Source: Parabacteroides sp. PF5-9 (GTDB lineage: Bacteria > Bacteroidota > Bacteroidia > Bacteroidales > Tannerellaceae). From it: DNA of 64,000 nt. Both the position numbers and the translations under genes were made by a program. Positions 1-64,000 of this stretch are shown in pieces. Location: contig NZ_JARXWG010000016.1 of the NCBI RefSeq assembly GCF_029893105.1, forward strand, positions 1 through 64,000, given 5' to 3'. The stretch's first letter is position 1. Every line of letters starts with the position of its first letter. The notes below the pieces were generated by a model, which did not search any database, was not told the origin of the DNA, and saw only the letters and a program-made list of their open reading frames with translations.

Positions 1-114
1 CTTGATGCTTACGAAAAAGGTCAACTAAAAGGCAAACTTAAAGAGATTGCAGCGGGATTACATGAAGAATCCAATCCGGTGATTATGTTGGCAAAATATA
101 AGAAGGGACATTAA
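1..114 (+). CDS. 3' end of a 6-bladed beta-propeller-like protein (partial)
   Basis: Only the last 37 codons are inside the window; the frame is open from base 1 to a TAA at 112-114. The tail reads LKEIAAGLHEESNPVIMLAKYKK in two overlapping pieces: a charged helix, then ESNPVIMLAKYKK. From memory this resembles the C-terminus of the secreted 6-bladed beta-propeller (NHL-like) proteins of Bacteroides and Parabacteroides, which often neighbour LanC-like genes. The LanC-like remnant that follows supports this reading. The identification rests on very few residues and is tentative. Confidence 0.4.
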   Translation, partial: LDAYEKGQLKGKLKEIAAGLHEESNPVIMLAKYKKGH

Positions 115-160
115 TTATTAATGATGAATGCGCATAGGAAGTGATTACTCGGAATACTCG

Positions 161-240
161 TGGAAGATAGAAGTTAGCCTTTCGTGGCTGTGAATTATAT
201 CTTTTTTTTCTACTTTCTAACTTCAGTATTCCATCTTCCA
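161..240. repeat. imperfect inverted repeat, possible terminator
   Basis: TGGAAGAT and GAAGTTAG at 161-177 recur inverted at 217-240 (CTAACTTC, then ATCTTCCA), with a T-rich stretch (CTTTTTTTTC) at 201-210 inside the loop. It lies between the partial upstream gene and the LanC-like remnant, where a terminator would be expected. The arms are interrupted, so this is a weak call. Confidence 0.3.
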
Positions 241-267
241 TCTTCTTTTATTTATTGATTAATTAAC

Positions 268-501
268 ATGATAGTACATACTCGTAATCTTATACTACAA
301 GACCTCCAGTAAATAGCCGAAATGCTTTTACTTAACGGCACATTGACGGAATGTCCCGGTTTAGTGTATGGTAAAATGGGAATTGCTGTTTTCTTTTTCC
401 ATTATGCACTGGATTTGATCGGAGAGATGCAAAATTTTGAAGACTTTGATCAACGGATGGTTCGTGCCGTGATGTCTGATCCAAGCAGTTACCGTTGTTG
501 A
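268..501 (+). pseudogene. LanC-like (lanthionine synthetase C family) gene remnant
   Basis: Reading from ATG 268 gives 14 codons, an in-frame TAA at 310-312, then an open stretch to TGA 499-501. After the stop the peptide contains IAEMLLLNGTLTECPGLVYG followed by KMGIAVFFFHYA, which resembles the opening of Bacteroidales LanC-like proteins (…GL.GKMGIA.FFYHYAR…). The next residues, LDLIGEMQ, belong in intact homologues somewhat further on, so a short internal deletion is likely. Only about 75 residues remain of a family usually near 400 residues, and the Zn-binding half is absent. LanC-like genes often follow 6-bladed beta-propeller genes in these bacteria, matching the fragment at the start of the window. 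No function is expected. Confidence 0.55.
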
Positions 502-592
502 TTTGCAGTTCTTGAAATTATAAAAGCGTAGTAAGCGTACTCGCTCTATTTTAACAGACTCTTTTTGGTACATTAATCAAACCTTAATACTT

Positions 593-1057
593 ATGTCAAA
601 CCCCTTGAAAAAACTATTCGGAGGGAAACGTCCCTCCGTCAGATGCTTTAATCGCGCCATCCAACATCTTACCCCACAAGAAAAAACCAACTATTACCGT
701 AAAGCCTATACGATGGCAGTGTATCACTGGGAGGAACTTCCCGGATGGTATCGTACCTTTCTGATTAACCTGGTACAACACGATTGGCAGCAGTTTCTGG
801 ATTATCTCCATCGGGAGACTATTCTGGGCGAACTGACCTATTCGTTGGAAGAGCCGCAACTGTTTAAAAAAGTGTTCAATTTATTGGAGAAAAACCGAAA
901 AAATCATAAAGTCTCATTCAACCATTTGGGCTTTTGTATTCTGCTCTCTTTTAAATACTCGTTGAAAATAAGCACTTTGGGTGATTGTATCCGTACTGCT
1001 CGTTTTACTCCCGAAGAGTTAATGGATATGCTGCAATACGCCACGGTAGAGTGTTGA
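593..1057 (+). CDS. hypothetical protein, 154 aa
   Basis: I do not recognise this protein. It is basic at the N-terminus (residues 1-20), rich in aromatic residues (HWEELPGWYRTF near 45-57, HDWQQFLDYLHRE near 63-75) and predicted helical, with no signal peptide or membrane segment. The C-terminal part (FTPEELMDMLQYATVEC) looks like a short helical bundle. It stands alone between the LanC-like remnant and the HU-like gene. Codon use resembles the neighbouring genes. ATG 593 is the first start in the frame and no clear Shine-Dalgarno precedes it, which is normal for Bacteroidetes. Confidence 0.6.
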   Translation: MSNPLKKLFGGKRPSVRCFNRAIQHLTPQEKTNYYRKAYTMAVYHWEELPGWYRTFLINLVQHDWQQFLDYLHRETILGELTYSLEEPQLFKKVFNLLEKNRKNHKVSFNHLGFCILLSFKYSLKISTLGDCIRTARFTPEELMDMLQYATVEC

Positions 1058-1166
1058 AATACGACAGAATAGAGTGGTTTAATTATCTGTAAATCAAACG
1101 ACAGATCCTTTTGTCTCTCCCTATATTATTGCGTTATTACAGCAGTTCTGCTTTTTTTCGTCAGCC

Positions 1167-1174
1167 TACATTTG
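1167..1174 (+). promoter_or_regulatory. Bacteroidetes -7 element for the HU-like gene
   Basis: TACATTTG matches TAnnTTTG and sits about 50 nt before ATG 1226. No clear -33 TTG was found at the usual spacing. Confidence 0.45.
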
Positions 1175-1225
1175 CAATGTGATCACAATTAATCATTAAT
1201 CATTAAAAATTAAACATTCAAAATC

Positions 1226-1654
1226 ATGGCATTAAAATTTAGAAAAGTAGAACGTAAGTTATTGGCCGGAGAATCGGCAGGACAGGTGAAAACTTATGCA
1301 GTGGCAAAATCGAACGGATATTGTGATCTGCCGAAATTATGTAAGCTGATCTCGGCGCGCTCATCTATTTCGAGTGCGGATGTGAAGGCGGTGCTCGATT
1401 CGTTGAACTGGGTGATGGAAGTGGAACTGCAGTCGAGTAATATCGTACAGGTGGGCGAACTGGGTAATTTCCGTTTGACGATCAGCTCGAATGGTACCGA
1501 TACGGCGGACGATTTTTCAGCGGCGGATATCCGCAAAGCGAAAATTGTATTCAGTCCGGGTAGCAGTCTGCGTAAGGCTGGTTCGGAGGTGAAGTATGAA
1601 GAGGATAAACCGATCGTAATCACAGATGATTGTGAACGGCCTCATGCAGACTAA
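1226..1654 (+). CDS. HU-family DNA-binding protein (HU-HIG type)
   Basis: This is a 142-aa HU/IHF-related nucleoid protein of the Bacteroidetes-specific branch annotated as 'DNA-binding protein, histone-like'. It opens with LKFRKVERKL and carries the beta-arm start VQVGELGNFRLTISSNG near residues 75-91, followed by FSAADIRKAKIVFSPGSSLR near 94-113, all typical of the family. These proteins are thought to bind DNA as dimers. The C-terminal end (about residues 120-142) is acidic and variable. Related genes often occur singly in accessory regions next to small membrane or amidase genes, and a small membrane gene overlaps the 3' end here. Confidence 0.85.
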   Translation: MALKFRKVERKLLAGESAGQVKTYAVAKSNGYCDLPKLCKLISARSSISSADVKAVLDSLNWVMEVELQSSNIVQVGELGNFRLTISSNGTDTADDFSAADIRKAKIVFSPGSSLRKAGSEVKYEEDKPIVITDDCERPHAD

Positions 1655-1817
1655 CCTGCAACTTATTATGGCAATCCTGCTCACATTGAGCGGGATTGTC
1701 CTGTTGTTTTGTGGCTTTGGGGAGACCTGCACTTTTGCGGGTGTATTGTTCGGTGTTGTTGTATGTAGCGGTGATCTGTTTCTGTTGGAGGCGAAAAAGA
1801 CAATCTTTGATTGTTAA
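1644..1817 (+). CDS. small membrane protein, probably internally deleted
   Basis: A 57-aa peptide from ATG 1644 (an in-frame ATG at 1626 would add six residues) starts MQTNLQLIMAILLTLSGIVL, a clear membrane helix, and continues LLFCGFGETCTFAGVLFG. From memory, small holin-like proteins downstream of HU-HIG genes in Bacteroides have this pattern, but with about 15-20 extra residues between the GF and the FGE…TFAG block. Here the two blocks are joined directly, suggesting an in-frame deletion. The C-terminal tail (LEAKKTIFDC) does not match the family as I recall it. The gene overlaps the end of the HU-like gene in another frame. It may be a decaying gene. Confidence 0.45.
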   Translation: MQTNLQLIMAILLTLSGIVLLFCGFGETCTFAGVLFGVVVCSGDLFLLEAKKTIFDC

Positions 1818-1866
1818 AAAATAATAATATATCCAATCTTCCCTAAAAAGGAAAGCAACATTTCTG

Positions 1867-1948
1867 TAACTTTGCACCACTTTTTGGAGCAGGGTATCAA
1901 ATTATTATCGGCAACTACTTGATTGTCCGAAAATAATGGTTATCTTTG
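1867..1948 (+). promoter_or_regulatory. tandem promoters of the str-S10-spc-alpha operon
   Basis: Two -7 elements precede rpsL: TAACTTTG at 1867-1874 and TATCTTTG at 1941-1948. The second has a TTG at 1919-1921, exactly 19 nt upstream, which is the classic Bacteroides -33/-7 spacing. The implied leaders to ATG 2015 are roughly 130 and 60 nt. Two strong promoters fit the demand for ribosomal protein synthesis. Confidence 0.7.
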
Positions 1949-2014
1949 CACCCGCTATTTTTAGGTAGAATAACGATTAAGATACATTCAAAGTTTAAAA
2001 AATAAAGAAAAGAA

Positions 2015-2404
2015 ATGCCTACAATTCAACAATTAGTTAGAAAAGGAAGGGAAACTTTGGTGGAAAAAGGTAAATCACCTGCATTGGATGCTTGTCCGCA
2101 AAGACGTGGCGTATGTGTGCGTGTGTATACTACAACCCCAAAGAAACCGAACTCAGCTATGCGTAAAGTAGCCAGGGTACGTTTGACAAATGGTAAAGAG
2201 GTGAACTCTTATATTCCGGGAGAAGGACACAACTTGCAGGAACACTCGATCGTGTTGGTGCGTGGTGGTCGTGTAAAAGACCTTCCAGGGGTACGTTATC
2301 ATATTGTTCGTGGTACGTTGGATACAGCTGGTGTAAACGGTCGCACGCAGAGACGTTCCAAATATGGAGCAAAACGTCCGAAAGCAGGAGCAGCTAAAAA
2401 GTAA
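2015..2404 (+). CDS. rpsL: 30S ribosomal protein S12
   Basis: At 129 aa this is full length for S12, which forms part of the decoding centre. [19 protein letters not shown] (about residues 40-57) and [19 protein letters not shown] (about 68-86) are diagnostic. Lys43 and Lys88, the residues usually altered in streptomycin-resistant strains, are both wild type. It is the first gene of the long ribosomal operon and lies directly downstream of the tandem promoters. Confidence 0.99.
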
Positions 2405-2551
2405 TCCCCCTTCAAACAGAGATTTAATTCAGTATTAAAAAACGGTTTGAGTTTTTTGGATACGCTATATAAGGGTTGAGTAAATGGTTCGGAGGAACCG
2501 TTGAAGACAGACAAAAGGCAACCAAAGACAAGAACAAATTTTGAAATTCAA

Positions 2552-3028
2552 ATGAGAAAAGCAAAACCAAAGAAAAGACAGATCCTCCCGGATCCGGTCT
2601 TCGGTGATGTAAAGGTGACGAGATTCGTTAACCATTTAATGTATGATGGCAAGAAGAGCACTGCCTTCACGATCTTTTATTCCGCTCTGGAAAATGTAAA
2701 GGCTAAATTAGCGAATGAAGAGAAATCTTCGCTGGAGATATGGAAAGCCGCACTCGATAATATTACTCCTCAGGTTGAAGTGAAATCCCGTCGTGTGGGA
2801 GGAGCTACATTCCAAGTACCTACAGAGATCCGTCCTGATCGTAAAGAATCGGTTTCGATGAAAAATATGATTTTGTATGCCCGTAAGCGTGGTGGTAAGA
2901 CCATGGCTGACAAGTTGGCGGCAGAGATTGTTGATGCGTTCAACAATCAGGGAGGTGCATTTAAACGTAAGGAAGATATGCATCGTATGGCTGAGGCTAA
3001 CCGTGCCTTTGCCCATTTCAGATTTTAA
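2552..3028 (+). CDS. rpsG: 30S ribosomal protein S7
   Basis: This is 158 aa from ATG 2552 ([15 protein letters not shown]). The frame is open further upstream to 2501, but the added residues ([13 protein letters not shown]…) are unlike S7, so the internal ATG is chosen. S7 nucleates the 30S head and contacts the E site. [19 protein letters not shown] (about residues 77-95) is the conserved core. It follows rpsL after about 150 nt and precedes fusA, the usual str order. Confidence 0.98.
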
Positions 3029-3060
3029 TTTAAGGCAAATTTAAGAGATAAAGAAAAAAT

Positions 3061-5190
<2,130 letters not shown>

Positions 5191-5196
5191 AATAAT

Positions 5197-5226
5197 ATGG
5201 GGGGAGGAAATGGCTCTTTCCCCCAT
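5197..5226 (+). promoter_or_regulatory. hairpin between fusA and rpsJ
   Basis: ATGGGGG at 5197-5203 pairs with CCCCCAT at 5220-5226 around a 16-nt loop. It lies in the 68-nt fusA-rpsJ spacer, the str/S10 boundary. There is no U-run after it, so it may be an attenuator, a processing site or an RNA stabiliser rather than a terminator. Confidence 0.4.
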
Positions 5227-5258
5227 GCATATTTATAATACATAATTTATAATTAGTA

Positions 5259-5564
5259 ATGAGCCAAAAAATTAGAATTAAATTGAAATCTTACGATTAT
5301 TCGCTGGTTGACAAGTCGGCCGAGAAAATCGTTAAGACGGTAAAGGCGACAGGTGCTGTGGTGAGTGGTCCGATACCTCTTCCTACGCACAAGCGTATTT
5401 TTACAGTGAACCGCTCTACTTTCGTGAATAAAAAATCACGTGAGCAGTTCGAACTCTCTTCGTATAAGAGATTAATAGATATTTACAGTTCAACTGCAAA
5501 AACAGTTGACGCTCTGATGAAACTGGAATTGCCCAGTGGAGTAGAGGTTGAAATAAAAGTGTGA
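5259..5564 (+). CDS. rpsJ: 30S ribosomal protein S10
   Basis: At 101 aa this is the first gene of the S10 block. [20 protein letters not shown] (residues 5-24) and [17 protein letters not shown] near 37-53 are conserved S10 segments. S10 is part of the 30S head, and in other bacteria it also pairs with NusB in antitermination. It follows the fusA hairpin and precedes rplC by 20 nt. Confidence 0.98.
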
Positions 5565-5584
5565 GATCATAAAAATTAAGTGAA

Positions 5585-6202
5585 ATGCCAGGATTATTAG
5601 GAAAGAAAATCGGAATGACATCCGTATTCAGTGCCGAGGGAAAAAATCTTCCATGCACTGTTATCGAAGTAGGTCCTTGTGTTGTTACACAGATTAAAAC
5701 ACTTGAAAAAGACGGCTATCAGGCTGTTCAGTTGGGTTTCGATGATAAAAAAGAGAAACACACGACAAAACCTGAGATGGGTCATTTCAAGAAAGCTGGT
5801 GTAACGCCCAAGAGATACTTGGCCGAGTTCAAAGATTTTGAAGCTGCATACAATCTGGGTGATGTGATCACCGTGGATTATCTGGAAGATGCAGGTTTTG
5901 TAGATGTCGTTGGTACATCTAAAGGGAAAGGGTTCCAGGGAGTTGTTAAACGTCATGGTTTTGGCGGGGTAGGTCAGACTACTCACGGTCAGCATAACCG
6001 TTTACGTGCTCCGGGTAGTATTGGTGCGTGTTCTTATCCTGCAAAGGTATTTAAAGGAATGCGTATGGCAGGTCAGATGGGTAACGAACGGGTAACTGTT
6101 CAGAATCTGGAAGTGATCAAGGTGATGCCTGAACATAATCTTTTATTGGTGAAAGGTTCTGTTCCGGGAGCAAAAGGTTCAATCGTATTAATTGAGAAAT
6201 AA
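5585..6202 (+). CDS. rplC: 50S ribosomal protein L3
   Basis: At 205 aa, with [15 protein letters not shown] at the N-terminus and [15 protein letters not shown] near residues 116-130, this is L3, which reaches toward the peptidyl transferase centre. [15 protein letters not shown] near 159-173 is also conserved. The stop codon shares one base with the start of rplD (TAATG), so the two are probably translationally coupled. Confidence 0.98.
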
Positions 6203-6831
6203 TGGAACTGAGCATATTAAATATTAAAGGCGAAGATACCGGAAGAAAAGTAACATTGAATGATGCGATTTTCGGTATTGCCCCTAATGATCATGCGATC
6301 TACCTGGATGTAAAACAATATTTGGCTAATCAGCGCCAGGGAACGCATAAGTCAAAAGAGAGAAGTGAAATTTCCGGAAGTACACGTAAGCTGATCCGCC
6401 AGAAAGGTGGGGGTGGTGCACGTCGTGGTGATATTAATTCTCCGGTATTGGTCGGTGGAGCACGTGTGTTTGGTCCTAAACCAAGAGACTACAGCTTCAA
6501 ATTGAATAAGAAAGTGAAAAGTCTGGCTCGCAAATCAGCGTTGGCTTATAAGGCAAAAGAACAAGCGATTGTTGTGGTGGAAGATTTTGTAATGGAAGCT
6601 CCAAAGACAAAAGAATTTATTGCGATTGCTAAAAACCTGAAAGTCGCTGATAAAAAGCTGCTTGTGGTATTGCCGGAAAAGAACAATTTTGTATATTTGT
6701 CGGCTCGTAATTTACAGAGAGCAAATGTTATAACAGCATCTGAGTTAAATACATACGGAATCCTCAATGCAGGAAACCTGGTATTGACTGAGAGTTCTTT
6801 GGCTGTCATTGAGAAAAATTTTAATGCATAA
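6202..6831 (+). CDS. rplD: 50S ribosomal protein L4
   Basis: This 209-aa L4 carries the conserved tunnel-loop region [20 protein letters not shown] (about residues 47-66) followed by [15 protein letters not shown]4 lines the exit tunnel; in E. coli it also represses the S10 operon, but no matching leader was identified here. It overlaps the rplC stop by one base and precedes rplW by 11 nt. Confidence 0.98.
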
Positions 6832-6842
6832 GGAGTAGAAAA

Positions 6843-7136
6843 ATGGGAATTATTATTAAACCTATCATAACAGAGAAGCAAACAGCGATCACAGAGAAGA
6901 TGCCGACTCGCTATGGTTTTCGTGTATCTCCTGATGCCAATAAGCTGCAGATAAAAAAAGCGATCGAAGATATGTATAACGTTACCGTTGAAGATGTGAA
7001 TACCATCAACTATTCAGGTAAACGTAAAAGTCGTTATACCAAATCGGGTATTATTACCGGTAAACAAGCGGCATACAAAAAAGCGATCATTACATTGAAA
7101 GAAGGAGAAACAATAGATTTCTTTAGTAATATCTAA
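6843..7136 (+). CDS. rplW: 50S ribosomal protein L23
   Basis: This is 97 aa, with [12 protein letters not shown] at the N-terminus and the [19 protein letters not shown] segment near residues 24-42. L23 sits at the tunnel exit and docks trigger factor and SRP. Spacing to rplB is 7 nt. Confidence 0.97.
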
Positions 7137-7143
7137 AAAAGAA

Positions 7144-7968
7144 ATGGGAATACGTAAATTAAAGCCCACAACACCGGGGCAGAGACACAAAGTTATTGGT
7201 GCATTTGATAAAATCACTGCAAGTACACCAGAGAAGTCTCTTGTAACAGGTAAAAATCGTTCAGGTGGTCGTAACAATACCGGTAAAATGACTATGCGTT
7301 ATATCGGTGGCGGTCACAAAAAACGTTACAGATTTATCGATTTCAAGAGAAATAAAGATGGCATTCCTGCAACAGTAAAAAGCATTGAGTACGATCCGAA
7401 TCGTACATCACGTATCGCTTTATTGTATTATGCCGACGGAGCAAAGAGTTATATCATCGCTCCGAACGGATTGGAAGTTGGCCAGACAGTGATTTCAGGC
7501 AAAGAAGCTGCGCCTGAGGTAGGGAATACTTTGCCGATGGCAAATATACCTGTCGGTACGATTATTCATAATATTGAGCTTCGTCCGGGACAAGGTGCCA
7601 AGATGGTACGTTCGGCCGGAGCATTTGCTCAGCTGACTTCTAAAGAAGGTGCTTATGCGATCATTAAGATGCCTTCTGGTGAGACAAGAAAGATTCTTGC
7701 AGCTTGTAAAGCTACCATTGGTAGTGTTGGTAACTCAGACCATGGTCTTGAAAAATCAGGTAAAGCCGGTCGCTCCAGATGGCTGGGACGTCGTCCACGT
7801 AACCGCGGGGTTGTTATGAACCCGGTTGATCACCCGATGGGTGGTGGTGAAGGACGTGCTTCAGGAGGACATCCGCGTTCACGCAAAGGCTTATATGCTA
7901 AGGGCTTGAAGACAAGAGCTCCTAAGAAGCATTCTTCAAAATATATTATTGAAAGAAGAAAGAAATAA
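7144..7968 (+). CDS. rplB: 50S ribosomal protein L2
   Basis: At 274 aa this is full-length L2, needed for subunit joining and peptidyl transfer. The C-terminal motif [20 protein letters not shown] (about residues 219-238) includes the conserved histidine region. [20 protein letters not shown] lies near residues 40-59. It is in standard S10-operon position before rpsS. Confidence 0.99.
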
Positions 7969-7988
7969 TCTGATTAATTAAGTAAACT

Positions 7989-8258
7989 ATGAGTCGTTCA
8001 CTAAAAAAAGGCCCGTATATTAATGTAAAGCTTGAAAAGAAAGTTCTGACAATGAATGAGTCAGGCAAAAAGTCGGTCATTAAGACATGGGCAAGAGCTT
8101 CAATGATTTCGCCTGATTTTGTAGGGCATACAATTGCAGTTCACAATGGAAATAAATTTATTCCTGTTTTCGTTACCGAAAATATGGTAGGCCATAAGTT
8201 AGGTGAATTTTCTCCTACACGCGTATTCCGTGGTCATGCCGGTAATAAGAAAAGATAA
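7989..8258 (+). CDS. rpsS: 30S ribosomal protein S19
   Basis: This 89-aa protein begins [11 protein letters not shown] and contains the family motif [20 protein letters not shown] near residues 66-85. S19 is in the 30S head and forms intersubunit bridges. Confidence 0.98.
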
Positions 8259-8307
8259 CGATAGGAACAGGAACTCAGGAATCTGAAAATAAAAAGAATC
8301 GAATAAA

Positions 8308-8718
8308 ATGGGTGCTAGAAAAAGAATATCAGCTGAAGCAAGAAAGGATGCCCAAAAAACCATGTATTTCGCAAAATTGCGGAATGTTCCTACTTCTCCA
8401 CGTAAGATGCGTCTCGTTGTAGACATGGTTCGTGGCATGGAAGTATTCAGAGCGCTTGGTGTTTTGAAGTTTTCAAATAAAGAAGCTGCAGCAAGAGTAG
8501 AAAAGTTACTTCGTTCGGCTATCGCCAACTGGGAACAGAAGAACGAACGTAAAGCAGAAACTGGTGAGTTGTATGTCTCTTCTATCAGCGTAGATTGCGC
8601 AACAACATTGAAGAGAATGCGTCCGGCTCCTCAGGGTAGAGGTTACAGAATTCGTAAACGTTCGAACCATGTAACATTGTTTGTGGATACACTAAGTACA
8701 AACGATAGTCAAAATTAA
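8308..8718 (+). CDS. rplV: 50S ribosomal protein L22
   Basis: At 136 aa, it has the core [20 protein letters not shown] (about residues 24-43) and the beta-hairpin tip [18 protein letters not shown] near residues 110-127, which enters the exit tunnel. There is no deletion in the tip of the kind seen in some macrolide-resistant strains. It precedes rpsC by 6 nt. Confidence 0.98.
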
Positions 8719-8724
8719 TTGTAG

Positions 8725-9468
8725 ATGGGACAAAAAGTAAATCCGATTAGTAATCGTTTAGGAATTATCCGTGGTTGGGATTCCAATTGGTATGGCGGCA
8801 AGAATTATGGCGATACGCTGTTGGAAGACAGTAAAATCCGTAAGTATCTGAATGCTCGTCTGGCCAAGGCTAGTGTATCGCGTATCGTTATTGAACGAAC
8901 GCTTAAGTTGATCACAATTACTGTTTGCACATCGCGTCCGGGCATTATCATCGGAAAAGGTGGTCAGGAAGTGGATAAGTTGAAAGAGGAGTTGAAAAAA
9001 ATTACCGACAAAGAGGTTCAGATTAACATCTTTGAGGTAAAAAGACCTGAATTAGACGCTGTTATTGTAGCAAACAATATTGCTCGTCAACTGGAAGGAA
9101 AAATTGCTTACCGTCGTGCTATTAAGATGGCTATAGCCTCTACCATGAGAATGGGTGCCGAAGGTATTAAAATTCAAATCTCTGGGCGTCTGAACGGAGC
9201 TGAAATGGCTCGTTCGGAAATGTATAAAGAAGGAAGAACTCCGTTGCATACTTTCAGGGCAGACATTGATTATGCGCTGGCTGAGGCGTTGACAAAAGTG
9301 GGGTTACTTGGCATTAAGGTATGGATTTGTCGTGGTGAAGTGTATGGAAAGAGAGATCTTGCTCCTTCATTTGCACAGCAGAAAGATTCAGGCCGCAGAC
9401 ATGAAAATGCCGGAGGTAACAGAGAAAGAGGAGACAGAAACTTCAAGAAGAAGAGAGCTAATCGTTAA
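8725..9468 (+). CDS. rpsC: 30S ribosomal protein S3
   Basis: At 247 aa it has the KH-domain motif [20 protein letters not shown] (about residues 70-89) and the C-terminal domain [19 protein letters not shown]. The basic, Gly/Asn/Arg-rich tail (last ~30 residues) extends beyond E. coli S3, as is common in Bacteroidetes. S3 lines the mRNA entry channel. Confidence 0.98.
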
Positions 9469-9487
9469 ACGTTAGAATTTAAGAAAG

Positions 9488-9922
9488 ATGTTACAACCTA
9501 AGAAAACCAGGTTCAGAAGGATGCAAAAAGGCCGTATGAAGGGTGAAGCCCAACGCGGTAACCAGATTGCCTTCGGATCTTTTGGGATAAAATCGTTAGA
9601 GAGTAAATGGATTACCGGTCGCCAGATTGAAGCTGCCCGTATTGCTGTGACACGTTACATGCAACGTCAGGGTCAGGTATGGGTGCGTATTTTCCCGGAT
9701 AAACCAATTACAAAGAAACCTGCTGAAGTACGTATGGGTAAGGGAAAAGGTAATCCGGAAGGATTTGTTGCTCCTGTAACTCCAGGCCGTATTCTTTTTG
9801 AGATAGAAGGCGTTCCATTTGATGTTGCCAAAGAAGCGTTGCGTTTAGCCGCTCAGAAACTTCCGGTAACAACAAAGTTTGTTGTGAGACGTGATTATGA
9901 TATGCAAAATCAAAATGCGTAA
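9488..9922 (+). CDS. rplP: 50S ribosomal protein L16
   Basis: This 144-aa L16 has [19 protein letters not shown] at the N-terminus and [20 protein letters not shown] near residues 82-101. It contacts tRNA near the A site. The arginine region that is hydroxylated in E. coli L16 is conserved. rpmC follows after 5 nt. Confidence 0.98.
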
Positions 9923-9927
9923 TTGTT

Positions 9928-10125
9928 ATGAAGATTGCAGAAGTTAGAGAATTAAGTACAAAAGAATTACTGGAAAGGGTTGAAGCTGAAACAGCTTCTT
10001 ATGATCAAAAGGTAATCAACCATAGTATTTCTCCTATGGACAACCCTGCTCAGATTAAACAACAACGCAGGACGATTGCACGCATCAAAACTGAGTTGCG
10101 TCAACGAGAACTTAACAACAAATAA
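9928..10125 (+). CDS. rpmC: 50S ribosomal protein L29
   Basis: This 65-aa helical hairpin protein has the conserved elements ELSTKELLERV and QQRRTIARIKTELRQRE. L29 lies at the tunnel exit beside L23. The gene is tightly spaced between rplP and rpsQ. Confidence 0.95.
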   Translation: MKIAEVRELSTKELLERVEAETASYDQKVINHSISPMDNPAQIKQQRRTIARIKTELRQRELNNK

Positions 10126-10134
10126 TTGAGCCTG

Positions 10135-10392
10135 ATGGAAACTAGAAATTTAAGAAAAGAAAGAATGGGCGTGGTTACCAGCAACAAGATGGATAAAAGC
10201 ATCACTGTTGCGATTAAATGGAAGGAAAAACACCCCATGTATGGTAAATTCGTGAATAAGACGAAAAAATATCACGCTCATGACGAAAAGAACGAATGCA
10301 ATATCGGCGATACCGTAAAAATTATGGAGACTCGTCCGCTGAGCAAAACTAAGAGATGGAGGTTAGTACAAATAATCGAAAGGGCTAAGTAA
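10135..10392 (+). CDS. rpsQ: 30S ribosomal protein S17
   Basis: This is 85 aa from ATG 10135 ([14 protein letters not shown]). A TTG at 10126 is in frame and would add three residues, but ATG is the better start. [20 protein letters not shown] and the C-terminal [14 protein letters not shown] are characteristic. S17 is a primary 16S rRNA binder with an OB fold. Confidence 0.97.
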
Positions 10393-10393
10393 G

Positions 10394-10759
10394 ATGATAC
10401 AACAAGAATCAAGATTAGTAGTTGCTGATAACAGCGGCGCTAAAGAAGCTTTATGTATTCGCGTTTTGGGAGGAACCCGCAAGCGTTATGCTTCAGTTGG
10501 AGACATTATCGTAGTTGCTGTTAAGAGTACTATTCCTGCCAGCGATGTAAAAAAAGGTACAGTTTCAAGAGCTGTGATTGTTCGAACGAAGAAAGAGATT
10601 CGTCGTCAGGATGGCTCGTACATTCGTTTTGATGACAATGCGTGTGTACTCTTGAATGCTTCCGGTGATATCCGTGGTAGCCGTATCTTTGGCCCGGTTG
10701 CCAGAGAACTGCGTGCAACAAATATGAAAATTGTATCACTTGCACCAGAAGTGCTTTAA
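10394..10759 (+). CDS. rplN: 50S ribosomal protein L14
   Basis: At 121 aa, it has [20 protein letters not shown] at the N-terminus and the motif [20 protein letters not shown] near residues 76-95, followed by GPVARELR. L14 forms an intersubunit bridge and is the docking site for silencing factors such as RsfS. Confidence 0.98.
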
Positions 10760-10777
10760 TTCGTAAATCGTAAAGTA

Positions 10778-11098
10778 ATGAGTAAATTACATATTAAAAA
10801 AGGCGATATAGTATTTGTTAATACCGGTGAAGATAAAGGCAAAACAGGTCGTGTTTTACAAGTGTTTGTAAAAGAAAACCGTGCCATTGTGGAAGGTGTT
10901 AATATGGTCTCTAAACATACTAAGCCAAATGCAAAGAATCCTCAGGGAGGAGTTGAAAAGAAAGAAGCTCCTATTCATCTTTCAAACCTCAACGTGCTTG
11001 ATCCTAAATCAGGAAAAGCAACACGTATAGGTCGTAAGCTGAATGATAAAGGAACTTTAGTACGTTACGCTAAAAAATCAGGGGAGGAAATTAAGTGA
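10778..11098 (+). CDS. rplX: 50S ribosomal protein L24
   Basis: This 106-aa KOW-domain protein starts [19 protein letters not shown] and contains the [13 protein letters not shown] core; [20 protein letters not shown] follows at about residues 46-65. L24 is an assembly initiator of the 50S subunit. Its TGA stop shares one base with the ATG of rplE. Confidence 0.98.
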
Positions 11099-11661
11099 TG
11101 AGCACGACAAATACTGCCAGTCTTAAGAACGATTATCAGGAGCGGATAGTTCCTGCTTTGACAAAAGAGTTCGGTTATAAATCGGTGATGCAAGTTCCTG
11201 TGCTGAAGAAGATTGTGATCAATCAAGGTTTAGGTATGGCTACTGCCGACAAGAAGATTATTGATGTGGCAATCAGTGAATTGAGCAACATCACGGGTCA
11301 GAAAGCTGTAGCTACAGTCTCTAAGAAAGATATTTCGAACTTCAAACTGCGTAAGAAAATGCCGATCGGGGTAATGGTGACATTGCGTCGTGAGCAAATG
11401 TATGAATTCCTTGAAAGATTAGTACGTGTGGCATTGCCGCGTATTCGCGACTTCAAGGGAATCGAAAGTAAATTAGATGGAAGAGGTAATTATACCCTCG
11501 GAATTCAGGAACAGATCATCTTCCCGGAAATAAATATCGATAATATTACCAAGATATTGGGAATGAATATTACCTTTGTGACCTCTGCAAAAACAGATGA
11601 GGAAGGGTATGCCCTGCTGAGAGAGTTTGGTTTGCCTTTTAAAAATGCTAAAAAAGACTAA
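11098..11661 (+). CDS. rplE: 50S ribosomal protein L5
   Basis: This is 187 aa from ATG 11098, whose A is the last base of the rplX stop (TGATG), implying coupled translation. A GTG at 11095 would add one residue only. [17 protein letters not shown] and [14 protein letters not shown] are conserved L5 segments. L5 binds 5S rRNA and contacts P-site tRNA. Confidence 0.98.
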
Positions 11662-11667
11662 GTAGAT

Positions 11668-11937
11668 ATGGCAAAAGAATCAATGAAAGCCCGTGAGGTG
11701 AAAAGAGCAAAGATGGTTGCTAAATATGCTGCAAAAAGAGCTCAGCTTAAAGCAGAAGGCAATTATGATGCTTTACAGGCTTTACCGAAAAATGCTTCTC
11801 CTGTACGTATGCATAATCGTTGCAAATTAACAGGTCGTCCGAAAGGGTATATGCGCCAGTTCGGTATTTCACGTATCCAATTTCGTGAAATGGCATCCAA
11901 TGGTTTAATTCCGGGTGTTCGAAAAGCAAGTTGGTAA
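11668..11937 (+). CDS. rpsN: 30S ribosomal protein S14
   Basis: At 89 aa this is the long form, without the CXXC zinc ribbon (a single Cys in [20 protein letters not shown]). It is therefore the zinc-independent paralogue, typical of Bacteroidetes. S14 assembles into the 30S head. The spacer after it carries the hairpin described next. Confidence 0.97.
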
Positions 11938-11954
11938 GATTTCGTTATTTAAAT

Positions 11955-11979
11955 ATTGTCCCGACCTGTCGGGATCAAT
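11955..11979 (+). promoter_or_regulatory. hairpin in the rpsN-rpsH spacer
   Basis: TCCCGA (11959-11964) and TCGGGA (11969-11974) form a perfect stem around the loop CCTG. The stem is extended by ATTG (11955-11958) pairing with CAAT (11976-11979) past one bulged T. It ends 15 nt before the rpsH ATG and is the only strong structure inside the spc block. There is no U-run. In E. coli, S8 represses this block by binding mRNA near rplE, so an S8-binding or attenuation role is possible but unproven. Confidence 0.5.
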
Positions 11980-11994
11980 TTAAACATTAATTAT

Positions 11995-12390
11995 ATGACA
12001 GATCCTATTGCAGATTATTTGACGAGATTGCGTAATGCGATCAAAGCGAAGCACAGAGTAGTAGAAGTGCCGGCGTCAAATTTAAAGAAGGAAATCACAA
12101 AGATTCTCTTCGACAAGGGCTACATACTTAATTTTAAGTTTGTAGATGAAGGCCCCCAAGGAACGATTAAGATCGCCTTGAAGTATGACGTAGTAAACAA
12201 AGTGAATGCGATCAAGAAGCTGGAGAGAGTATCAACTCCAGGTTTGCGTAAGTACACTGGTTACAAAGACATGCCTCGTGTATTGAATGGTTTAGGTATT
12301 GCCGTTCTTTCTACTTCTAAAGGAGTGATGACAGACAAAGAAGCCCGTGATCAGAAGATCGGTGGTGAAGTATTATGTTACGTTTATTAA
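11995..12390 (+). CDS. rpsH: 30S ribosomal protein S8
   Basis: This is 131 aa from ATG 11995 (MTDPIADYLTRLRNA), the canonical S8 start. The frame is open upstream to 11956, but the extra residues are encoded by the spacer hairpin and are unlike S8. ISTSKGVMTD-type sequence (AVLSTSKGVMTDKEARDQKI) marks the RNA-binding C-terminal domain. S8 is a primary binder of the central domain of 16S rRNA. Confidence 0.98.
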   Translation: MTDPIADYLTRLRNAIKAKHRVVEVPASNLKKEITKILFDKGYILNFKFVDEGPQGTIKIALKYDVVNKVNAIKKLERVSTPGLRKYTGYKDMPRVLNGLGIAVLSTSKGVMTDKEARDQKIGGEVLCYVY

Positions 12391-12406
12391 TGAGGAGGAA
12401 AGTAGA

Positions 12407-12958
12407 ATGTCAAGAATAGGAAAATTACCCATTCAGGTACCGGCAGGTGTTACAGTGACTATCAAAGATCATGTAGTCACAGTGAAAGGTCCTAAAGGCG
12501 AACTGAAACAGGATGTTAATCCTGATATTACCGTTTCATTAGAAGATGGAATACTTCAGTTGTCGAGACCAAGTGATGAAAAGAATCATCGTGCGTTGCA
12601 CGGGTTGTATCGTTCGTTGATCAATAACATGGTAGTTGGTGTTTCAGAAGGATATAAAAAAGAACTTGAATTGGTTGGTGTAGGTTACCGTGTATCTAAT
12701 GCGGGACAGTTACTGGATCTATCTTTAGGTTATACGCATAATATTTATATGTTGTTGCCTTCAGAAGTGAAAGTGGAAACAAAAACCGAGAGAAACAAGA
12801 ATCCACTTATTATCCTTGAATCGGCTGATAAACAATTAATCGGACAAGTTTGTGCGAAAATCCGTTCATTCCGTAAACCTGAACCTTATAAAGGAAAGGG
12901 TATTAAGTTTGTCGGTGAAGTGATTCGTAGAAAGTCTGGTAAGTCAGCTGGTAAATAA
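12407..12958 (+). CDS. rplF: 50S ribosomal protein L6
   Basis: This is 183 aa from ATG 12407 (MSRIGKLPIQVPAGV), preceded by an unusually strong Shine-Dalgarno (GAGGAGGAAAG at 12392-12402) that fixes the start. The longer open frame from 12347 overlaps rpsH and is rejected. RSFRKPEPYKGKGIKFVGE near residues 151-169 is diagnostic. L6 sits at the factor-binding site. Confidence 0.98.
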   Translation: MSRIGKLPIQVPAGVTVTIKDHVVTVKGPKGELKQDVNPDITVSLEDGILQLSRPSDEKNHRALHGLYRSLINNMVVGVSEGYKKELELVGVGYRVSNAGQLLDLSLGYTHNIYMLLPSEVKVETKTERNKNPLIILESADKQLIGQVCAKIRSFRKPEPYKGKGIKFVGEVIRRKSGKSAGK

Positions 12959-12979
12959 TTGATGTAAACAGAAATTATC

Positions 12980-13324
12980 ATGACAACGAAAGACGCAAGA
13001 AGAATAAAAATAAAGAAAGGGATTCGTGGTAAAGTCTCAGGTACGACTGAGCGTCCACGCCTTACTGTGTTTAGAAGTAATAAACAGATCTATGCACAGG
13101 TTATAGATGACACGACAGGTAAAACACTGGCCGCTGCTTCTTCTTTAAAAATAGAAGAGAAAATTTCTAAAAAAGAGTTGGCAGCTAAAGTGGGTGAATT
13201 GATCGCGAAGAGTGCACAGGAAGCCGGTATTCAGGTGGTTGTATTCGATCGTAACGGTTACCTGTATCATGGGAGAATTAAAGAATTAGCAGATGCAGCA
13301 CGTAATGGTGGCCTTAAATTTTAA
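12980..13324 (+). CDS. rplR: 50S ribosomal protein L18
   Basis: This 114-aa protein has [20 protein letters not shown] near residues 26-45 and [20 protein letters not shown] near 93-112. L18 binds 5S rRNA with L5. It is separated from rpsE by 5 nt. Confidence 0.97.
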
Positions 13325-13329
13325 ACAAG

Positions 13330-13839
13330 ATGGTAAACAGAGTTAAATCAACCAACGATTTAGAGTTGAAAGACAGATTGGTCGCTATCAACCGTGTTAC
13401 TAAAGTAACAAAAGGGGGACGTACCTTTAGTTTTGCTGCGATTGTCGTTGTAGGAAACGAAGATGGTATCATCGGTTGGGGTTTAGGAAAGGCCGGTGAA
13501 GTAACGACAGCTATCGCTAAAGGTGTTGAAGCTGCTAAAAAGAATCTGATAAAAGTGCCTATTCATAAGGGAACTATCCCTCATGAGCAGGTAGCTAAAT
13601 TTGGCGGTGCACAAGTTTTCCTTAAACCGGCTACTCACGGTACTGGAGTGAAGGCTGGTGGTGCTATGCGTGCTGTATTGGAAAGTGTAGGAGTTACTGA
13701 CGTTTTGGCAAAATCAAAAGGTTCATCAAATCCTCATAACTTGGTTAAAGCGACAATTGTTGCACTGAGTGAATTGAGAAATCCATTGATGGTTGCCCAG
13801 AACAGAGGTATTTCTGTAGAAAAAGTGTTTAAAGGTTAA
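13330..13839 (+). CDS. rpsE: 30S ribosomal protein S5
   Basis: At 169 aa, it has the N-terminal double-stranded RNA-binding fold ([20 protein letters not shown], about residues 22-41) and the G-rich segment [31 protein letters not shown] near residues 135-151 is conserved. S5 influences decoding accuracy. Confidence 0.98.
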
Positions 13840-13856
13840 TTAGGGAGGACTATTTT

Positions 13857-14033
13857 ATGGCAACGATTAAAGTAAAGCAAATCAAAAGTAGAATTAAATG
13901 CCCGAAAGACCAGAAAAGAACATTGGATGCATTAGGTCTGAGGAAGATGAATCAGGTTGTTGAACATGAAGCATCTCCTGCAATCCTGGGTATGGTTGAG
14001 AAAGTGAAACATTTGGTTTCAGTAGAAAAGTAA
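13857..14033 (+). CDS. rpmD: 50S ribosomal protein L30
   Basis: A 58-aa reading frame from ATG 13857 to TAA 14031-14033 translates to MATIKVKQIKSRIKCPKDQK, then RTLDALGLRKMNQVVEHEAS, and ends VEKVKHLVSVEK. This is a standard L30. A strong Shine-Dalgarno (AGGGAGGA at 13842-13849) precedes it. It sits in the normal position between rpsE and rplO. Confidence 0.97.
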   Translation: MATIKVKQIKSRIKCPKDQKRTLDALGLRKMNQVVEHEASPAILGMVEKVKHLVSVEK

Positions 14034-14061
14034 TAATGGGTTGAAATAATAAATTATACAT

Positions 14062-14508
14062 ATGAATTTATCAAATTTAAAACCGGCTGAAGGATCTACC
14101 AAGACCAGAAAGAGAATCGGACGTGGTCCGGGTTCAGGATTAGGAGGTACTTCAACAAGAGGTCATAAAGGAGCCAAATCTCGTTCGGGATATTCCAGAA
14201 AGATTGGTTTCGAAGGTGGACAGATGCCTATTCAAAGACGTTTACCTAAATTTGGTTTCAAGAATATTAACCGTGTAGAATATAAAGCAATAAATCTGGA
14301 GACTCTTCAACAATTAGTTGAAGCGAAACAGTTAACAAAAGTTGGAGTCAATGAGTTGATTGAAGCAGGTTTTATTTCTTCTTCACAGTTAGTTAAAATT
14401 CTTGGTAAAGGTAGTCTGAGTGCAAAATTAGAAGTAGAAGCACATGCTTTTTCTAAAAGTGCAATAGCAGCTATCGAAGCCGCAGGTGGAACGGTTGTTA
14501 AACTCTAA
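14062..14508 (+). CDS. rplO: 50S ribosomal protein L15
   Basis: This 148-aa L15 has an N-terminal Gly/Arg-rich extension (KRIGRGPGSGLGGTSTRGHK, about residues 18-37) that penetrates 23S rRNA, and the QMPIQRRLPKFGFKN motif. It precedes secY by 3 nt. Confidence 0.98.
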   Translation: MNLSNLKPAEGSTKTRKRIGRGPGSGLGGTSTRGHKGAKSRSGYSRKIGFEGGQMPIQRRLPKFGFKNINRVEYKAINLETLQQLVEAKQLTKVGVNELIEAGFISSSQLVKILGKGSLSAKLEVEAHAFSKSAIAAIEAAGGTVVKL

Positions 14509-14511
14509 ATC

Positions 14512-15852
14512 ATGAGAGCAGTTGAAACAATAAAAAATATTTGGAAGATTGAGGATTTGAGAAATCGAATCCTCACTACCCTGTTACTTGTAGCTATATA
14601 TCGTTTTGGTACATATGTAGTTCTTCCAGGTATTGACCCTAAAGCGTTAACCGCTTTGCAAGAGCAGACAAGAGGAGGATTATTAGCTTTGTTGGATATG
14701 TTTTCCGGAGGTGCATTTTCAAATGCGTCTATTTTTGCTTTGGGAATCATGCCTTATATTTCTGCTTCTATTGTTATGCAGTTGTTGGCCATTGCAATTC
14801 CTTCTTTCCAGAAATTACAGCGGGAAGGGGAGAGTGGTCGTAGAAAAATAAATCAGTGGACGCGTTATCTGACTATTGCTATTCTTTTGTTCCAGGGACC
14901 GACGTATCTTGTGAACTTAAGTGTACAGCTTAGAGCAGTAGGTGCAGTTCTTCCTGCAGGTATATTCTTTACTATTTCCTCTACCGTGATCATGGCGGCA
15001 GGAAGTATGTTTGTTTTATGGTTAGGAGAACGTATTACTGATAAAGGTATTGGAAATGGTATTTCCTTTATCATTCTGGTGGGGATTATCGCCCGCTTAC
15101 CACAATCGCTGTTTCAGGAATTTGTTTCCAGAACAAGTGAACGTACAGGCGGTTTGGTGATGTTCTTGTTTGAAATGTTGTTCCTTTTGCTTGTTATTGC
15201 AGGTGCTATTTTATTGGTACAAGGTACACGTAAGGTGCCGGTGCAATATGCAAAACGAATTGTTGGAAATAAACAATATGGGGGAGCCAGACAATATATC
15301 CCATTGAAGGTGAACGCTGCGAATGTTATGCCGATCATCTTTGCACAGGCTATTATGTTTATCCCGATTTCAATTGTTGGTTTTTCCAGTTCGGCCAATC
15401 AAAGTCCTTTCTGGGCTGCATTTATGGATAATACCGGCTTCTGGTATAATTTTGTGTTTGCAGTGTTGATCATTCTGTTTACTTATTTTTATACAGCAAT
15501 TACGATCAATCCGACCCAGATGGCAGACGATTTGAAACGGAATAATGGATTTATTCCAGGGGTGAAGCCAGGTAAGGCTACCAAGGATTATCTGGACGAG
15601 ATTATGAGTCGTATCACGCTTCCCGGAGCATTTTTCCTTGCATTGGTTGCTGTTATGCCGGCCTTTGCTCGTCTGTTTGGTGTGAGTATGGAATTTTCAC
15701 AATTTTTCGGTGGAACATCATTGCTTATCCTTGTTGGTGTAGTGTTAGATACATTGCAACAGGTTGAGAGCCATTTGTTGATGCGTCATTATGACGGACT
15801 GTTAAAATCTGGAAGAATTAAAGGACGTTCAGGCTCTGTTGCCGCTTATTAA
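14512..15852 (+). CDS. secY: preprotein translocase subunit SecY
   Basis: This 446-aa inner-membrane channel subunit has ten predicted membrane helices. The plug-region signature ALLDMFSGGAFSNASIFALG lies near residues 61-80, followed by IMPYISASIVMQLL, and LGERITDKGIGNGISFII is at about 167-184. SecY works with SecE, SecG and SecA; only secY is here, as is normal in the spc block. Confidence 0.98.
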   Translation: MRAVETIKNIWKIEDLRNRILTTLLLVAIYRFGTYVVLPGIDPKALTALQEQTRGGLLALLDMFSGGAFSNASIFALGIMPYISASIVMQLLAIAIPSFQKLQREGESGRRKINQWTRYLTIAILLFQGPTYLVNLSVQLRAVGAVLPAGIFFTISSTVIMAAGSMFVLWLGERITDKGIGNGISFIILVGIIARLPQSLFQEFVSRTSERTGGLVMFLFEMLFLLLVIAGAILLVQGTRKVPVQYAKRIVGNKQYGGARQYIPLKVNAANVMPIIFAQAIMFIPISIVGFSSSANQSPFWAAFMDNTGFWYNFVFAVLIILFTYFYTAITINPTQMADDLKRNNGFIPGVKPGKATKDYLDEIMSRITLPGAFFLALVAVMPAFARLFGVSMEFSQFFGGTSLLILVGVVLDTLQQVESHLLMRHYDGLLKSGRIKGRSGSVAAY

Positions 15853-15854
15853 GC

Positions 15855-16640
15855 ATGGTTTATCTAAAAACGGATGAAGAGATAGAGTTGATGCGTAATG
15901 CCAACCAACTAGTGGGCAAAACACTAGGCGAATTAGCCAAATATATTGCTCCGGGGGTGTCTACGCTTCAACTTGATCAAATTGCTGAAGAATTCATTAG
16001 AGATAATGGTGCCGTTCCGGCATTTTTGGGATACGGAGGTTTCCCGAATTCGATATGTGCTTCACTCAACGAACAGGTTGTTCACGGAATTCCTTCTGCG
16101 AAAACCATTTTGCAAGAAGGTGATATCATTTCTATCGACTGTGGAACTATACTGGATGGGTTTGTAGGCGATTCGGCTTATACATTTTGTGTAGGAGAAG
16201 TTGCACCTGAAGTGCTGAAGTTGTTGAAAACAACAAAAGAAGCGCTTTATCAGGGGATAGGAAAGGCCGTTGAAGGAGGTCGGATTGGTGATATTGCTAA
16301 TGCCATTCAAACGTATTGTGAATCGAATGGGTATACTGTAGTTCGGGAATTAGTCGGACATGGTATCGGTCAGAAGATGCACGAAGAGCCGGAGGTTCCC
16401 AATTATGGGCGTCGTGGTTTTGGTTCTTTATTACGTAATGGAATGTGTATCTGTATTGAGCCTATGATTAACCAAGGAAGCAGAAATGTTGTTTTCGAAA
16501 GTGACGGTTGGACTGTACGGACAAAGGATAAAAAGTGTTCTGCTCATTTTGAGCATTGCATTGCCATCCGCCCGGAAGGTTCGCAGATTTTATCTTCATT
16601 TGATTTTTTAGAAAATGTGTTAGGCGACAAAGCGATTTAA
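15855..16640 (+). CDS. map: methionine aminopeptidase type I
   Basis: At 261 aa this enzyme removes the initiator methionine. Metal ligands are visible: Asp in SIDCGT and in FVGDSAYTF, His in LVGHGIGQKMHEEPEVPNYG (residue near 170), Glu in ICIEPM and Glu in AHFEHCIAI. The N-terminus lacks a zinc-finger extension, so it is the short bacterial type Ia. It starts 2 nt after secY. Confidence 0.97.
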   Translation: MVYLKTDEEIELMRNANQLVGKTLGELAKYIAPGVSTLQLDQIAEEFIRDNGAVPAFLGYGGFPNSICASLNEQVVHGIPSAKTILQEGDIISIDCGTILDGFVGDSAYTFCVGEVAPEVLKLLKTTKEALYQGIGKAVEGGRIGDIANAIQTYCESNGYTVVRELVGHGIGQKMHEEPEVPNYGRRGFGSLLRNGMCICIEPMINQGSRNVVFESDGWTVRTKDKKCSAHFEHCIAIRPEGSQILSSFDFLENVLGDKAI

Positions 16641-16655
16641 TTTAGGATTTTATAT

Positions 16656-16874
16656 ATGGCTAAACAAGCAGCAATTGAGCAAGATGGAATAATAATAGAA
16701 GCGTTGTCGAACGCAATGTTTCGGGTTGAATTGGAGAATGGACATGAGATAACAGCACATATATCGGGAAAGATGCGTATGCATTATATCAAAATCCTTC
16801 CCGGTGATAAAGTGAAAGTAGAGATGTCACCCTACGATTTATCCAAAGGTCGAATTGCTTTTAGATACAAATAA
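16656..16874 (+). CDS. infA: translation initiation factor IF-1
   Basis: This 72-aa OB-fold protein has the IF-1 segments [20 protein letters not shown] (about residues 16-35) and [19 protein letters not shown]. It binds the 30S A site during initiation. It lies between map and rpmJ, as in many spc operons. Confidence 0.97.
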
Positions 16875-16886
16875 AATAAACACGAT

Positions 16887-17003
16887 ATGAAAGTAAGAGC
16901 ATCATTAAAGAAGCGTACCCCAGAATGTAAAATTGTCAGAAGAAAGGGCCGCTTATATGTAATTAACAAGAAAAATCCCAAGTTCAAACAACGTCAGGGA
17001 TAA
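16887..17003 (+). CDS. rpmJ: 50S ribosomal protein L36
   Basis: A 38-aa frame from ATG 16887 to TAA 17001-17003 translates to [20 protein letters not shown], then [18 protein letters not shown]. This is L36. Only one of the usual zinc-binding cysteines (in PECKIV) remains and the CNP/H pattern near the end is lost, so it is a zinc-independent form. Confidence 0.95.
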
Positions 17004-17038
17004 ATTATTATTTTTGCAAATAATTATAAATAAGGAAT

Positions 17039-17419
17039 ATGGCTATAAGAATAGTTGGGGTAGACTTACCACAAAATAAAAGAGGAGAAATTGCATTGAC
17101 CTATATTTATGGTATTGGTCGTAGTGCAGCAAACTCTATTTTAGAGAAAGCCGGTGTAGATCGTGATCTCAAAGTCAAAGACTGGACAGATGATCAAGCA
17201 GCGAAAGTGCGTGAAGTGATCGGTGAAGGGTATAAAGTTGAAGGAGATCTTCGTTCAGAAGTTCAGCTGAATATCAAACGTCTGATGGACATCGGTTGTT
17301 ACCGTGGAATCCGTCATCGTATCGGTTTGCCTTTAAGAGGACAGAGCACAAAAAACAATGCCCGTACACGTAAGGGTAAGAAGAAAACAGTTGCAAACAA
17401 GAAAAAAGCTACTAAATAA
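17039..17419 (+). CDS. rpsM: 30S ribosomal protein S13
   Basis: This 126-aa protein has [20 protein letters not shown] at the N-terminus and the motif [20 protein letters not shown] near residues 90-109, with a lysine-rich tail that reaches the P site. It opens the alpha-operon part of the cluster. Confidence 0.98.
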
Positions 17420-17430
17420 TAAGAGTTAAT

Positions 17431-17820
17431 ATGGCAAAAAAAACAGTCGCAGCAAAGAAGAGAAACGTGAAGGTTGACGCTTATGGTCAAGCTCATATTC
17501 ATTCTTCTTTCAACAATATCATTGTAACTCTTGCCAACGGCGATGGTCAGGTAATCAGTTGGTCATCTGCAGGTAAGATGGGATTCAGAAGTTCTAAAAA
17601 GAATACTCCGTATGCTGCTCAGATGGCTGCACAGGATTGTGCAAAAGTGGCCTATGATCTTGGTTTGAGAAAAGTCAAGGTATACGTAAAGGGACCTGGT
17701 AACGGACGTGAGTCTGCGATCAGAACGATTCATGGAGCAGGGATTGAAGTAACAGAAATTGTTGATGTTACTCCATTACCACACAATGGATGTCGTCCTC
17801 CTAAAAAGAGAAGAGTATAA
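17431..17820 (+). CDS. rpsK: 30S ribosomal protein S11
   Basis: At 129 aa, it has [19 protein letters not shown] near residues 21-39 and the C-terminal [18 protein letters not shown]11 is part of the 30S platform. A 122-nt spacer separates it from rpsD, one of the longest gaps inside the operon. Confidence 0.98.
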
Positions 17821-17942
17821 TTAACTATAGTTTCCTGGATATTGAATCCCTAATTGTGAATAGATTGCATATTGACCTTATCCTCTCTGTAATCGCGGCT
17901 GCACGGTTTAAGATTCAAACAGAACATTAAAACAATTTAAAA

Positions 17943-18551
17943 ATGGCAAGATATACTGGACCAAAAACAAAAATTGCCCGCAAATTCGGCGAAGCTATCT
18001 TTGGACCGGATAAGGTTCTTTCTAAAAAGAATTATCCTCCGGGTCAACATGGTAACTCTCGTAAAAGAAAAACATCTGAATATGGTATTCAGCTGAAAGA
18101 AAAACAAAAAGCGAAATATACCTATGGTGTATTGGAAAAACAATTTAGAAATCTGTTTGATAAAGCTTCACGCTCGAAAGGTATTACCGGTGAGGTGCTT
18201 CTGCAATTGTTAGAAGGCCGTTTGGATAATATCGTTTATCGTTTGGGTATTGCTCCCACACGCGCTGCTGCCCGTCAATTGGTTTCTCACCGTCACATCA
18301 CTGTCGATGGTAAGGTTGTCAATATTCCTTCTTATGCAGTAAAAGCCGGTCAGATTATAGGAGTAAGAGAAAAATCAAAATCTTTGGAAGTTGTCTCTGG
18401 CGCCCTTGCAGGCTTCAATCATAGCAAATATCCATGGATTGAGTGGGATCAAGCTTCTATGAGCGGGAAATTATTACATCTGCCTGAAAGAGCGGATATT
18501 CCTGAAAACATCAAAGAACAGTTGATCGTAGAATTATATTCTAAAAATTAA
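17943..18551 (+). CDS. rpsD: 30S ribosomal protein S4
   Basis: This 202-aa S4 lacks the N-terminal zinc cysteines and carries the S4 domain [20 protein letters not shown] (about residues 90-109), then [21 protein letters not shown]4 nucleates 30S assembly and autoregulates the alpha operon in E. coli. The long spacer upstream could hold a comparable site, although no pseudoknot was modelled. Confidence 0.98.
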
Positions 18552-18556
18552 TTTCC

Positions 18557-19549
18557 ATGGCGATATTAGCATTTCAAAAACCCGATAAAGTATTAATGTT
18601 AGAAGCGGACAATTTCTTCGGAAAATTCGAGTTTCGTCCGTTAGAACCCGGCTATGGGATTACTATTGGTAATGCCTTGCGCCGTATTCTCCTATCATCT
18701 CTTGAAGGTTTTGCTATTACATCCATTAAGATCGAAGGAGTTGAACATGAATTTGCTACAATTCCCGGTGTTATAGAAGATGTAACTAACATAATCCTGA
18801 ACTTGAAACAAGTCTGTTTCAAGCATATTGTAGATGATATCGAGAATGAAAAAGTAAGTATTACTGTTTCGGGTTCGGAAGTGTTCAAAGCCGGTGATAT
18901 AGGCAAACAACTGACAGGATTTGAAGTTTTGAATCCCGACTTGGTTATTTGTCATTTAGAGCCGAAAGCAGGTTTTCAAATCGAATTGACTATTAATAAA
19001 GGGCGTGGGTATGTACCTGCAGAAGAAAATAGAGATCCTAATGCGGATATTCTTGTCATAGCGATTGATTCTATTTTCACCCCTATCCGTAATGTCAAAT
19101 ATAGTGTTGAAAACTTCCGCGTTGAACAGAAGACGGACTACGAAAAGTTGGTTCTTGAAATAGCCACAGACGGTTCTATTCATCCGAAAGAAGCGTTGAA
19201 AGAAGCTGCTAAAATTCTGATACATCATTTCATGTTGTTCTCAGATGAAAAGATTGCTATTGAGACGGTTGATACAGATGGCAATGAAGAATTCGACGAA
19301 GAAGTGCTTCATATGCGTCAACTGCTTAAGAGTAAATTGGCAGATATGGATCTTTCAGTACGTGCTTTGAATTGTTTGAAGGCCGCAGATGTTGAAACAT
19401 TGGGAGAATTAGTCAAATTCAATAAAAATGACCTATTGAAGTTCCGCAACTTCGGTAAAAAATCTCTCACTGAACTTGATGAATTGCTTGAAAGCCTAAA
19501 CCTTTCATTCGGTATGGATATCTCAAAATATAAATTAGATAAAGAGTAA
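18557..19549 (+). CDS. rpoA: RNA polymerase subunit alpha
   Basis: This 330-aa protein has the N-terminal dimerisation domain ([20 protein letters not shown] near residues 33-52) and the alpha-CTD ([20 protein letters not shown] near 260-279). The CTD helix-hairpin region [14 protein letters not shown] contacts UP elements and activators. It is 5 nt after rpsD and 7 nt before rplQ. Confidence 0.99.
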
Positions 19550-19556
19550 GAAAGAG

Positions 19557-20078
19557 ATGAGACATAATAAGAAATTCAACCATTTAGGTCGTACAAATAC
19601 TCACCGTGAGGCGATGCTTTCGAATATGGCTTCTTCTTTGATTCTGCATAAAAGAATCTTTACAACAACAGCCAAGGCAAAAGCACTGCGCAAATTTGTG
19701 GAGCCCCTTATCACGAAGTCTAAAGAAGATACTACGCATTCAAGACGTGTCGTATTTAGTACACTGCAGAATAAATATGCAGTAACAGAACTTTTTAAGG
19801 AAGTTTCTCAGAAAGTGAGTGAACGTCCGGGCGGATATACCCGTATCATTAAAACAGGTAATCGCTTGGGTGATAATGCTGCAATGTGTTTTATTGAGTT
19901 AGTCGACTATAATGAAAACATGTTGAAAGATACTTCTAAGAAGAAGACGAAAGCAAGACGTTCTCGTAAGAAATCTACAGAAGCTGCTCCGGTTGTAGAA
20001 GCTGTTGCAGAAGAAAAAGTAGTAGCGGAAGTCGAAGCACCGGCTGAAGAAGTAAAAGAAGAAAAAACAGAAGAATAA
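19557..20078 (+). CDS. rplQ: 50S ribosomal protein L17 with acidic C-terminal tail
   Basis: At 173 aa the first ~125 residues are L17 ([20 protein letters not shown] and [20 protein letters not shown]). The remaining ~45 residues are a basic [13 protein letters not shown] stretch followed by an Ala/Val/Glu-rich acidic tail ([20 protein letters not shown]). Such tails are common in Bacteroidetes L17 and have no known role that I can name. It is the last gene of the operon. Confidence 0.98.
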
Positions 20079-20100
20079 ATAACATTCTGATCGGATAAAG

Positions 20101-20137
20101 ACGGCTTGTATAATCAGTATACAGGCCGTTTTTTTTT
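20101..20137 (+). terminator. intrinsic terminator of the ribosomal operon
   Basis: ACGGCTTGTATA at 20101-20112 pairs with TATACAGGCCGT (from 20118) with a small internal mismatch, followed by nine T. It lies 22 nt after the rplQ stop and ends the long operon. Confidence 0.8.
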
Positions 20138-20205
20138 GATATGTGAAGAATTAAAGGAAAAAGATAATATACCTTTCAGCCAGATTTCTGATTATGATAT
20201 TATTG

Positions 20206-20213
20206 TATCTTTG
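20206..20213 (+). promoter_or_regulatory. -7 element of eno
   Basis: TATCTTTG matches TAnnTTTG and lies 36 nt before ATG 20249, giving eno its own promoter downstream of the ribosomal terminator. No -33 TTG is present at 19 nt. Confidence 0.55.
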
Positions 20214-20236
20214 TAGGATTAAATCATAACAAATAA

Positions 20237-21532
<1,296 letters not shown>

Positions 21533-21570
21533 GCTATTCAGAAGGGGTTTACTCCCTGAATAAGAAAATA

Positions 21571-21608
21571 AACCTCCTGGCAGCTATATATTGTCAGGAG
21601 GTTTTTTT
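21571..21608 (+). terminator. intrinsic terminator of eno
   Basis: AACCTCCTGGCA and TGTCAGGAGGTT form a near-perfect stem around a TATATAT-type loop, followed by seven T. Confidence 0.85.
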
Positions 21609-21993
21609 ATTGGAAGGGACATCTCTTCGTACTGATGTCGTACTTTAGACCAAGATGTCTCAAAGACACAAAATATGTCTCAAATTGGGATTTTTTTTAA
21701 AAAACTGTAATAAATGACAAATAAGCCCCCCGTCAAACCTCCTTTTACGGAGAATGCATGAAGCTTATTTACGATAATTGAATTTTGAAATAAATAATAG
21801 TTGATTACCAGGTGAATATCTGTATTGTGAGGCAAAAACATCCTACCTTTATCAAACAAAAAGAAGAAGAAACAGAGTAGAAGCCATATATATTTTTAGT
21901 TAGTTAAATAAGTTGTGCGCTTTGTTATACTTTATGAGATTTAACCGTTTTAATCAGAAAGAGTGATGCGAATTATAAGTAGCATCATGAGAG
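21609..21993. other. gene-free stretch with possible small-RNA promoter
   Basis: No convincing reading frame was found on either strand. At 21844-21851 TACCTTTA resembles the -7 element and has a TTG at 21825-21827 (16-nt gap, shorter than ideal). GTGATGC/GCATCAT near 21963-21988 forms a small hairpin immediately before the strong hairpin at 21994-22026. Together these could define a small RNA of roughly 170 nt, but there is no direct evidence of transcription. Confidence 0.2.
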
Positions 21994-22030
21994 AACAGAC
22001 GAATCGAGATTTTCGGTTCGTCTGTTTACA
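21994..22030 (+). terminator. strong hairpin, probable terminator
   Basis: AACAGACGAA (21994-22003) and TTCGTCTGTT (22017-22026) form a perfect 10-bp stem, with CGA/TCG extending it inside the loop and TTTA after it on the + strand. It lies just beyond the 3' end of the leftward pentapeptide-repeat gene, so it could end that transcript, a + strand small RNA, or both. Confidence 0.45.
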
Positions 22031-22082
22031 TTTAATCAGAACTATTCGAACACATCACACAATAAGTGGATGGAGCGACCAT

Positions 22083-22733
22083 TTACTCCCGGATCTTTAC
22101 TCCAAGCAAATTGGCCAGTTCCAACGCTTGTAAAGTATTGACTGTGACACCCCGTAGTTCGGGAGAAACGACGGTACTTACCCGTATCCCTGCTATTTCA
22201 GAGTCGGAAAGATCAACCCCTTTGAGTGCGGTTTGATAGAACTCAGCCTCCACAAGATTGCAGGTTTCAAAACCCACTTCATGAATCACACAATTATCAA
22301 ATGCGCCACCGCGGAGATTACATCGTTGATAAAATACATTCCGTTGATTACTTCCCGATAAGTTGATATACTCCCCCCGGCACTCTCTGAAGAGGACATG
22401 GTTTAGCTGTGTTTCAGAGAGGTTCGTTCCGGTTAATTTACAGCCATTGAATTCCACACGGGTAAAACTACTCCCCGAGAGATGAATATTCGATAAGTCA
22501 CAATTTTTAAACACCACATCATTCAATTGTGCTTTCCGGAAATGGCTATCCGTAAAAATACAGTTAGAAAATAGGCAGCCATAAATAATCAACCGTTCTC
22601 TTTTCACAGATTCGACCGACTGATTACTGAATGAAATCTCTGTCAACTCATTGTCTTTTTCATTCAATACCTCGAGGAGGTCGCTCATTTCGTTCAATTT
22701 ATTGGCAAGCCGTGGCGCTGTTATTTTTATCAT
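22083..22733 (-). CDS. pentapeptide-repeat protein
   Basis: This is 216 aa from the ATG at 22733 (a TTG at 22745 would add four residues). After a ~45-residue helical N-terminus, repeats of the A(D/N)LXX type run to about residue 195: CIFTDSHFRKAQLNDVVFKN, CDLSNIHLSGSSF, CKLTGTNLSETQL, CNLRGGAFDNC, ALKGVDLSDSEI. The family folds as a right-handed quadrilateral beta helix. The role is unknown; most characterised members act by mimicking DNA or binding partners. It starts 15 nt after the GH30 stop, so the two are probably one transcript. Confidence 0.8.
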   Translation of the reverse strand: MIKITAPRLANKLNEMSDLLEVLNEKDNELTEISFSNQSVESVKRERLIIYGCLFSNCIFTDSHFRKAQLNDVVFKNCDLSNIHLSGSSFTRVEFNGCKLTGTNLSETQLNHVLFRECRGEYINLSGSNQRNVFYQRCNLRGGAFDNCVIHEVGFETCNLVEAEFYQTALKGVDLSDSEIAGIRVSTVVSPELRGVTVNTLQALELANLLGVKIRE

Positions 22734-22748
22734 ATCTGTTATCAATTT

Positions 22749-24239
22749 TTACCACACATACGTTCCTACCGCTCCCGGATTAAGTCGGATATTCGCATAC
22801 TGTCCTTTATACTGGATTCTGAACCCTTGTGTATTAAAGGACGTATTGGCTACCACCAATACCGTTTTGCCTTCCGGTGTTTTGTAAGCCACATTCGGTA
22901 GTACATCCATATTATTAAAAGTAGCCACACGAGTGACCTCTCTGCGTTCCTCATCAGTTGTTAATGCCACGGTCATGTCACCAGCATTGGTCGAACCGAT
23001 GCGTACAGAGCCCGGACGGATAAACTTAGAAGCATGTGCGATCACATAGTAAGCCAGATTATTGGTCACCTTATCCCCATCAATGGTCACAGCCCCCTGG
23101 CACATCGAACAACCTCCATCATCCGTATGCGGATCATTCAGCGGATCGGCTGCAAAGTTCCAAAGGATCACGTTGCGGCTCCAGTTGCGGGTCACGTCGA
23201 TAATCATACGTTTCACTTGCGCTGCAATAGCGATATTCGGACTTCCCGGACGTTCGGTGATCATCTGTTCAGTGAAATAAAGATGTTTATCCGGAAAAGC
23301 GTTATGAACAACAGTCATGGCACTCATATCACCTCCGTAGTGGTGAAAGCCTGAACCATCGACATAGGGATTCACTTCAGGATCATTCAAAATGGCTAAT
23401 GCATAATCCGGTCTGTCTAAGTTGTGGTCAAACAAAACGATTTTTGTTTTCAGGTTTGCTTTAGCCAATTGTGGACCTAAATATTTTTTAATGAATTCGC
23501 CCTGTTCCTGTGCCGACATGCGCATACTCGGGGTATTGTTGGCATTCAACGGTTCATTCTGAATGGTGATCGCATCAATTTCAATCCCTTCCGCTTTCAT
23601 GGCCTGAATATATTTGATAAAATAACGGGCATACACCTCATAATATTCCGGTTTCAATCCGCCGGCTTTCACCTTATCGTTGGTTTTCATCCACGTTGGG
23701 GGCGACCAGGGAGAAGCCAGAATCTGAATATCCGGATTGATAGACAAAATCTCTTTCATCACCGGGATAACATCCTTTTTGTCCTGTGCCAGATCAAATT
23801 TATTTAGGTTAACATCTGTCTCTCCTGCTTTAAGGTCGTTGTAAGAGAATACAAAACTATTCAGGTCGGAGGCTCCGATAGTCAGACGAATATAACTGAC
23901 TCCGATGTGATTACCTTTGGTTGAGAATAGATCCTGTAAAAGAGCAGTTCGGGCAGCTGGGGTCATCAACATCATCAACTCCGCACTTCCACCAGTCAGA
24001 GCATATCCGAAACCATCGACACTTTGCATAGCATGTTGTTCGTCAATAACAATCGTGGAACCGGTTCTTCGACCTTGTGGTGTACTGGAAAAAGGAATTT
24101 TTTCCGTTTGTTGTTGGAATAGAACCGAACGGTCAGGTTCTGTAACCCAGGCTTCAATCTCAAAAGATGGGGTTTGTTGTGCCCATCCGGCGCTTATAAA
24201 GCCACTCAGCAATAAAGCCGCCATAAGTTTTTTTCGCAT
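22749..24239 (-). CDS. secreted glycoside hydrolase family 30 (glucosylceramidase/beta-glucanase type)
   Basis: This 496-aa protein has a signal peptide (MRKKLMAALLLSGFISAGWA). The (beta/alpha)8 domain shows VDGFGYALTGGSAE near residues 74-87, SPWSPPTWMKTN near 177-188, the acid/base Glu229 in ITIQNEPLN and the nucleophile Glu324 in YFTEQMITE. A C-terminal beta-sandwich follows. The pattern fits GH30 subfamily 3, whose characterised Bacteroides members cleave beta-1,6-glucan, but subfamily and substrate are inferred. No SusC/SusD pair is adjacent. The 5' side is the divergent spacer holding repeat array 1. Confidence 0.85.
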   Translation of the reverse strand: MRKKLMAALLLSGFISAGWAQQTPSFEIEAWVTEPDRSVLFQQQTEKIPFSSTPQGRRTGSTIVIDEQHAMQSVDGFGYALTGGSAELMMLMTPAARTALLQDLFSTKGNHIGVSYIRLTIGASDLNSFVFSYNDLKAGETDVNLNKFDLAQDKKDVIPVMKEILSINPDIQILASPWSPPTWMKTNDKVKAGGLKPEYYEVYARYFIKYIQAMKAEGIEIDAITIQNEPLNANNTPSMRMSAQEQGEFIKKYLGPQLAKANLKTKIVLFDHNLDRPDYALAILNDPEVNPYVDGSGFHHYGGDMSAMTVVHNAFPDKHLYFTEQMITERPGSPNIAIAAQVKRMIIDVTRNWSRNVILWNFAADPLNDPHTDDGGCSMCQGAVTIDGDKVTNNLAYYVIAHASKFIRPGSVRIGSTNAGDMTVALTTDEERREVTRVATFNNMDVLPNVAYKTPEGKTVLVVANTSFNTQGFRIQYKGQYANIRLNPGAVGTYVW

Positions 24240-24466
24240 GATAATTTAGTGATTAGGTTATTTTAATAAAAAAGTAAATTCACAAATAATGGGTTAATTA
24301 TGATAAATAACGCTTGTACGAGTTTTTTTCCTGATCGAAAACAGCGCAATTAAGGAATTATTTTTCAAATAATAGACATCGTTTAACACAATATAGGAAG
24401 AAAAAATCTTCTCATGCGAAGGTTTTTCTGTTTCCTCGAAGGGAAAAAACAGGACAGCCAGGGACA

Positions 24467-24585
24467 TTTTTCTGTTAGAGGTACGTCTAAAATAATTTAG
24501 AGGTAGGTGTAAACAAATTTAGAGGTAGGTGTAAATCGATTTAGAGGTACCTCTAAACAATTTTAGACGTACCTCTAACAAAAAA
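24467..24585. repeat. 22-bp palindromic repeat array 1 (five units)
   Basis: Five units start at 24475, 24497, 24519, 24541 and 24563, each exactly 22 bp apart. The fourth is the perfect palindrome TTTAGAGGTACCTCTAAA plus a 4-nt spacer. Units 2 and 3 share the variant TTTAGAGGTAGGTGTAAA. The array is bounded by TTTTTCTGTTAGAGGTAC on the left and CCTCTAACAAAAAA on the right, which are inverted copies of each other. It lies in the 426-bp spacer between the divergent GH30 and MutS-like genes. The rest of that spacer is AT-rich with no reading frame. Confidence 0.9.
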
Positions 24586-24652
24586 GTGTCGCAAACGGTT
24601 TTGTAAATGGTTTTGCATAAAAAAAGAATATCTTCAGATGGTTCTATTTTTA

Positions 24653-24660
24653 TACCTTTG
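24653..24660 (+). promoter_or_regulatory. -7 element of the MutS-like gene
   Basis: TACCTTTG matches TAnnTTTG but ends only 5 nt before ATG 24666. Transcription would start at or within a few bases of the ATG, implying a leaderless or nearly leaderless mRNA. Confidence 0.55.
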
Positions 24661-24665
24661 CGTCC

Positions 24666-26465
24666 ATGGAGAAAGTGCGTGGTTATTATTTGCAGCAAGT
24701 TCAAGAATATACTATTCAATTGAATGGATTAAAAAGACGTATTCACTTGTTGGGAAGTGTGCGTTTGGTGCTTGTTTTGTTGGCATTGATTTCGGTTTGG
24801 TTTGTACGGAATGCTGATTGGCAGCTTATTACAGGGGTGTTGATCCTATATCTGATCCCGTTTGTGGTGTTCATGATTTATCATAATAAACTGGCTGTTA
24901 AGAAGGAGTATGTTAATGCACTTATCCGGTTAAACGAGAATGAGTTAAGTGGTTTGGATTATGATTTTAGTGCTTTTGACGGAGCTCCGGAAAAGAGTTC
25001 TTCTGCACATTCATATAGTTTGGATTTGGATCTTTTTGGAGACCATTCCTTGTTTCAATCGGTCAATCGAACAGTGACTCCTTTAGGAAGAGAGTTGTTG
25101 GTCGAGTGGTTTCTTTCTCCGTTGACGAATAAAAAAGAGATTCTCCGGCGGCAACAGGCGATTCGTGAACTGAGTACCTCTTATATTCATTTACGGCAGG
25201 ATTTCTATGTACAGGGATGTTCGCAGCAAAGTCGTAAGAATGATGCCGATGTATTATATACGTTGTCGGCAGGCAAATTTCAGTTTATAAACAGTACACT
25301 TTGGAAGATCTTGACTTGGATTATACCAATCGGATGGACGTTGGTCATCTTGGGGATGATAGTAGGAATTGTTCCGGAAGGGTTGTTTGGCCTTTATTTT
25401 CTGATTAGTTTTTTGATAGCCTATCTTCCAGCCAAGAAAGTGACCGTTTTGTATAATTCGGTCGATAAGATGCACAAGATTTTTTCGGTTTATTCGGATC
25501 TGATGGTGCGTATTGAAGGTGATTTTTTTCAGGCGGAAGAGTTGGCTGAAATCAGTCGCCGACTAACAGGGAAAAACAATCATACGGCATCACAGGCGAT
25601 AAAAAAACTATCCCAATATATCGGAGGATTAGATCAGCGGTTCAGTGCGATGGGGCTTATATTGAATATTTTGTATATGCGGGATACCCGTCATGCGATG
25701 TGTCTGGAGCGATGGAAAGAGGCTTATGCTTCAGAGATTGAAGGATGGTTTAATGCGTTGGCGCATTTTGATGCATTAAGTTCATTAGCCGGTTTTGCCT
25801 TTAATCATCCTGACGCTGTTTTTCCGGAGATCACCGATTCCTATTTTAAGATGGAAGGAAAGGCTTTGGGGCATCCCTTATTGGATCGTAAAGCGTGTGT
25901 GAAGAATGATATACAGATTCATAAAAGTCCTTGGTTCTTGATTATTACCGGTGCCAATATGGCCGGAAAGAGTACCTATTTACGAACGGTTGGTGTTAAT
26001 TTCTTGTTGGCGTGTATGGGGGCACCGGTATGTGCCGAATCGTTAACTGTATACCCTGCTCATTTAGTGACCAGTCTTAGAACATCAGACTCATTGGCCA
26101 GTAACGAATCCTATTTTTTTGCAGAACTGAAACGGCTTAAAATGATCATTGATCGTTTGAAAGCTGGCGAGGAACTGTTTATCATTCTTGATGAGATCCT
26201 GAAAGGGACGAATTCGATAGATAAACAAAAAGGATCGATCGCATTAATGAAGCAGTTGGTGGCCTATAAAACCTGTGGAATTATAGCGACTCATGATTTG
26301 GTGTTAGGCACATTGGAAGAGGAGTTTCCCGAGCAAATTAAGAACTACAGATTTGAAGCAGATATTACGAATGATGAATTATCATTCTCCTATTTGCTTC
26401 GTGAAGGTGTGGCGCAGAATATGAATGCTTATTTCCTGATGAAAAAGATGGGCATAACGGTCTGA
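24666..26465 (+). CDS. membrane-anchored MutS-like ATPase
   Basis: This 599-aa protein has two N-terminal membrane helices (about residues 28-46 and 51-72) and a second hydrophobic pair (about 213-255). The C-terminal half is a MutS-type ABC ATPase: Walker A GANMAGKSTYLRTVG near 428-442, the signature region SLRTSDSLASNESYFFAELK, Walker B LFIILDEILKGTNS and the switch His in IATHDL. It lacks the MutS mismatch-binding domain I and the MutS2 Smr domain, so a role in mismatch repair is unlikely. Similar membrane MutS-related proteins occur across Bacteroidetes without known function. Confidence 0.8.
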   Translation: MEKVRGYYLQQVQEYTIQLNGLKRRIHLLGSVRLVLVLLALISVWFVRNADWQLITGVLILYLIPFVVFMIYHNKLAVKKEYVNALIRLNENELSGLDYDFSAFDGAPEKSSSAHSYSLDLDLFGDHSLFQSVNRTVTPLGRELLVEWFLSPLTNKKEILRRQQAIRELSTSYIHLRQDFYVQGCSQQSRKNDADVLYTLSAGKFQFINSTLWKILTWIIPIGWTLVILGMIVGIVPEGLFGLYFLISFLIAYLPAKKVTVLYNSVDKMHKIFSVYSDLMVRIEGDFFQAEELAEISRRLTGKNNHTASQAIKKLSQYIGGLDQRFSAMGLILNILYMRDTRHAMCLERWKEAYASEIEGWFNALAHFDALSSLAGFAFNHPDAVFPEITDSYFKMEGKALGHPLLDRKACVKNDIQIHKSPWFLIITGANMAGKSTYLRTVGVNFLLACMGAPVCAESLTVYPAHLVTSLRTSDSLASNESYFFAELKRLKMIIDRLKAGEELFIILDEILKGTNSIDKQKGSIALMKQLVAYKTCGIIATHDLVLGTLEEEFPEQIKNYRFEADITNDELSFSYLLREGVAQNMNAYFLMKKMGITV

Positions 26466-27782
26466 TTAGTTTCGCCCGATCGAATGATACATTAAGCCGG
26501 CTTCTGTCAATTCGGTTTTATCGTATAAGTTGCGTCCGTCGAAAACCACCGGATTTTTCATCAATTTTTTGATAGCCGTCCATGCGGGTAGTCGAAATTC
26601 TTTCCATTCGGTAATGACTAATAATGCATCCGCATCGACCACCGTTTCATAGATGTCTTTGGCATACTGTATGCGATCGCCAAATCGTCTTTTAGCCTCA
26701 GCGATTGCTACCGGGTCATAAGCCGTCACCCTGCATCCGGCATCCAACAGCTTGTGGATCAAGACTAAAGAAGGTGCTTCTCTCATATCGTCGGTTTCAG
26801 GTTTAAAAGCCAATCCCCAGACTGCGATATGTTTACCGGACAGATCTGTCGTATAATAATCGGATAGTTTGTTGAACAGGATTGATTTTTGTACTTCATT
26901 GACCTCTTCTACTGCATTGAGTATCCGCATGGGGTAATTGTAATCTTTGGCGGTATGGATTAACGCTTTTACATCTTTGGGGAAACACGATCCGCCATAT
27001 CCGCAACCGGCATATAAAAAGCGGCTACCAATACGTGAGTCAGTGCCGATCCCTTTCCGGACCATATTGATATCGGCACCAACTAATTCGCATAAATTGG
27101 CCATCTCATTCACAAAACTAATGCGGGTCGCGAGCATAGCATTTGCTGCATATTTTGTCATTTCGGCGGAGGGTATATCCATAAAAATGACCCGGAAATT
27201 ATTGAGCAGGAAAGGACGGTAAAGCTTTGACATGATGGTCTTGGCTTTTTCGGACTCAACACCGACAACAACCCGGTCGGGGCTCATGAAATCTTTAATG
27301 GCAGCACCTTCTTTTAAAAATTCCGGGTTTGAGGCAATATCAAAATCGATATGTACATCTCTCTTTTTCTGTTCGGCAAGGATGGTTTGTTTGATCTTCT
27401 CTGCCGTTCCTACAGGAACCGTACTCTTAGTAACGACCAGTATATATTTATCCATATACTTTCCGACCGATTCGGCAACGTCCAACACATATCGAAGGTC
27501 TGCGCTACCATCTTCATCAGGGGGAGTCCCTACGGCAGAAAAAAGGACTTCTACCTGATTGATCACTTCCTTGAGCTCGGTTGTGAAGTGTAAGCGCCCT
27601 GCTTCGTAGTTGCGGCAAACCATTTCATCAAGTCCTGGCTCATAGATGGGGATGATTCCTTTTTTCAGATTGTCAATTTTTTCCGTATCAACATCTACAC
27701 AATAGACCTCGGTGCCCATTTCAGCAAAACAAGTCCCGGTGACCAGTCCGACATATCCTGTACCTACGATTGCTACCTTCAT
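26466..27782 (-). CDS. UDP-glucose 6-dehydrogenase
   Basis: This 438-aa enzyme oxidises UDP-glucose to UDP-glucuronate with two NAD+. It has the Rossmann motif GTGYVGLVTGTCFAEMG (residues 7-23), the SNPEFLKEGAAIKDFMSPDR segment (151-170) and the catalytic Cys266 in GCGYGGSCFPKDVKAL. The C-terminal domain begins near residue 310 (GLAFKPETDDMREAPS). A GDP-mannose dehydrogenase is less likely given the motif spacing. It converges on the MutS-like gene with no gap and probably supplies uronic acid for the nearby polysaccharide genes. Confidence 0.9.
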   Translation of the reverse strand: MKVAIVGTGYVGLVTGTCFAEMGTEVYCVDVDTEKIDNLKKGIIPIYEPGLDEMVCRNYEAGRLHFTTELKEVINQVEVLFSAVGTPPDEDGSADLRYVLDVAESVGKYMDKYILVVTKSTVPVGTAEKIKQTILAEQKKRDVHIDFDIASNPEFLKEGAAIKDFMSPDRVVVGVESEKAKTIMSKLYRPFLLNNFRVIFMDIPSAEMTKYAANAMLATRISFVNEMANLCELVGADINMVRKGIGTDSRIGSRFLYAGCGYGGSCFPKDVKALIHTAKDYNYPMRILNAVEEVNEVQKSILFNKLSDYYTTDLSGKHIAVWGLAFKPETDDMREAPSLVLIHKLLDAGCRVTAYDPVAIAEAKRRFGDRIQYAKDIYETVVDADALLVITEWKEFRLPAWTAIKKLMKNPVVFDGRNLYDKTELTEAGLMYHSIGRN

Positions 27783-27811
27783 TTTAATTTATCCTTTCTG
27801 ATTAAGAACTA

Positions 27812-27819
27812 CAAAATTA
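27812..27819 (-). promoter_or_regulatory. -7 element of the UDP-glucose dehydrogenase gene
   Basis: On the minus strand the bases read TAATTTTG (TAnnTTTG), about 30 nt before the ATG at 27782. Confidence 0.45.
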
Positions 27820-27840
27820 ATACTATTCAGGGAATATTTG

Positions 27841-27848
27841 TACCTTTG
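27841..27848 (+). promoter_or_regulatory. -7 element of the radical SAM gene
   Basis: TACCTTTG matches TAnnTTTG and lies 80 nt before ATG 27929, back to back with the leftward promoter at 27812. Confidence 0.5.
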
Positions 27849-27928
27849 TGTTGATTTTACAAACTCTTATATATCATAAACAAAAAACACAAAAACCTTT
27901 AGGCTTTTCTAAACGATAGCATCTTCAT

Positions 27929-29005
27929 ATGAATAATAAAAAATATATTCCTGTACCGACTGATATGTGTATCATTACAACTTATCGCTGTCCGATGCGT
28001 TGTAAAATGTGTGATATCTGGAATAATCCTACGGAAAAAAGTAAAGAGATCAAAGCGAAAGACTTGGAAATGCTACCCCATGTTAAATTTGTAAATATTA
28101 CAGGGGGAGAACCGTTTATTCGTGAAGATCTGGATGAAATCGTAGAGGTGTTGTTCCGGAAATCTCCACGAGTGGTCATCTCTACTTCCGGGTGGTTTGA
28201 GGATCGGGTGATTGAACTGGCTCGTAAATTTCCACGGATTGGTATTCGGGTCAGCATTGAAGGTCTTTCGGTGGTGAATGATGAATTGCGCGGACGTAAA
28301 GGCGGTTTTGATAAAGGCTTGAGTCTTTTACTAAAACTTCGGGAAATGGGGGTGAAAGATATTGGTTTTGGTATTACCGTTTCCAATAATAATTCGGCAG
28401 ATATGTTGGATCTGTATCGTTTGGCAAACAATCTGAATATGGAATTTGCCACAGCTGCTTTTCACAATTCGTACTATTTTCATAAATACGATAATGTGAT
28501 AACCAACAAAGAAGAGGTTATCGGTAACTTTGAGAAGCTGATTGCTATGCAATTGAAAGAAAACCATCCGAAGAAATGGTTCAGAGCCTTTTTTAATAAT
28601 GGTTTGATTAATTATATTGAAGGGAACAGGCGTATGCTTCCTTGTGAAGCTGGTTTGGTCAATTTCTTTGTCGACCCTTATGGCGAAGTCTACCCCTGTA
28701 ACGGCTTGGAGGAGGCGTATTGGAAAGAGAGCATGGGGAATATCCTTCAAACAAGAAATTTTGATGATATTTGGCAAAGTGAACAGGCTGAAAAAGTAAG
28801 AGAAAAGGTTAGAACCTGTCCGAAAAATTGTTGGATGGTCGGGACAGCTTCGCCGGTCATGAAAAAATACATTAAACATCCATTGAAGTGGGTGATGCAA
28901 AATAAGATCAACAGCATACTGAATAAACCGCTTTGTCTCGAACGGAAGTGGTATGATGTGGGCCAATCACCTGAACAAGGCAACCTGAGGCATCGCGAAA
29001 AATGA
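27929..29005 (+). CDS. radical SAM protein with SPASM-like C-terminus
   Basis: This 358-aa protein has the [4Fe-4S] motif C21-x3-C25-x2-C28 in TYRCPMRCKMCDIW and the GGEP motif in VNITGGEPFIRED. The C-terminal part has more cysteines (LPCEAG, YPCNGLEE, RTCPKNCWM), consistent with an auxiliary cluster of the SPASM/twitch type. FFVDPYGEVYPCNG is typical of such domains. The substrate is unknown. It overlaps the following glycosyltransferase by 4 nt (ATGA), so the two are coupled and the modified molecule may be a glycan or lipid-linked intermediate. Confidence 0.8.
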   Translation: MNNKKYIPVPTDMCIITTYRCPMRCKMCDIWNNPTEKSKEIKAKDLEMLPHVKFVNITGGEPFIREDLDEIVEVLFRKSPRVVISTSGWFEDRVIELARKFPRIGIRVSIEGLSVVNDELRGRKGGFDKGLSLLLKLREMGVKDIGFGITVSNNNSADMLDLYRLANNLNMEFATAAFHNSYYFHKYDNVITNKEEVIGNFEKLIAMQLKENHPKKWFRAFFNNGLINYIEGNRRMLPCEAGLVNFFVDPYGEVYPCNGLEEAYWKESMGNILQTRNFDDIWQSEQAEKVREKVRTCPKNCWMVGTASPVMKKYIKHPLKWVMQNKINSILNKPLCLERKWYDVGQSPEQGNLRHREK

Positions 29006-30102
29006 AAATAGTCGTTACAGGATTAAGAGGTTTCCCAGAGATGCAGGGTGGGATAGAAACACACTGTGAAGAATTATATCCCCGCTTAATAGAAAGAGGA
29101 GATGAAATTATTGTTGTTCGTCGAAAAGGGTTTGTGAAGGAAAATCCGGTACGCAAAGTGTATAAGGGCATTCATTTTAAGGATCTTTATTCTCCGAAAA
29201 TAACCGGTCTTGAAGCGGCAATACATACGTTGTTGGGTGTATGTTATGCGTATCGGATCAAGGCAGATCTTGTTCATATTCATGCAATCGGCCCGGCTGT
29301 TGTTTCACCATTAGCCAAATTGTTGGGGTTAAAGCTTGTTATTACTCATCATGGGCCTGATTATGATCGGGAGAAGTGGGGCTTTATTTCCCGGAACGTC
29401 ATCAAATTGGGCGAATATTTTACAGCAAAATGTGCAGATCATATTATTGCTATTTCAACAGTAATTACAGATATTCTGAAAAAGAAATACAACCGTGAAC
29501 GGAATGTACATCTCATTTTCAATGGAGTAACGACTATGCCTTCTTACCCTTCAACGACCTCTTTTTTGGATGAAATAGGTGTACAACCGCAAAAATATAT
29601 ACTGGCCGTCGGACGTTTTGTTGAAGAGAAGCGGTTTGACCGTTTGATAGAGGCTTTTGTGCAGTTGAACAATCCGGAATATAAACTGGTCATTGCCGGG
29701 AATGCAGACTATGAATCATCTTATTCCCTCTATTTGAAAAACCTGGCCAATGAAAATCATGTTATTCTTACAGGAACAGTTAAAGGGGATAAACTACACC
29801 AACTATTCAGTCATGCCGCGCTTTTTGTTCTTCCGTCTTCTCACGAAGGACTACCTATAACCTTGCTTGAAGCGATGAGTTTTCAGCGCAAAGTACTGGC
29901 CAGCGATATACCTGCCAATCTTGTTGTGGCTCTTCCTGAACAGTGTTATTTCAAGCTGAATGATCTTTCTGATCTAACTGAAAAACTCAAGGAACAACTT
30001 GCTCTTCCTGAACAGACAAGAACTTATGATCTTTCCAAGTATAATTGGAACCATATTGCAGAAGAAGTTTCAGCTGTTTATCAGCAATGTCTTGAATCTT
30101 AA
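29002..30102 (+). CDS. glycosyltransferase family 4 (GT-B fold)
   Basis: This 366-aa protein starts MKIVVTGLRGFPEMQGGIET, the donor/acceptor loop of many GT4 enzymes acting on surface polysaccharides. ITHHGPDYDREKWG lies near residues 114-127, VGRFVEEKRFDRLIEAF near 197-213 marks the donor domain, and the E-x7-E region is in SSHEGLPITLLEAMSF. No signal peptide. Linkage and donor sugar cannot be told. It is translationally coupled to the radical SAM gene. Confidence 0.85.
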   Translation: MKIVVTGLRGFPEMQGGIETHCEELYPRLIERGDEIIVVRRKGFVKENPVRKVYKGIHFKDLYSPKITGLEAAIHTLLGVCYAYRIKADLVHIHAIGPAVVSPLAKLLGLKLVITHHGPDYDREKWGFISRNVIKLGEYFTAKCADHIIAISTVITDILKKKYNRERNVHLIFNGVTTMPSYPSTTSFLDEIGVQPQKYILAVGRFVEEKRFDRLIEAFVQLNNPEYKLVIAGNADYESSYSLYLKNLANENHVILTGTVKGDKLHQLFSHAALFVLPSSHEGLPITLLEAMSFQRKVLASDIPANLVVALPEQCYFKLNDLSDLTEKLKEQLALPEQTRTYDLSKYNWNHIAEEVSAVYQQCLES

Positions 30103-30117
30103 TTAGTCTCTTTTTGA

Positions 30118-31230
30118 TTAATCCAAACAAGTAAATCCAAGTTGTACGAGTAAATGGCGCTCTTCTTGTGTGGCATTAACGACTTGATAAGCTGCAAATT
30201 CCCGTGGATGATTATAATCTGTTCTGAACGATTCAAAGTTCTCCGGTTTTTCTCGTAAAGCTTTATCCACAGGTAATGGGTTAAAACTGTAAAGTATAGC
30301 TTCCTCTATCCGGTGCTCTTGAAAATGATTGAGATTAATAACCGGATTGACAGGAGGAGAAGGCGTGACTTCATGGATGCGATTGATTTGCATATGAAAG
30401 AAAGTCTCAATCTCTTCCAGACACATCCGGGTGGCATTGGCTTTGCCGTCAGCAGAAAAACCGGCTATATGTGGAGTAGCAATCGCTGTTTTATTCAATA
30501 ACTCATGATCTATAAAAGGCTCATTCTCCCAACAGTCCAGAATCAATGCACCGATCTTTTGGCTTGCTAATCCGTTTAATAGAGCAGAGGTATTGTGTAC
30601 GCGTCCCCGGCAACTATTGATGATCCAAGGTTTTTTCTTTAGTTTGTTGAGAAAAGGTTCGTCTATCAGATGAAAAGTAGGGTAGGGGCCGTCGGTTGTT
30701 AATGGGGTATGAAAGGTGATTATATCTGATTCTCTGGCAATGACATCCAATGAAACAAAATCTTTCTCGCCTTCTAACTTCTCGCGCGGGGGATCATTTT
30801 TCAGAATCTGCATACCGAAAGCCCGGCACAATCGTTCAACTTCTTTTCCTACATGGCCGACTCCTACGATGCCTAAGGTTTTTCCTTTCAAAGAGATCTT
30901 TTTTCGTAAAGAGAATGTGACGAGTGAAGCCAATACATACTGGGCTACAGAAAGGGCATTGCAGCCCGGTGCATTTCTCCAGGTAATTCCGGCATTGTTG
31001 CAATAATCGGTATCAATATGATCATAACCGATAGTGGCAGTAGTAATCAGTTTCACGCGACTTCCCTCAAGAATTTCACGTGTACATTTATCTATACTAC
31101 GAACGATCAATACATCGGCATTTTTTACCGTGTCGGCAGTAAACCCTCCCGATGAAATATAGTTGATTTCAGCAAATGATTCAGGTATCCCTTTGAGATA
31201 AGGGATTGTTTTATCGGCGATTATTTTCAT
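30118..31230 (-). CDS. pdxB: erythronate-4-phosphate dehydrogenase
   Basis: This 370-aa D-2-hydroxyacid dehydrogenase oxidises 4-phosphoerythronate in the DXP-dependent pyridoxal phosphate pathway. ATIGYDHIDTDYCNNAGI precedes the NAD site GKTLGIVGVGHVGKEVERLC (about residues 115-134), and TPHIAGFSADGKANAT holds the catalytic His. The C-terminal extension (about residues 280-370) has the PdxB dimerisation domain. The MKIIADKTIPYLKG start is typical. Confidence 0.92.
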   Translation of the reverse strand: MKIIADKTIPYLKGIPESFAEINYISSGGFTADTVKNADVLIVRSIDKCTREILEGSRVKLITTATIGYDHIDTDYCNNAGITWRNAPGCNALSVAQYVLASLVTFSLRKKISLKGKTLGIVGVGHVGKEVERLCRAFGMQILKNDPPREKLEGEKDFVSLDVIARESDIITFHTPLTTDGPYPTFHLIDEPFLNKLKKKPWIINSCRGRVHNTSALLNGLASQKIGALILDCWENEPFIDHELLNKTAIATPHIAGFSADGKANATRMCLEEIETFFHMQINRIHEVTPSPPVNPVINLNHFQEHRIEEAILYSFNPLPVDKALREKPENFESFRTDYNHPREFAAYQVVNATQEERHLLVQLGFTCLD

Positions 31231-31280
31231 TTTGTGACAATCGCTATCGGATCAATTTTAATAAACGTCTGTTCAGACGC

Positions 31281-32105
31281 TTATTTGACTACCACTTTCA
31301 TAGTCGGTTGACCTTCAACAGCAACCAACGTTATTCCGGCAGGAACCGACATTGTTTTATAGTCGGAATTGAGCCACTCATTGGCAACCGTTTGTCCGCT
31401 CGCATTCGTAATCTGTACTTTTTTACCTGAAGCGCCATGGATTGTGATTGTTCCATAATCAGCTTTTACAGAGATCTCACTCCTTTTATCGTTCATAGAG
31501 TTTGAAGTCAGCATCTTGCCACTTAATAGGCTCAGATTAAATATTTCAGCTTCATTTTTCAACGCGGCATCCAGTGAGGTCTGCGCGATAACAGGTCTAC
31601 CCTCTTGTATTTTTATCCATTCTCCGGTTTGGTTTCCTGCACTCCATGACTCAATCAAAAAATCACCTTCAGGATCTTCATCCACTAAGCGGAATGAAAA
31701 CAGTACCGGATTATAAGAGTTTTCGTCGAAAGCGTTCAGATGAATTTCTTTTTCTCCTGCACTTGTATTCAAGACGACAAGAGAATCTCCATACAAACGA
31801 CCTCTAATAAAACTCAAGTGGGTAGTCTCTTTATCGTTAACAAGAAAACGAGCCGTGACAAAACCAACTTCTGTTTGCTTCTCCGACATAATCAGGTATT
31901 GAGGTTTTGTTTCACCCTGTATATATTTGACCGACAACTCTCCGGTTTGACCATCACAAAGGATTTTCGCCGGACTGTTCGCACTAAAGAATTTAACTGT
32001 ACGTTCAATACTTCCGGATTCGTTTCCTGTTGTTGTTTCTGCATAACCCGGCAATCCGGTCATCATCATTATACTTGCCAAAAGAGTAGAAACCATTTTT
32101 TTCAT
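31281..32105 (-). CDS. secreted protein with DUF6383-type C-terminal domain
   Basis: This is 274 aa from the ATG at 32105 (an ATG at 32129 adds eight residues). MKKMVSTLLASIMMMTGLPG is a signal peptide. The middle is beta-rich with no recognised motif. The C-terminal ~75 residues (ADYGTITIHGASGKKVQITN, ASGQTVANEW, MSVPAGITLVAVEGQ, MKVVVK) match the DUF6383 pattern as I remember it. That domain is abundant in Parabacteroides and may act like a surface-sorting or adhesion module. Function unknown. Two -7 elements precede it. Confidence 0.7.
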   Translation of the reverse strand: MKKMVSTLLASIMMMTGLPGYAETTTGNESGSIERTVKFFSANSPAKILCDGQTGELSVKYIQGETKPQYLIMSEKQTEVGFVTARFLVNDKETTHLSFIRGRLYGDSLVVLNTSAGEKEIHLNAFDENSYNPVLFSFRLVDEDPEGDFLIESWSAGNQTGEWIKIQEGRPVIAQTSLDAALKNEAEIFNLSLLSGKMLTSNSMNDKRSEISVKADYGTITIHGASGKKVQITNASGQTVANEWLNSDYKTMSVPAGITLVAVEGQPTMKVVVK

Positions 32106-32151
32106 AACGATTCTAATTTTATTTTTCAATAGAAAATTTAATAGTCACATG

Positions 32152-32159
32152 CAAATATA
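32152..32159 (-). promoter_or_regulatory. -7 element of the DUF6383 gene
   Basis: The minus strand reads TATATTTG, with a TTG 22 nt upstream (32182-32184 on the + strand as CAA). A second TATATTTG lies further upstream at 32225-32232. Confidence 0.5.
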
Positions 32160-32301
32160 GGAAAAGCCGAGAGATAAAAGCCAAGCTTGTTTGAGATTTT
32201 ATACAAGGCGCATCCTATGTTCTACAAATATAGTGAGAATATTGTAGGCTAATCGTGTAAGAGATGAGGATTGTTCGGTTCTATTGAACTCATATTAAAA
32301 C

Positions 32302-32337
32302 AAAAAAGGCTGTCCGTTCAGATTCGGACAGCCTTAT
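32302..32337 (-). terminator. intrinsic terminator of the isomerase-like gene
   Basis: AAGGCTGTCCG (32306-32316) and CGGACAGCCTT (32325-32335) form a perfect 11-bp stem. On the minus strand it is followed by a T-run. However, the gene that ends at 32358 is immediately upstream in the minus direction, so it terminates that transcript before the DUF6383 promoter. Confidence 0.85.
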
Positions 32338-32357
32338 ATTATATAATGTAGAACAGC

Positions 32358-33332
32358 TTATTTTACAAACGATGCTTTTTGCAAAAAAGCGGCACAGTCT
32401 TTGACACCAGCTAACTGTGAACGTCCGTCAGGCATGGCTTCCAGTTCCACGAAGAAGTCTTTAACTCCGTTCGCGTACATTTGGTTGAAGATGTTTTCAA
32501 AATTCAACAAACCACTTTGTCCGAGAACAGCCGTATCTTTAATATGTAATGCTTTAATGCGGTTGGCATGTTTTTTTAGATATTCCAGAGGATCATTGCT
32601 TCCGCGAACCGTCCAGTATACATCTAATTCGAATGACACCAATGCCGGATCTGTATATTCAATCATCAAGTCTTCTATTTGTTTTCCGGTTGGAGCGAAT
32701 GGATTCCGACTCGGTTGTTCTCCCGGAACACTAACACGATTAAATTCCCAATTGTGATTATGGTAAGCAAAAATGATTCCTGCTTGTTTGTTTATTTCTC
32801 CTAATTGATTGAAGTAGTCACACATCTGTTTGACTTCGTCAGACGTTTTCATCGACATGATAGGCATAAACATCGGAATGATCATAAACTTACAACCCAG
32901 TTTCTGGTGTTCTTCGGTTTTGAATTTCCAATCTTCTTTCAATTTAGGTACATCGTCGTATGAAAACGGAGCAAACATTTGCTGACCTTCAATAGAAGGA
33001 CTAACATGGCTGCTGACGATCTTTATACCGTTGTCATCAGCCATTTTTTTGAACTCCATAAAGTCGACCTGACCAATTTTACCTTTGCTGTATCCGGCCA
33101 ATTCAAAATTGACATAACCCATCTCTTTCAACTCTTTCATGCGTTGAGGCAGGTTGTCATATAGTTCCTGTTGTAAGGAGTAGATCTGTAGACCTAATGC
33201 TTTATTGGCTGTAGCAACAGGTGATGCTGCTGTTACAGCATCGGATGCATTCGCTATCCCGGCTTTACCTGCCAATAGTCCTCCTGCTGTAGCCAGAGAT
33301 ATGTTTTTTAGAAAGTCTCTTCTGTTACTCAT
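32358..33332 (-). CDS. Tat-exported sugar phosphate isomerase/epimerase-like TIM barrel
   Basis: This 324-aa protein starts with a twin-arginine signal (SNRRDFLKNISLATAGGLLA). The rest is an AP-endonuclease-2-like TIM barrel: LGLQIYSLQQEL near residues 49-60, FAYHNHNWEF near 193-202 (metal-binding His), VSFELDVYWTVRGS near 237-250 (Glu, Asp) and IKALHIKDT near 266-274. Such proteins often pair with Gfo/Idh/MocA oxidoreductases in exported 3-keto-sugar metabolism. It follows such an oxidoreductase (64-nt gap), so they likely share a transcript. Confidence 0.8.
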   Translation of the reverse strand: MSNRRDFLKNISLATAGGLLAGKAGIANASDAVTAASPVATANKALGLQIYSLQQELYDNLPQRMKELKEMGYVNFELAGYSKGKIGQVDFMEFKKMADDNGIKIVSSHVSPSIEGQQMFAPFSYDDVPKLKEDWKFKTEEHQKLGCKFMIIPMFMPIMSMKTSDEVKQMCDYFNQLGEINKQAGIIFAYHNHNWEFNRVSVPGEQPSRNPFAPTGKQIEDLMIEYTDPALVSFELDVYWTVRGSNDPLEYLKKHANRIKALHIKDTAVLGQSGLLNFENIFNQMYANGVKDFFVELEAMPDGRSQLAGVKDCAAFLQKASFVK

Positions 33333-33396
33333 GTTGATTTAGTTTTATGAGAAAACAATTTAGGAGGTCAATGCCTCCTAAATCGTTTATAATTAT

Positions 33397-34857
33397 TTAT
33401 TTACAAGAACAAGGCAAGCTGTATGGTCTGCGATATTCGTAAGCATACAAGCGATGGTTGGCTGCTTCTTTATCATTAACAAATGATAATGTTGCTGGAT
33501 CCCATTTCACCGGACGGTTCAATTCGCGGGAGATATTAGCCAGACAGCATAATGTATTCGTGCTTGCACCCACTTCAACCGGAGCGATTGGGTTCTGACG
33601 TGAACGTACACAGTCGATGAAGTTTTGCATATGCGGAGCACTTGTTTCAAAAGCAACAGGAGCTTGGGCTTGGTTGTTTTTGCCACCTTTTTTCGCTTTT
33701 TTCGCTTCCTCTTCCATGCGTTTTTTGTACTCTTCGTACATCTTCATCATCTCTTCGCGACTTGCCGGACGTTTTCCTGCAACTTCAGCCGGTACTTTAG
33801 ATGGATCAGAGCATGCCAGATAACCACGTGCTACTTCAATCCAGCCGTTTGATCCGATAAATTTGATACCTTGTGCACCATCGTTATCGTCCAGGAACGG
33901 TTGTTCGGTCATAACCACACCGTTCGCATATTTCATAGTCGCCCATTCTGTGCCGTTGTAACCTTGTGGGATATATTCAACCGGACCAGATCCGTCCATA
34001 CCCAATGCAGCCTGAGCAATATCAAACATATGCGCACCCCAGTCAGCAGTATAACCGTTTCCGGTTTCCTGATACCAACGCCATGCACCCCATAGTTTTT
34101 CGTTCTGTACAGGATCCAAAGAGATCGGAGGACATAAATCTGGATGATAATGAATCTTCGGATCGTTCAATGGTCCCATCCACATATTGAAGTTGAGGTT
34201 GGCTGGCACTTTTTCTTCTGCCAAATCCAGTGGTTTCGGAGGTGCACCTACGCGTGCGTAGATCTTTTCTACGTGACCGATAGCACCGTTTTGTACCAGT
34301 TCAATCGCTTTTTGGAATTCAGCACTTGAACGTTGTTGGCTACCTACCTGCAATACACGTTTGTTACCACGTACCGCGCGAACCATAGCCAAACCTTCTG
34401 CGATGGTATATGCCAATGGCTTCTGGCAATACACATCTTTGCCTGCCTGACAAGCGTGGATTGTATTCAGTGCATGCCAGTGGTCAGGAGTACATACTTC
34501 AACAGCATCGATATCTTTGCGGTCGAGTAGATCTTCATAGAATTCATATTTGTCGCAACGTTCGTTCATCCCTTTGGATGCTTGCCAAGCAGCAACGCGT
34601 CTTTTGAAACGTTCGGTTTTCATATTGTCTACATCACAACATGCAGCAACCTGTACGCCCGGACATGCAGCAAATCCTGCAAAGTCGTTCAATGCCTGTT
34701 GGCCTAATCCGATGAAACCTAAAACTACGCGATCACTTGGAGCGATACGAACGCCGTTTTGCGCCCAGCTGGGAAGGATTGTTAAACTAGCTAATCCCAA
34801 AGCGGAATAGCCTAAGAATTCTCTACGGCTTACGCCATTCTTGGTGTTTTCTTTCAT
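33397..34857 (-). CDS. Tat-exported Gfo/Idh/MocA family oxidoreductase
   Basis: This is 486 aa from ATG 34857 (MKENTKNGVSRREFLGYSAL); the open frame to 34881 adds residues that would precede the twin-arginine signal and is rejected. The Rossmann domain contains VVLGFIGLGQQALNDFAGFA, and CTPDHWHALNTIHACQAGKD with CQKPLAYTI holds the conserved Lys of the EKP-type motif. A Lys/Glu/Ala-rich insertion (YEEYKKRMEEEAKKAKKGGK) lies near residue 390. Periplasmic members of this family in Bacteroidetes act on sugars or glycosides; the substrate here is unknown. Confidence 0.83.
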   Translation of the reverse strand: MKENTKNGVSRREFLGYSALGLASLTILPSWAQNGVRIAPSDRVVLGFIGLGQQALNDFAGFAACPGVQVAACCDVDNMKTERFKRRVAAWQASKGMNERCDKYEFYEDLLDRKDIDAVEVCTPDHWHALNTIHACQAGKDVYCQKPLAYTIAEGLAMVRAVRGNKRVLQVGSQQRSSAEFQKAIELVQNGAIGHVEKIYARVGAPPKPLDLAEEKVPANLNFNMWMGPLNDPKIHYHPDLCPPISLDPVQNEKLWGAWRWYQETGNGYTADWGAHMFDIAQAALGMDGSGPVEYIPQGYNGTEWATMKYANGVVMTEQPFLDDNDGAQGIKFIGSNGWIEVARGYLACSDPSKVPAEVAGKRPASREEMMKMYEEYKKRMEEEAKKAKKGGKNNQAQAPVAFETSAPHMQNFIDCVRSRQNPIAPVEVGASTNTLCCLANISRELNRPVKWDPATLSFVNDKEAANHRLYAYEYRRPYSLPCSCK

Positions 34858-34911
34858 GATAAAACTTTTAGTGAATATCAATATTACAATATATAGTCAA
34901 TTAAAGTGCAC

Positions 34912-34919
34912 CAAAGGTA
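34912..34919 (-). promoter_or_regulatory. -7 element of the exported oxidoreductase gene
   Basis: The minus strand reads TACCTTTG, about 55 nt before the ATG at 34857. Confidence 0.5.
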
Positions 34920-35041
34920 TTAAAAAGATTGAGCCGATATTGGAGTGAATGTATAATTTAAGGGGTCGAAATGTAACTAATGGGGTTACTATGTTGCTTT
35001 TTTGACATTTATCAAGTGAATAATTTGTACGTTTTGCATGC

Positions 35042-35138
35042 TTTTTCTGTTAGAGGTACCTCTAAAATGTTTTAGACGTACCTCTAAACGGATTTAGACG
35101 TACCTCTAAATTATTTTAGACGTACCTCTAACAAAAAA
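35042..35138. repeat. 22-bp palindromic repeat array 2 (four units)
   Basis: Four units start at 35050, 35072, 35094 and 35116, exactly 22 bp apart. The first is a perfect GAGGTACCTC palindrome; the other three read TTTAGACGTACCTCTAA, with one base changed in the left half. The boundaries TTTTTCTGTTAGAGGTAC and CCTCTAACAAAAAA are the same as in array 1, and the total is 97 bp against 119 bp, exactly one unit shorter. Bases outside these ends are unrelated between the two loci. It lies in the 476-bp spacer between divergent genes; the rest of the spacer shows no reading frame. Confidence 0.9.
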
Positions 35139-35333
35139 CAGAAGTAGGTATAACAGAAAAACAGTTATTATCCATCTCAAAAACGAAATAAAAGGCACTG
35201 AAAAACCATTTGGTTTCTTCTTAAATCTGTTAAATACTGTATCTAAGATGAGAATATTCATTGATTATCACTTTCTTTATATCGTTTATTGAGCGGATAC
35301 TATTATTGAAAGGATATTTTTAAAGCGAACCCT

Positions 35334-36455
35334 ATGCGCACACAACTTATACCTCTTTTATTATTATTGCTCTCTTTGACGGTCTCCTGTATACAGGATG
35401 AACCGTTGAATCCCGAAGCGGATATTCTTCTCTTTGAGATGCCTGAAGAAATAGCGGTTTCACAAGCTGTTTTTAACCGGGACATTATTTCCGTGACGGT
35501 ACGAAAAGGGGCTGATCTGTCGCATATTGTACCTCGAATAACGATTACCGAAGGGGCGACTATCGTTCCCGATCCATCTCAACCCCGTGATTTTAATAAC
35601 CCGGTAAATTATACCGTGACTTCAGCGGATGGACAACATCAGCGCATTTATACGATTCAACTGTATTCCTCTTCTATTTATAAATATGACTTCGAGTTGT
35701 GGAAACCCCGAAGTGCCAATATCAAATATGAAACCCCTTATGAATATGATGAACAGGGGCGTGAAATGGACATCTGGGATTCGACCAATAAAGGAATAGC
35801 TCTTTATATACAATATCCTACTGCTGCAGAATATCCGATTCATCCGACAACCGCTTGTGTTAGCGGTAACTATGCAGCGGAAATGACCACCCGCGACGGA
35901 CCGGGTTCTATAGCGGGAATACTTTATCTTCCGGTAATCGCCGGTTCATTGTTTACAGGCGTACTTAATCCGTTGAATGCGATGATAGACCCACTGTTGG
36001 CAACTCAATTCGGACATGTTTTTAATGAGAAACCGGAGCGGATGCGCGGTTATTATAAATATAAGCCCGGAACAGGTGCTTATATCGCTCCGGATGGAAA
36101 TGTAAAACCGGGGGTGAGAGACTCTTGTGCGTTGTATAGTGTGTTTTACCGTGTGGATGATAAGTTGCAGAGCCTTGATGGAAGAAATATACGCACGCAT
36201 CCGAATATAGTAGCTATGGCGATGTTGCCTCCGGATATGCGTGCGCAGTCGGAAGGGGATGATTTTGTCTACTTTGACATTGCGTTTGACTATAAGGAGG
36301 GGGTTGAGGTCGATTTTGAGAAATATACTTATAAGTTATCGACCATTTTCTCTTCCAGTTTTTATGGAGATCGTTACGAAGGAGTGCCTGGGAGCCATTT
36401 AGTAGTCGATGAGATAGAAATAATCACCGAAGAAATTAAGAGGGATGAAGAATAA
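35334..36455 (+). CDS. PCMD-domain lipoprotein
   Basis: This 373-aa protein has a lipoprotein signal (LLLLLSLTVSC; the Cys is near residue 19). An Ig-like segment (about 30-105, VTVRKGADLSHIVPRITITE) precedes a beta-sandwich of the 'putative carbohydrate metabolism domain' type, with FELWKPRSANIKYETP near 122-137 and a closing GSHLVVDEIEI. It is expected on the outer membrane surface and may bind glycan. It overlaps the following beta-barrel gene by 11 nt, so the two form a unit. Array 2 lies in its upstream spacer. Confidence 0.75.
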   Translation: MRTQLIPLLLLLLSLTVSCIQDEPLNPEADILLFEMPEEIAVSQAVFNRDIISVTVRKGADLSHIVPRITITEGATIVPDPSQPRDFNNPVNYTVTSADGQHQRIYTIQLYSSSIYKYDFELWKPRSANIKYETPYEYDEQGREMDIWDSTNKGIALYIQYPTAAEYPIHPTTACVSGNYAAEMTTRDGPGSIAGILYLPVIAGSLFTGVLNPLNAMIDPLLATQFGHVFNEKPERMRGYYKYKPGTGAYIAPDGNVKPGVRDSCALYSVFYRVDDKLQSLDGRNIRTHPNIVAMAMLPPDMRAQSEGDDFVYFDIAFDYKEGVEVDFEKYTYKLSTIFSSSFYGDRYEGVPGSHLVVDEIEIITEEIKRDEE

Positions 36456-37209
36456 TCGGATCCAAACGGTATTGGTTGCCCTATTGTGTGTCGCGGCTTG
36501 TGTCGCAACTTCCGTTAAAGCGCAAGATCATTATAATCATTGGGAATTTAAGGTCTTTGCCGGGTATAATATGGGTGGGACGACTCCTTTCCCATTGCCC
36601 GCGGAGATCCGAAAAATTAATTCTTGGAATCCTGGTTTTTCAGGGACACTGGCTTTTCATGTCACCCGGTGGCTGCATCCGCAGTGGGGGATTACATCGG
36701 GGTTGGCTATCGATCTGAAAGGAATGAAGATTGATGCCGATGTAAAGTATTGGTACACCAATCTGGTGGTAGGCGAAGGGGATAATACCGGGACGTTTTC
36801 CGGTCTGTTTTCCGGAAAGAATAAAACGCATGTGCGGAATGACTATCTGGTTATACCGCTGTTGGCGACTTATCGTCCTTGGGAGCAATGGACATTCCGC
36901 TTGGGAGGGTATGTGGCATCACAACGGAATGCTCGTTTTGACGGGGCTGCATCAGAGGGCTATATCCGTGAGGGCGGGGCTACGGGCGACCGGATTAATG
37001 TCACCCAGGCGAGTTACGACTTCTCGGATGAAGTCAGACGGTTTGATGCCGGTTTGATGGCTTCGGCCGATTGGTTCTTTACCTCTAAAATGGCGGTAAC
37101 CGGCCAGCTTTCATGGGGTTTGGTACCGATATTTCCTTCATCGTTTGAAGGGATTTCCCATAAGATGTATAACATCTATTTTTGTCTGGGGCTTGCTTAT
37201 CGGCTGTGA
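36445..37209 (+). CDS. outer-membrane beta-barrel protein (PorT-like)
   Basis: This 254-aa protein has a signal peptide (LVALLCVAACVATSVKAQ) and alternating amphipathic strands: WEFKVFAGYNMGG, PGFSGTLAFHVTRW, QWGITSGLAIDLKGM, VIPLLATYRPWEQWTFRLGG, and a C-terminal MYNIYFCLGLAYRL ending in the Leu typical of barrels. This fits the small outer-membrane beta-barrel (OmpW/PorT-like) fold. It overlaps the PCMD lipoprotein gene and probably works with it. Confidence 0.75.
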   Translation: MKNNRIQTVLVALLCVAACVATSVKAQDHYNHWEFKVFAGYNMGGTTPFPLPAEIRKINSWNPGFSGTLAFHVTRWLHPQWGITSGLAIDLKGMKIDADVKYWYTNLVVGEGDNTGTFSGLFSGKNKTHVRNDYLVIPLLATYRPWEQWTFRLGGYVASQRNARFDGAASEGYIREGGATGDRINVTQASYDFSDEVRRFDAGLMASADWFFTSKMAVTGQLSWGLVPIFPSSFEGISHKMYNIYFCLGLAYRL

Positions 37210-37254
37210 TTGACTATTTTTGATATTTTCATTAACCTATAAATTAGAATACTA

Positions 37255-38565
37255 ATGACTACACGAAGAGATTTTTTGAAGCAGACTGCGTTTATCGGCG
37301 CAGGATTAACCGTTTCTCCTTTTTTGATAAAAGCAGGAGGCAGTATTGGTGCAAACGATAAAATCCAGGTCGGCCTGATCGGTTGCAAAGGGATGGGGTT
37401 TGAAGATCTGAAAGCTTTTTTACGAAATCCGGAAGTCGAATGTGTTGCACTGGCAGATATTGACGAGACTGTATTGAACGAACGTGCGGCAGAAACGGAA
37501 AAAATCACGGGGAAAAAAGTAAAAAACCTGTATAAGGATTGGCGTAAACTGATCGATAATAAGGATATCGATGTGGTGATTGTCGGGACACCCGATCATT
37601 GGCACTGTTTGCAAATGGTAGCTGCCTGTCAGGCGGGTAAAGATGTCTATTGTGAAAAACCGCTTGGAAATAGTATCGAAGAGTGTAATATCATGATACG
37701 TGCGGCAGAAAAGTACAATCGGGTGGTGCAGGTCGGCCAGTGGCAGCGTAGTGACCCGCATTGGCAGGATGCTATGGCATTTGTTCATAGTGGTCAGTTG
37801 GGGAAGATCCGGACGGTACGTGTCTTTTCGTATCAGGGATGGTGTCCTTCAATCCCGGTATTACCCGATGAGCCGGTACCAGCCGGAGTCGATTATGATA
37901 TGTGGTTAGGCCCTGCGGCCAAACGCCCTTTTAACCGGAATCGTTTTCATTTTACTTTTCGCTGGTTTTGGGATTATGCCGGAGGTTTAATGACCGACTG
38001 GGGTGTACATCTGTTGGATTATGCTTTGTATGGCATGAAAGTAACAGCCCCTGAATCGATTATGGCTTCGGGAGGAAAATTTGGTTATCCGGATGATGCC
38101 TGTGAAACGCCTGACCTTTTGCAAACGATCTATACGTTTAAAGATTTTACGGTGATGTGGGATCATGCGATCGGGATTGATGATGGCGCTTATGGGCGTA
38201 ACCATGGATTGGGATTTGTCGGAGAAAACGGCACGTTGGTGCTTGATCGTGGTGGCTGGGAAGTCATTCCTGAACGTGTGAACGGACAAGCGCGTATGGA
38301 AGCTGTGGCATTAAAGAAGAGTTATGGCGAAGGAGGTTTGAACCTACATGTCAAAAACCATCTGGCGTGTATAAAGAGCCGTAATCGCAACTGTAATGCC
38401 AGTGTTGAGATCGGCGCTCATATTGCCAAATTCTCTCAGTTGGGTAATATTGCTTACCGGACAGGTAAAAAACTGTCGTGGGATGGTCGGTCGTTCCATG
38501 ATGCGGAAGCAGATAAATACCTGACGAAAACGTATCGTGCACCGTGGGAATTACCTAAGGTATAA
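37255..38565 (+). CDS. Tat-exported Gfo/Idh/MocA family oxidoreductase
   Basis: This 436-aa protein has a twin-arginine signal (TTRRDFLKQTAFIGAGL) and the Rossmann motif QVGLIGCKGMGFEDLKAFLR (about residues 39-58). VGTPDHWHCLQMVAACQAGK and YCEKPLGNS carry the EKP-type Lys, and the C-terminal domain has DYDMWLGPAAKRPFNRNRFH. It is a second, distinct member of the family beside the one at 33397-34857, on the opposite strand. The substrate is unknown. A hairpin terminator follows. Confidence 0.83.
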   Translation: MTTRRDFLKQTAFIGAGLTVSPFLIKAGGSIGANDKIQVGLIGCKGMGFEDLKAFLRNPEVECVALADIDETVLNERAAETEKITGKKVKNLYKDWRKLIDNKDIDVVIVGTPDHWHCLQMVAACQAGKDVYCEKPLGNSIEECNIMIRAAEKYNRVVQVGQWQRSDPHWQDAMAFVHSGQLGKIRTVRVFSYQGWCPSIPVLPDEPVPAGVDYDMWLGPAAKRPFNRNRFHFTFRWFWDYAGGLMTDWGVHLLDYALYGMKVTAPESIMASGGKFGYPDDACETPDLLQTIYTFKDFTVMWDHAIGIDDGAYGRNHGLGFVGENGTLVLDRGGWEVIPERVNGQARMEAVALKKSYGEGGLNLHVKNHLACIKSRNRNCNASVEIGAHIAKFSQLGNIAYRTGKKLSWDGRSFHDAEADKYLTKTYRAPWELPKV

Positions 38566-38578
38566 GTCATAAATCAAG

Positions 38579-38656
38579 TGAGGGTGTTCAAAAAGGACAG
38601 TTTGCAATTTATAATTTCATGAAACTCCTTCGGACTTTTTGGATACCCTCTTTTAA
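38579..38656 (+). terminator. long imperfect hairpin terminator
   Basis: GAGGGTGTTCAAAAAGGAC (from 38580) pairs with GTCC/CTTTTTGGATACCCTC (to 38650) with mismatches, followed by TTTT. It ends the oxidoreductase transcript before the phospholipase promoter. Confidence 0.5.
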
Positions 38657-38686
38657 CTGCCGGTTCGCATAAATAATAATCATTCG

Positions 38687-38694
38687 TATCTTTG
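38687..38694 (+). promoter_or_regulatory. -7 element of the phospholipase gene
   Basis: TATCTTTG matches TAnnTTTG, 39 nt before ATG 38733. It supports the ATG start over the TTG at 38727. Confidence 0.55.
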
Positions 38695-38732
38695 CCTCCC
38701 AATTGTTAAAAAGATAAAGAGAAATATTGTTT

Positions 38733-39569
38733 ATGAGAAAATATATGCCATTCTTTTTTCTCCTGCTTAATCTGAGTACTCTTTATGCACAGGTGATAGA
38801 GGAGAAGATCGGCGCTGTCATCTATAATGCGGATAGTGTTCGGGCTGAGTTGGATAAGGCTCCTTATTTTTCTTTATTCAAAGACAACTATTTTGTCGGA
38901 GGAGCTCCTCTCGGTCATGAGCCGACACGTACTAACTCCGATATTAAATTCCAGATTAGCATTGCTCAACGCCTTACCAAAAGCAAACTTCCATTCGATA
39001 GCTACCTTTACATCCAGTTTACCCAAAAGGTTTTTTGGAATGCCTTTCAACATTCATTGCCGATGAGAGACTTGAACTTCAACCCAGGTCTAGGTTTTGG
39101 ACATCTTATTGTCAGGCATAATAAATATATCGGTAAGGCTTATCTCATGTTAGAGCACGAATCCAATGGAAAAGACAGTATTTTTTCTCGTAGTTGGAAC
39201 CGGTTGTCCCTTGGCGCTGCCCTTATTCTTACCCGAAACTGGGAAGCACAATTTAAAGCATGGGTACCTTATATTGACAGCAGAAACAATAAAGACATAT
39301 TGAAATATAATGGTATTTTTCATATTGCCAGCAACTTTATGACCAATAACCGACGATTTAACTGCGCGATCATTTTAACCAAACGAAAAGATTGGCGTAA
39401 TTTCAATACACAGGTTGAACTGAGTTATAAATTCAACAAACGTGAAAATCAGTATCTTTTTATTCAATATTACAATGGATACGGAGAAAACCTTCTTGAA
39501 TACAAACAACATAAGAATATGCTCAGGTTAGGTTTTGTGATTAAACCTCAGGATTTTAGTATCTATTAA
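38733..39569 (+). CDS. pldA: outer-membrane phospholipase A
   Basis: This is 278 aa from ATG 38733 with the signal peptide MRKYMPFFFLLLNLSTLYAQ. The OMPLA active site is present: His142 and Ser144 in LEHESNGKDS and Asn156 in SRSWNRLSLG, with the His-x-Ser and Ser-to-Asn spacing of the E. coli enzyme. The rest is amphipathic strands forming a 12-stranded barrel. The enzyme hydrolyses outer-membrane phospholipids with Ca2+ after dimerisation. It has its own promoter and no operon partner. Confidence 0.88.
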   Translation: MRKYMPFFFLLLNLSTLYAQVIEEKIGAVIYNADSVRAELDKAPYFSLFKDNYFVGGAPLGHEPTRTNSDIKFQISIAQRLTKSKLPFDSYLYIQFTQKVFWNAFQHSLPMRDLNFNPGLGFGHLIVRHNKYIGKAYLMLEHESNGKDSIFSRSWNRLSLGAALILTRNWEAQFKAWVPYIDSRNNKDILKYNGIFHIASNFMTNNRRFNCAIILTKRKDWRNFNTQVELSYKFNKRENQYLFIQYYNGYGENLLEYKQHKNMLRLGFVIKPQDFSIY

Positions 39570-39658
39570 TTGACTTTACAAAACGGCAATCTTTCTTAAT
39601 CGATGACCAACTCTTCCGAATGGCCAGATTCTCCAATGAGGATATCCGGAAATATTCG

Positions 39659-39666
39659 TAACTTTG
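39659..39666 (+). promoter_or_regulatory. -7 element of the polymerase-glycosyltransferase pair
   Basis: TAACTTTG matches TAnnTTTG, about 100 nt before ATG 39768. Confidence 0.5.
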
Positions 39667-39767
39667 TACTCCTTTCGATCCCTCTATTGAGTGACTTACG
39701 GGATAATAAAAAGAATCATTACCCGTTAAAGGAAGAAAAGACAACGTTTGTCCCTTTATTATAAGAT

Positions 39768-41012
39768 ATGATACAAGAAGCGATTAATAAAAGTTTCTAC
39801 TACCTGTTTCTATTCACACTTGTTTTTGGTGTTGTTTTATACGATACGCTTGGCTTTAGTTATACAGATGAGATTTGTACATTATTACTGATGGTATTGT
39901 ACTTCGTTCATGTCTATAATACAAAAGATTGGGGGTTTAATCGGTTGTTTGCATTTGTTTTAGGCGTGTTTCTGTTTTATCTGGTGTATTCCTTTTATAT
40001 CGGAAGTAATGTCAGAAACGCTATTATAATGGATTTTGTTATCCAGCTGAAGCCATACATCGGCTTTTTTTGTGTTTATGCTATATGTCCCAAATTTACT
40101 AAAAATCAAAAACTGATCTTAAGGCAAGTGGCCTTGTTATTCTCTTTATATCTTTTAGTTATAGGCGTAATAGGATTCATGAGTAATAGCTTTTTCTTGT
40201 TTATGATGCAGCACGAATCTCGTTTTGCTACAGCTGTTACGATATTAGCTGTTGTATATCTGTATTGTGGTGATTATAGTGCGAAAGATAAACTGATCTA
40301 TTTGTTGATCCTTTCTATCGGTTTAATATCAGGACGTTCCAAATTTTATGGATTTTATGCGCTCAGTATATTTGTTGTACTCTTTGTGCACCGGTCATTT
40401 GAGATGAAATTCAATGTAAAGAATATTGTCTTTCTGTTGGTTATTATTGCCGGGGTCTTATTTGTGGCAAGAGATAAGATTACATTGTATTTTGTTGAGG
40501 GTGGATTTGGCTCGGGTAGGCAGGAGGCCGACTTATATGCCCGTATGGCTTTGTATTATTTCTCATTAGAATTGTTTGCTAATTATTTCCCGTTTGGAAC
40601 CGGATTTGCAACATATGGTACATGGGCTTCATCTGAGTATTATTCAAAAATATATAATCAGCTGGGTATGGATCAGATGCATGGGTTAACGGAGAATGCC
40701 TCTCCCAATTTTATTGCGGATACATATTATCCTGCTCTTGCTCAATTTGGGGTTGTAGGGGCTGTGCTGTTTTTTATATTCTGGATTCATTGGTTGATTA
40801 AAACTTTAAAAGGTTATCGGAGCGGGTTTTATCAGGAGGGGATTATCGGCTTATTGATCATCGCTTTCTTTCTGATAGAATGTACTTCCGATGCTACGAT
40901 TACGCATAACAGAGGGTTGTTTATGATGATGATGTTGGCATTACTGCTTTCAGATATGTCGCCGCACAAAGTGAATCCATACCCAAGAGATGCAAAGAAA
41001 GTCATAACATGA
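39768..41012 (+). CDS. O-antigen polymerase/ligase-like membrane protein (Wzy-type)
   Basis: This 414-aa protein has about ten to twelve predicted membrane helices (for example YYLFLFTLVFGVVLYDTLGF near residues 11-30). A large soluble loop near residues 240-315 contains GSGRQEADLYARMALYYFSL and FPFGTGFATYG, in the place of the loop of O-antigen polymerases and ligases. The identification rests on topology and the GTG/R motifs; polymerase and ligase cannot be separated. It overlaps the next glycosyltransferase by 4 nt. Confidence 0.65.
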   Translation: MIQEAINKSFYYLFLFTLVFGVVLYDTLGFSYTDEICTLLLMVLYFVHVYNTKDWGFNRLFAFVLGVFLFYLVYSFYIGSNVRNAIIMDFVIQLKPYIGFFCVYAICPKFTKNQKLILRQVALLFSLYLLVIGVIGFMSNSFFLFMMQHESRFATAVTILAVVYLYCGDYSAKDKLIYLLILSIGLISGRSKFYGFYALSIFVVLFVHRSFEMKFNVKNIVFLLVIIAGVLFVARDKITLYFVEGGFGSGRQEADLYARMALYYFSLELFANYFPFGTGFATYGTWASSEYYSKIYNQLGMDQMHGLTENASPNFIADTYYPALAQFGVVGAVLFFIFWIHWLIKTLKGYRSGFYQEGIIGLLIIAFFLIECTSDATITHNRGLFMMMMLALLLSDMSPHKVNPYPRDAKKVIT

Positions 41013-42193
41013 AGATATTAAATGTAAATAAATTCTATTATCCAAGAGGTGGCGATTGTGTCGCTGCTCTTTCATTAGAAGAGTTGTTGACTCAACGAGG
41101 GCATGAGGTGGCAACTTTCAGTTCTATGCACCCGGATAATTTACCCTCTAAATGGTCTCCCTATTTTGCTCCGGAAATAAATTTTACATCTTCCGGTTTC
41201 AATGATCGACGACGTGCTGTTGGACGTATTCTCTTTTCCAGAACGGTCAAAAAGCAGTTTGTTCGAATATTGGATGATTTCAGACCCGATGTCGTTCATT
41301 TACATAATATTCATAGTTATCTTTCTCCGGGGATAGCTCAAATAGCGCATCAGCGGGGGATTAAAGTCGTATGGACTGTTCATGATTATAAATTGGTTTG
41401 TGCGAATTATGCTTTGCTGCGAGAAGGGAAACCTTGTGATCTTTGTTTAGGGAACCGTTTAGCTGTTATTCAACATAAGTGTATAAAAGGTAGCTTGCCA
41501 GCTAGTGTGTTGGGTTATTTAGAGGCGCTTGTCTGGAATGCGAAAATTCTAAATACGTATACGGATGCATTTATCTCTCCAAGCGCTTTTTTAAAGCAAA
41601 AGATGGTGGATTTCGGATATTCGGCAGATAAAATACATGTAGTTCATAACCTGATGAATGTTCGTTTTCCGGAGGTCGATCCGTCTAAAGCGGATTATTA
41701 TTGTTATTCCGGTCGTCTTTCCGAAGAAAAAGGGATCGATGTCCTGCTGGAAGCCGCGGCTGATCTGCCATATAAATTGATCGTACTGGGAGATGGTCAA
41801 CGCATGGCCGAATATAAGGAGAAATATAAAAAAGCAAATATTGAATTTAAAGGATATGTGGATCGTGAGGATGCTTTACGGATTATAGCTAGAGCACGTT
41901 TTACTGCTGTTCCTTCGATTTGTTATGAGAATAGTCCTTATTCCATAAAAGATTCCTTATGTATGCGAACCCCGGTATTATGTTCTGATCTGGGAAGTAT
42001 GCCGGAAGTGATTGAAATGGGTAAAAATGGTTTTGTTTTTGCAGCCGGAGATGTATCTGATTTGCAGAAAATGATCCGTCACTGTTTTGATGTTTTTGAT
42101 GATCAATTCGACTATGATTCGATCGCTCAAAAAGCCAGAGATCTTTTTTCCGTTAATTCATATTACCAGCAAATAATGTCTTTGTACAAATAA
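41009..42193 (+). CDS. glycosyltransferase family 4 (GT-B fold)
   Basis: This 394-aa protein has NKFYYPRGGDCVAALSLEEL near residues 6-25 (the N-terminal nucleotide-loop region) and WTVHDYKLVCANYALLREGK near 127-146. CDLCLGN is Cys-rich. The donor domain has YSGRLSEEKGIDVLLEAAAD near 228-247, and PSICYENSPYSIKDSL contains the E-x7-type region. It is translationally coupled to the Wzy-like gene. Confidence 0.85.
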   Translation: MKILNVNKFYYPRGGDCVAALSLEELLTQRGHEVATFSSMHPDNLPSKWSPYFAPEINFTSSGFNDRRRAVGRILFSRTVKKQFVRILDDFRPDVVHLHNIHSYLSPGIAQIAHQRGIKVVWTVHDYKLVCANYALLREGKPCDLCLGNRLAVIQHKCIKGSLPASVLGYLEALVWNAKILNTYTDAFISPSAFLKQKMVDFGYSADKIHVVHNLMNVRFPEVDPSKADYYCYSGRLSEEKGIDVLLEAAADLPYKLIVLGDGQRMAEYKEKYKKANIEFKGYVDREDALRIIARARFTAVPSICYENSPYSIKDSLCMRTPVLCSDLGSMPEVIEMGKNGFVFAAGDVSDLQKMIRHCFDVFDDQFDYDSIAQKARDLFSVNSYYQQIMSLYK

Positions 42194-42213
42194 TAAACAG
42201 ACCGTTTTGGCTT

Positions 42214-42247
42214 AGGTAAAACCACGTTCCTTGTTTCGCTTTTACCT
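42214..42247. terminator. possible bidirectional terminator
   Basis: AGGTAAAA (42214-42221) and TTTTACCT (42240-42247) form an 8-bp stem between two convergent genes. There is no clean T-run, so this is weak. Confidence 0.3.
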
Positions 42248-42298
42248 GGTAAACAGGATGGAAGATGTTTTTAGTGTGGATTAGAGGAATGGTTTTTA

Positions 42299-43366
42299 TT
42301 AGTCGAAAATATCATACAACATTTTAAAACAATAAATCCGATTGTCGGCGTAGCAGCAAAGTAAAAAGAAATCGTCAAAAGTAAACACATCTCCATAACC
42401 GATATCCGGAGAACCGCTTCTTAAAATGGTTACAGGATTTGAAATAACTTTTCCCCCTTTAAATAAGGTACAGTCAAACTGGTAAAGGGCATGTTCATTT
42501 TGAGCGGTATTATTGTTCCGGTAACTTAAAATATAGGCATCTTTATAAGCCGTTAATGAAGGGGCTTGACCATATACCGGCAACTCTTCCCACGCCTCCC
42601 ATGTTTTTCCCCAATCGGTGCTTTTTGCCATATGCAATTTCCGGGGTGCGTCATAACCGCTACGAGCTACAATATACATGATATCATTCTCAATACATAA
42701 AGAGGACTCATTCAATTCGCGATGAATATCATATACCGATCTATCTGAACGATTAATCCATGAGACAAACTCCCAATCTTGTCCCAGACTTGTCGATTTC
42801 AATAACCAACTATCATGCCAACGATTGTATACAGTAGAATAGATCGTGTCATTTATCAACAACATATTTCCTCTGGCGGCTGTATATTTTTCAGATTCAA
42901 ACGGTTTAGGAATATCATCCACCATTGGGTAATAAGAAATGCCCCAATTATCTGAGCAAATCATTTTTACAGCAGATTCTTCACGGCTGGTTCGAACAAA
43001 AAAACGACAGATTAAACGTCCGTCAGGGAGCGTTAGAAACTGTGGATCACGGGCATCCCCATTTGGTTCGCTGGGTTCATAAATGATTTTCCGGTTTATC
43101 CAGGTTTTACCGTAATCATAACTCTCTTTCTGCACAATACGCCCGTCGAAGCTAATATGGGTTGCTCCTTCACGATAGGCGATTAATAACTTTGAACCAT
43201 TCTTCCGTCCGGCGATTGTAGGAAAGGCTAAATGAGAGTCGCTTTCTTCAACAGTAATCATATCCACATATGGATTTGCTTCGAGATAAGAAAATCCAAA
43301 ATCATCCTTTCGACAGGAATTCGTTAACAAAAGGAGCAAAAGCGTTATTATCCAACTATTTTTCAA
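42299..43366 (-). CDS. sialidase-fold (BNR/Asp-box) lipoprotein
   Basis: This 355-aa protein starts at TTG 43366, since no ATG precedes the lipobox (ITLLLLLLTNSC, Cys18). Asp-box repeats are visible as KESYDYGKTW and AKSTDWGKTW, with a degenerate CSDNWGIS, and RDPQFLTLPDGRLICRFFVR resembles the sialidase RDP segment. The FRIP-type Arg is not present (AFPTIAGRKNG is in its place), so the fold is likely but sialidase activity is doubtful. It is the last gene of the nonulosonate-containing operon (113 nt after the phosphatase) and may bind or trim the product. Confidence 0.65.
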   Translation of the reverse strand: MKNSWIITLLLLLLTNSCRKDDFGFSYLEANPYVDMITVEESDSHLAFPTIAGRKNGSKLLIAYREGATHISFDGRIVQKESYDYGKTWINRKIIYEPSEPNGDARDPQFLTLPDGRLICRFFVRTSREESAVKMICSDNWGISYYPMVDDIPKPFESEKYTAARGNMLLINDTIYSTVYNRWHDSWLLKSTSLGQDWEFVSWINRSDRSVYDIHRELNESSLCIENDIMYIVARSGYDAPRKLHMAKSTDWGKTWEAWEELPVYGQAPSLTAYKDAYILSYRNNNTAQNEHALYQFDCTLFKGGKVISNPVTILRSGSPDIGYGDVFTFDDFFLLCCYADNRIYCFKMLYDIFD

Positions 43367-43478
43367 CGAAGTATATCTGTCCCTAAAAATAATTATTTAT
43401 TTTAGGATTAATAACATACTTTCCTGTTTTTAACAAAAATATCAGATTTCAGCTTCACGATATTATCACAATTTACAC

Positions 43479-44000
<522 letters not shown>

Positions 44001-45044
44001 TTAAGAGAGATGTTCGGGGTAAATTATTTCGTTGGCCGGTATAGTTACTTTTACTTTATGACCGATAACAGAGGCACGTTCATTCCATTTATATCCGTCA
44101 CCCGGACTCAATAAATGAAGCGTTTCTTCTGTAATGACTTCTCCAACTTTTAACTCACGTTTAGTCGCTATAGAACGCTCTAGTTTCACCTTGGCCGAAG
44201 CGATACTTTTGTCAATATACAGATCTTCTTCTCCCAGCCATCTTTCGGTCACCCGAATGTCCCTCAGCATCCTGTTCACCCCCTCAGGACCCAATGATCC
44301 GGCCTGATCGGTTCCTTTCATTCGGCGATCTATTGTGATATGCTTTTCAATAATCTCGGCTCCCATACCCACAGCGACTATCGGTGCGGATATGCCGATT
44401 GTATGATCAGAAAAACCGATCCGATACTGCCCATAATGCTTTTTAAGATACAGGATAGTTTTCAGATTTAAATTATCAGGCTGTGTCGGGTATTGTGAAA
44501 CACAATGTAAAATAGAGATGTCAGAATGGTATTTAGTGATGACGGCAAGGGCATCATCTAACTCTTTCTTTCCGGCCATACCTGTTGATAGAATGATCGG
44601 AATCTTAGTCTCTGCCATTACTTCTAATAAAGGTATATTTGTTAGATCACGACTTGCTACCTTTAAATAATCAGGAGTAAATAGTTTCAGTAAAGACATA
44701 CAACCTATAGCACATAAAGTCTCTACAAATTCCAAACCTAATGATTTGGCATGTTTGTATACCTCGAAATGATCTTCGTCGGACAGCTCCAGGAAAGCGC
44801 GATGTTCACCATATGTTTTCCCAAAAGAGTTCGGGTTGTCATATGGAAGATTCATCTGAGAATTCGTCAATTCTTCATTCAAATCTCTTTTTGTCAACTT
44901 GATGGCATTCATCGGTTTAAGGTCAAGGCCAAAGACCTCCTCTTTCACCGGACGTGCAACCAGATCGACAATCAATTTGGCTATATCTACCGAGCCATTA
45001 TGATTCTGTCCGATCTCTCCTATGATATATGTTTCTTTTACCAT
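44001..45044 (-). CDS. NeuB-like nonulosonate (sialic acid/KDN) synthase
   Basis: This 347-aa protein has the NeuB TIM barrel (IGEIGQNHNGSVDIAKLIVD, then SFGKTYGEHRAFLELSDEDH near 72-91) and a C-terminal SAF (antifreeze-like) domain from about residue 283 (ERSIATKRELKVGEVITEET). FSDHTIGISAPIVAVGMGAE and IIEKHITIDRRMKGTDQAGS are conserved substrate-binding segments. The GKTYGEH segment resembles sialic acid synthases that use the 6-phosphate substrate (for example human NANS), which would explain the phosphatase next door. The exact product, KDN or N-acetylneuraminate, cannot be told. It overlaps the preceding cytidylyltransferase gene by 7 nt. Confidence 0.85.
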   Translation of the reverse strand: MVKETYIIGEIGQNHNGSVDIAKLIVDLVARPVKEEVFGLDLKPMNAIKLTKRDLNEELTNSQMNLPYDNPNSFGKTYGEHRAFLELSDEDHFEVYKHAKSLGLEFVETLCAIGCMSLLKLFTPDYLKVASRDLTNIPLLEVMAETKIPIILSTGMAGKKELDDALAVITKYHSDISILHCVSQYPTQPDNLNLKTILYLKKHYGQYRIGFSDHTIGISAPIVAVGMGAEIIEKHITIDRRMKGTDQAGSLGPEGVNRMLRDIRVTERWLGEEDLYIDKSIASAKVKLERSIATKRELKVGEVITEETLHLLSPGDGYKWNERASVIGHKVKVTIPANEIIYPEHLS

Positions 45045-45799
45045 TTTGTATTTTTGTTTATTTGCTTCTGCATGGAAATGTAATAGTCCGGATGAGTATC
45101 CAGATAAGATACGATCTGATTAATCGTCGGATAGGGTGTACGTTTGACTAAATCAGCATAGATCTGTTGAGCGTTTCTAAAATCCTCTTCCGTATCAATC
45201 GTTAATCGAATATGCTCATGTCCTTCTAATTCAGAAGGTCCCGGAATCCAACAAAGATTAAAGATCTCCGGATGTTCATAAATATAATTAGTAACATGTT
45301 CGTGATAAAGTTTTTCATCCGTACAACTCACCACTTTCTCCAATGCCTCCAATGTCACAAACTCTGTCCAAAAGCCATAATGCGTTTTGATGGACGGTTT
45401 ACCCATTATATTAAAGCTTGCATAGTCGCATTCCTGTTGTGCCGAAAATTTCACTAATGCTTTTATCGCATCTAATTCCAAAAAAGGGTTATCCGAACAA
45501 ACACGTATAAAACTATTTGCATGAACAGATCTGGCAGCGTCGATAAACCGTTGGATAACGTCTGTTTCTTCGCCACGAAAAATATGGACTCCGTAGCCTT
45601 TTGCCAAATTTTCTATCTGATCATTTTCTTTAGCCGTAGAAGTGGCCACAACGATTTCTGCATTTTCAACAGCTAATAATTTGGTGATTAATAGATCCAT
45701 CAACGATTTTTTGTCATAAAAAGGGAGTAAGATTTTCCCTGGTAACCTGGATGAGCCTTGTCGTGCCTGAATAATGAAAACTGTTTTTTCTGTATTCAT
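45038..45799 (-). CDS. SpsF-like acylneuraminate cytidylyltransferase
   Basis: This 253-aa protein starts with the nucleotidyltransferase motif FIIQARQGSSRLPGKILLPF (residues 8-27). VRVCSDNPFLELDAIKALV is the acidic metal-binding region. The SpsF/NeuA family transfers CMP to nonulosonic acids. Its place beside the synthase and phosphatase indicates it makes CMP-KDN or CMP-Neu5Ac. It lies 60 nt after the upstream glycosyltransferase. Confidence 0.8.
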   Translation of the reverse strand: MNTEKTVFIIQARQGSSRLPGKILLPFYDKKSLMDLLITKLLAVENAEIVVATSTAKENDQIENLAKGYGVHIFRGEETDVIQRFIDAARSVHANSFIRVCSDNPFLELDAIKALVKFSAQQECDYASFNIMGKPSIKTHYGFWTEFVTLEALEKVVSCTDEKLYHEHVTNYIYEHPEIFNLCWIPGPSELEGHEHIRLTIDTEEDFRNAQQIYADLVKRTPYPTINQIVSYLDTHPDYYISMQKQINKNTKW

Positions 45800-45858
45800 C
45801 TCCTCTATTCAATTTAAGCGATACATTTCATTTTCTACTGATTTGAACATCTCTAAGA

Positions 45859-46788
45859 TTATAGTTTATGCTCTTTCACATAAGAAGCAACAATATCATA
45901 ATCTTTGAGTTCTTTCCCCATGTTTATATCTTTTATCTGATGCTGAAACCAGATAACAGCCGTACTATTCTCATGATAAACAGTCAGCTTATTTCCGTTT
46001 TCCAAGAGTAAAACCAATAAGAATTCCACCATTATATTGGAACGTATCACATTCAGGTTATATTGTTCCAACAGACTTAAATCACGTTGATGCGGGTGAG
46101 GTTTTACATATAATAATTCATCTTGGTTACTCTCTTTTATAATCGTTTCTAAAATTTCCCGATTAAAATCATGAGTTGTCAGATAAATAGTTATTTTCTG
46201 ATGGCTAAGCGACAAAAAATCTTCATAGCATCCGGATAAATGCTGGAAGAGAGGTAACTCTTCACGAACCCGTTCATTAAACAATTTTTCAAAAGTTCTG
46301 ATCTCTTTATCATAGCCGGGAAATTGTGCTTTATATAGTTCGGGCAAATAAAGATATTGGCCATCTAAAAAACGAGAAAACCCGACATGGCTTCCTACAC
46401 CAGTCCACTTATTGATCCATTTTTTTAGACCTTTAGGATTTTCTATCCGATCCCGTCTGTAGCTGCCGTATCCTTCTTCAAAAATATACATGCGTTTATA
46501 TACCCCAAGCTTGTGTAATAAACCCATTACAAAAGTCGAATCATACTCAACAAACAGATTCTCAAATCGATGGAAGAAGAGATAGAGATATTCCTGGTAT
46601 TTGTTTTTCAGAAAAACAACTTTGTCCCAGGTGTCATCATGCTCCCTGATCTTCTCGGCAAACGTTTTCGCATCAATGAAATAGCCTAAGACAATAAGCG
46701 TTTTATGAGTGTCTCGTTTTCTGTAATCCGTATTTCGTATATTGAAATATTGAAGAGGTTTGGAAAATATGTAACATTCTTTCTTCAT
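45859..46788 (-). CDS. probable sialyltransferase-like GT-B protein
   Basis: This 309-aa protein has no signal peptide. MYIFEEGYGSYRRDRIENP near residues 94-112 and LLYVKPHPHQRDLSLLEQYN near 225-244 resemble the CMP-sialic-acid-binding segments (E-E/D-G and KPHP motifs) of the GT52/polysialyltransferase-type enzymes. HENSTAVIWF near 275-284 would be the CMP-contacting Ser region. Together with the synthase, phosphatase and cytidylyltransferase genes, the most economical role is transfer of the nonulosonate onto the polysaccharide repeat unit. Linkage unknown. Confidence 0.7.
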   Translation of the reverse strand: MKKECYIFSKPLQYFNIRNTDYRKRDTHKTLIVLGYFIDAKTFAEKIREHDDTWDKVVFLKNKYQEYLYLFFHRFENLFVEYDSTFVMGLLHKLGVYKRMYIFEEGYGSYRRDRIENPKGLKKWINKWTGVGSHVGFSRFLDGQYLYLPELYKAQFPGYDKEIRTFEKLFNERVREELPLFQHLSGCYEDFLSLSHQKITIYLTTHDFNREILETIIKESNQDELLYVKPHPHQRDLSLLEQYNLNVIRSNIMVEFLLVLLLENGNKLTVYHENSTAVIWFQHQIKDINMGKELKDYDIVASYVKEHKL

Positions 46789-46789
46789 C

Positions 46790-48244
46790 TTAAATATTAA
46801 TTATTGATGGATCACGAAGGATCTTACCCAAAACGTTCTTGATATTTACTAACTCTTTTCTGTTCAATACAACAAAAAGTAAAAAAAGAAAATAGTATGT
46901 CCATTGAGCCGCATCAAAAATAATCATCATAAGGCACAAAACAAAGGGTATAAATAACCGATAGGGGAAATTTTCTTTCACAAAAGTACCTACAGATTGA
47001 GGTCTATGGATCACATGATACGAGTAACGTGATAGTAACACATTATATATAACATACGCAAGCATCGTTGCTAGTATCACATATTCATATCCGGCTTTTA
47101 CGAGCAACACAATAACCAATGCAAAGACCACATTCAGTATTAATGTAAGCAATGCCATAAAACTCAACATTTTCTCTTTTCCATAGGCTGTCAGCAAACT
47201 GGAAAAAACAAAACAGTTGCTGTAAAACACTGTAGTCATTGCTATTAATGCAAAAGGTTTGAAGATCGTATTATACTGAGGGAATAAGGAGATGATAAAA
47301 GGAAAAATCAGAAGAAACAAATACATCACAAAATGAATCGACACAATATAGTTTACCCGTATTAGATCTAGAATTCGAATTATTTCGTTCGAATCCTTAG
47401 CATGACCAAAACGGTTTATTGTTTTGGGGTAAATCAGAAAATTAAATGAGTCGAACAGTAACATGATCGTATTCGCTAACGTGAAAGAGAACGTAAAAAA
47501 TCCAAATTCCTCTACTGTGTAAAACCCGCTGACAACAGACCGTGTAGAAAGCATTATCATATAAAACGAAGCATTGTAAATAAAAAGAAAAAATCCCTTA
47601 CGCAGCAACACCGTTATATAAGAATAGTCAGGAGTCGATAAATGTTTTCGTGAATTGATCACAAACAGAAGGAAAGAAAACAACTGTCCGCCAAGCATGA
47701 CCCATAACAACAAATATAACAAGGACTCTCCCTTTCCTAAAAAAAGAATGACCAATGTGATAACGGGAGTGATCGATTGAAAAAAAATTATCTCACCAAG
47801 TTTGTTATATACTCTGAAATAATTGACAAATAAGGAGTTGAAATGTGTCAGAATCGCAATTGCCAGCACAAACAAGAGATACTTATCAAATGCATATTTA
47901 CTGCCTATGTCTATACCAAACAGATGTAAACACAATGCAGCGAGTAAAATAAAACCGCACAAAAAAGTATACAAAAATAGAGAAGTCGACAACAAGGATC
48001 CAGCTTTAACGGTGTCGTTTTTATTAATTGCCAATAGAACATTCAGCGAATAATTGACTCCGAAGTTAAACTGTGCAATATATTGTAAGACCAGATTGAC
48101 AAAGCCCCAAACCCCTAAATAGAAAGGGCCTAAAGCAACGGCAATGATTATGGAATTTACAAACTGTATACCATAAGTTACATAACGTGAACCTATGTAT
48201 AAAATGATTTTATTTCTTAGTATAGATTTAATGACAGAAGACAT
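46790..48244 (-). CDS. Wzx-type oligosaccharide flippase
   Basis: This 484-aa MATE/MOP-superfamily protein has twelve or more predicted membrane helices (for example YVTYGIQFVNSIIIAVALGP near residues 19-38). It carries lipid-linked repeat units across the inner membrane. It starts 23 nt after the chain-length gene and precedes the sialyltransferase-like gene by 1 nt. Confidence 0.85.
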   Translation of the reverse strand: MSSVIKSILRNKIILYIGSRYVTYGIQFVNSIIIAVALGPFYLGVWGFVNLVLQYIAQFNFGVNYSLNVLLAINKNDTVKAGSLLSTSLFLYTFLCGFILLAALCLHLFGIDIGSKYAFDKYLLFVLAIAILTHFNSLFVNYFRVYNKLGEIIFFQSITPVITLVILFLGKGESLLYLLLWVMLGGQLFSFLLFVINSRKHLSTPDYSYITVLLRKGFFLFIYNASFYMIMLSTRSVVSGFYTVEEFGFFTFSFTLANTIMLLFDSFNFLIYPKTINRFGHAKDSNEIIRILDLIRVNYIVSIHFVMYLFLLIFPFIISLFPQYNTIFKPFALIAMTTVFYSNCFVFSSLLTAYGKEKMLSFMALLTLILNVVFALVIVLLVKAGYEYVILATMLAYVIYNVLLSRYSYHVIHRPQSVGTFVKENFPYRLFIPFVLCLMMIIFDAAQWTYYFLFLLFVVLNRKELVNIKNVLGKILRDPSIINI

Positions 48245-48267
48245 TTCTTATAGCATCCCACAAATGA

Positions 48268-49875
48268 TTATTTCGTCTGCTTATACTCTTCCTTTAGCTG
48301 CAAATATAAACGTTTGGATTCTATCCAAGCGATAGGGAAAACAAGTGTGAGAAGCATCATTACAATAGCTGCATATAATTTGCGCGGAGCAACTCTTTTT
48401 TGTTTTACGTATGGATCATCAATCACGATCGCACGATCTTTTAAGTCGCCCAATGTTAAAGCCGTATCTTCACGCCGTTGGAGCAAAATGAGAAATACCC
48501 CCTGATACACTTCCTGTTGACGTCGATAATCAATAAACTCACGTTCCATTGTCGGCACATTTCCCATTTTATCGAAAATCTCTTTTTCTTGTCTCCTCAG
48601 TTCATTGATTGAGTTACGCAGCCCATCACGTGCATTGGAGATAGAGAGGAATACATTTTCACGTAAAGGCCCTAAACTTTCATCTATTTGGGTTAAAATT
48701 TGTTGTTGTAATTGTGAAGATCGCAAGAGCTGCATACGTTCCATTAACTTCTGATTGTAAAGTGAAATTGCTCCGCCATCACCAACCTGATCAATCAAAG
48801 TTGGCACCAGGTTGTATTTATTGGCGGGGTCTTTCACGAATTCGGCCATCATATTGATTACCTGAATTTGTGTTTCCAGTTCAATAATTGCTCGCTGCAA
48901 AGACTCTACCTGAGTGGTATACAACTGTATGTCATATTCCAGTTCGGTCATTTTGTTTTTTTTCTTGTATGTCTCTATCTCCATTTCAGTCTGATGCAAC
49001 TCTCTCATTACATCATTAAGGCGTCCTTCAACAAAACCGAGTGTTTGCTGTGCTCGCTCTTTTTTGACTGAAATCGTCTGTTTGTTATAAAGATCAATTA
49101 ATGTGTTTAGGAAATTAACGCCTCTCTTCCGTTCATAGTCCTCAATGGTTAACGTAATGATATTGGCCGTTTTACTCACATCATCCACTTGCAACTCTTC
49201 GGCTAATTCTTCGGCCACCCAAGTAAGAGGAAGCACTTTGATCTTCATTTTCGAGTAGGCCACCGGTTGATCGGGATGACGATAGTTTAAAATAAAATCT
49301 CCTTGATCTAAGGAGATGGTTGCCGGAAGTGAATTGAAATTAAATGAATACTTTTTCCCATCATCTTCCGATTGAACGTTCACCTGTAGATTCCCACTCT
49401 TTGAAACAGCTACCTTGAAAATAATTTCATCAAAAATGTTTTTGTTGGTCGAATCATCAAATGTCAGGATAAATGGAGAATTATGATATAACTTATAGTT
49501 ATACATATTGGGTTTCATATATTGTACCTGCATTTCCAACGAATCGATCACCTTTCTTAATAGATGATTGGAAGCCAGAATAGTCATTTCATCTTCAATA
49601 CTGACAGTTCCGACAGATCCACCACCCAAACCAAACGATTTCATCAATCCGGCAGCTTCACCTAAACCCAGACTCATTCCTCCTTCTTCATCAGCCTGGA
49701 TTTGTACCTGAGCCGTTATTTCGTAAGTACTCGGTATAAATACTAAATATAAAATAGCAGGGATAAAGGAAAACAGGAAAACACCGACAAACAATTTCCA
49801 CTGACGGATGTAGCTGACAATGTATTTTTTTAAACCGATATTTTCATTTTCAGATGACACTGTATTCTCGTTCAT
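48268..49875 (-). CDS. polysaccharide chain-length/co-polymerase (Wzz-GumC type)
   Basis: This 535-aa protein has an N-terminal membrane helix (LFVGVFLFSFIPAILYLVFI near residues 32-51), a large periplasmic part with a long coiled coil (about residues 275-425), a GNVR-like segment (NVPTMEREFIDYRRQQEVYQ) and a C-terminal helix (LYAAIVMMLLTLVFPIAWI). There is no Walker motif, so the cytoplasmic tyrosine-kinase domain of Wzc is missing, as in other Bacteroidetes. It lies between Wza and Wzx. Confidence 0.85.
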   Translation of the reverse strand: MNENTVSSENENIGLKKYIVSYIRQWKLFVGVFLFSFIPAILYLVFIPSTYEITAQVQIQADEEGGMSLGLGEAAGLMKSFGLGGGSVGTVSIEDEMTILASNHLLRKVIDSLEMQVQYMKPNMYNYKLYHNSPFILTFDDSTNKNIFDEIIFKVAVSKSGNLQVNVQSEDDGKKYSFNFNSLPATISLDQGDFILNYRHPDQPVAYSKMKIKVLPLTWVAEELAEELQVDDVSKTANIITLTIEDYERKRGVNFLNTLIDLYNKQTISVKKERAQQTLGFVEGRLNDVMRELHQTEMEIETYKKKNKMTELEYDIQLYTTQVESLQRAIIELETQIQVINMMAEFVKDPANKYNLVPTLIDQVGDGGAISLYNQKLMERMQLLRSSQLQQQILTQIDESLGPLRENVFLSISNARDGLRNSINELRRQEKEIFDKMGNVPTMEREFIDYRRQQEVYQGVFLILLQRREDTALTLGDLKDRAIVIDDPYVKQKRVAPRKLYAAIVMMLLTLVFPIAWIESKRLYLQLKEEYKQTK

Positions 49876-49908
49876 TGTAAAATTGATGTATTATCAAATT
49901 AATATTCA

Positions 49909-50736
49909 TTAACTACCACTATCTTTCTTAAACTTATCAACCAATAAAATGACCATAGTAGTTATTGTAGATACTGCACCCAGAACACTAGACATAATAG
50001 TTATCTTAAATTGGTCGGCCTGGCTATAAGTCGAATTCTTCTTTCTGGCATTGTTTGGCTCAACGTAGACAACGTCGTTCTGAGTGAGATAATAAAATGG
50101 AGAAGCGAAGATATCAGGTTGGGTTAAATCTAACCGTCCGTATTCTTTTTCTCCATCAACATCACGTATGACTAATACATTTTTACGGTTTCCGTTGATC
50201 GTCATATCCTGAGCCTGTCCTAAAGCGTCTAAGATAGAAACACGGTCGTTTTTGATGTCTATCGTTCCGGGTTTAGTCACTTCGCCTAATACAGTTACTT
50301 TAAAATTGACAATCTGTATATTCACCAATGCATCAGAGACATATTCGGAAATATGCGTTTGCAGATATTCTGTCAGTTCCTGTTTGGTCAATCCTCCCGC
50401 ACGCACTTTTCCTAAGACCGGGAAGTTAATGAAACCGTCCTTGTCGACCAGATATGTATGTAATTGTTGAGATTGCTGAATCTCTGACTCTCCAGGCATA
50501 GTTGTTACATAAACAGGCGGATTAAAGGGAGCAACACTATTTGCATCCCATGAAGTCACGGTAATGGTTAATAGGTCATCCGGTACCACCCTTGAATAAT
50601 AAGATTTGTTCATTAGAGCTAATTGCTCCGGACTGAGTTCGTCAAGCCCTTGGAAATAGGTGATGTCTTGTGGCACTTTACACCCACCTAAGAAAAGGGT
50701 TAACAGGAAAACCGCTGATAATAATTTAATTTTCAT
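49909..50736 (-). CDS. Wza-type polysaccharide export lipoprotein
   Basis: This is 275 aa from ATG 50736 with a lipobox (LLTLFLGGC, Cys19). The longer frame to 50841 is rejected because it would lie upstream of the probable transcription start. The Poly_export domain (YYSRVVPDDLLTITVTSWDA near residues 46-65) and SLBB-like repeats (VTVLGEVTKPGTIDIKNDRV near 172-191) are visible. A C-terminal helix (MSSVLGAVSTITTMVILLVD) could span the outer membrane. It is the first gene of the minus-strand export operon. Confidence 0.88.
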   Translation of the reverse strand: MKIKLLSAVFLLTLFLGGCKVPQDITYFQGLDELSPEQLALMNKSYYSRVVPDDLLTITVTSWDANSVAPFNPPVYVTTMPGESEIQQSQQLHTYLVDKDGFINFPVLGKVRAGGLTKQELTEYLQTHISEYVSDALVNIQIVNFKVTVLGEVTKPGTIDIKNDRVSILDALGQAQDMTINGNRKNVLVIRDVDGEKEYGRLDLTQPDIFASPFYYLTQNDVVYVEPNNARKKNSTYSQADQFKITIMSSVLGAVSTITTMVILLVDKFKKDSGS

Positions 50737-50765
50737 AAAAAATTTATTTTCTTCAAAATAACGCG

Positions 50766-50773
50766 CAAATATA
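50766..50773 (-). promoter_or_regulatory. -7 element of the export/nonulosonate operon
   Basis: The minus strand reads TATATTTG, 29 nt before the ATG at 50736. It fixes the start of wza and would drive the genes down to 42299. No UpxY/UpxZ-like regulators are nearby. Confidence 0.55.
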
Positions 50774-50913
50774 CGACTTTTAAGTTTATGACTGATGAGA
50801 TTTAAGGAACGAAATACAAAGCTACATCTATAACGATGCATTTATGGATATATTGCTGCATAAGAAGAAAAATAAAAAGTATTTGCGTGTCGTTTATTTC
50901 ATCAATAAATACG

Positions 50914-50921
50914 TAAGTTTG
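50914..50921 (+). promoter_or_regulatory. -7 element of the CvfB-like gene
   Basis: TAAGTTTG matches TAnnTTTG, 18 nt before ATG 50940, and argues against the longer open frame that begins at 50844. Confidence 0.5.
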
Positions 50922-50939
50922 CACCATAAGTATTCGATA

Positions 50940-51773
50940 ATGGAAATAGGAAAATATAACAAACTTGCAGTCGTCAAAACAGTTGATTTTGGTGTCTATC
51001 TGGATAGTGGTGACGGACGTGAAATTTTATTGCCAACACGCTATGTGCCGGAAAACCTTCAACCGGGAGATGAAATAGAGGTATTCATTTACCATGATAA
51101 TGAAGGTCGGTTGATCGCCACTACCGCCAAACCTCATGCGATTGTCGGTGAGTTTAAGTTTATGCAAGTGAAATCGGTCAACGATACCGGTGCCTTTTTG
51201 GATTGGGGGATTATGAAAGATCTGCTTGTTCCATACAAAGAGCAAAAAACAGAGATGCAGGAAGGATATTGGTATCCGGTGTATGTTCGTGTCGACAATA
51301 TAACCGGACGTATCATGGCCTCTGCTCGGATTGAAAAATTCTTGAGCAATGTCATTCCGGACTACACCTTTAATCAGGAGGTAAATATTATGGTGGTCAG
51401 TGAAGCTGAAATCGGTTATAAGGTGATTGTCGATAATCTTCATTGGGGCATGGTGTATCGGAATGAAGTTTTTCAGCGACTGGAAAGAGGGGAGGAGTTG
51501 AAAGGGTATGTGAAAGAAGTGCGGGAAGACGAGAAAATCGATATCAGTCTGACTCCACTGGGTTATATTAAAGTAGAAGGAGTGAGTGGTCTTATTCTTG
51601 ATGCCTTAAAAATCCAGGGCGGATACCTGGCTGTTCATGACAAAAGTGAGCCTGAACTGATCTATTCCTTATTCCGTTGCAGTAAAAAAGCTTTTAAACA
51701 AGCGATCGGCTTACTCTATAAACAAAAAATGATTACGATAGAGCAAGATGGTATCCGTTTATTGAAGAAGTGA
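50940..51773 (+). CDS. CvfB-like S1 RNA-binding protein
   Basis: This is 277 aa from ATG 50940 (MEIGKYNKLAVVKTVDFGVY). Three S1-type OB folds are visible: about residues 6-60 (LDSGDGREILLPTRYVPENL), 67-128 (AFLDWGIMKDLLVPYKEQKT) and 145-205 (IGYKVIVDNLHWGMVYRNEV). A winged-helix domain follows (about 215-277, LYSLFRCSKKAFKQAIGLLY type). The CvfB/YitL family binds RNA and affects virulence gene expression in Firmicutes. The target here is unknown. Confidence 0.88.
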   Translation: MEIGKYNKLAVVKTVDFGVYLDSGDGREILLPTRYVPENLQPGDEIEVFIYHDNEGRLIATTAKPHAIVGEFKFMQVKSVNDTGAFLDWGIMKDLLVPYKEQKTEMQEGYWYPVYVRVDNITGRIMASARIEKFLSNVIPDYTFNQEVNIMVVSEAEIGYKVIVDNLHWGMVYRNEVFQRLERGEELKGYVKEVREDEKIDISLTPLGYIKVEGVSGLILDALKIQGGYLAVHDKSEPELIYSLFRCSKKAFKQAIGLLYKQKMITIEQDGIRLLKK

Positions 51774-51800
51774 ATCCTTCGATTCAAGATTACATGACAA

Positions 51801-52277
51801 TTAGTCTTTGTTGTCCAATCGATAAACCGTGTACACCAACTTTGCGGCGAATAAAAGAATGCAGACGCTATAAATATCCTTTAAGTTGAATTTCGCAAAA
51901 GTATACAGGTGAAGATATTGTAGATTCCCTTTCCACAGTGTTAAATCCATGTAATTGCAAATCAAAACGGTCATCAGTAACAGGAAGCCGTAATGTATAA
52001 TACGATATTCTCCAAATATTATATGGGCGAATCGGTAGAATATAAATAATAGGATAAAGATTGTCGGAAAGAAAATATGCATATTTTCAACAAAGATACT
52101 AGAAGGGTAGTGTACACGATCGTAGGCATATGTTGTGTCAAAAACCGGTGAAAACCGGAGCAGTGGTGGTAGTATATCAAATTCGACAGACATATACCGA
52201 TCTAATATAAGTCCTTTTGTCAACTGGTCGCATGAAACCATGAAAAACAATAAAAGAAAAACTGTTCGTAGTTTCAT
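51801..52277 (-). CDS. divergent signal peptidase II (LspA)-like membrane protein
   Basis: This 158-aa protein has about four membrane helices. MVSCDQLTKGLILDRYM (residues 13-29) matches the LspA helix 1 end DQ-x-TK. NYMDLTLWKGNLQYLHLYTF (about 107-126) and AKFNLKDIYSVCILL recall the LspA GNxxDRLxxGxVxDFI and FNxAD blocks that hold the two catalytic Asp. The conserved GN and the DRL are changed here (the corresponding Asp is in YMDLTL), so activity is uncertain. It is probably an extra paralogue, not the main LspA. Confidence 0.55.
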   Translation of the reverse strand: MKLRTVFLLLFFMVSCDQLTKGLILDRYMSVEFDILPPLLRFSPVFDTTYAYDRVHYPSSIFVENMHIFFPTIFILLFIFYRFAHIIFGEYRIIHYGFLLLMTVLICNYMDLTLWKGNLQYLHLYTFAKFNLKDIYSVCILLFAAKLVYTVYRLDNKD

Positions 52278-52323
52278 GATGTTGTTTTACCTTTTCTGAT
52301 TAATTATTGAAAAAAGTAACGAT

Positions 52324-53019
52324 TCATCTCATTGTATTTTTCCGTATACTCAATTTAACCAGTGCCATTGCCTGGATATCTGTTAATGATACATCCATCG
52401 GTTCATGGTGTGTGTTGTAGCTTACCAGCTTGATCGAACCCTCTTTTTCTGATTTGTTGACATATTTCACTGTCAGATATTCATCGCCTTCAATCTCCAT
52501 AGCCAATAAATACATTTCGCCGTAGAAAATATTCTGAAAGTCTTGTATCTCTTTGTAGATCACTATATCACCCGATTTTAGTAACGGATACATACTGTCT
52601 CCCGTGACATAAATGGCGCCGTCGCATTTTGGCATGTCCGGAATTCGTATTTTTCCCAGAATATGCTGGGTTTTAGCACAGAATAATGCTTTCAGATTTG
52701 CAGCAGCGCTTACATCATACAAGGCGACCTCTTGTTCCTCCAACCGCTGTTCTGACGTTTGGGGTTGATTAATCAGCTGAATATTTCCTGACTTATACAT
52801 CTCTCCTTCGCCTGTGATCAACCAGTCGGCATTGATCCCTAATGACGAACTGTCGACAATACTGCGGATGGTATCGTAGCCGGGACTACTTTGTCGTTCA
52901 CCGACAATGTCGCGTAAAGTAGGTTGTCTAACCGACACAGCGCGAGACATCGCAGAAAGATTTCCGTTAAAATGCTTTTCGGAAATCAGTTTAATTCTTT
53001 CATTGATAGTTGTTTCCAT
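52324..53019 (-). CDS. S24-family HTH repressor (LexA/cI-like)
   Basis: This 231-aa protein has an N-terminal HTH (about residues 5-75, MSRAVSVRQPTLRDIVGERQ) and a C-terminal S24 peptidase domain with catalytic Ser142 in VTGDSMYPLLKSGDIV and Lys185 in EYLTVKYVN. The hinge has VSAAANLKALF, where self-cleavage would occur. It resembles phage and conjugative-element repressors, but no phage genes are nearby. It has a long leader from a promoter with exact -33/-7 spacing. Confidence 0.85.
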   Translation of the reverse strand: METTINERIKLISEKHFNGNLSAMSRAVSVRQPTLRDIVGERQSSPGYDTIRSIVDSSSLGINADWLITGEGEMYKSGNIQLINQPQTSEQRLEEQEVALYDVSAAANLKALFCAKTQHILGKIRIPDMPKCDGAIYVTGDSMYPLLKSGDIVIYKEIQDFQNIFYGEMYLLAMEIEGDEYLTVKYVNKSEKEGSIKLVSYNTHHEPMDVSLTDIQAMALVKLSIRKNTMR

Positions 53020-53181
53020 ATCTATTTTTTTTGTATTGACTTTGTGTGAAACAGCTTGACGAAAAAGCGATGAGTGATGTCTATTTTCGCCGACGTATCG
53101 TAGTGAATGTGTGTTATAACATAAAAATAGTCGAAATTGAGTTCTTGTTTATTGTTTAATCATAAAACCTGTTTATGACAA

Positions 53182-53211
53182 CAAATGTAGTGATATAATT
53201 TTAATAAACAA
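53182..53211 (-). promoter_or_regulatory. -33/-7 promoter of the S24 repressor
   Basis: On the minus strand TTG (53209-53211), 19 nt, then TACATTTG (53182-53189) match the Bacteroides consensus. The leader to ATG 53019 is about 160 nt and contains no reading frame of note. Confidence 0.65.
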
Positions 53212-53463
53212 CTATTTATCTATAAATATCATTTGATATGGAGTGAAAGGAAGATAAAAAAAAGAAAAGAGATAAAATGCTCCGTCTACCAAAAAAGCCG
53301 ACCGGTCGTCGTAAAAACAGATGGAAAAAGAGGAATAAACAATGCTCTGACACAAGCAAATTAGGCGTAATGCCTCCGACTCAACTCTTTCAACAGTAAG
53401 TTTAACGAGCGAATTTGTTTTTTACAAAAACAACGTTCACTCTGTCGAAAAAAAACCAACACA

Positions 53464-53557
53464 GATTCGTTTGACAATTGTGGAATGATCGTTTTATAAC
53501 TATGGAATGATCATTTGACAATTGTCGAACGATTATTTCACAATTGTCGAATGAATT
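53464..53557. repeat. 22-bp palindromic repeat array 3 (four units, different sequence)
   Basis: Units start at 53470, 53492, 53514 and 53536, exactly 22 bp apart. Units 1, 3 and 4 centre on the palindrome ACAATTGT, with the pattern TCGTTyGACAATTGTCrAACGA in full form; unit 2 has TATAACTATGGAATGATCA. The left and right ends (AACACAGATTCGTTTGACAA and the reverse complement AACAAAAATTCATTCGACAA) are similar, so the array as a whole is an imperfect inverted repeat. It lies in the 647-bp spacer upstream of the S24 repressor. The rest of that spacer (53212-53463) has no gene. Confidence 0.8.
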
Positions 53558-53596
53558 TTTGTTTCACATGTAAAACAATTTGGAACCACGTAATAA

Positions 53597-53631
53597 AAAA
53601 GAGCTTTCCTCATCACGAGGAAAGCTCTTTT
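53597..53631 (-). terminator. intrinsic terminator of the DUF5009 gene
   Basis: AAAGAGCTTTCCTC and GAGGAAAGCTCTTT form a near-perfect stem around ATCAC, with A-runs and T-runs on both sides, so it could work in both directions. It lies just past the leftward stop at 53667. Confidence 0.85.
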
Positions 53632-53666
53632 CTACACCTTCATGAAACTTCTACCTATTCTTAAAT

Positions 53667-54896
53667 CTATATTTTAAGTTTGATATGCACCTTTCCTAAT
53701 AACCAGGTTGCACCTATAATGACCAGTGCAAAACAGAGGCAATTGACAATCCCCATAAAGCCATGCGTAAACCAATCAGGCAGGATAATACCGGTAAGGT
53801 CTGCCAGTCCATAGGCGACATAAGGCATGAGGTAAGTCGTTAATGTGGCTGTTCCGGCCGGTTTGATGATATTAAACCATCCGGCTTTACCTTTCTCTAC
53901 CAGCCAATACAAAACGGCATAGGTCAATACGGTTATGCCTGTTACATAAAATATCCAAGTCGGTGTTGCGCTCAGTTTGGACAAGATCCAGAACTGACGC
54001 GCAACAATACCGGCAAGAAACAGAAGAGTAACGGTAATCACAGTGAAAATTACTTTTTTGCGATTCTCAACATGCACATACTTTGTACTGATCAGGGAGA
54101 GAATAATACCACCCATAGTGAAAGCGGGTAACGCACCGTTTCCAATATGGAGGATATTCAACATTTCATTATAAAAATTCGGACGTGGAAGCGACAGGAT
54201 GGCTTCACTGCCCCATGTCTCGTTCATACGTGAACCCAGTATACAGATAATCACAAAAACAATCCATATCGGTATCAGGTATTTCAAACGATCACGTGTA
54301 AATATATAGATAAAGGCGCATAATAAATAGGTCCAGCCAATAGATCCTAAGATCCCCCATCTGGCAGCAAAAACACCTCCTTTAGGATCCCGGAATGTAA
54401 TGGCCAGGAAGAAAAGAATCAGTACTCCTACAACTTTTAGAATCGTAAACAGCCGTTTCTTATTAAGATCATCTGTACGTGGATATTGATTCCAGATACA
54501 GATGAAGGCTATGACCATCAGGATCCAGTAAACGCCTATTTTATAAAACACATCCGGTAATAATCGCGCTTCCGAATTGGAAATAAAAGCACCCATCACC
54601 AACAGTGCCAATGTACGGGATAAGATATGTCCGATCGTTGATTCTGCAGAATAACCTTTGCTGTATCTGCGCTCAAGGGCAAATGGGATAGACATCCCCA
54701 CAACGAAGAGGAAACATGGGAAAACGACATCTGCCAGTCCCATAAAGTCTTCACCCCGTGTTGCATGTTCCAACCAATGTGGAACATCATGTATCTTCCA
54801 GAAATCATTGACAAAGATCATCACGAACATTGTCAGTGCTCGTAATAGGTCAATGGCTACATTCCGTTGGGTAAAATCGGTAATTTTTGTATTCAT
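53667..54896 (-). CDS. DUF5009 membrane acyltransferase-like protein
   Basis: This 409-aa protein has about ten membrane helices. NVAIDLLRALTMFVMIFVND and ADVVFPCFLFVVGMSIPFAL near residues 60-79 match the heparan-alpha-glucosaminide N-acetyltransferase/NagX type, which moves acetyl groups onto glucosamine across a membrane. It is 17 nt downstream of the GH9 gene in the same direction, so both belong to the polysaccharide utilisation locus. Confidence 0.8.
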   Translation of the reverse strand: MNTKITDFTQRNVAIDLLRALTMFVMIFVNDFWKIHDVPHWLEHATRGEDFMGLADVVFPCFLFVVGMSIPFALERRYSKGYSAESTIGHILSRTLALLVMGAFISNSEARLLPDVFYKIGVYWILMVIAFICIWNQYPRTDDLNKKRLFTILKVVGVLILFFLAITFRDPKGGVFAARWGILGSIGWTYLLCAFIYIFTRDRLKYLIPIWIVFVIICILGSRMNETWGSEAILSLPRPNFYNEMLNILHIGNGALPAFTMGGIILSLISTKYVHVENRKKVIFTVITVTLLFLAGIVARQFWILSKLSATPTWIFYVTGITVLTYAVLYWLVEKGKAGWFNIIKPAGTATLTTYLMPYVAYGLADLTGIILPDWFTHGFMGIVNCLCFALVIIGATWLLGKVHIKLKI

Positions 54897-54913
54897 CGCA
54901 CTTAGATTTTTAT

Positions 54914-57358
54914 TTAAAATTCAGAGATCAGTGAGAACCATTTCGAAACCGGACCACCCCAGACTTCTTTATAAGTCGCCGTATTAAACTGAGGCCAGTA
55001 AGGGGTGTCTTCATTGAAACGCGACTGCATACCCACCGGAATTTCACCGACCGTTTCACCGGGCAATGCCGTATATTGCTGCATATAATTACTTCCTTCG
55101 CCCCAAATCAACGATTGTCCGAACGGATTCTTTCCGACAATCCAGAAGAGTTGTTGTTCGGCAATGTTCATCAGTTCTTTATCTTTCAGGAATTTTCCGC
55201 AAAGTGCGGCTGATTTTCCGGTAGCCAGATGAACGGCAGCATTACCCTTGAAGGAGAACCAGACAGGGAATACACGCAGATAATGTTCATTATCCAATTT
55301 GACTCCATTTTCCAATTGTTCCTTATAGTCGGCATCAGCACCCCGGCGGATTCCAACTTGTACGACATAGAAGTTTGCCGAATCTTTTACCTCATCAATA
55401 TGATATACACCACTTGGAATCATTCCGTAAGGTTGTACATACTGCATGATGTTTTTCAGATATTCACCGTGCAACTCAATCGCTTTTGCCCAATTCTTAT
55501 AATCAGGGTGGTTGGGTTGTGTTTCACAAAGTGAAGTCAATGCCATCATATAATAATGATCGCGTGATTGATGTGTATAGTGAACGATCGATTTCTTTTC
55601 CAGATCACGATAGAAGAATCCACGTGTTTTATTTTTATCTTTCAGAGGCTCTGTGCGTTGACACTGAATGGTGTATTTAATCGCTTCAGCCGCTTTGTCT
55701 GCATAATATTTCTCACCGGTTAATTTATAAAGCATTGTTGCCGCCCAGGAGATATTAGCCATATACTGGCTTTGTGAGGCCATTGCGGCATGGTCGCCAC
55801 CACCGCCACCTTGCGACAGTTCGGCAAAACCAAACTCATTATATCGTTTTTCAGCAAAGGCAAAATCTTCTTTGGCCACTTTGCGCAGATGTTCTTTCAA
55901 CATCAGATCTTTTTCAATGGTCATAGATGCATATGCCTCAATACCTGCAAAAACAAAGTTCTCAAATGCCCGGTCATGTACTCTGACACGACGACGACCT
56001 TCATCATCCTTCGTATCAATAAATCCGTCGGTCCAAAGGTTGGTGCCCCATGTCTGCACCCTGAAGCCGTCGCCAAAGCGTGTTTTCAAGATATAGTCGA
56101 GTCCCCATTGTGCCTCTTCCATTAAGCGCAAATGGAGATCGGTATTGTTTTTCTCTTTTGCCCGATTGGCCATCTCAAACATCGAATAGGCAATCTCGCC
56201 GGTCTGTAACGTTTGCTGTGACATATCGGCTGCATCGTGCCAGCCTCCGTTTACCGTAAAACGCAATCCGTTGTGCTCCCCGTTCAGGTCGGTATGGCAA
56301 ACGCCATGTTTCTCCGGAACAGGATATCCACAACGTTCTACAAACATAAAATTCAACATACGCCAGGCCGAGTTATCCCAAAGATCCCGGTTGATATAAA
56401 ACGGGTATGTAGTTACATCTCCCACCTGAAGCAGATATTTCCCTTCGCGTTTGAATTCACTGAAATCAATTGTTTCGAATGCTCCGATAGTTGTTTTTGC
56501 CGGCTTGATATCTCCCTCATACACGGTCTGATAGGTCGCATAGTCGATCAATTGGAACTTACCGTTATGGTTCTTCACCCGTATGATCGCCGATTTATCA
56601 CTATCCACACGATATCCGGATGTCGAGAATATAATCCGCTCCTCCGCCGGTTGCCATCCGCTGACAGTTTCCGGGTTTTCTATCGTTTGCAGTTCAACAG
56701 CATCTATCATAAACTTTAGGGAGTCGCCCATCGTCCGTTCTTTTCCGAATACTTCAATGGCAAATGATAGTTTGGTGACTTTATCGCGAGCCAATTCCGT
56801 CATTTCAACAAAGCAATCATTCCATTGTCCGTTGATCAGATTCATTTCATGATACCCTTCACGGCCGTATTTATCCGGTACTTTTATCTTTCCGTCATTC
56901 TCTACATACAGGTTCAGATAAATGCTTCTCGCCCCTTCACATTCGGGATACACACGTACACGAATACGATTATATTTTTCCCAGTTCTGACCGCCTACTT
57001 CGTACATGGCCATAGAAGTACCGAATCCAAGTCCCCAACCCAGAAACTCATCCACGGTAGTCGGAGCGACCAACTTCAGACTATGTTTACCGGTGATACT
57101 TCTTTCGTCTGTCTGGTAAAATCCTCCAATGCCTTTATGCGACCATTTACTCATATCCTCCATATCACAGAGCATGTCAGACTTCAATATCTTTTTCTGT
57201 ATACCGAAAGTCTCATATGATTTACTATAATCCAAAGGAAGCGGACTATGTACGTATCCTGTATTACGGATATCTTCTTTTAATTTTTCATCAATCTGAG
57301 CAAATACCCCTGTGGCACAACATGCCAGAGCAAGCATCATTCCTGTTATTCTTTTCAT
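54914..57358 (-). CDS. secreted glycoside hydrolase family 9 with N-terminal beta-sandwich
   Basis: This 814-aa protein has a signal peptide (MKRITGMMLALACCATGVFA). Residues 30-230 form a jelly-roll-like CBM or accessory domain, about 240-325 a cellulase N-terminal Ig-like domain (IIFSTSGYRVDSDKSAIIRV), and about 330-814 the (alpha/alpha)6 GH9 domain. The catalytic aspartates are in NGGWHDAADMSQQTL (near 371-385), and the acid Glu is in TYKEVWGGPVSKW near the end. The active site is a variant of the GGWYDAGDH form, as in exo-acting GH9 enzymes. Substrate is not certain; the DUF5009 and hexosaminidase-like neighbours suggest a glucosamine-containing glycan. Confidence 0.85.
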   Translation of the reverse strand: MKRITGMMLALACCATGVFAQIDEKLKEDIRNTGYVHSPLPLDYSKSYETFGIQKKILKSDMLCDMEDMSKWSHKGIGGFYQTDERSITGKHSLKLVAPTTVDEFLGWGLGFGTSMAMYEVGGQNWEKYNRIRVRVYPECEGARSIYLNLYVENDGKIKVPDKYGREGYHEMNLINGQWNDCFVEMTELARDKVTKLSFAIEVFGKERTMGDSLKFMIDAVELQTIENPETVSGWQPAEERIIFSTSGYRVDSDKSAIIRVKNHNGKFQLIDYATYQTVYEGDIKPAKTTIGAFETIDFSEFKREGKYLLQVGDVTTYPFYINRDLWDNSAWRMLNFMFVERCGYPVPEKHGVCHTDLNGEHNGLRFTVNGGWHDAADMSQQTLQTGEIAYSMFEMANRAKEKNNTDLHLRLMEEAQWGLDYILKTRFGDGFRVQTWGTNLWTDGFIDTKDDEGRRRVRVHDRAFENFVFAGIEAYASMTIEKDLMLKEHLRKVAKEDFAFAEKRYNEFGFAELSQGGGGGDHAAMASQSQYMANISWAATMLYKLTGEKYYADKAAEAIKYTIQCQRTEPLKDKNKTRGFFYRDLEKKSIVHYTHQSRDHYYMMALTSLCETQPNHPDYKNWAKAIELHGEYLKNIMQYVQPYGMIPSGVYHIDEVKDSANFYVVQVGIRRGADADYKEQLENGVKLDNEHYLRVFPVWFSFKGNAAVHLATGKSAALCGKFLKDKELMNIAEQQLFWIVGKNPFGQSLIWGEGSNYMQQYTALPGETVGEIPVGMQSRFNEDTPYWPQFNTATYKEVWGGPVSKWFSLISEF

Positions 57359-57401
57359 ATATCTATCAATTATTCATTTGTTTATATTTTCCATCAGTGT
57401 T

Positions 57402-57821
57402 TTAAGCGTGAGCTGTTTTGTCAAACTGCGAATATTCACGTAATAAGGCATAAGTCGTTTTTGCCCAGGATTGATGCCCCAACAGATTAATCTGTGGGGC
57501 AATCCTGATCCTCTCTTTCCGGCAGACAGCAACGATCTTCAGAACATCATCTGCCAGTGTCAAAGGATTCGGACTTTTCAATTCCGGGTGGCTTTGGTAA
57601 TCAAAATTCTAATCTATCCGTAGAATGAATGGATTAAAATCTGCCGAAGCCAGATCTTCTTCAATAAATTTCAGGAACAGATCCACCTTCTACACCGAAG
57701 GGGTGGCAATAGCCAATCCCCGTTCGGGTAGCATGGAATCAATAGCGACAACATTATTTTGAGCGAACGTTGTCACTTGCATTATACCTGTACAAAAAAA
57801 TAAAAAAAGAGTTTTCTTCAT
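57402..57821 (-). pseudogene. decayed GH20-like glycoside hydrolase
   Basis: From an ATG at 57821 the minus strand encodes a signal peptide (MKKTLFLFFCTGIMQVTTFA) and then LPERGLAIATPSV, a TAG (57690-57692), VDLFLKFIEEDLASADFNPF, ILRID, a TAG (57609-57611), LTLADDVLKIVAVCRKERIR, INLLGHQSWAKTTYALLREY, and a TAA at 57402. In intact homologues the barrel continues for a further ~250 residues; only the first ~140 codons remain. The order LPERG…PQINLLGHQSWA is typical of a Bacteroidetes secreted hydrolase annotated as GH20-like. It sits between susD and the GH9 gene, so the locus once had a second enzyme. Confidence 0.65.
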
Positions 57822-57907
57822 AAATATCCGATCTGACTTGGGTTAACGAATGAGTAGCGAAAGGGGAAGCATCTGTTGTTATAAGATGCTTCCTATATTT
57901 TCTGTTT

Positions 57908-59491
57908 TTAGATATTCGGTTTATCTATATCCCAGAATAAACGAGTTGCACCGGTATCAGGACCTCCGAGCAGCTTAACCGCTTCGGCATAACCAGTCGG
58001 ATTCTCATTGAATTCATTTACTGTAAAAGTCAGACGACGTACACCTAATTCAGTCGGTATTTCGCCCTGGCTTTCGTTTAGAAGAATCGGGAACAATTTA
58101 GGATAACCTGTACGACGCCATTCCGCCCAAGCATTTGCTCCTTCCGGGAAACCGGCAATCCACTTTTGTGTAATGATTTTTTCTAATCTTTCTTCATCTG
58201 TTTTCGCATCTTCCCATTTTGGAGAAACTTTGCTTACAGCCGGAGAATTAAAATCTTCACGAATTGGATCTACCCAATCTGCTGGTAAGTTTGATCTGCT
58301 GGTATAGTCGCCTGCCGATACACCCCATTGTGAGAAAGAAGCATTGATTCCTTGTTCGTAGAATGATTGAGCACTTCCACCGGCATCCCAGCCTCTTAAG
58401 GCTGCTTCTGCTAATAGAAAATAAGCTTCTGCGGCAGGAAATAATACACCGGATTGTTCTTTCTCAACGTTTATCTTCGAAATAATTGGTTTATATTGAT
58501 CTGCCAATACATCCAGATTAGGTATTCCTGTACGGACACCTACTACGTTACCTCCACTTTTGGGTACACCATATTTCGGTAATCTGGGGTCATCATATCC
58601 TTCCAGAATAGATTGCATATTCGCACTGATAAATATATCATTATATTCATGAGAGATGGTAAATAATGGATGCTTCCAGCTATATCCGCTAATAATATAA
58701 CTGTCTGTACTGCCCATTACGCCTTGTGGAGCTTTAATGGCTGCCTCAGCTTCGCGTTTAGCCCAGTCAGCATCATATTTAACAATACGCATCGCCAGGC
58801 GCAGACGTAATGTATTACCAAACTTAGCCCATTTGTCGAATTTACCATTATAGCACATATCGAACTTAGCAAAAGAGGCAACCGGTTTAGAAGCAGCGTC
58901 ATCCAATACACCAACAGCCTGTTCCAGTTCCTGGAAGAAAAGTTTATAGGCATCTTGCGCTGAATCATATACACCTCCTGTCATGCTTTCACCATACCGG
59001 GAATAAATAACAGGGCCAAATTGGTCAACTACCCGAGACATGGCAAAAACTCTGAGTATGGTGTTAATAGCATCAAAATGAGCATATGTTTCATATCCCA
59101 GGTCTTTACATTTCTCGCTCACCTTTAATTGGTTGACCATAACCCCACTGTAGGTTAAAGACCAAAAAGAATCATTCCAGTCATTATTCAGGAAGTAGGT
59201 TTGATTATTGATACCTCCCTTAAAATTACTTGGGGTAGCCATATAACCTCCCCATATATCTGCACTCAGATTTTGAAAGGTTTGATATTGATAACCCCAA
59301 CCTCCGTAATTAAAATAGATTGACTGTTGAATACGAGGGAAGTGCATCCCTATAATATTATTGTCTTGGGTCAATTCATTATCTGTAACTCCAAAAGGAG
59401 ATGTATTCATCTTATCAAAGCCATCTGTACAAGAAGATAAAATAGCAACTGCTGACAGAGTAGCTAAAGTATATTTTATGATCTTTTTCAT
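57908..59491 (-). CDS. susD-like: SusD/RagB-family glycan-binding lipoprotein
   Basis: This 527-aa protein has a lipobox (LSAVAILSSC, Cys21). The TPR-like helical core typical of SusD_2 is visible (YAHFDAINTILRVFAMSRVV, NTLRLRLAMRIVKYDADWAK, AEAYFLLAEAALRGWDAGG). It acts on the cell surface as a lid on the SusC transporter. The gene is 12 nt downstream of susC. Confidence 0.93.
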   Translation of the reverse strand: MKKIIKYTLATLSAVAILSSCTDGFDKMNTSPFGVTDNELTQDNNIIGMHFPRIQQSIYFNYGGWGYQYQTFQNLSADIWGGYMATPSNFKGGINNQTYFLNNDWNDSFWSLTYSGVMVNQLKVSEKCKDLGYETYAHFDAINTILRVFAMSRVVDQFGPVIYSRYGESMTGGVYDSAQDAYKLFFQELEQAVGVLDDAASKPVASFAKFDMCYNGKFDKWAKFGNTLRLRLAMRIVKYDADWAKREAEAAIKAPQGVMGSTDSYIISGYSWKHPLFTISHEYNDIFISANMQSILEGYDDPRLPKYGVPKSGGNVVGVRTGIPNLDVLADQYKPIISKINVEKEQSGVLFPAAEAYFLLAEAALRGWDAGGSAQSFYEQGINASFSQWGVSAGDYTSRSNLPADWVDPIREDFNSPAVSKVSPKWEDAKTDEERLEKIITQKWIAGFPEGANAWAEWRRTGYPKLFPILLNESQGEIPTELGVRRLTFTVNEFNENPTGYAEAVKLLGGPDTGATRLFWDIDKPNI

Positions 59492-59503
59492 ATTATTACC
59501 GAA

Positions 59504-62500
59504 TTAAAAATTAACTTTAAGATTGAACCCGAACGAACGACTACTTGGCATCCCGAATACATCTACTCCCTGCAAGCTGTTTCCAACAGAAAGGGAACCA
59601 TCCGGATCATAAGGTGCATCGTTTTTGAAGAAGAATAAGTTACGTCCTATTAAAGAAATATTTGCTCCTTTAATAAATCCGATAGAATTAATTATACTGC
59701 GAGGTAAGGAATAGCCGATAGATAATTCGCGAAGACGAATATTCGTAGCACTGTACACATAATGTTCAGTGATACCGTCACGTCCTCCGACTTTGTTATA
59801 AAAAGCATCTACGTTTTCGAATACTTTACCGTCAAAACGTACCCCTCCTCTGTCTCGATCAATTCCGGTAATCTTACTTACTCCATATTTATCTAATTCA
59901 GCTTCAGTTAAAGAAAGAACTTCTCCTCCAAAACGTCCGTCAATTAAGAAATATAAAGAGAAATCTTTATAAGTAAAGGTATTTTGCCATCCAAGATTGA
60001 AATCGGGAGATGTGTTTCCTAATTTCATCAAATCTTTCATTTCAGGTATCGGCAAACCTTTGTCATCATATTGAATAGTGCCAGCTTCGTCACGCTTAAA
60101 CGTTCTTCCATAGAAATCACCGAAAGAACCACCTTCTTCTAAACGCATTGTATAGCTATTGCTACCACCTCCACCGATATTGAAGTAATAATCAGGTAAT
60201 TCTTTTACTAATTCTTTTACTTTATTACGGTTTAAAGAGAAGTTCACTCCTGTTTTCCATCTGAAATCACCAACCCATACAGGTGATCCTCCTAATACGA
60301 TCTCAATACCCTGGTTTTGGATATTACCCGCATTCATGTAATAAGTAGTATACTTTGATCCGGAAGGAGCTGACAACGAGAAGAGCTGATTCTTCGTGTT
60401 TGTTTTATAATACGTAAAATCAAATTCTAACCGGCTTCCAAATAAACGCCACTCGGTTCCAACTTCAATAGATGTTGTCATTTCAGGCTTTAATTCGCTA
60501 AATGGTGCTGTTGAGTTATAACTAATAACTCCACCACTTCCAACACTATTAAGCGGGTTACTTCTATATCTGGGCAGTCCATTACCTACTTTTGACCAGG
60601 CGCCTCTGATTTTACCTAAATTGATAAATTCCGGTAATTCCAAAGATTCATTAATCACATACGTAAGACCTACGGAAGGATAGAAGAATCCTTTGTTTTT
60701 ATATTTGGTAAACGCTAAAGTAGAAGTCCAGTCATTACGTGCTGTCACGTCTAAAAATAACCAGTCACGGAAACCTACTTGTCCGGCAAAGAACACAGCT
60801 TGTTCTTGTGCATGATACTTATTCATAGATGGTGAACCTCCATTTAAATCCATATTTCCAACAGTGAAAAGGTTCGGATTGTATAAACCACCCGGTCTGG
60901 AATCTAATCCTAATGATTTACCTTTATCATCTTTTATACTAGCTCCTATGGTTGCGTTAACAGTAAAATCTTTGAATGATTGTTGATAGGTCAACATCGC
61001 ATCACCATATAAGCTCAGGCTATTTGATTCTGACACCAAATAGCGACCGTTTGTACCACCGGCTAAAGAAGGAGTTGTCCCGGCGTACATTTTCATTTCA
61101 TAATTATCGGTAATAAAATCCGCATTACCACGTCCCTGTATTGTGAAATGGTCATTGATTTTATAAGAGAGAGTTAAATTTGCAATTGTACGGTAACGCT
61201 CATCTTCATTAGGTGTTTTATTGATCAGCCAGAATGGGTTTTGTTCAAATGTTGTCGGTTCGGTGTACCAGTTTTGCAGGTACATATTTCTTCCTGTATC
61301 CATATACTGATAGTTCTCTTTGTAATAAGCAAAAGATTCACCACCATATACACCACCTCTTGGGAAGCGATAAACGCCGACTAATGGATTCATATAGAAT
61401 CCCCCCGGAGACGGACGGTTTTCCACATTTTGATACAATAAGTTGATATTCGCATCAGCAGTTAAGCGTTTGTCGAAGAAACTTGCCGTTTCACGGAAAT
61501 TAAAATTATGCTTACTTAATTTACCATTATCTATGACACCTGTACCATACGTATTCGCGTAAGAGAAGTAGGTTTGCATCGTTTCCGATCCGGCACTTAA
61601 TGCCAGTGAATTGATGGTTGTGAAACCTGTTTTAAAAAGATCTTTCGTATAATCAGGACTTCCATTGATTTTTATGTATTCATCCGTATCCGGTTTTTTA
61701 CCCCAACTGGTTGTTGTGCCTCCATAACTACTCTGGAATTCAGGTATGCCATGTACCGCATTTTCCCATGTGGTATTCGAATTAAAGGTAATCTCTGTAC
61801 GACCTGTACGTCCTTTTTTCGTCGTAATTACAACGACACCGTTTGCAGCAGAGCTACCATACAAAGCCGCAGCAGCAGGACCTTTTAAGATATTCATGCT
61901 TTCGATATCATCCGGGTTTAGGTTGGAGATGCCATCACCACCATCCCTGTTTCCAGCATCGTTTTGACCACCGAGAGTTGTTGCTGTTTGATTATTAGAG
62001 GAACTATTGATGGGTACACCATCGATTACATATAATGGTTGGTTACTTCCACTAACCGAGCGATTACCACGGATAACGACCTTAACTGATCCCCCGAGTC
62101 CCGAAGCACTTTTATTAATCTGTACCCCGGCAGTCTTGCCTGCCAATGAGTTGATCATATTCGGATCTTTGGCGCGGGTCAGTTCGTCTCCATCTACAAT
62201 TTGTGTAGAGTAGGTCAATGATTTTTCCTTTTTGACGATACCCAAAGCAGTCACCACCACTTCGTCTATACGGGCTACGTCTTCTCCCATCTGCACATTA
62301 ATTACCCGTTGGTTACCAACAGGCATTTCTGTTGTTGTATATCCCAGGAAAGAGAATGCGAGAATAGCATTACTATTGGATACATTTAATGAGTATTCTC
62401 CATTCATGCCAGTAACTGTACCGTTTGTAGTTCCTTTGACCACAACGTTTACCCCTGGCATCGGATCGCCAAGTTCATCTGTAACGGTTCCTGTAACAGT

Positions 62501-62683
62501 AACCGCTTGTTGACTAACAGTCAATACCTCGTTCCCAACAACTGGGATAATCTCATCGTTTATAACGGTGTTGGCCATAGCAGTTCCTCCGCTAAGGACA
62601 AATACAAAGCAAAGCGATCTTACAGCGAACGATTTTTGAGTGAAGAGAATACTGAGTTTCTTTCGAATTGTGTGTAATTCCAT
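59504..62683 (-). CDS. susC-like: SusC/RagA-family TonB-dependent outer-membrane transporter
   Basis: This 1059-aa protein has a long N-terminal signal region (about residues 1-38), a CarboxypepD_reg-like domain near residues 60-135 (GTVTDELGDPMPGVNVVVKG), the TonB box IDEVVVTALGIV, a plug (AKDPNMINSLAGKTAGVQIN, about 169-188, then VIRGNRSVSGSNQPLYVIDG) and a 22-strand barrel ending in F (GFNLKVNF). No STN domain is present, so signalling to an anti-sigma factor is not expected. No HTCS, ECF sigma factor or SusR-like regulator is found in the window, so the regulator must lie elsewhere. Confidence 0.97.
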   Translation of the reverse strand: MELHTIRKKLSILFTQKSFAVRSLCFVFVLSGGTAMANTVINDEIIPVVGNEVLTVSQQAVTVTGTVTDELGDPMPGVNVVVKGTTNGTVTGMNGEYSLNVSNSNAILAFSFLGYTTTEMPVGNQRVINVQMGEDVARIDEVVVTALGIVKKEKSLTYSTQIVDGDELTRAKDPNMINSLAGKTAGVQINKSASGLGGSVKVVIRGNRSVSGSNQPLYVIDGVPINSSSNNQTATTLGGQNDAGNRDGGDGISNLNPDDIESMNILKGPAAAALYGSSAANGVVVITTKKGRTGRTEITFNSNTTWENAVHGIPEFQSSYGGTTTSWGKKPDTDEYIKINGSPDYTKDLFKTGFTTINSLALSAGSETMQTYFSYANTYGTGVIDNGKLSKHNFNFRETASFFDKRLTADANINLLYQNVENRPSPGGFYMNPLVGVYRFPRGGVYGGESFAYYKENYQYMDTGRNMYLQNWYTEPTTFEQNPFWLINKTPNEDERYRTIANLTLSYKINDHFTIQGRGNADFITDNYEMKMYAGTTPSLAGGTNGRYLVSESNSLSLYGDAMLTYQQSFKDFTVNATIGASIKDDKGKSLGLDSRPGGLYNPNLFTVGNMDLNGGSPSMNKYHAQEQAVFFAGQVGFRDWLFLDVTARNDWTSTLAFTKYKNKGFFYPSVGLTYVINESLELPEFINLGKIRGAWSKVGNGLPRYRSNPLNSVGSGGVISYNSTAPFSELKPEMTTSIEVGTEWRLFGSRLEFDFTYYKTNTKNQLFSLSAPSGSKYTTYYMNAGNIQNQGIEIVLGGSPVWVGDFRWKTGVNFSLNRNKVKELVKELPDYYFNIGGGGSNSYTMRLEEGGSFGDFYGRTFKRDEAGTIQYDDKGLPIPEMKDLMKLGNTSPDFNLGWQNTFTYKDFSLYFLIDGRFGGEVLSLTEAELDKYGVSKITGIDRDRGGVRFDGKVFENVDAFYNKVGGRDGITEHYVYSATNIRLRELSIGYSLPRSIINSIGFIKGANISLIGRNLFFFKNDAPYDPDGSLSVGNSLQGVDVFGMPSSRSFGFNLKVNF

Positions 62684-63110
62684 ACTTTAATCTGTTTCTA
62701 ATTTATAATCTAAGGTAACAGCTGTATAAAACAGCAAAAGTTTAATTAATTGAGTTTCTTCCACTTTATTAAGTGTGTTTTCCAAGCGTTTTCACATAGG
62801 CATTTTTTTTAAGTTATTATTTAATAGTATAAATCGACTAAGGCTAATTCTCTCCAGAATTATCTCAAGTTATTTGTGTTTTTTTAGGCGAACAGGGATC
62901 TTCTATCCCTAAAGCAACATCACGAGTCTTTTTCTTGGCACAATACTATTTATAAATTCCTTATATCGGGTTTGATTGCTAACATAAAAGGTTTAAATTC
63001 TATCAAGTGATTTATTGTTAGATATTTAAGTATAGGGTGAATTGTCTTGTGATTTCTCTTATTAACACGAAATAGTTGCTATTTTCTTCTTGTTCGATAA
63101 TTTCAGACAT
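62684..63110. other. gene-free promoter region of the SusC locus
   Basis: No reading frame of interest was found. The region is AT-rich; no TAnnTTTG on the minus strand with correct spacing to ATG 62683 was identified, so the susC promoter is probably regulator-dependent. No 22-bp array is present. Confidence 0.4.
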
Positions 63111-63147
63111 AAAAAAACCCAATTGATTTGTCTAAAATCAATTGGGT
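63111..63147 (-). terminator. intrinsic terminator of the DJ-1 family gene
   Basis: ACCCAATTGATT (63117-63128) and AATCAATTGGGT (63136-63147) form a perfect 12-bp stem; on the minus strand a run of seven T follows. It lies 26 nt beyond the stop codon. Confidence 0.88.
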
Positions 63148-63172
63148 GCTAATTGTATTTTTTTTGAAAAAA

Positions 63173-63721
63173 TCAGGCGAGTAATAACCCTGCCGCTACC
63201 TCATCAGCCACTGTTTTGCCTTGCAATGCCTGAACAATAGCTAATCCGAAATGAAAGACCAGTCCTGGACCTCTTCCGGTGATGACATTGCCGTCTGTTA
63301 CAGCGGGTTCTTCAACGACTGTTGCGCCGATCAGTTGAGGCTCAAAGCTGGGATAACAGGTTGCTTTACGCCCTTTCAGAATACCCAGTCCGCCTAACAC
63401 TAAAGGAGCGGCACAGATCGCAGCTACAATTTTTCCACTGTTATACTGTTTGATCAATAACTCTTTCAAAGGTTCACACGCATTCAGATTGTTGCTGCCG
63501 GGCATACCGCCGGGAAGGATCAAAATATCAGCATTTGAAAAGTCTACGGTTTCAAACAATCCATCTGCTTGAACAGCGATCCCATGAGCACCTTCTACTA
63601 CCGGTTTTCCGGTTATGGATACGACTTTTGTATCGATACCTCCGCGACGTAAAATGTCTATTGTTCCAACGGCTTCCATCTCTTCAAAGCCTGTTGCCAA
63701 GAATACAAATGCTTTTTTCAT
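63173..63721 (-). CDS. DJ-1/PfpI family protein
   Basis: This 182-aa protein is full length for the DJ-1 subgroup. Glu14 in TGFEEMEA and the nucleophile Cys103 in VAAICAAPLVLG form the conserved Glu-Cys pair, and ILPGGMPGSNNL precedes them. Bacterial DJ-1 members have been linked to glyoxalase, deglycase or redox-protective roles, which are disputed; the precise role here is unknown. It lies 18 nt after the TonB gene on the same strand. Confidence 0.9.
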   Translation of the reverse strand: MKKAFVFLATGFEEMEAVGTIDILRRGGIDTKVVSITGKPVVEGAHGIAVQADGLFETVDFSNADILILPGGMPGSNNLNACEPLKELLIKQYNSGKIVAAICAAPLVLGGLGILKGRKATCYPSFEPQLIGATVVEEPAVTDGNVITGRGPGLVFHFGLAIVQALQGKTVADEVAAGLLLA

Positions 63722-63739
63722 ATTGTTGTGTTTGAATGA

Positions 63740-64000
63740 TTATCTCAACTGATAAATATATGTAATCGTACCGCTTTGATTATTTGCACCGTTGATACTA
63801 TTGAACTTTGCACGGCCTGCAGCTTCCAAGGCGCTCTTGCGCATGGAGGCGTTGTCAATATTCGTACCTCTGCCGATAATGGCATTAATCACATTGCCTT
63901 TTGGGTCAACTGTAATATTAATCACAATCCGACCCTCTTCCTGTATCGTATAAGCCGGAAGAGGCAGATCACCCGAGCCGATCGAACGTCCATCCAGATT
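63740..64000 (-). CDS. energy transducer TonB, C-terminal part (partial)
   Basis: The frame is open to the window edge, so the start is outside. The visible 86 residues read GSGDLPLPAYTIQEEGRIVI, NITVDPKGNVINAIIGRGTN, ALEAAGRAKFNSINGANNQS and GTITYIYQLR. This matches the TonB C-terminal domain that docks on TonB boxes of outer-membrane transporters. It is followed by the DJ-1 gene. Confidence 0.88.
   Translation of the reverse strand, partial: NLDGRSIGSGDLPLPAYTIQEEGRIVINITVDPKGNVINAIIGRGTNIDNASMRKSALEAAGRAKFNSINGANNQSGTITYIYQLR

Follow-up and report, generated by a model that had tools for sequence, protein, structure and literature searches.

Dispersed arrays of palindromes phased at 22 bp in a Parabacteroides genome: a candidate set of chromosome-wide protein-binding nodes

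The usual account of dispersed palindromic repeats treats them as mobile remnants. The sites of matS/MatP, SlmA, and similar systems are single conserved binding sites for one known protein, distributed with spacing on the scale of the chromosome, and CRISPR arrays are composed of direct repeats with unique spacers of 25-40 nt and accompanying cas genes. In Escherichia coli, the intergenic palindromic mosaics known as REP/BIME elements number about 100 or more per genome, have recorded roles in protein binding (as in the BIMEs that bind gyrase and IHF), and serve as targets of insertion sequences. IS1397 and ISKpn1 are REP-recognizing insertion sequences of the IS3 type that target palindromic intergenic repeats (PMC1525189). 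Within the Bacteroidales, the BrickBuilt element of Porphyromonas gingivalis is a minisatellite MITE of 19 copies, with 1 to 22.8 repeats of 23 nt, an IS5-type terminal inverted repeat (TIR) beginning GAGACC, and a leader and tail reaching about 300 bp (PMC4596501). For the arrays described here, from Parabacteroides sp. PF5-9, the nearest known kind is REP/BIME with its insertion sequences (PMC1525189), and the nearest element in taxonomy and period is BrickBuilt (PMC4596501). No description of such arrays was found in the open-access literature searched.

One array of the family designated F1 lies in the window, the whole 64,000-nucleotide stretch of this genome that was analyzed (contig NZ_JARXWG010000016.1, positions 1 to 64,000). 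Its core (24474 to 24579, no strand assigned) consists of five 18-bp units starting at 24474, 24496, 24518, 24540, and 24562; with the 4 nt after each unit, the period is 22 bp. A first-pass annotation of the sequence had already reported five units at exact 22-bp steps, its starts (24475 and onward) denoting the same units counted from TTAG; the lag-22 identity of the array is 0.78-0.80, whereas 40 Markov shuffles of the whole window did not exceed 0.53. Unit 4 alone is perfectly palindromic (18/18); the match is 14/18 in units 1 and 5 and 12/18 in units 2 and 3. The latter two share the variant TTTAGAGGTAGGTGTAAA, as had been seen, and are near duplicates; the unit duplication proposed from this resemblance, here taken as recent, agrees with the presence of five units here versus four in 70 of 76 aligned F1 arrays. 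The flanking T/A runs extend the core to 24463 to 24590 (GACATTTTTCT... to ...AAAAAAGTGTC, no strand assigned) and, with the outer half-sites, complete the TIR that the annotation had recognized, GTTAGAGGTAC...GTACCTCTAAC, with arms at 24463-24521 and 24532-24590 that are 83% complementary. The right side is of the end type called A (CACTTTTTTG joined to TTAGAGG). The spacer is indeed divergent, the array lying upstream of both neighbors: on the left a minus-strand gene (22749 to 24239) whose translation reads as a GH30-like glucosylceramidase, and on the right a plus-strand gene (24666 to 26465) that reads as a MutS-like ATPase. Two further arrays in the window, also without assigned strand, are an F1 array of 4 units at 35049 to 35132, with the B end (CTGTTTTTTG joined to TTAGAGG) at its right, and an F2 array at 53464 to 53555, of 4 x 22 bp of TTTGACAATTGTCGAATGATCA units, unrelated to F1 in sequence and alike in architecture.

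A whole-genome search with the unit TTTAGAGGTACCTCTAAA at up to 3 mismatches returned abundant further copies (425 matches per strand, versus 6 for the reversed control), ruling out an isolated accident. The resulting catalog comprises 142 arrays on 2.95 Mb (contigs C1-C22) in the three families F1, F2, and F3, each of about 30 to 110 copies. In a lag scan of 464 kb of the genome, an unbiased sample of 20 stretches plus the window in which F3 came to light, lag 22 gave 15 matches, one of them a different simple repeat, versus 0-2 for each other lag from 10 to 40. Because all F1-F3 arrays of these unbiased stretches were already cataloged, the catalog is close to complete. The sequences show that arrays normally consist of four imperfect palindromes in exact 22-bp phase and that at least three unrelated families coexist in this genome, with no evident sequence in common among F1, F2, and F3 despite their like four-by-22 design. 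The canonical four-unit F1 array spans 84 bp, from GTTAGAGG to CCTCTAAC, with three units in 4 of the aligned arrays and five in 2; four units are present in 30/30 F2 arrays (92 bp) and in 16/17 F3 arrays (94 bp).

Comparison with the described systems brings out both likenesses and differences. As with REP/BIME, the arrays are high-copy, palindromic, and intergenic, with no gene overlap in any case checked, and are likewise targets of insertion sequences, their protein binding being putative. Unlike REP/BIME, they are strictly 22-bp phased, normally of four units, and AT-rich in their cores, belong to several unrelated families per genome, and are evenly spaced, the E. coli REP clusters having a coefficient of variation (CV) of about 1. 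The GTAG-type REP hairpin is lacking: units such as TTTAGAGGTACCTCTAAA and TTTGACAATTGTCGAA do not form a 20-40-bp hairpin with a GTAG or CGTC tag, and although CGTC is present in the F3 unit, it stands there in 22-bp tandem phase. REP propagation driven by the REP-associated tyrosine transposase (RAYT; Y1_Tnp, PF01797) was rejected, as this domain is absent from the genome by a search that did detect it in 5 of 14 controls, the E. coli genome among them. With BrickBuilt, the arrays share a Bacteroidales host, short-period repeats (23 nt in BrickBuilt) within an intergenic element that has a distinct leader and tail, and long predicted stem-loops. The repeat number, variable in BrickBuilt, is nearly constant at four here and the period is 22; the copies per family are more than the 19 of BrickBuilt, and an IS5-like TIR (GAGACC...GGTCTC) was not seen in the aligned F1 flanks. 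The features that define REP/BIME and BrickBuilt are thus wanting, and the arrays are therefore called a new version of dispersed palindromic repeat, one that could also represent a new chromosome-organizing system. A CRISPR array is ruled out by the 4-nt spacers, the palindromic tandem units, and the dispersal over the genome.

The internal organization of F1 arrays is directional. Their two ends, A (CACTTTTYTG) and B (CTGTTTTYTG), are paired as A-B in 47 arrays, A-A in 2, and B-B in 1, the remainder having an unclassified end. T runs outside the arrays fall at -5, -27, -49, and -71, keeping the 22-bp phase, and conserved flanks reach about 50-115 bp in many F1 copies; F2 flanks are unconserved beyond -7. 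The half-sites are AGAGG, AGACG, ACACC, or ACACG. With one or two exceptions, all of 313 F1 units contain at least one AGAGG half, the outermost halves are nearly always AGAGG, and the layout from A to B is commonly P-P, x-P, x-P, c-P. In its own orientation F3 follows a like logic, keeping one half constant at every step and having a palindrome that is perfect or nearly so at one of its ends. The original characterization of the locus as a dimer-site-like array with exact 22-bp phasing is upheld as a description of its apparent design. Other repeats occur as well. One dispersed repeat, with AACGTGAGTTCGATATAAG / TTTCCGAAGGCCAAATCCC, lies near arrays (L032, L101, L116, L163, L181), and its end resembles the reported TIR of P. 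gingivalis MITE239/ISPg3 (PMC4596501); a separate tandem repeat of AAGAAACACCC-type units with period 11/22 (L123:5992-6130) is not a palindromic array.

The placement of the arrays relative to genes bears on a regulatory explanation. Available intergenic length is 27% divergent, 62% tandem, and 12% convergent; divergent gaps hold 24/53 F1 arrays, an enrichment, 4/18 F2 arrays, which are not enriched, and 8/20 F3 arrays. Of 138 gene sides at F1 arrays, 94 have the gene pointing away from the array, at a median distance of about 190 bp, so neighboring promoters and terminators are apparently undisturbed. A reading of the arrays as operators, through which a transcription factor, local or global, would control the neighboring divergent promoters, would suit the palindromic, dimer-like sites and the F1 enrichment, but is very improbable in view of the F2 proportion, the many tandem and convergent positions, the even 20-kb spacing, and the occurrence of unrelated families in equivalent roles. 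The first-pass annotation had raised both an operator array, which as a local operator is hard to reconcile with about 110 copies in all gene arrangements, and an origin-like iteron set, from which the spread of copies over the whole chromosome leads away.

Every array can also be folded into one long hairpin, with z of about -9 for F1 and F2 and down to -16 in relatives (overall -7 to -16), a potential compatible with a structural role in DNA or RNA. These strong predicted folds, and the location of one array side downstream of a gene in many cases, are what a transcript-level device would offer, with the array acting as one long RNA hairpin in termination, stabilization, or processing. Tandem palindromes, however, fold by construction. 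Pairing across the array is missing for the spacers of F1, which makes recognition of single units the better-supported alternative to selection of a single long hairpin, and the whole-array hairpin was rejected as a selected trait. The upstream position of arrays on the 94 of 138 gene sides noted above speaks against such a device, which also leaves the even spacing across families unexplained. The only Rfam matches were eukaryotic miRNA-type hairpins scoring far under the gathering thresholds, so that a structured RNA family was rejected for want of a real match. A transcript-level role of this kind is thus improbable.

The 120 neighbor gaps among the 142 arrays have a minimum of 5505 bp, and none is below 5 kb, versus 29 expected from random placement and 19.6 from a 3-kb grid of candidate gaps. 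With a gap CV of 0.72 versus 0.97 expected, spacing in this genome is exclusion, not a clock. Gaps between neighbors of different families (n = 75) have a minimum of 5653 bp; exclusion holds across families too, so recombination between identical copies does not explain it. In the relative G018, a contiguous 420 kb contains 22 arrays of three families at a mean spacing of 19.7 kb, with gaps of 11.0-32.2 kb and a CV of 0.27, the lowest of 20,000 simulations being not below 0.45; as a control, REP clusters along 300 kb of E. coli K-12 gave a CV of 0.95-1.18. Array density varies between genomes, and two other relatives, G019 (6 arrays per 200 kb) and G025 (3 per 240 kb, G025:C2), are too sparse for a spacing test. 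By these distances the arrays lie about 20 kb apart and exclude one another across families. Such non-random spacing at chromosome scale is also found in matS-like site sets, which the arrays resemble as distributed sites with putative protein binding, and from which they differ in being arrays, not single sites, and in falling into several unrelated families.

The main rival explanation holds that the arrays are a selfish, REP- or MITE-like dispersed element with no host function, copied by transposition or conversion machinery and kept apart by insertion interference resembling target immunity. High copy number, intergenic location, TIRs, the lack of coding capacity, and genus-specific families all accord with this account, as do positions that are not significantly conserved between genera and a closest analogue, BrickBuilt, that is itself a MITE (PMC4596501). 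It is nonetheless doubtful, as three unrelated families exclude each other (minimum 5.65 kb over the 75 cross-family gaps) while immunity normally needs shared ends; moreover, RAYT was not found in the genome, target duplication is not evident, and unit number is strict. Inverted-repeat ends are present, and both of the insertion sequence ends that adjoin arrays differ from the array ends. A simple mobile element, as a reading of the short one suggested at first, finds no support in arrays without a transposase inside, in a genome without a REP transposase, and in spacing far from random. A phage- or plasmid-borne array was rejected as well, the two viral-contig matches being chance matches inside coding sequence.

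Arrays of like design with other sequences, in several families per genome, were found in random stretches of the relatives G018, G025, G031, and G019; smaller samples of G011, G021, and G042 gave no arrays. G019 agrees in both coordinates and sequence with Parabacteroides sp. PH5-46, which places the host family as Tannerellaceae. F1-type sequence is present in G019 and G008 and absent from the other 58 relatives searched, and the G008 arrays beside insertion sequence ends (L307-L309) have period 21, with GC-rich GGCCGGC units, instead of 22. Related genera have their own sequences within the same array design. Sharing of array positions between genera was not significant (odds ratio 1.6-2.3, p 0.17-0.36, with a partial own-genome sample). 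An argR-like gene adjoins arrays of three sequence families in three species of two genera (own L063, G025 L212, G008 L210), which is suggestive, yet overall positional conservation is not significant.

Another type of evidence comes from insertion sequences beside the arrays, whose junctions in this genome were read at contig ends. Many of these ends abut arrays, assembly breaking there because repeated insertion sequence copies sit at the arrays, and arrays can mark hidden insertion sequences in draft genomes. All eight copies of the IS-Y end (..CAGGACAGG, followed at the junction by ACA) abut F1 arrays, at a distance that is always 17 nt when taken modulo 22 (17 nt, 39 nt, or a junction within unit 1), and all nine copies of the IS-X end (..AGGATAAGTCA) abut F2 arrays, 8/9 of them at 20-22 nt; location of all or most copies at the repeat is also the mark of REP-recognizing insertion sequences. 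There is no cross-pairing of either with the other array family, the array is always faced by the same IS end, and no F3 array with an insertion sequence was seen. Insertion is specific for family, phase, and end, and each of the two related insertion sequences has a cognate array family of its own. In PH5-46, an IS-Y relative possesses both ends together with an integrase core (rve_3), and another array type lies outside its left end. The rve core and the targeting of palindromic intergenic repeats are shared with IS1397 and ISKpn1, in contrast to which insertion is beside or within a phased array, in fixed phase and with one end facing it, and two related elements have different cognate families. 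In relatives, further copies of the IS-end motif are followed by a species-specific array in G018 (9/10), G031 (1/1), G025 (2/3), and G008 (3/3), and solo IS ends stand at arrays with no transposase nearby in G018, G025, and G031; full copies in G015 are not at arrays. That IS ends adjoin arrays in several species might suggest that the arrays are sub-terminal repeats carried along as part of the insertion sequences, but this is exceedingly improbable: copies are identical on the IS side of the junction and diverse on the array side, the insertion sequence lies within the array at the C21 start, C3 end, and C9 start, only 17 of 142 or more arrays have such an end, and the PH5-46 element has both its ends with the array outside.

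Several further observations concern these insertion sequences. A supposed third one, "IS-Z" (10 copies, with two junctions read, both resembling the outer F1-type flank), was rejected, its end likely being the other end of IS-Y. The solo IS-end motif GTGACAACCNATTTCAGGATAAGTCA, often preceded by TGTCAACTTTTATAGTAAACAGTGAC, occurs in one related genus (L209, L211, L212, L293-L306), and at the C38 start (L150) a tandemly duplicated IS-Y end (CAACCTATTTCAGGACAGGACA twice) adjoins an F1 array. In G049, of another family (L195, L217), period-8/16 repeats (GTTTAGGTTTGTAAGT...) come after an IS-end-like motif and may be a further type of insertion sequence landing site. In G022 (L207), a period-22 array directly follows a remnant IS3-type end that is itself abutted by an ISAs1-like transposase gene with its end, which suggests repeated use of arrays by different insertion sequence families.

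The explanation preferred here, to which a probability of about one-half is given, is that the arrays are nodes of a chromosome-wide intergenic set for multi-site protein binding, concerned with topology or the nucleoid. Each array would be bound by a putative multimeric DNA-binding protein. A unit would present one nearly invariant half-site (AGAGG) and one looser half, and with this pairing in nearly every unit, dimers would line one helix face side by side, the flanking phased T/A tracts bending or wrapping the DNA. The families would be interchangeable versions doing one job, as their common design and mutual avoidance suggest, and would be recognized by common or paralogous factors. Their even spacing would be maintained by a task of the nodes at chromosome scale, for example the anchoring of the nucleoid or of loops, or the control of supercoiling. 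Insertion sequences would exploit the nodes as safe, recognizable targets. Against the node explanation, positions are not significantly common to genera, the spacing in this genome is no clock, array density varies, and exclusion could stem from insertion interference. Cross-family exclusion and strict unit number favor function, turnover of position and sequence favors mobility, and both may be true together.

That copies of unrelated sequence avoid each other, at near-regular 20-kb intervals in G018, is unexpected of a simple mobile remnant. If the arrays are selfish, they would demonstrate cross-family insertion exclusion. IS-Y and IS-X, each with its own array family, provide a natural example of how target specificity has changed among IS3-type transposases. 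A broader and more tentative proposal is that Tannerellaceae chromosomes may be partitioned by a previously unrecognized system of interchangeable, sequence-diverse nodes, each of four palindromes phased at 22 bp and placed about every 20 kb, in which node sequences are replaced from genus to genus but spacing rule and design stay, implying a protein partner that reads structure or co-evolves with its sites. If such nodes do organize the chromosome, they would provide a sequence-defined handle on loop and supercoil domains in gut Bacteroidales.
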